Shown in pieces: positions 1-9,722 of a stretch of 9,722 bases of DNA (the first letter of the stretch is position 1; every line of letters starts with the position of its first letter). The position numbers and the translations under genes were made by a program. The notes under the pieces were generated by a model. That model searched no databases. It saw nothing but the letters and a program-made list of their open reading frames with translations, and was not told the origin of the DNA. The DNA is from a bacterium (GTDB taxonomy: Bacteria; B130-G9): assembly GCA_021160245.1 (NCBI GenBank), contig JAGHCW010000159.1, forward strand, positions 1-9,722, written 5' to 3'.

Positions 1-96
1 ATCCCGTGTCGTGTCCTTTGAAAACGGGCTTATTGCAGTGCCTCGGAACGCCTGGCATACACAATGAATTCGTTTTTTCTCCTCATGAGATTTCTC

Positions 97-129
97 TTGA
101 CAGCAGATAGGCCAAAGGCACAATATATG
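97..129 (+). promoter_or_regulatory. Weak candidate promoter upstream of the first propeller gene
   Basis: An exact TTGACA hexamer is at 97-102. The only -10-like string downstream is TATATG at 124-129, a poor match at an over-long 21-base spacing; CAATAT at 121-126 has better spacing but fewer matches. The location in the leader of the gene that starts at 193 is sensible, but the evidence is thin. Confidence 0.25.
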
Positions 130-179
130 ACCATATTAGAGCTTCAATGGGCAATCACGCATTCGTGCGATAATAAGGT

Positions 180-185
180 AGGAGG
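180..185 (+). promoter_or_regulatory. Ribosome binding site deciding the start of the first propeller gene
   Basis: The hexamer AGGAGG is a perfect anti-Shine-Dalgarno match with a 7-base gap to the ATG at 193. It favours this start over the upstream in-frame ATG at 64, and the signal peptide begins directly at 193. Confidence 0.8.
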
Positions 186-192
186 CGAGCTG

Positions 193-2880
193 ATGCACGT
201 TATACATTTGCGGCGGTTTTTAGTTGTCGCGATTCTGGCGCTTTTGGCGATGCCATTTTGGGCGCAGGCACTTACTAGCTGGCAAAGTGAGCCTTTTTGG
301 CAGGGCCTTCATTTCGATTCTCGACATTCAGGATGCTCGAGGCTATTGGGTCCGAAATATCCGGATTCTCAGATCAAGTGGGTCTTTACCGCCCCGTCGA
401 TTGGCCAGATCAACTCCTCGTGTGCTATAGGCCCGTGTGAGCCTTATCTCGATGTGAACAACAACGGCAGCTTTGACGCCGCTGTTCTTGGCCAGCCCGG
501 CGAGCCTGCTGTGCCCGGTGAGCCATATCAGGACTTGAACGAGAATGGTATATGGGACGAGTGTTCCATAACTTTTACAAGCACAGGCGGCTTCCTTTAC
601 GTTCTTAATCCGGACGGGACTTTGTACTGGAGCTACGAGACTGCCAGCGCGATGGTCTCCTCGCCTGCTATCGGGCCGGGTGAGCCCTATTACGACACAA
701 ATGGCAACGGGCAGTTCGACATTGCGGAGCCCTTCGTGGACGAGAATGGCAATGGTCGTTTTGATCTCGCCGAGCCCTTCATTGACGCCAACGGAAACGG
801 TGAATATGATGAGGGCGAGATATACACGGATACGAACTGGAATCGGCGATGGGATGACGCTGAGTCATTCACAGACGCGAACGGAAGCGGCGTGCGCGAC
901 GACGCAGAGCCTTTCATTGATGAGAATGGCAACGGCTTGCGGGACAGAAGCGTCATTTACTTTGGCTGCGACGACGGGCGGCTTTATGCTCTCTATAGCG
1001 AGAAATGCGAGGAGTCTTATGTGGATCGCAATGGGGATGGTGAATACACGCCTGGCGAGCACTTCATCGATTTTAACGGCAATGGCCTCTGGGATAGAGT
1101 TAGAGTCAAGTGGGCTGTTTCAACCGGCGCCCGAATCACGTCATCACCTGTCGTGAATATAGGGGAGCCATTTGCCGACGGGAACCAAAACGGCTTGTGG
1201 GATGCGGGCGAGCCTTATCTTGATGTCTATGGCGATGGTAGTTGGAATCATGGCTGTGAGGAGTGGTATTCCGATGTCAACCACAACGGTCGCTACGACG
1301 CTGACTATCCCGAGCCGTACGACGACGCCAATGGCAATGGCAGGCGCGACGGCGTGATGATTTACTTTGGCTCCCACGATGATCACATATATTGCATCAA
1401 TACTACGGGCGAAGTGGTCTGGAAGTATAAAACTGGAAGTTGGGTCAGTTCTTCGCCAGCTGTGAGCCTCGATGGGAAATTGATTTACTGCGGTTCGGAT
1501 GATCATTACTTTTACGCTCTGGACGCATTCAATGGCTATTGTCATTGGAAAGTGCGGCTGCCATCAGCAATTCACGCATCGCCGGCAGTAGGCCCCAATG
1601 GTGTTGTTTACATCGGAACCGAGAGCTCGGATAACCGTGTCTATGCGTTCGCTCCTTGGGGCGCGCAGCTATGGCGCCGTAATGTTGGAACATGGGTCCA
1701 CTCATCACCGGCAATTGGGATGCTATCAGAAGATATTTATTGCGGAACCTATTACGATGGCTATGGCCAGGACGAGCCGGTCGGGAAGCTCTATTCTATT
1801 CTGCCTGATGGTTCTGGCTCAGGATTCATCATCGGTGACCCCATAACCCAGGGGATAACCCTCGGCAGCTGGGCCCTGTCATCGCCTATTGTGGATGTAG
1901 AGGGCACAATCTATATCGTCTCCGGGGACTATACAGTCAGCTCGCTTGCACCAACAGGCGATATCATCGGCCGGATGTTCATCCCGTCGGGAGGCGAATA
2001 CGAGTTTGAGGAGAACGAGTATTGGATTCGCCCAACCCCTGCCATTGGGCCCAATGAGACGCTCTATATCGGCTGCTGGGATGGGAACTTTTACGCGCTT
2101 CAGAAAGACCAGCCATCTCCCGACGAGACCCAGATTTTGATGGCCGGATATGGCGAGAGCGTGGTCTCCGCATCGCAGAATTCTGTCCTGACAATCGAGG
2201 CTTTGGTCAAAGACCCCGAGAACAACGTGGTGTCGGTTGACGTTTTCTACGACGGGATTGAGCTCGGCTGGGAGCTGAGTAAAGTGGGTCGAGACGATGT
2301 AACGGACGGTCTGTTCTTCCGCGGCGACTTTACCATCCCCGCATGGACACTTGATCATCATCGGTCTTACGGCCTGGATCTCGTTGCGAGGGACGGCGTG
2401 GGCAATATCAGCAGCACATGGCCCTATTTCACAATAGGCAGTAATCAAGGCGCCGTGCCGATGCGCCAAGCGCCCGGCTGGGGAGTGATGCGAGCTATGG
2501 AAATAGAAGGAGTGAAGACGCGGGCCGGCGTGATGCAGTCTGACGACCCAGCTCCCGTTATCCTGATGGCCGGGACGCCTTTCACCAATGTAACGTCGGA
2601 GGCAGGCGGTGTAGTCAACATCGCGGCACTCGTTACCGACCCCGACGGATGTGGGGATATCGCATCGGTGGAATGGCGGCTGTTCTATTTGGATATCGCG
2701 ATTGGCAAGGACATTATGACCGAGTCGCACTGGGGCCTCTACGATGACGCTGTCCTTTATTTTTACTCATTGCCTATCTCGGCTGGGATTGCTCCAAGCG
2801 ACTATATGCTAATTATTCTCGCGACAGACAAAGATGGCAATGCCAGCACTGAGTTCCCGAAAATCACAGTCGTCCCGTAG
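193..2880 (+). CDS. Exported eight-bladed PQQ-like beta-propeller protein with EF-hand-type loops inserted in the blades and two C-terminal Ig-like domains
   Basis: The protein is 895 residues. The start at 193 is chosen because AGGAGG sits 7 bases upstream and the product then begins with a signal peptide: RR at 7-8, a hydrophobic core to about 20, and an A-Q-A cleavage site ending at 26. The frame opens earlier, at 64, but those extra 43 residues are not signal-like. Residues 55-640 hold about eight PQQ/BamB-type blades, each with an S-S-P-A-[IV]-G strand followed by [IV]-Y-x-G-x-x-D-x-x-x-Y-A-L. Fourteen D-x-N-x-N-G-x-x-D loops lie at residues 83-388, nested inside the first blades. Two related domains follow, at about 647-745 and 790-895, each opening with I-L-M-A-G and resembling Ig/cadherin-like modules. 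No catalytic residues of quinoprotein dehydrogenases are evident, so a structural or binding role at the cell surface, probably calcium-dependent, is inferred. The substrate or partner is unknown. The next gene encodes another exported propeller. Confidence 0.85.
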   Translation: MHVIHLRRFLVVAILALLAMPFWAQALTSWQSEPFWQGLHFDSRHSGCSRLLGPKYPDSQIKWVFTAPSIGQINSSCAIGPCEPYLDVNNNGSFDAAVLGQPGEPAVPGEPYQDLNENGIWDECSITFTSTGGFLYVLNPDGTLYWSYETASAMVSSPAIGPGEPYYDTNGNGQFDIAEPFVDENGNGRFDLAEPFIDANGNGEYDEGEIYTDTNWNRRWDDAESFTDANGSGVRDDAEPFIDENGNGLRDRSVIYFGCDDGRLYALYSEKCEESYVDRNGDGEYTPGEHFIDFNGNGLWDRVRVKWAVSTGARITSSPVVNIGEPFADGNQNGLWDAGEPYLDVYGDGSWNHGCEEWYSDVNHNGRYDADYPEPYDDANGNGRRDGVMIYFGSHDDHIYCINTTGEVVWKYKTGSWVSSSPAVSLDGKLIYCGSDDHYFYALDAFNGYCHWKVRLPSAIHASPAVGPNGVVYIGTESSDNRVYAFAPWGAQLWRRNVGTWVHSSPAIGMLSEDIYCGTYYDGYGQDEPVGKLYSILPDGSGSGFIIGDPITQGITLGSWALSSPIVDVEGTIYIVSGDYTVSSLAPTGDIIGRMFIPSGGEYEFEENEYWIRPTPAIGPNETLYIGCWDGNFYALQKDQPSPDETQILMAGYGESVVSASQNSVLTIEALVKDPENNVVSVDVFYDGIELGWELSKVGRDDVTDGLFFRGDFTIPAWTLDHHRSYGLDLVARDGVGNISSTWPYFTIGSNQGAVPMRQAPGWGVMRAMEIEGVKTRAGVMQSDDPAPVILMAGTPFTNVTSEAGGVVNIAALVTDPDGCGDIASVEWRLFYLDIAIGKDIMTESHWGLYDDAVLYFYSLPISAGIAPSDYMLIILATDKDGNASTEFPKITVVP
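439..1356 (+). repeat. Array of 14 EF-hand/dockerin-like calcium-loop repeats inside the first propeller gene
   Basis: The unit is about 15 residues with consensus E-P-[FY]-x-D-x-N-G-N-G-x-x-D. Copies begin at 439, 520, 682, 727, 772, 817, 862, 907, 1012, 1057, 1165, 1210, about 1258, and 1312. Six copies from 682 to 951 run in tandem with an exact 45-base period, and two more pairs (1012/1057 and 1165/1210) share that period. The Asp/Asn/Gly spacing is that of the EF-hand calcium-binding loop as found in dockerins and thrombospondin type 3 repeats. Several copies are weakened, for example N-W-N-R in the copy at 817 and Y-G-D-G in the copy at 1210. Confidence 0.85.
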
Positions 2881-2908
2881 TTACTGGTTGGAAGACGCTC
2901 ATTTTGCT

Positions 2909-2950
2909 GCGTTGTCTCTCTGCCAGCCGCCTTGCTGTTTGAGACAACGC
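2909..2950 (+). other. Intergenic hairpin between the two propeller genes
   Basis: A perfect 10-base inverted repeat has GCGTTGTCTC at 2909-2918 and GAGACAACGC at 2941-2950, separated by a 22-base loop, 29 bases after the first gene's stop. No T-run follows the second arm, so a classical intrinsic terminator is not supported. It could attenuate, protect or process a shared transcript of the two propeller genes. Confidence 0.45.
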
Positions 2951-3000
2951 CTATTTGGGGCGGCTCAGTTGCAGATGGCATTGGCTCGTTAGCGATTTTT

Positions 3001-3006
3001 GGAGGG
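3001..3006 (+). promoter_or_regulatory. Ribosome binding site deciding the start of the second propeller gene
   Basis: GGAGGG lies 8 bases before the ATG at 3015, whose product opens directly into a signal peptide. An earlier in-frame start at 2955 would add 20 residues ahead of it and is disfavoured. Confidence 0.75.
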
Positions 3007-3014
3007 AATTATCT

Positions 3015-6000
3015 ATGAGAACCTATGGCGTACTAGTTACTTTGCTCACAGTCTGCCTCGTTGTTACATCCTCTTGGGCAGACATCACAGACATAAGACC
3101 CCACCATCCCGCAGACATCTCAGAAGCAAGGTCGCATCTGGCAGACATCAACTGGGACGATCTGCTTAAAGAGCTTGAAGAGGGCTTCGAAAATGAGCCG
3201 CCAGTGGTTCTTGATCCCAGCGATGTCAATTGGTACTACAAGGCAGGCAACTGGATCACGTGCGCGCCGCTTGTCGGTGACGATGGTTCAGTCTATTTCG
3301 GCTCCACAGATGGCAATTTCTACGCCGTCGATTCATCTGGCGTCCTGCAATGGTCATACGCAGAATGCGGCCCGATAGTCGGCGACGCCTCGTTTGACAA
3401 TCAAGGCCGATTGCTCTTTGGCTCGCTCGACGGCGCGGTCTACTGCCTGAGCAAGGACGGCGAGCTGCAATGGAACTATCTGACGGGCGGCCCAATCTTC
3501 TGCAAGCCGGCAGTCGATGGCGATGGCAACGTCTATTTTGGCTCCAATGATGGCTATTTTTACAAATTGTCCGCGGCCGGCGAGGAGGATGAGGTCCTTG
3601 AGGTTGGAGCGTGGATCGACGGCGGTCCTCTTTTTATGCCCGATTCCAGCGTCTGCTTCTCGTCATACAATGGCAATATCTACTGGGTTGATAGCGATTT
3701 GGGCGTTATTCGAACATACGAGGCGCACGCGCATTTGACGAGGGCTTTGAGCGCAGGCGTTGATGGGACGGTCTATGCCGGAAGTCTGAGTGGGGCGCTG
3801 TTTGCCGTTGATTCTACCGGTAGCCTGCTTTGGCAATTCGATACAGGCCGGGCCATATTTTCATCACCGCTCGTGACGGATGATCGGGTATATTTCGGCA
3901 GTGACTCGGGCGTCTTCTACGCGCTGAACCTGAGCGGTGGCGAGAGATGGCGCTACTCACTTACGGACAAAGATATCATCTCCTGCTCACCTGCGCTTGG
4001 GCCTGATGGTAACGTCTATTTCGGCTCCAGCGAGCATAAGGTTTACGGATTCACCAAAGACGGCATTCGCCAATGGTCGTTCAACACGGGCGTTAAAATC
4101 GGCGGAACAACTCTGAGCGGTAAGCCCGTCCTGGGGGGTATCACGATATCCAAGGATGGCACAGCATACTTCGGCAACTGCGCCGGGGTCCTCTTTTCTA
4201 CTGTTCTTACGAGGCGCAAGCTTGATGCGCCTTCGTTCGCCTCTCCATTTGACCGTGCGGCCTCCCGGACAAATCGGTTCGGAATCTCAGTTGCACGCCC
4301 GGCGGGCGGCCATCTCAAAGAGATGAACGTTACTCACCTGGTGGCCGGAGATTGGGAACCGCTAACACCTCTAAATGCTGTGGACATGGCGCTGAAAACG
4401 ATGTGCATGGACCGCGCGGCGCTGGACAGGAACACAGAGGTCTATTACGGCCGGTACCCCTACATTCCCAAATGCGTCTTGGACATAACCGACGACATAC
4501 TGGACGACGCATTCGTCGGGCCGGTCTATAGCAAAGAGCTGACCGATCAATTGATGCTGGACGATGACGAACTCCAAGATTACCTTTTGACAGCCGCAGG
4601 ACCACTGGGTTCGACAGTTTTGCCGGCTGACTATGATCACCCTCTTTCTAATTCGCCCCTTTATGACGCTATTGTTGCGATATACGACCGCAATGGCGAC
4701 CTGCTTTCGACTGCGGAGCAGGCAAAACTTACACAGCAGTGCGGTAACCTGTCACAGGAACTACGACAAGCGATGGCGCTTATCCTCTATGCAATGGACG
4801 AGGCGTCGGTCAACCTGGCCGAGGCATTCAGTGATTTCTCCCCCGGTATTAAGAGCGCTGTTCGTCGGGAATTGGGTACCTATCCGCTGCACTACTACAA
4901 TAGTGAATTCTTGAGTGACGTCTTTGATGAGTGGGAGAAAACGGACCAGGCCGAGCTTCTGAATGGGGCAACCAAGTTCCTTTCCGCCATCACAAAGGCC
5001 GAAGCGTACTTCGCCATCGCGCCTGATTCATCGCTTGATGAGATACTGTTTGAGTTTGATACGCCGATAGGATTCGTGATGGTTGGTGGCGCGCTTGGAA
5101 ATACCTATGACAGCAACACAAATGGTGTCCGTGAGACGAACGCTCTTCTCATCGACATTGGCGGCGACGACCGCTATGAGGGTCGCACGTGTGGGGCATC
5201 GGACGAGGATACGCCTCTTTCTGTTTCCATTGACCTCGCGGGTAATGACGTCTATGAATCGAGTAAATTCGGCTGTCAGGGATGGGGGATGTTCGGCATC
5301 GGAGTTTTGGTGGACGTGTTTGGTGACGACACATACATCGCGGGCGATCATGCCCAGGGCGCCTCAACCTGCGGCATCGGCATTCTGCGAGATGTTTATG
5401 GCAACGATGTCCACATCGGCGAGATGATGGTTCAGGGCGCCTCGGCTTGTGGCGTCGGCCTTCTTGACGATGAATCGGGCGATGACGTTTACTACTCGCC
5501 AAAATACGCTCAGGGATTTGGCTTCACATTTGGCTCCGGCGTCCTTCGCGACGTTGAGGGCGATGACTTCTATTTTGTGGGTGGTTTCGAGGTCGATTTC
5601 AGGGAGAACCAGGAGGGCAAAGAACGCTACGTCTGCATGGGCCAGGGCTTTGGATACGGTCCCCGCCGTGATAACGAGAACTGGCAAGGCGCGGGCGGCA
5701 TCGGCGTTCTAAGCGATGGCAGCGGAAACGACTACTACCTCGGCGACTATTTCTGTCAGGGGTCAAGTTACTGGTTTGCGACGGGCATCCTCGATGACAA
5801 GGCCGGCGATGACGTTTACGTGGCGAGGCGCTATTCTACAGGCGCCGGCATTCACAATAGCGTTGGCGTGCTCGTGGATGAAAGCGGCAATGACGAGTAT
5901 TGGAACTGGGGCGTTGGCATCGGCCACGGTCTGGACGCCTCGGTCGGCATCGTCGTTGATGTTGAGGGGAACGACCACTATTCGGCCAATGGTTGGTACA

Positions 6001-6257
6001 CGATGGGCCACGGCGGCGACGGTCTCGGTGTGCTTCTTGATAACGCCGGCAACGACATGTACAGCATCTTAAGTTCGGGCGGCCTGGGCTGTGGCGCCCC
6101 CTATATGGGCAACTATCGCGTCCCGCTCGGTATATTCATTGACGCCAACGGCACAGACTCCTACACGAGGGAACACAACGAGGCGTTCTGGACCAAGGAC
6201 GAGACAGGCGTCGCCATAGACATGACCGGCGGAGACACCGGCTGCCTCATGCCGTGA
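3015..6257 (+). CDS. Exported PQQ-like beta-propeller protein with a helical middle domain and C-terminal Gly-Asp-Asp-x-Tyr repeats
   Basis: The protein is 1080 residues. Its signal peptide has a hydrophobic stretch at 4-20 and an S-W-A cleavage site ending at 22. A short linker follows in which A-D-I recurs three times (about residues 22-45). Residues 70 to about 405 form an eight-bladed propeller of PQQ/BamB type, with blade motifs such as G-S-V-Y-F-G-S-T-D-G-N-F-Y-A-V and D-G-x-x-x-W turns. Residues about 405-700 are not recognised; they are rich in Leu, Ala and acidic residues in probable helices. From residue 710 to the end there are about 13 copies of a 26-residue repeat with consensus G-[VI]-L-x-D-x-x-G-[DN]-D-x-Y, often with Q-G some 8 residues later. 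The repeats recall calcium-binding beta-solenoids but lack the RTX nonapeptide. A secreted or outer-surface protein is inferred; its ligand is unknown. It lies 134 bases after a gene with the same type of propeller. Confidence 0.85.
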   Translation: MRTYGVLVTLLTVCLVVTSSWADITDIRPHHPADISEARSHLADINWDDLLKELEEGFENEPPVVLDPSDVNWYYKAGNWITCAPLVGDDGSVYFGSTDGNFYAVDSSGVLQWSYAECGPIVGDASFDNQGRLLFGSLDGAVYCLSKDGELQWNYLTGGPIFCKPAVDGDGNVYFGSNDGYFYKLSAAGEEDEVLEVGAWIDGGPLFMPDSSVCFSSYNGNIYWVDSDLGVIRTYEAHAHLTRALSAGVDGTVYAGSLSGALFAVDSTGSLLWQFDTGRAIFSSPLVTDDRVYFGSDSGVFYALNLSGGERWRYSLTDKDIISCSPALGPDGNVYFGSSEHKVYGFTKDGIRQWSFNTGVKIGGTTLSGKPVLGGITISKDGTAYFGNCAGVLFSTVLTRRKLDAPSFASPFDRAASRTNRFGISVARPAGGHLKEMNVTHLVAGDWEPLTPLNAVDMALKTMCMDRAALDRNTEVYYGRYPYIPKCVLDITDDILDDAFVGPVYSKELTDQLMLDDDELQDYLLTAAGPLGSTVLPADYDHPLSNSPLYDAIVAIYDRNGDLLSTAEQAKLTQQCGNLSQELRQAMALILYAMDEASVNLAEAFSDFSPGIKSAVRRELGTYPLHYYNSEFLSDVFDEWEKTDQAELLNGATKFLSAITKAEAYFAIAPDSSLDEILFEFDTPIGFVMVGGALGNTYDSNTNGVRETNALLIDIGGDDRYEGRTCGASDEDTPLSVSIDLAGNDVYESSKFGCQGWGMFGIGVLVDVFGDDTYIAGDHAQGASTCGIGILRDVYGNDVHIGEMMVQGASACGVGLLDDESGDDVYYSPKYAQGFGFTFGSGVLRDVEGDDFYFVGGFEVDFRENQEGKERYVCMGQGFGYGPRRDNENWQGAGGIGVLSDGSGNDYYLGDYFCQGSSYWFATGILDDKAGDDVYVARRYSTGAGIHNSVGVLVDESGNDEYWNWGVGIGHGLDASVGIVVDVEGNDHYSANGWYTMGHGGDGLGVLLDNAGNDMYSILSSGGLGCGAPYMGNYRVPLGIFIDANGTDSYTREHNEAFWTKDETGVAIDMTGGDTGCLMP
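5142..6245 (+). repeat. About 13 copies of a 26-residue G-V-L-x-D-x-x-G-D-D-x-Y repeat
   Basis: The copies are at the C-terminus of the second propeller protein. Each carries a hydrophobic strand (for example G-V-L-V-D-V), then G-[DN]-D-x-Y, then a variable stretch frequently containing Q-G-x-G or Q-G-A-S. One copy, near 5545-5710, has an insertion of about 28 residues. The last two copies degenerate, with G-T-D-S-Y and then G-G-D-T. The regular period and invariant Asp/Gly positions suggest a beta-solenoid, possibly with metal ions bound between the turns. Confidence 0.75.
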
Positions 6258-6293
6258 AAGAGCCTCTGCCACTGCACAAGGTCGCAGGAAGCT

Positions 6294-7529
6294 GTGCGCT
6301 TGCACCATTTTTCCATGATTATGAGTAGATCACCAACTCCAACTAGGTGGTTTTCGCCAGGGCTCCCGGTCAATCCCGAGCGGTTCTACGGGAGGAATAA
6401 GATTGTATGCGAGGTACTGACTCAGGCAAAACGCTCATCTCAAGGCGAATTTGCTAGCATCCTTCTGCTCGGGGAAAGGGGCGCAGGGAAGACCTCTCTT
6501 GCGCACTATCTGAGAAAGGACGCACTTTCGAGAGTCAGACTCACGGCGATCTATGTCAACCTATTGGGAGCGCGAACACCTGAAGATTTTGTGTGTCGCG
6601 TTCTTGAACAGCTATTGAGTACGTCCGCAGAAAACTCAAAATCCAAGGAGGCCACGGACTTGCTCTCGGAATTCTTGGATACGGAAAACCATCTGGGATT
6701 CTCTGCGTTATTCAGCCCAAATCAAGCCGAACTGAAGCACCTGTTCTCGAGGTTTCCGGAGATCATCGCACATGTATCGGAGGCAGTGAATGGCATTCAA
6801 GGCCTTTGCTTATTGCTTGATGATATCGATGATCTCTCCAAGAGCAGGCGGTTCGTAAGTTGGTTCAAGAACTTCATTGAAGATGTAGCGACCCAGAACA
6901 ACGGCCTGCGGCTCTCAATTGTATTCATAGGCCGCCCTGAAGTCACGTTGGCCTTGAGCAGACACGAACCTACGCTGGCGCGGACCTTCGATGTCCTTCA
7001 CGTTCCTGCGCATCTTTCGGACGGTGAGATGCGTCTTTTTCTTAGAACAGGATTGAATAGTATAGGGGCTGCCGTTGACGATGCGGCGTTTGACGCACTT
7101 CTCGCTTTTTGTGGTCGCCTACCCATTCTTGCCCACGAAGTTGGACACGCAGTCTCATACTGGGATGGTGCTCTGATTGACGAGTGCGCCGCCCGTGGCA
7201 TTGCCACGAGCGCCGCAAATACTCTCGTCGGCAAGTGTATTCCTCCCAGGATGCAGGAGTCGATTTCAACGCTCTTGAAAATGCAGTTTCGCTTTGCGAC
7301 ATTGACTCATGAATGGACGCGCGCTTTCAGAACAAAAGATCTATTTGGACACGGGGACGCGGATACTCTCATTAGGGCACTGGTGACGGAGATGGAGGAC
7401 TTGGAGCTTATCTCTTGTGACAGCGGCGCAGCTGGCTGGTACCAGTTTGTGCCGGAGGGATGGTATAGCAGTTTCACTCTATGCTGGACAGCGCTAGCTA
7501 ATGCGCGGGAGCTTCAGCTAGATACGTGA
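6294..7529 (+). CDS. Orphan AAA-type ATPase, Orc1/Cdc6-like or STAND-like
   Basis: The protein is 411 residues from a GTG at 6294, with AGGA four bases upstream; in-frame ATGs at 6315 and 6321 are alternatives. It is a cytosolic P-loop NTPase. An N-terminal N-P-E-R-F-Y-G-R box lies at about 27-34, as in Orc/Cdc6 and STAND ATPases. Walker A is G-E-R-G-A-G-K-T-S at 60-68 and Walker B is L-C-L-L-L-D-D-I-D-D at 171-180. A sensor-1-like strand I-V-F-I-G-R-P-E lies at 209-216, and a sensor-2/lid-like G-R-L-P-I-L-A-H-E-V at 274-283. The last hundred residues look helical and could be a winged-helix domain. No effector domain is fused. The gene follows the second propeller gene by 36 bases and abuts hutI. 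Its codon choice seems less GC-biased by eye than the flanking genes, which hints at acquisition. Its target or function is not known; the ATPase assignment is firm. Confidence 0.8.
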   Translation: MRLHHFSMIMSRSPTPTRWFSPGLPVNPERFYGRNKIVCEVLTQAKRSSQGEFASILLLGERGAGKTSLAHYLRKDALSRVRLTAIYVNLLGARTPEDFVCRVLEQLLSTSAENSKSKEATDLLSEFLDTENHLGFSALFSPNQAELKHLFSRFPEIIAHVSEAVNGIQGLCLLLDDIDDLSKSRRFVSWFKNFIEDVATQNNGLRLSIVFIGRPEVTLALSRHEPTLARTFDVLHVPAHLSDGEMRLFLRTGLNSIGAAVDDAAFDALLAFCGRLPILAHEVGHAVSYWDGALIDECAARGIATSAANTLVGKCIPPRMQESISTLLKMQFRFATLTHEWTRAFRTKDLFGHGDADTLIRALVTEMEDLELISCDSGAAGWYQFVPEGWYSSFTLCWTALANARELQLDT

Positions 7530-7555
7530 TCATAAATCAGGGACCGAAAGCATTC

Positions 7556-8857
7556 ATGGTAAATACCGTCCTCCTCACAAACATCTCCGAGCTGGTAACC
7601 GTCTCCCAGTCTGGTGAGCGGTGTAAGCGAGGCGCGGGGCTGCGGGAGCTCAATATCATCCGCGATGGGGCGGTGGCCACCAGAGGGGACGAGATTGTCT
7701 GGGTCGGCCTTACGTCGGAGCTGCCGCGTAATATCGCTCGGGATGCCGATGTGACGATTGATTGCTCCGGCAAGACCGTGCTTCCGGGCCTCGTCGATTG
7801 CCATACCCATTTCGTCTTTGGCGGTTCCCGCGAGAATGAGTACGCGATGCGATGCGAGGGCAAGAGCTACAGCGAGATGGCCGAGGCCGGCGGGGGCATC
7901 AAGAGCTCAATGCGAGCCACGCGTGAGCTCTCGCTTGAGCAGATGATCGAGATAGGCCGCCTCCACCTCGACCAAATGCTTCTTTTGGGAACCACGACGG
8001 TTGAGGGCAAGAGCGACTACGGTCTCGATTTCGACACGGAGATCAAACTCTTGCGAGCGATGCGTGAGCTTGACGATACCCATCCGGCGACAGTTGTCCC
8101 CACGTTTCTTGGGGCACATGTTGTCCCAGATGGGGTCTCGCGCACAAAATATCTCTCGGTTGTTCTTGAGGAGATGATTCCATACATCGCGGAGCATCGG
8201 CTGGCAGAGTTCTGCGACGTCTTCTGCGATGAGGGCGCTTTCACTGTTGACGAGGCGCGGTTCGTCCTTCGTGAGGGCAAGCGTTTTGGGCTGATCCCCA
8301 AGATACACACCGACCAATTCGCCTCATTTGGCGGTTGTGAGCTCGCAGCGGAGGAGGAAGCGATTTCCGCCGATCATCTCGACGCCGTCCGTCAGAGCGA
8401 TATTGACGCGCTTGCCTCGAACGACATCGCGGGCGTTCTGCTTCCCGGTTGCGTATTCTTCTTGGGCCTAAACAAGTACGCCCCGGCGAGGCGCATGATC
8501 GACTCGAATTTGCCGATTGCTCTGGCCACGGACTTTAACCCCGGCTCGTGCAACATTCGCTCGCTCCCGATTATCATGACAATCGCCTGCTCCAAGATGC
8601 GAATGCACCCGCGTGAGGCGATAGGGGCTTGCACTCTGAATGCTGCGTTTGCGCTTGGGCTCTCTGCGCAGATAGGTAGTATTGAGGTAGGGAAGAGGGC
8701 CGACCTCGTCCTCTTCGATGCAGACAACTCGCTCCACATCCCCTACGAATGCGGCCACAACCTGGTGAACACAGTCATCAAAGACGGTCGCGTCGTTGTC
8801 CGCGATGGCTGTAAGCTCGAAAGGAATAAAGAGACAACATTGGGGAAGCGCGCATGA
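7556..8857 (+). CDS. hutI: Imidazolonepropionase
   Basis: HutI hydrolyses 4-imidazolone-5-propionate to N-formimino-L-glutamate, the third step of histidine degradation, in the cytosol. It belongs to the amidohydrolase superfamily. The 433-residue product (from ATG 7556) has the metal ligands H-T-H at 83-85, H251 in K-I-H-T-D-Q, and D326 in A-T-D-F-N-P-G-S. It also has the substrate-site G-A-H at 187-189, the family blocks F-G-G-S-R-E-N-E and A-G-G-G-I, and a C-terminal G-K-R-A-D-L-V-L-F block. Length fits the family (about 400-420). The K-S-G-Y-G-L motif usual in HutI reads K-S-D-Y-G-L here, keeping the Tyr. A GTG at 7526 that overlaps the ATPase stop (GTGA) could be the true start and would add 10 residues; ATG 7556 fits the family length better. 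No other hut gene is visible, so any pathway partners must be elsewhere. Confidence 0.93.
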
Positions 8858-9030
8858 GATCATTCGTCAGCTATATCGAGTATGATCCCGAAACGAAACT
8901 ATATGTCGGAATCGTGCCGGGAATACCAGGCGCCCACACGCAGGCCGCCACGCTGGATGAACCCAATCACAATCTTAAAGAAGTCCTGGGGCTATGCCTG
9001 GAGGAGCTGGGGGACGAAATTGAGAACTAG
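8854..9030 (+). CDS. HicB-family antitoxin-like protein, truncated by an in-frame TAG
   Basis: The 58-residue product starts at an ATG overlapping the hutI stop (ATGA), which suggests translational coupling. It reads [14 protein letters not shown], then [14 protein letters not shown] and [12 protein letters not shown]. This is the partial RNase-H-like fold of short HicB proteins, which neutralise the HicA mRNA interferase by direct binding. A conserved Leu in the T-L-D-E-L stretch is Pro here. The frame ends at TAG 9028-9030, where the family usually continues for about 13 residues. Those residues are still encoded after the stop (see the next entry), so this is a damaged gene. The folded core may survive, but the protein has no intact toxin beside it. 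Confidence 0.7.
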
Positions 9031-9072
9031 CCTCGATTCGTAGGTCTCCAGCAGATTGAGGTCGAAGCGTGA
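9028..9072 (+). pseudogene. Severed C-terminal codons of the HicB-like gene beyond the TAG
   Basis: Reading on in the same frame after TAG 9028-9030 gives P-R-F-V-G-L-Q-Q-I-E-V-E-A and then TGA at 9070-9072. From memory of the family this is the normal end of short HicB proteins, where the position of the TAG usually holds Leu; TTG to TAG is one base change. Readthrough would give a 72-codon protein of normal family length. Loss by point mutation is more likely than programmed recoding. Confidence 0.65.
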
Positions 9073-9190
9073 CACGCCTACCGATTCTGGACTTCAGAAC
9101 GAAGGACCGTTCCCAACCATCCGGGAAGAGACCTCGCCCGCCCTCTGCTCCGAGAAATGCCTCGCGAAATCGGATTTCTGACTGTCTCAG
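9069..9190 (+). pseudogene. Remnant of a HicA-family mRNA interferase gene
   Basis: A GTG at 9069 overlaps the restored HicB stop (GTGA) and gives M-T-R-L-P-I-L, the usual HicA N-terminus. From about 9106, in a different frame, the sequence reads T-V-P-N-H-P-G-R-D-L-A-R-P-L-L-R-E-M, matching the C-terminal part of HicA (x-V-P-x-H-x-G-R-D-L). The central part, including the catalytic G-S-H histidine segment, is missing, so an internal deletion of roughly 100 bases plus a frame change is inferred. The toxin is therefore inactive. Gene order hicB then hicA, with four-base overlaps, matches known compact pairs. Both boundaries are approximate. Confidence 0.6.
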
Positions 9191-9192
9191 CA

Positions 9193-9215
9193 CCCAGCGC
9201 ATGCAGAACGCTTGG
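9193..9215 (+). other. Short imperfect hairpin after the HicA remnant
   Basis: CCCAGCG at 9193-9199 can pair with CGCTTGG at 9209-9215 with one mismatch, around a 9-base loop. No T-run follows. It could be a degraded terminator of the hut/hic transcript or chance. Confidence 0.2.
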
Positions 9216-9217
9216 CC

Positions 9218-9263
9218 TGTGTATTCAGCAAGATAACCCTTATGAATACCTTATGTGTATTCA
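9218..9263 (+). promoter_or_regulatory. Cluster of GTATTCA inverted and direct repeats, possible operator
   Basis: TGTGTATTCA occurs at 9218-9227 and again at 9254-9263, 36 bases apart. Between them, TGAATAC at 9243-9249 is the exact inverse of GTATTCA. TGAATAC and the GTATTCA at 9257-9263 form a perfect 7-base inverted repeat with a 7-base gap, the geometry of a dimer-bound operator. The cluster ends 46 bases upstream of the -35 box of the peptide gene, a position suited to an activator. The regulator is unknown. Confidence 0.4.
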
Positions 9264-9308
9264 AAACACGATGTTGGTGAGCTATGATTTTTCGGGCAAA
9301 AATATACC

Positions 9309-9336
9309 TTGACAAGGCGGCAATGTGCCCTAAACT
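9309..9336 (+). promoter_or_regulatory. Sigma-70-like promoter of the cysteine-rich peptide gene
   Basis: TTGACA at 9309-9314 matches the -35 consensus exactly. After a 16-base gap comes TAAACT at 9331-9336, four of six matches to the -10 box. Transcription would start near 9343, leaving a leader of about 28 bases with GGGGAG at 9361-9366 just before ATG 9371. An in-frame start upstream at 9284 would lie ahead of this promoter, which supports the ATG at 9371. Confidence 0.6.
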
Positions 9337-9370
9337 GACGTTCTCGCATTCAAATCTAATGGGGAGTATC

Positions 9371-9574
9371 ATGGTTAGGCAGAACGGTGAACTGACAATC
9401 CCATTGCAGATGACTTCTGAAGAAGAACAACTGGTGATTGAGTCCTATATACGTGATGAGGTTCAGCTTGAGTATGCAAACAGAGCCAATGCAGTTACGG
9501 CCTGCTCATGCAGATGTGTATCCCACTGCTCCTGTGACTGTGATCGGTGCGGGATAGCCGGTTTCCGGGCGTGA
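9371..9574 (+). CDS. Small cysteine-rich peptide, candidate RiPP precursor
   Basis: The product is 67 residues, starting at ATG 9371 behind GGGGAG and its own promoter. Residues 1-44 are acidic and probably helical (E-E-E-Q-L-V-I-E-S-Y-I-R-D-E) and contain no cysteine. Residues 45-60 hold seven cysteines spaced C-x-C-x-C-x-x-x-C-x-C-x-C-x-x-C, interleaved with Ser, Asp, Arg and His. A short G-I-A-G-F-R-A tail follows. This split into a leader and a modifiable core is what precursors of ribosomally made, post-translationally modified peptides look like, with thioether (radical SAM) or azoline chemistry as options. I do not recognise the family. A small metal-binding protein is the main alternative. 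An open frame that may encode a processing enzyme begins about 50 bases downstream and leaves the window. Confidence 0.6.
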   Translation: MVRQNGELTIPLQMTSEEEQLVIESYIRDEVQLEYANRANAVTACSCRCVSHCSCDCDRCGIAGFRA

Positions 9575-9623
9575 GATTCTCGTCAATGTCCCCTTGCTGC
9601 TCTCGCCAATCCTTGGCCTCGGG

Positions 9624-9722
9624 ATGACACATTCTCCGGTACCAGTATATATCAGAACAATCAAAGATGAGATATGGCTGATCCCACAGCCAGATGATAT
9701 CGTTCTAGTTTATGTCCCGTTG
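9624..9722 (+). CDS. Start of an unidentified protein, cut by the window edge
   Basis: The 33 visible codons from ATG 9624 stay open to the last base. The product starts M-T-H-S-P-V-P-V-Y-I-R and continues with W-L-I-P-Q-P-D-D-I-V-L-V-Y-V-P-L. The frame is open from 9558, but no good ribosome binding site precedes the ATG, so the start is uncertain; TTG 9594 is another option. The I-V-L-V-Y-V-P-L strand resembles, from memory only, the N-terminal segment preceding the radical SAM core in some peptide maturases, which would suit the neighbouring candidate precursor. No catalytic motif (such as C-x-x-x-C-x-x-C) is in view, so no function is assigned. Confidence 0.4.
   Translation, partial: MTHSPVPVYIRTIKDEIWLIPQPDDIVLVYVPL

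Follow-up and report, generated by a model that had tools for sequence, protein, structure and literature searches.

A seven-cysteine peptide at a contig end, most probably the precursor of an undescribed family of radical SAM/SPASM RiPPs

The peptide gene and the contig end

The window analysed here is an entire contig (G000:C74, 9,722 nt), whose sequence ends at position 9722, 148 nt after a small gene, P0001 (9371–9574, + strand). Translation of 9371–9574 gave the 67-aa peptide MVRQNGELTIPLQMTSEEEQLVIESYIRDEVQLEYANRANAVTACSCRCVSHCSCDCDRCGIAGFRA*, with cysteines at residues 45, 47, 49, 53, 55, 57 and 60 in the spacing C-x-C-x-C-x3-C-x-C-x-C-x2-C, which confirmed the seven-cysteine pattern within C45–C60 that an earlier note had read at this locus. 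Residues 1–44 (9371–9502), described there as acidic and cysteine-free, indeed contain no cysteine and, with 8 D/E and 3 R, have a net charge near −5; they are referred to below as the leader, and residues 45–67 with the seven cysteines as the core (9503–9571). The core contains only two Asp residues, the peptide ends in GFRA, and it has no Trp. The cysteine stretch is the densest 16-aa open stretch in all six frames of the window (7 cysteines; runner-up 4), and of 300 windows simulated with a first-order Markov model, one reached the same density. Taken alone, the composition of P0001 is unusual and not decisive.

A second, longer in-frame start lies at 9284; the start at 9371 was favoured because the peptides of the relatives described below are 57–62 aa long. 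The sequence contains a Shine-Dalgarno-like GGGGAG (9361–9366, + strand, with GGGAG at 9362–9366) located 4 nt 5′ of the ATG at 9371. The promoter that the earlier note had assigned to the gene corresponds to a σ70-like TTGACA-16-TAAACT (9309–9336, + strand) matching 10 of 12 consensus bases; with three promoter-like sites found near P0001 against 0.9 expected in shuffles, this candidate promoter appears plausible but weak. In the upstream flank, outside the proposed operon, a lone frame for a small HicB/UPF0150-like protein (8854–9030, + strand) gave a weak Pfam match below the cut-off. Elsewhere, the window encodes two large PQQ-type beta-propeller repeat proteins, the first (64–2880) containing many D-x-N-G-N-G calcium-site-like repeats and the second lying at 3015–6257.

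Downstream of P0001, the open frame already noticed on the same strand proved real and runs to the contig end. It starts 50 nt past the stop codon, and its 33 codons (9624–9722, + strand; MTHSPVPVYIRTIKDEIWLIPQPDDIVLVYVPL...) read as the beginning of a radical SAM/SPASM maturase when compared with an N-terminal profile built from the first residues of nine full-length enzyme relatives. Searched against the window, this profile best matched the frame 9558–9722 (E = 6.9e-5); searched against the whole genome (3.43 Mb, six frames), it best matched 9666–9722 (E = 0.0235), the next match being at E = 1.14, so that the window end is the sole genome match below 0.1. This apparent N-terminus belongs to the type of gene that the earlier note had proposed to look for within 5 kb of the peptide; the enzyme was invisible to its author because the contig stops 148 nt 3′ of P0001.

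The genome of the window gave 71 radical SAM matches, from which the subset with a SPASM domain was then listed. One contig of this genome, C87 (9622 bp), ends inside a radical SAM/SPASM gene that has no N-terminus (9622 down to 8364, − strand), and we propose this gene as the body of the maturase, continuing window 9624–9722. At E ≤ 1e-60, the family profile matched nothing in the genome but the C87 enzyme, which is missing only the N-terminal part that the window frame matches. When both pieces are placed in the family alignment, that of the window stops at VYVPL and C87 begins at LGVFDF, with three columns between them that read RSF, RSY or RGY in close relatives. The ends of C74 and C87 showed no sequence overlap, and the last 27 bases of the window are shared by no other contig of the genome. 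On the basis of the N-terminal profile matches, the three-column gap and the peptide-to-enzyme gene order at the related locus L062, which is also that of the proposed join, we infer that a single gene very probably spans the two contig ends. Three other contigs that have a radical SAM gene close to their start were discarded as continuations: the radical SAM genes of C124 and C125 have their own start codons, and the enzyme of C44, without a SPASM match, represents another radical SAM type.

On C87, the enzyme gene is followed on the other strand by a HicB-like/HicA pair (L059, 7934–8322), and the contig also bears HEPN/nucleotidyltransferase gene pairs. A dedicated protease or transporter for P0001 was recognised on neither C74 nor C87.

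Relatives of the enzyme and of the peptide

Searches with the peptide itself covered 98 genomes, three of them from its own family, as well as viral contigs, genome contigs, plasmids and phages, and brought up no convincing relative. Matches at E 0.002–0.09 in the genomes of relatives looked, at those loci that were inspected, like chance frames overlapping other genes. Comparison of P0001 with Pfam and NCBIfam yielded nothing above cut-off, and comparison with solved structures yielded no convincing match.

Relatives were found by searches with the C87 enzyme family alone, the peptide being unused. The C87 protein scan revealed two loci in genome contigs, L060 in a Eubacteriales MAG and L061 in a Spirochaetaceae MAG, and one in viral contigs, L062 (IMGVR_UViG_3300048574_000532, a viral-collection contig), and at each of them a small cysteine-rich precursor is encoded directly beside the enzyme (MEATVAVKTDGMSMNELIKSLIISEVDLGYDKRQNILMSCSNDGCNRISYCSCDCNDSSW, MEAVVDVGLEQELQNLILSEVDLQYHKKQNVLLSCSSDGCSRISYCSCDCNDGSGTW and MDKRETPVSTKQTVTRKPKLDELLQVEIRWEPSPAVTSGCDRDGCNRINFCGCDCNDSSGTW, respectively). 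Nine viral stretches matched a DNA-level pattern of the CxCDC core; the one genuine locus among them was already known. The four known precursors align in the leader at EVxLxYxxRxN, weakest in L062, and in the core at CxCDC, corresponding to C53-x-C55-D56-C57 of P0001. Across these four sequences the leader EVxLxY is kept, with L062 the most divergent, and the length of the core and its cysteine spacing vary, the N-terminal cysteines being spaced CxCxC in P0001 versus Cx4C in the other precursors. None of the four matched an NCBIfam precursor model above cut-off.

The homology of P0001 to these peptides was evident in direct comparison with the L060 peptide (BLASTP 5e-10, 36% over 55 aa). A profile of the three relatives, containing nothing from the window, selected P0001 among all window frames (5.7e-7; next 0.31). 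Whether the leader was shuffled by itself or along with the core, 0 of 2000 shuffles reached the score of P0001. When the leader was kept and the non-cysteine core residues were shuffled, 20 of 2000 scored as well, indicating that the likeness of the P0001 core is mostly that of its cysteines. Homologues with a conserved leader had been named by the earlier note as a further thing to look for, and with three of them, each directly beside a radical SAM/SPASM enzyme, and an apparent enzyme N-terminus next to P0001, its suggestion of a RiPP precursor gained support. The findings that it had named as speaking against that suggestion, a modification enzyme near none of the homologues or cysteines forming a characterised metal site, were not encountered.

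The C87 enzyme contains a CxxxCxxC motif and SPASM cysteines; C65-x3-C69-x2-C72, C318 and C359...C383 are invariant in the enzyme alignment, and TIGR04085 detected the SPASM domain over its cut-off. Against NCBIfam, C87 matched PapB (9e-32), nif11-like (2e-29) and SCIFF (2e-25) maturases, all far below the family cut-offs, and none of the enzymes reached an equivalog cut-off; for the enzymes of L060, L061 and L062, the two best NCBIfam matches were thioether-forming enzymes. By sequence, the closest solved protein was the SCIFF thioether maturase CteB (5WGG/5WHY, 1.3e-29). CteB was also the closest match in a fold search with a model of the L060 enzyme (4e-19, nearly full-length alignment, mean pLDDT 68), whose N-terminus was predicted to form strands and three helices in the arrangement of a RiPP recognition element (pLDDT about 60).

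In the tree, C87 and the L060, L061 and L062 enzymes formed a clade with support 94/97, apart from the enzymes of other cysteine-rich peptides and from the genome's other SPASM proteins; several branches of the tree were long. Sampling of other genomes from the order and class of L060 and the class of L061 returned only more distant enzymes, and a sample of 386 genomes around that of the window gave a strong match in G000 alone. The close enzyme clade is rare.

Cysteine-rich proteins also follow enzymes of the wider circle at L066, L067, L081 and L086. At L066 (865–1314, − strand) and L067 (910–1368, − strand), the gene of a related radical SAM/SPASM enzyme is immediately followed by one for a 150-aa protein with a long CxCxxxC repeat tail, and a small PqqD-like protein (a weak match in L066) is encoded upstream; the repeat proteins gave no NCBIfam match. 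At L086 (2820–3410), a 196-aa protein with a cysteine-rich tail directly follows a 519-aa enzyme relative. Radical SAM relatives on plasmids were assigned to other systems, although at L081 (5182–5568; NZ_CP143316.1, a Methylocystis iwaonis plasmid) a 128-aa CxC-rich ORF, absent from the listed gene table, comes after the radical SAM gene and looks like another precursor.

All three close relatives carry a third gene beside the precursor and maturase genes (L060 7490–8428; L061 7349–8182; L062 about 6010–6993). The encoded proteins share only about 20% identity, yet the Asp-rich motifs known from prenyl diphosphate synthases, LxDxxxD and DDxxDxxxD, are invariant in the three sequences. Pfam polyprenyl_synt gave a weak match (E = 0.014), and the best fold matches of a model too poor to identify the protein (pLDDT 41) were polyprenyl synthases (E = 0.08). 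The precursors of all three relatives end in a C-terminal Trp, so that the Trp and the third gene co-occur in 3 of 3 loci; after the C87 enzyme no prenyl-synthase-like gene was found, the HicA/HicB-like pair being located there. PalQ, an isoprenoid-synthase-like enzyme, prenylates the C-terminal Trp of a RiPP (PMC10853753), and the analogy suggests that the relatives' precursors may receive a second, PalQ-like modification. Trans-IDS-like Trp prenyltransferases have a conserved, Trp-recognising Gln shortly before the second Asp motif (PMC13290415). The residues preceding DD in the third-gene proteins are WLI, LIS and LAV; lacking the Gln, these proteins do not fit that group in this feature, and the likeness to PalQ is one of analogy.

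Proposed maturation and alternative explanations

We consider it likely that P0001 serves as precursor to a radical-SAM RiPP of the thioether type (PapB/SCIFF-like), that its family is undescribed, and that its enzyme is encoded immediately downstream, split between C74 and C87. What is shown directly is P0001, its homologous peptides, the family to which the enzyme belongs, and three other loci at which the enzyme and peptide genes are neighbours; we infer the contig join, the formation of thioethers, the binding of the leader, the cleavage step and the biological role. The leader, about residues 1–44, would bind the predicted N-terminal RRE-like domain of strands and three helices in the enzyme, itself encoded directly 3′ of P0001 and presumably divided by the assembly between the two contigs. 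By analogy with PapB and the SCIFF maturase CteB, SAM and [4Fe-4S] clusters would generate a 5′-deoxyadenosyl radical that takes hydrogen from acceptor residues of the core, to which cysteine sulfurs would be joined as thioethers, each link removing 2 H. The conserved C-x-C-D-C may be the main thioether target, and the remaining cysteines might use other acceptors, form disulfides or stay free; a protease and an exporter would then release the core. PapB links Cys to Asp or Glu and accepts Cys-Xn-Asp with n = 0 to 6 (PMC9413430); because the P0001 core has only two Asp, links of this type could involve at most a minority of its seven cysteines.

That excess of cysteines over obvious acceptors also bears on the reading that P0001 is the true substrate and its product is no thioether, the enzyme forming other links (a C–C cyclophane, epimerisation or similar) and the cysteines remaining free for metal or disulfides. 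Models of enzymes with other or unknown chemistries (nif11-like, DynA, YhhB, GrrM) score in the same range as those of thioether maturases. We nevertheless regard this outcome as unlikely, as the cysteines are the conserved part of every core, and the closest structure and the two best NCBIfam matches of the L060–L062 enzymes are thioether-forming enzymes, even if the second-best match of C87 itself is a nif11-like maturase. The spacings C-x-C and C-x-x-C resemble those of metallothioneins, and one relative has a sub-threshold zf-MYND zinc-finger match (E = 0.07), both of which would suit a small metal- or Fe-S-binding protein with a coincidental enzyme neighbour. We judge this very improbable: in three unrelated loci homologous peptides have an enzyme of the C87 family as neighbour, structure comparison gave no convincing match, no Pfam or NCBIfam model scored above cut-off, and a conserved cysteine-free leader is not expected of a metallothionein.

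It is conceivable in principle, given that the join was unseen in sequence and that the genome holds 71 radical SAM matches, that C87 serves another precursor and 9624–9722 starts an unrelated gene, P0001 still being a precursor with its enzyme elsewhere. The chance of this appears slight, since the N-terminal profile has its only genome match below 0.1 at the window end, the sole family match at E ≤ 1e-60 lacks precisely that N-terminus, and the only relatives of P0001 adjoin the only close relatives of C87. Beyond the preferred thioether-type reading, we entertain as possible, while leaning against it, that P0001 is a plain member of a family in which the relatives are doubly modified, with the cysteine core cross-linked and the C-terminal Trp lipidated by the prenyl-synthase-like enzyme.

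Comparison with known systems

The P0001 system most probably represents a radical SAM/SPASM cysteine-rich RiPP of an undescribed family, the general pairing of such enzymes and peptides being already known. The family would be small and scattered over the window's sparsely sampled lineage, Bacillota, Spirochaetota and one viral-collection contig, and NCBIfam models recruit it neither by its precursor nor, at the equivalog level, by its maturase. The chemistry it suggests is testable. Should the product of the third gene modify the C-terminal Trp, one pathway would combine radical thioether cyclisation with lipidation; we found no description of radical SAM cross-linking and Trp lipidation together.

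Like PalX in the PalQ/ComQ systems, the precursors of L060–L062 end in Trp and are encoded beside an isoprenyl-synthase-like gene (PMC10853753, PMC13290415). However, the PalQ paper mentions no radical SAM enzyme (PMC10853753), the conserved Gln before the second Asp motif is absent from the L060–L062 proteins, and P0001 has neither a Trp nor a prenyl-synthase-like gene found beside it. The same pairing of enzyme and cysteine-rich peptide is known from TIGR04463 (radical SAM paired with a C-rich peptide) and CcpM (TIGR04068), but scores to these models were only 46–68 bits against cut-offs of 500–525, and the precursors matched no model. The SCIFF system (CteA/CteB, TIGR03974) provides the nearest solved structure and likewise has a short leader and cysteine core, with an N-terminal RRE-like region in the enzyme that is predicted here too; in contrast, the enzymes scored 84–90 bits against a cut-off of 425 (C87, 89.5), the precursor failed the SCIFF model, and the C87-type family is scattered sporadically across phyla. 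PapB (NF047865) was the best NCBIfam match of the close clade, at about 98–113 bits over the catalytic and SPASM parts (C87, 110.6), well short of the 340 bits set as its equivalog cut-off. The leader differs from that of PapA, and neither P0001 nor its relatives contain an in-line CX3D array comparable to the CX3D/E repeats of PapA, yet in PapB/PapA (freyrasin, a ranthipeptide), too, the substrate of a radical SAM/SPASM maturase is a small cysteine-rich precursor whose core has a conserved Asp adjoining a Cys.
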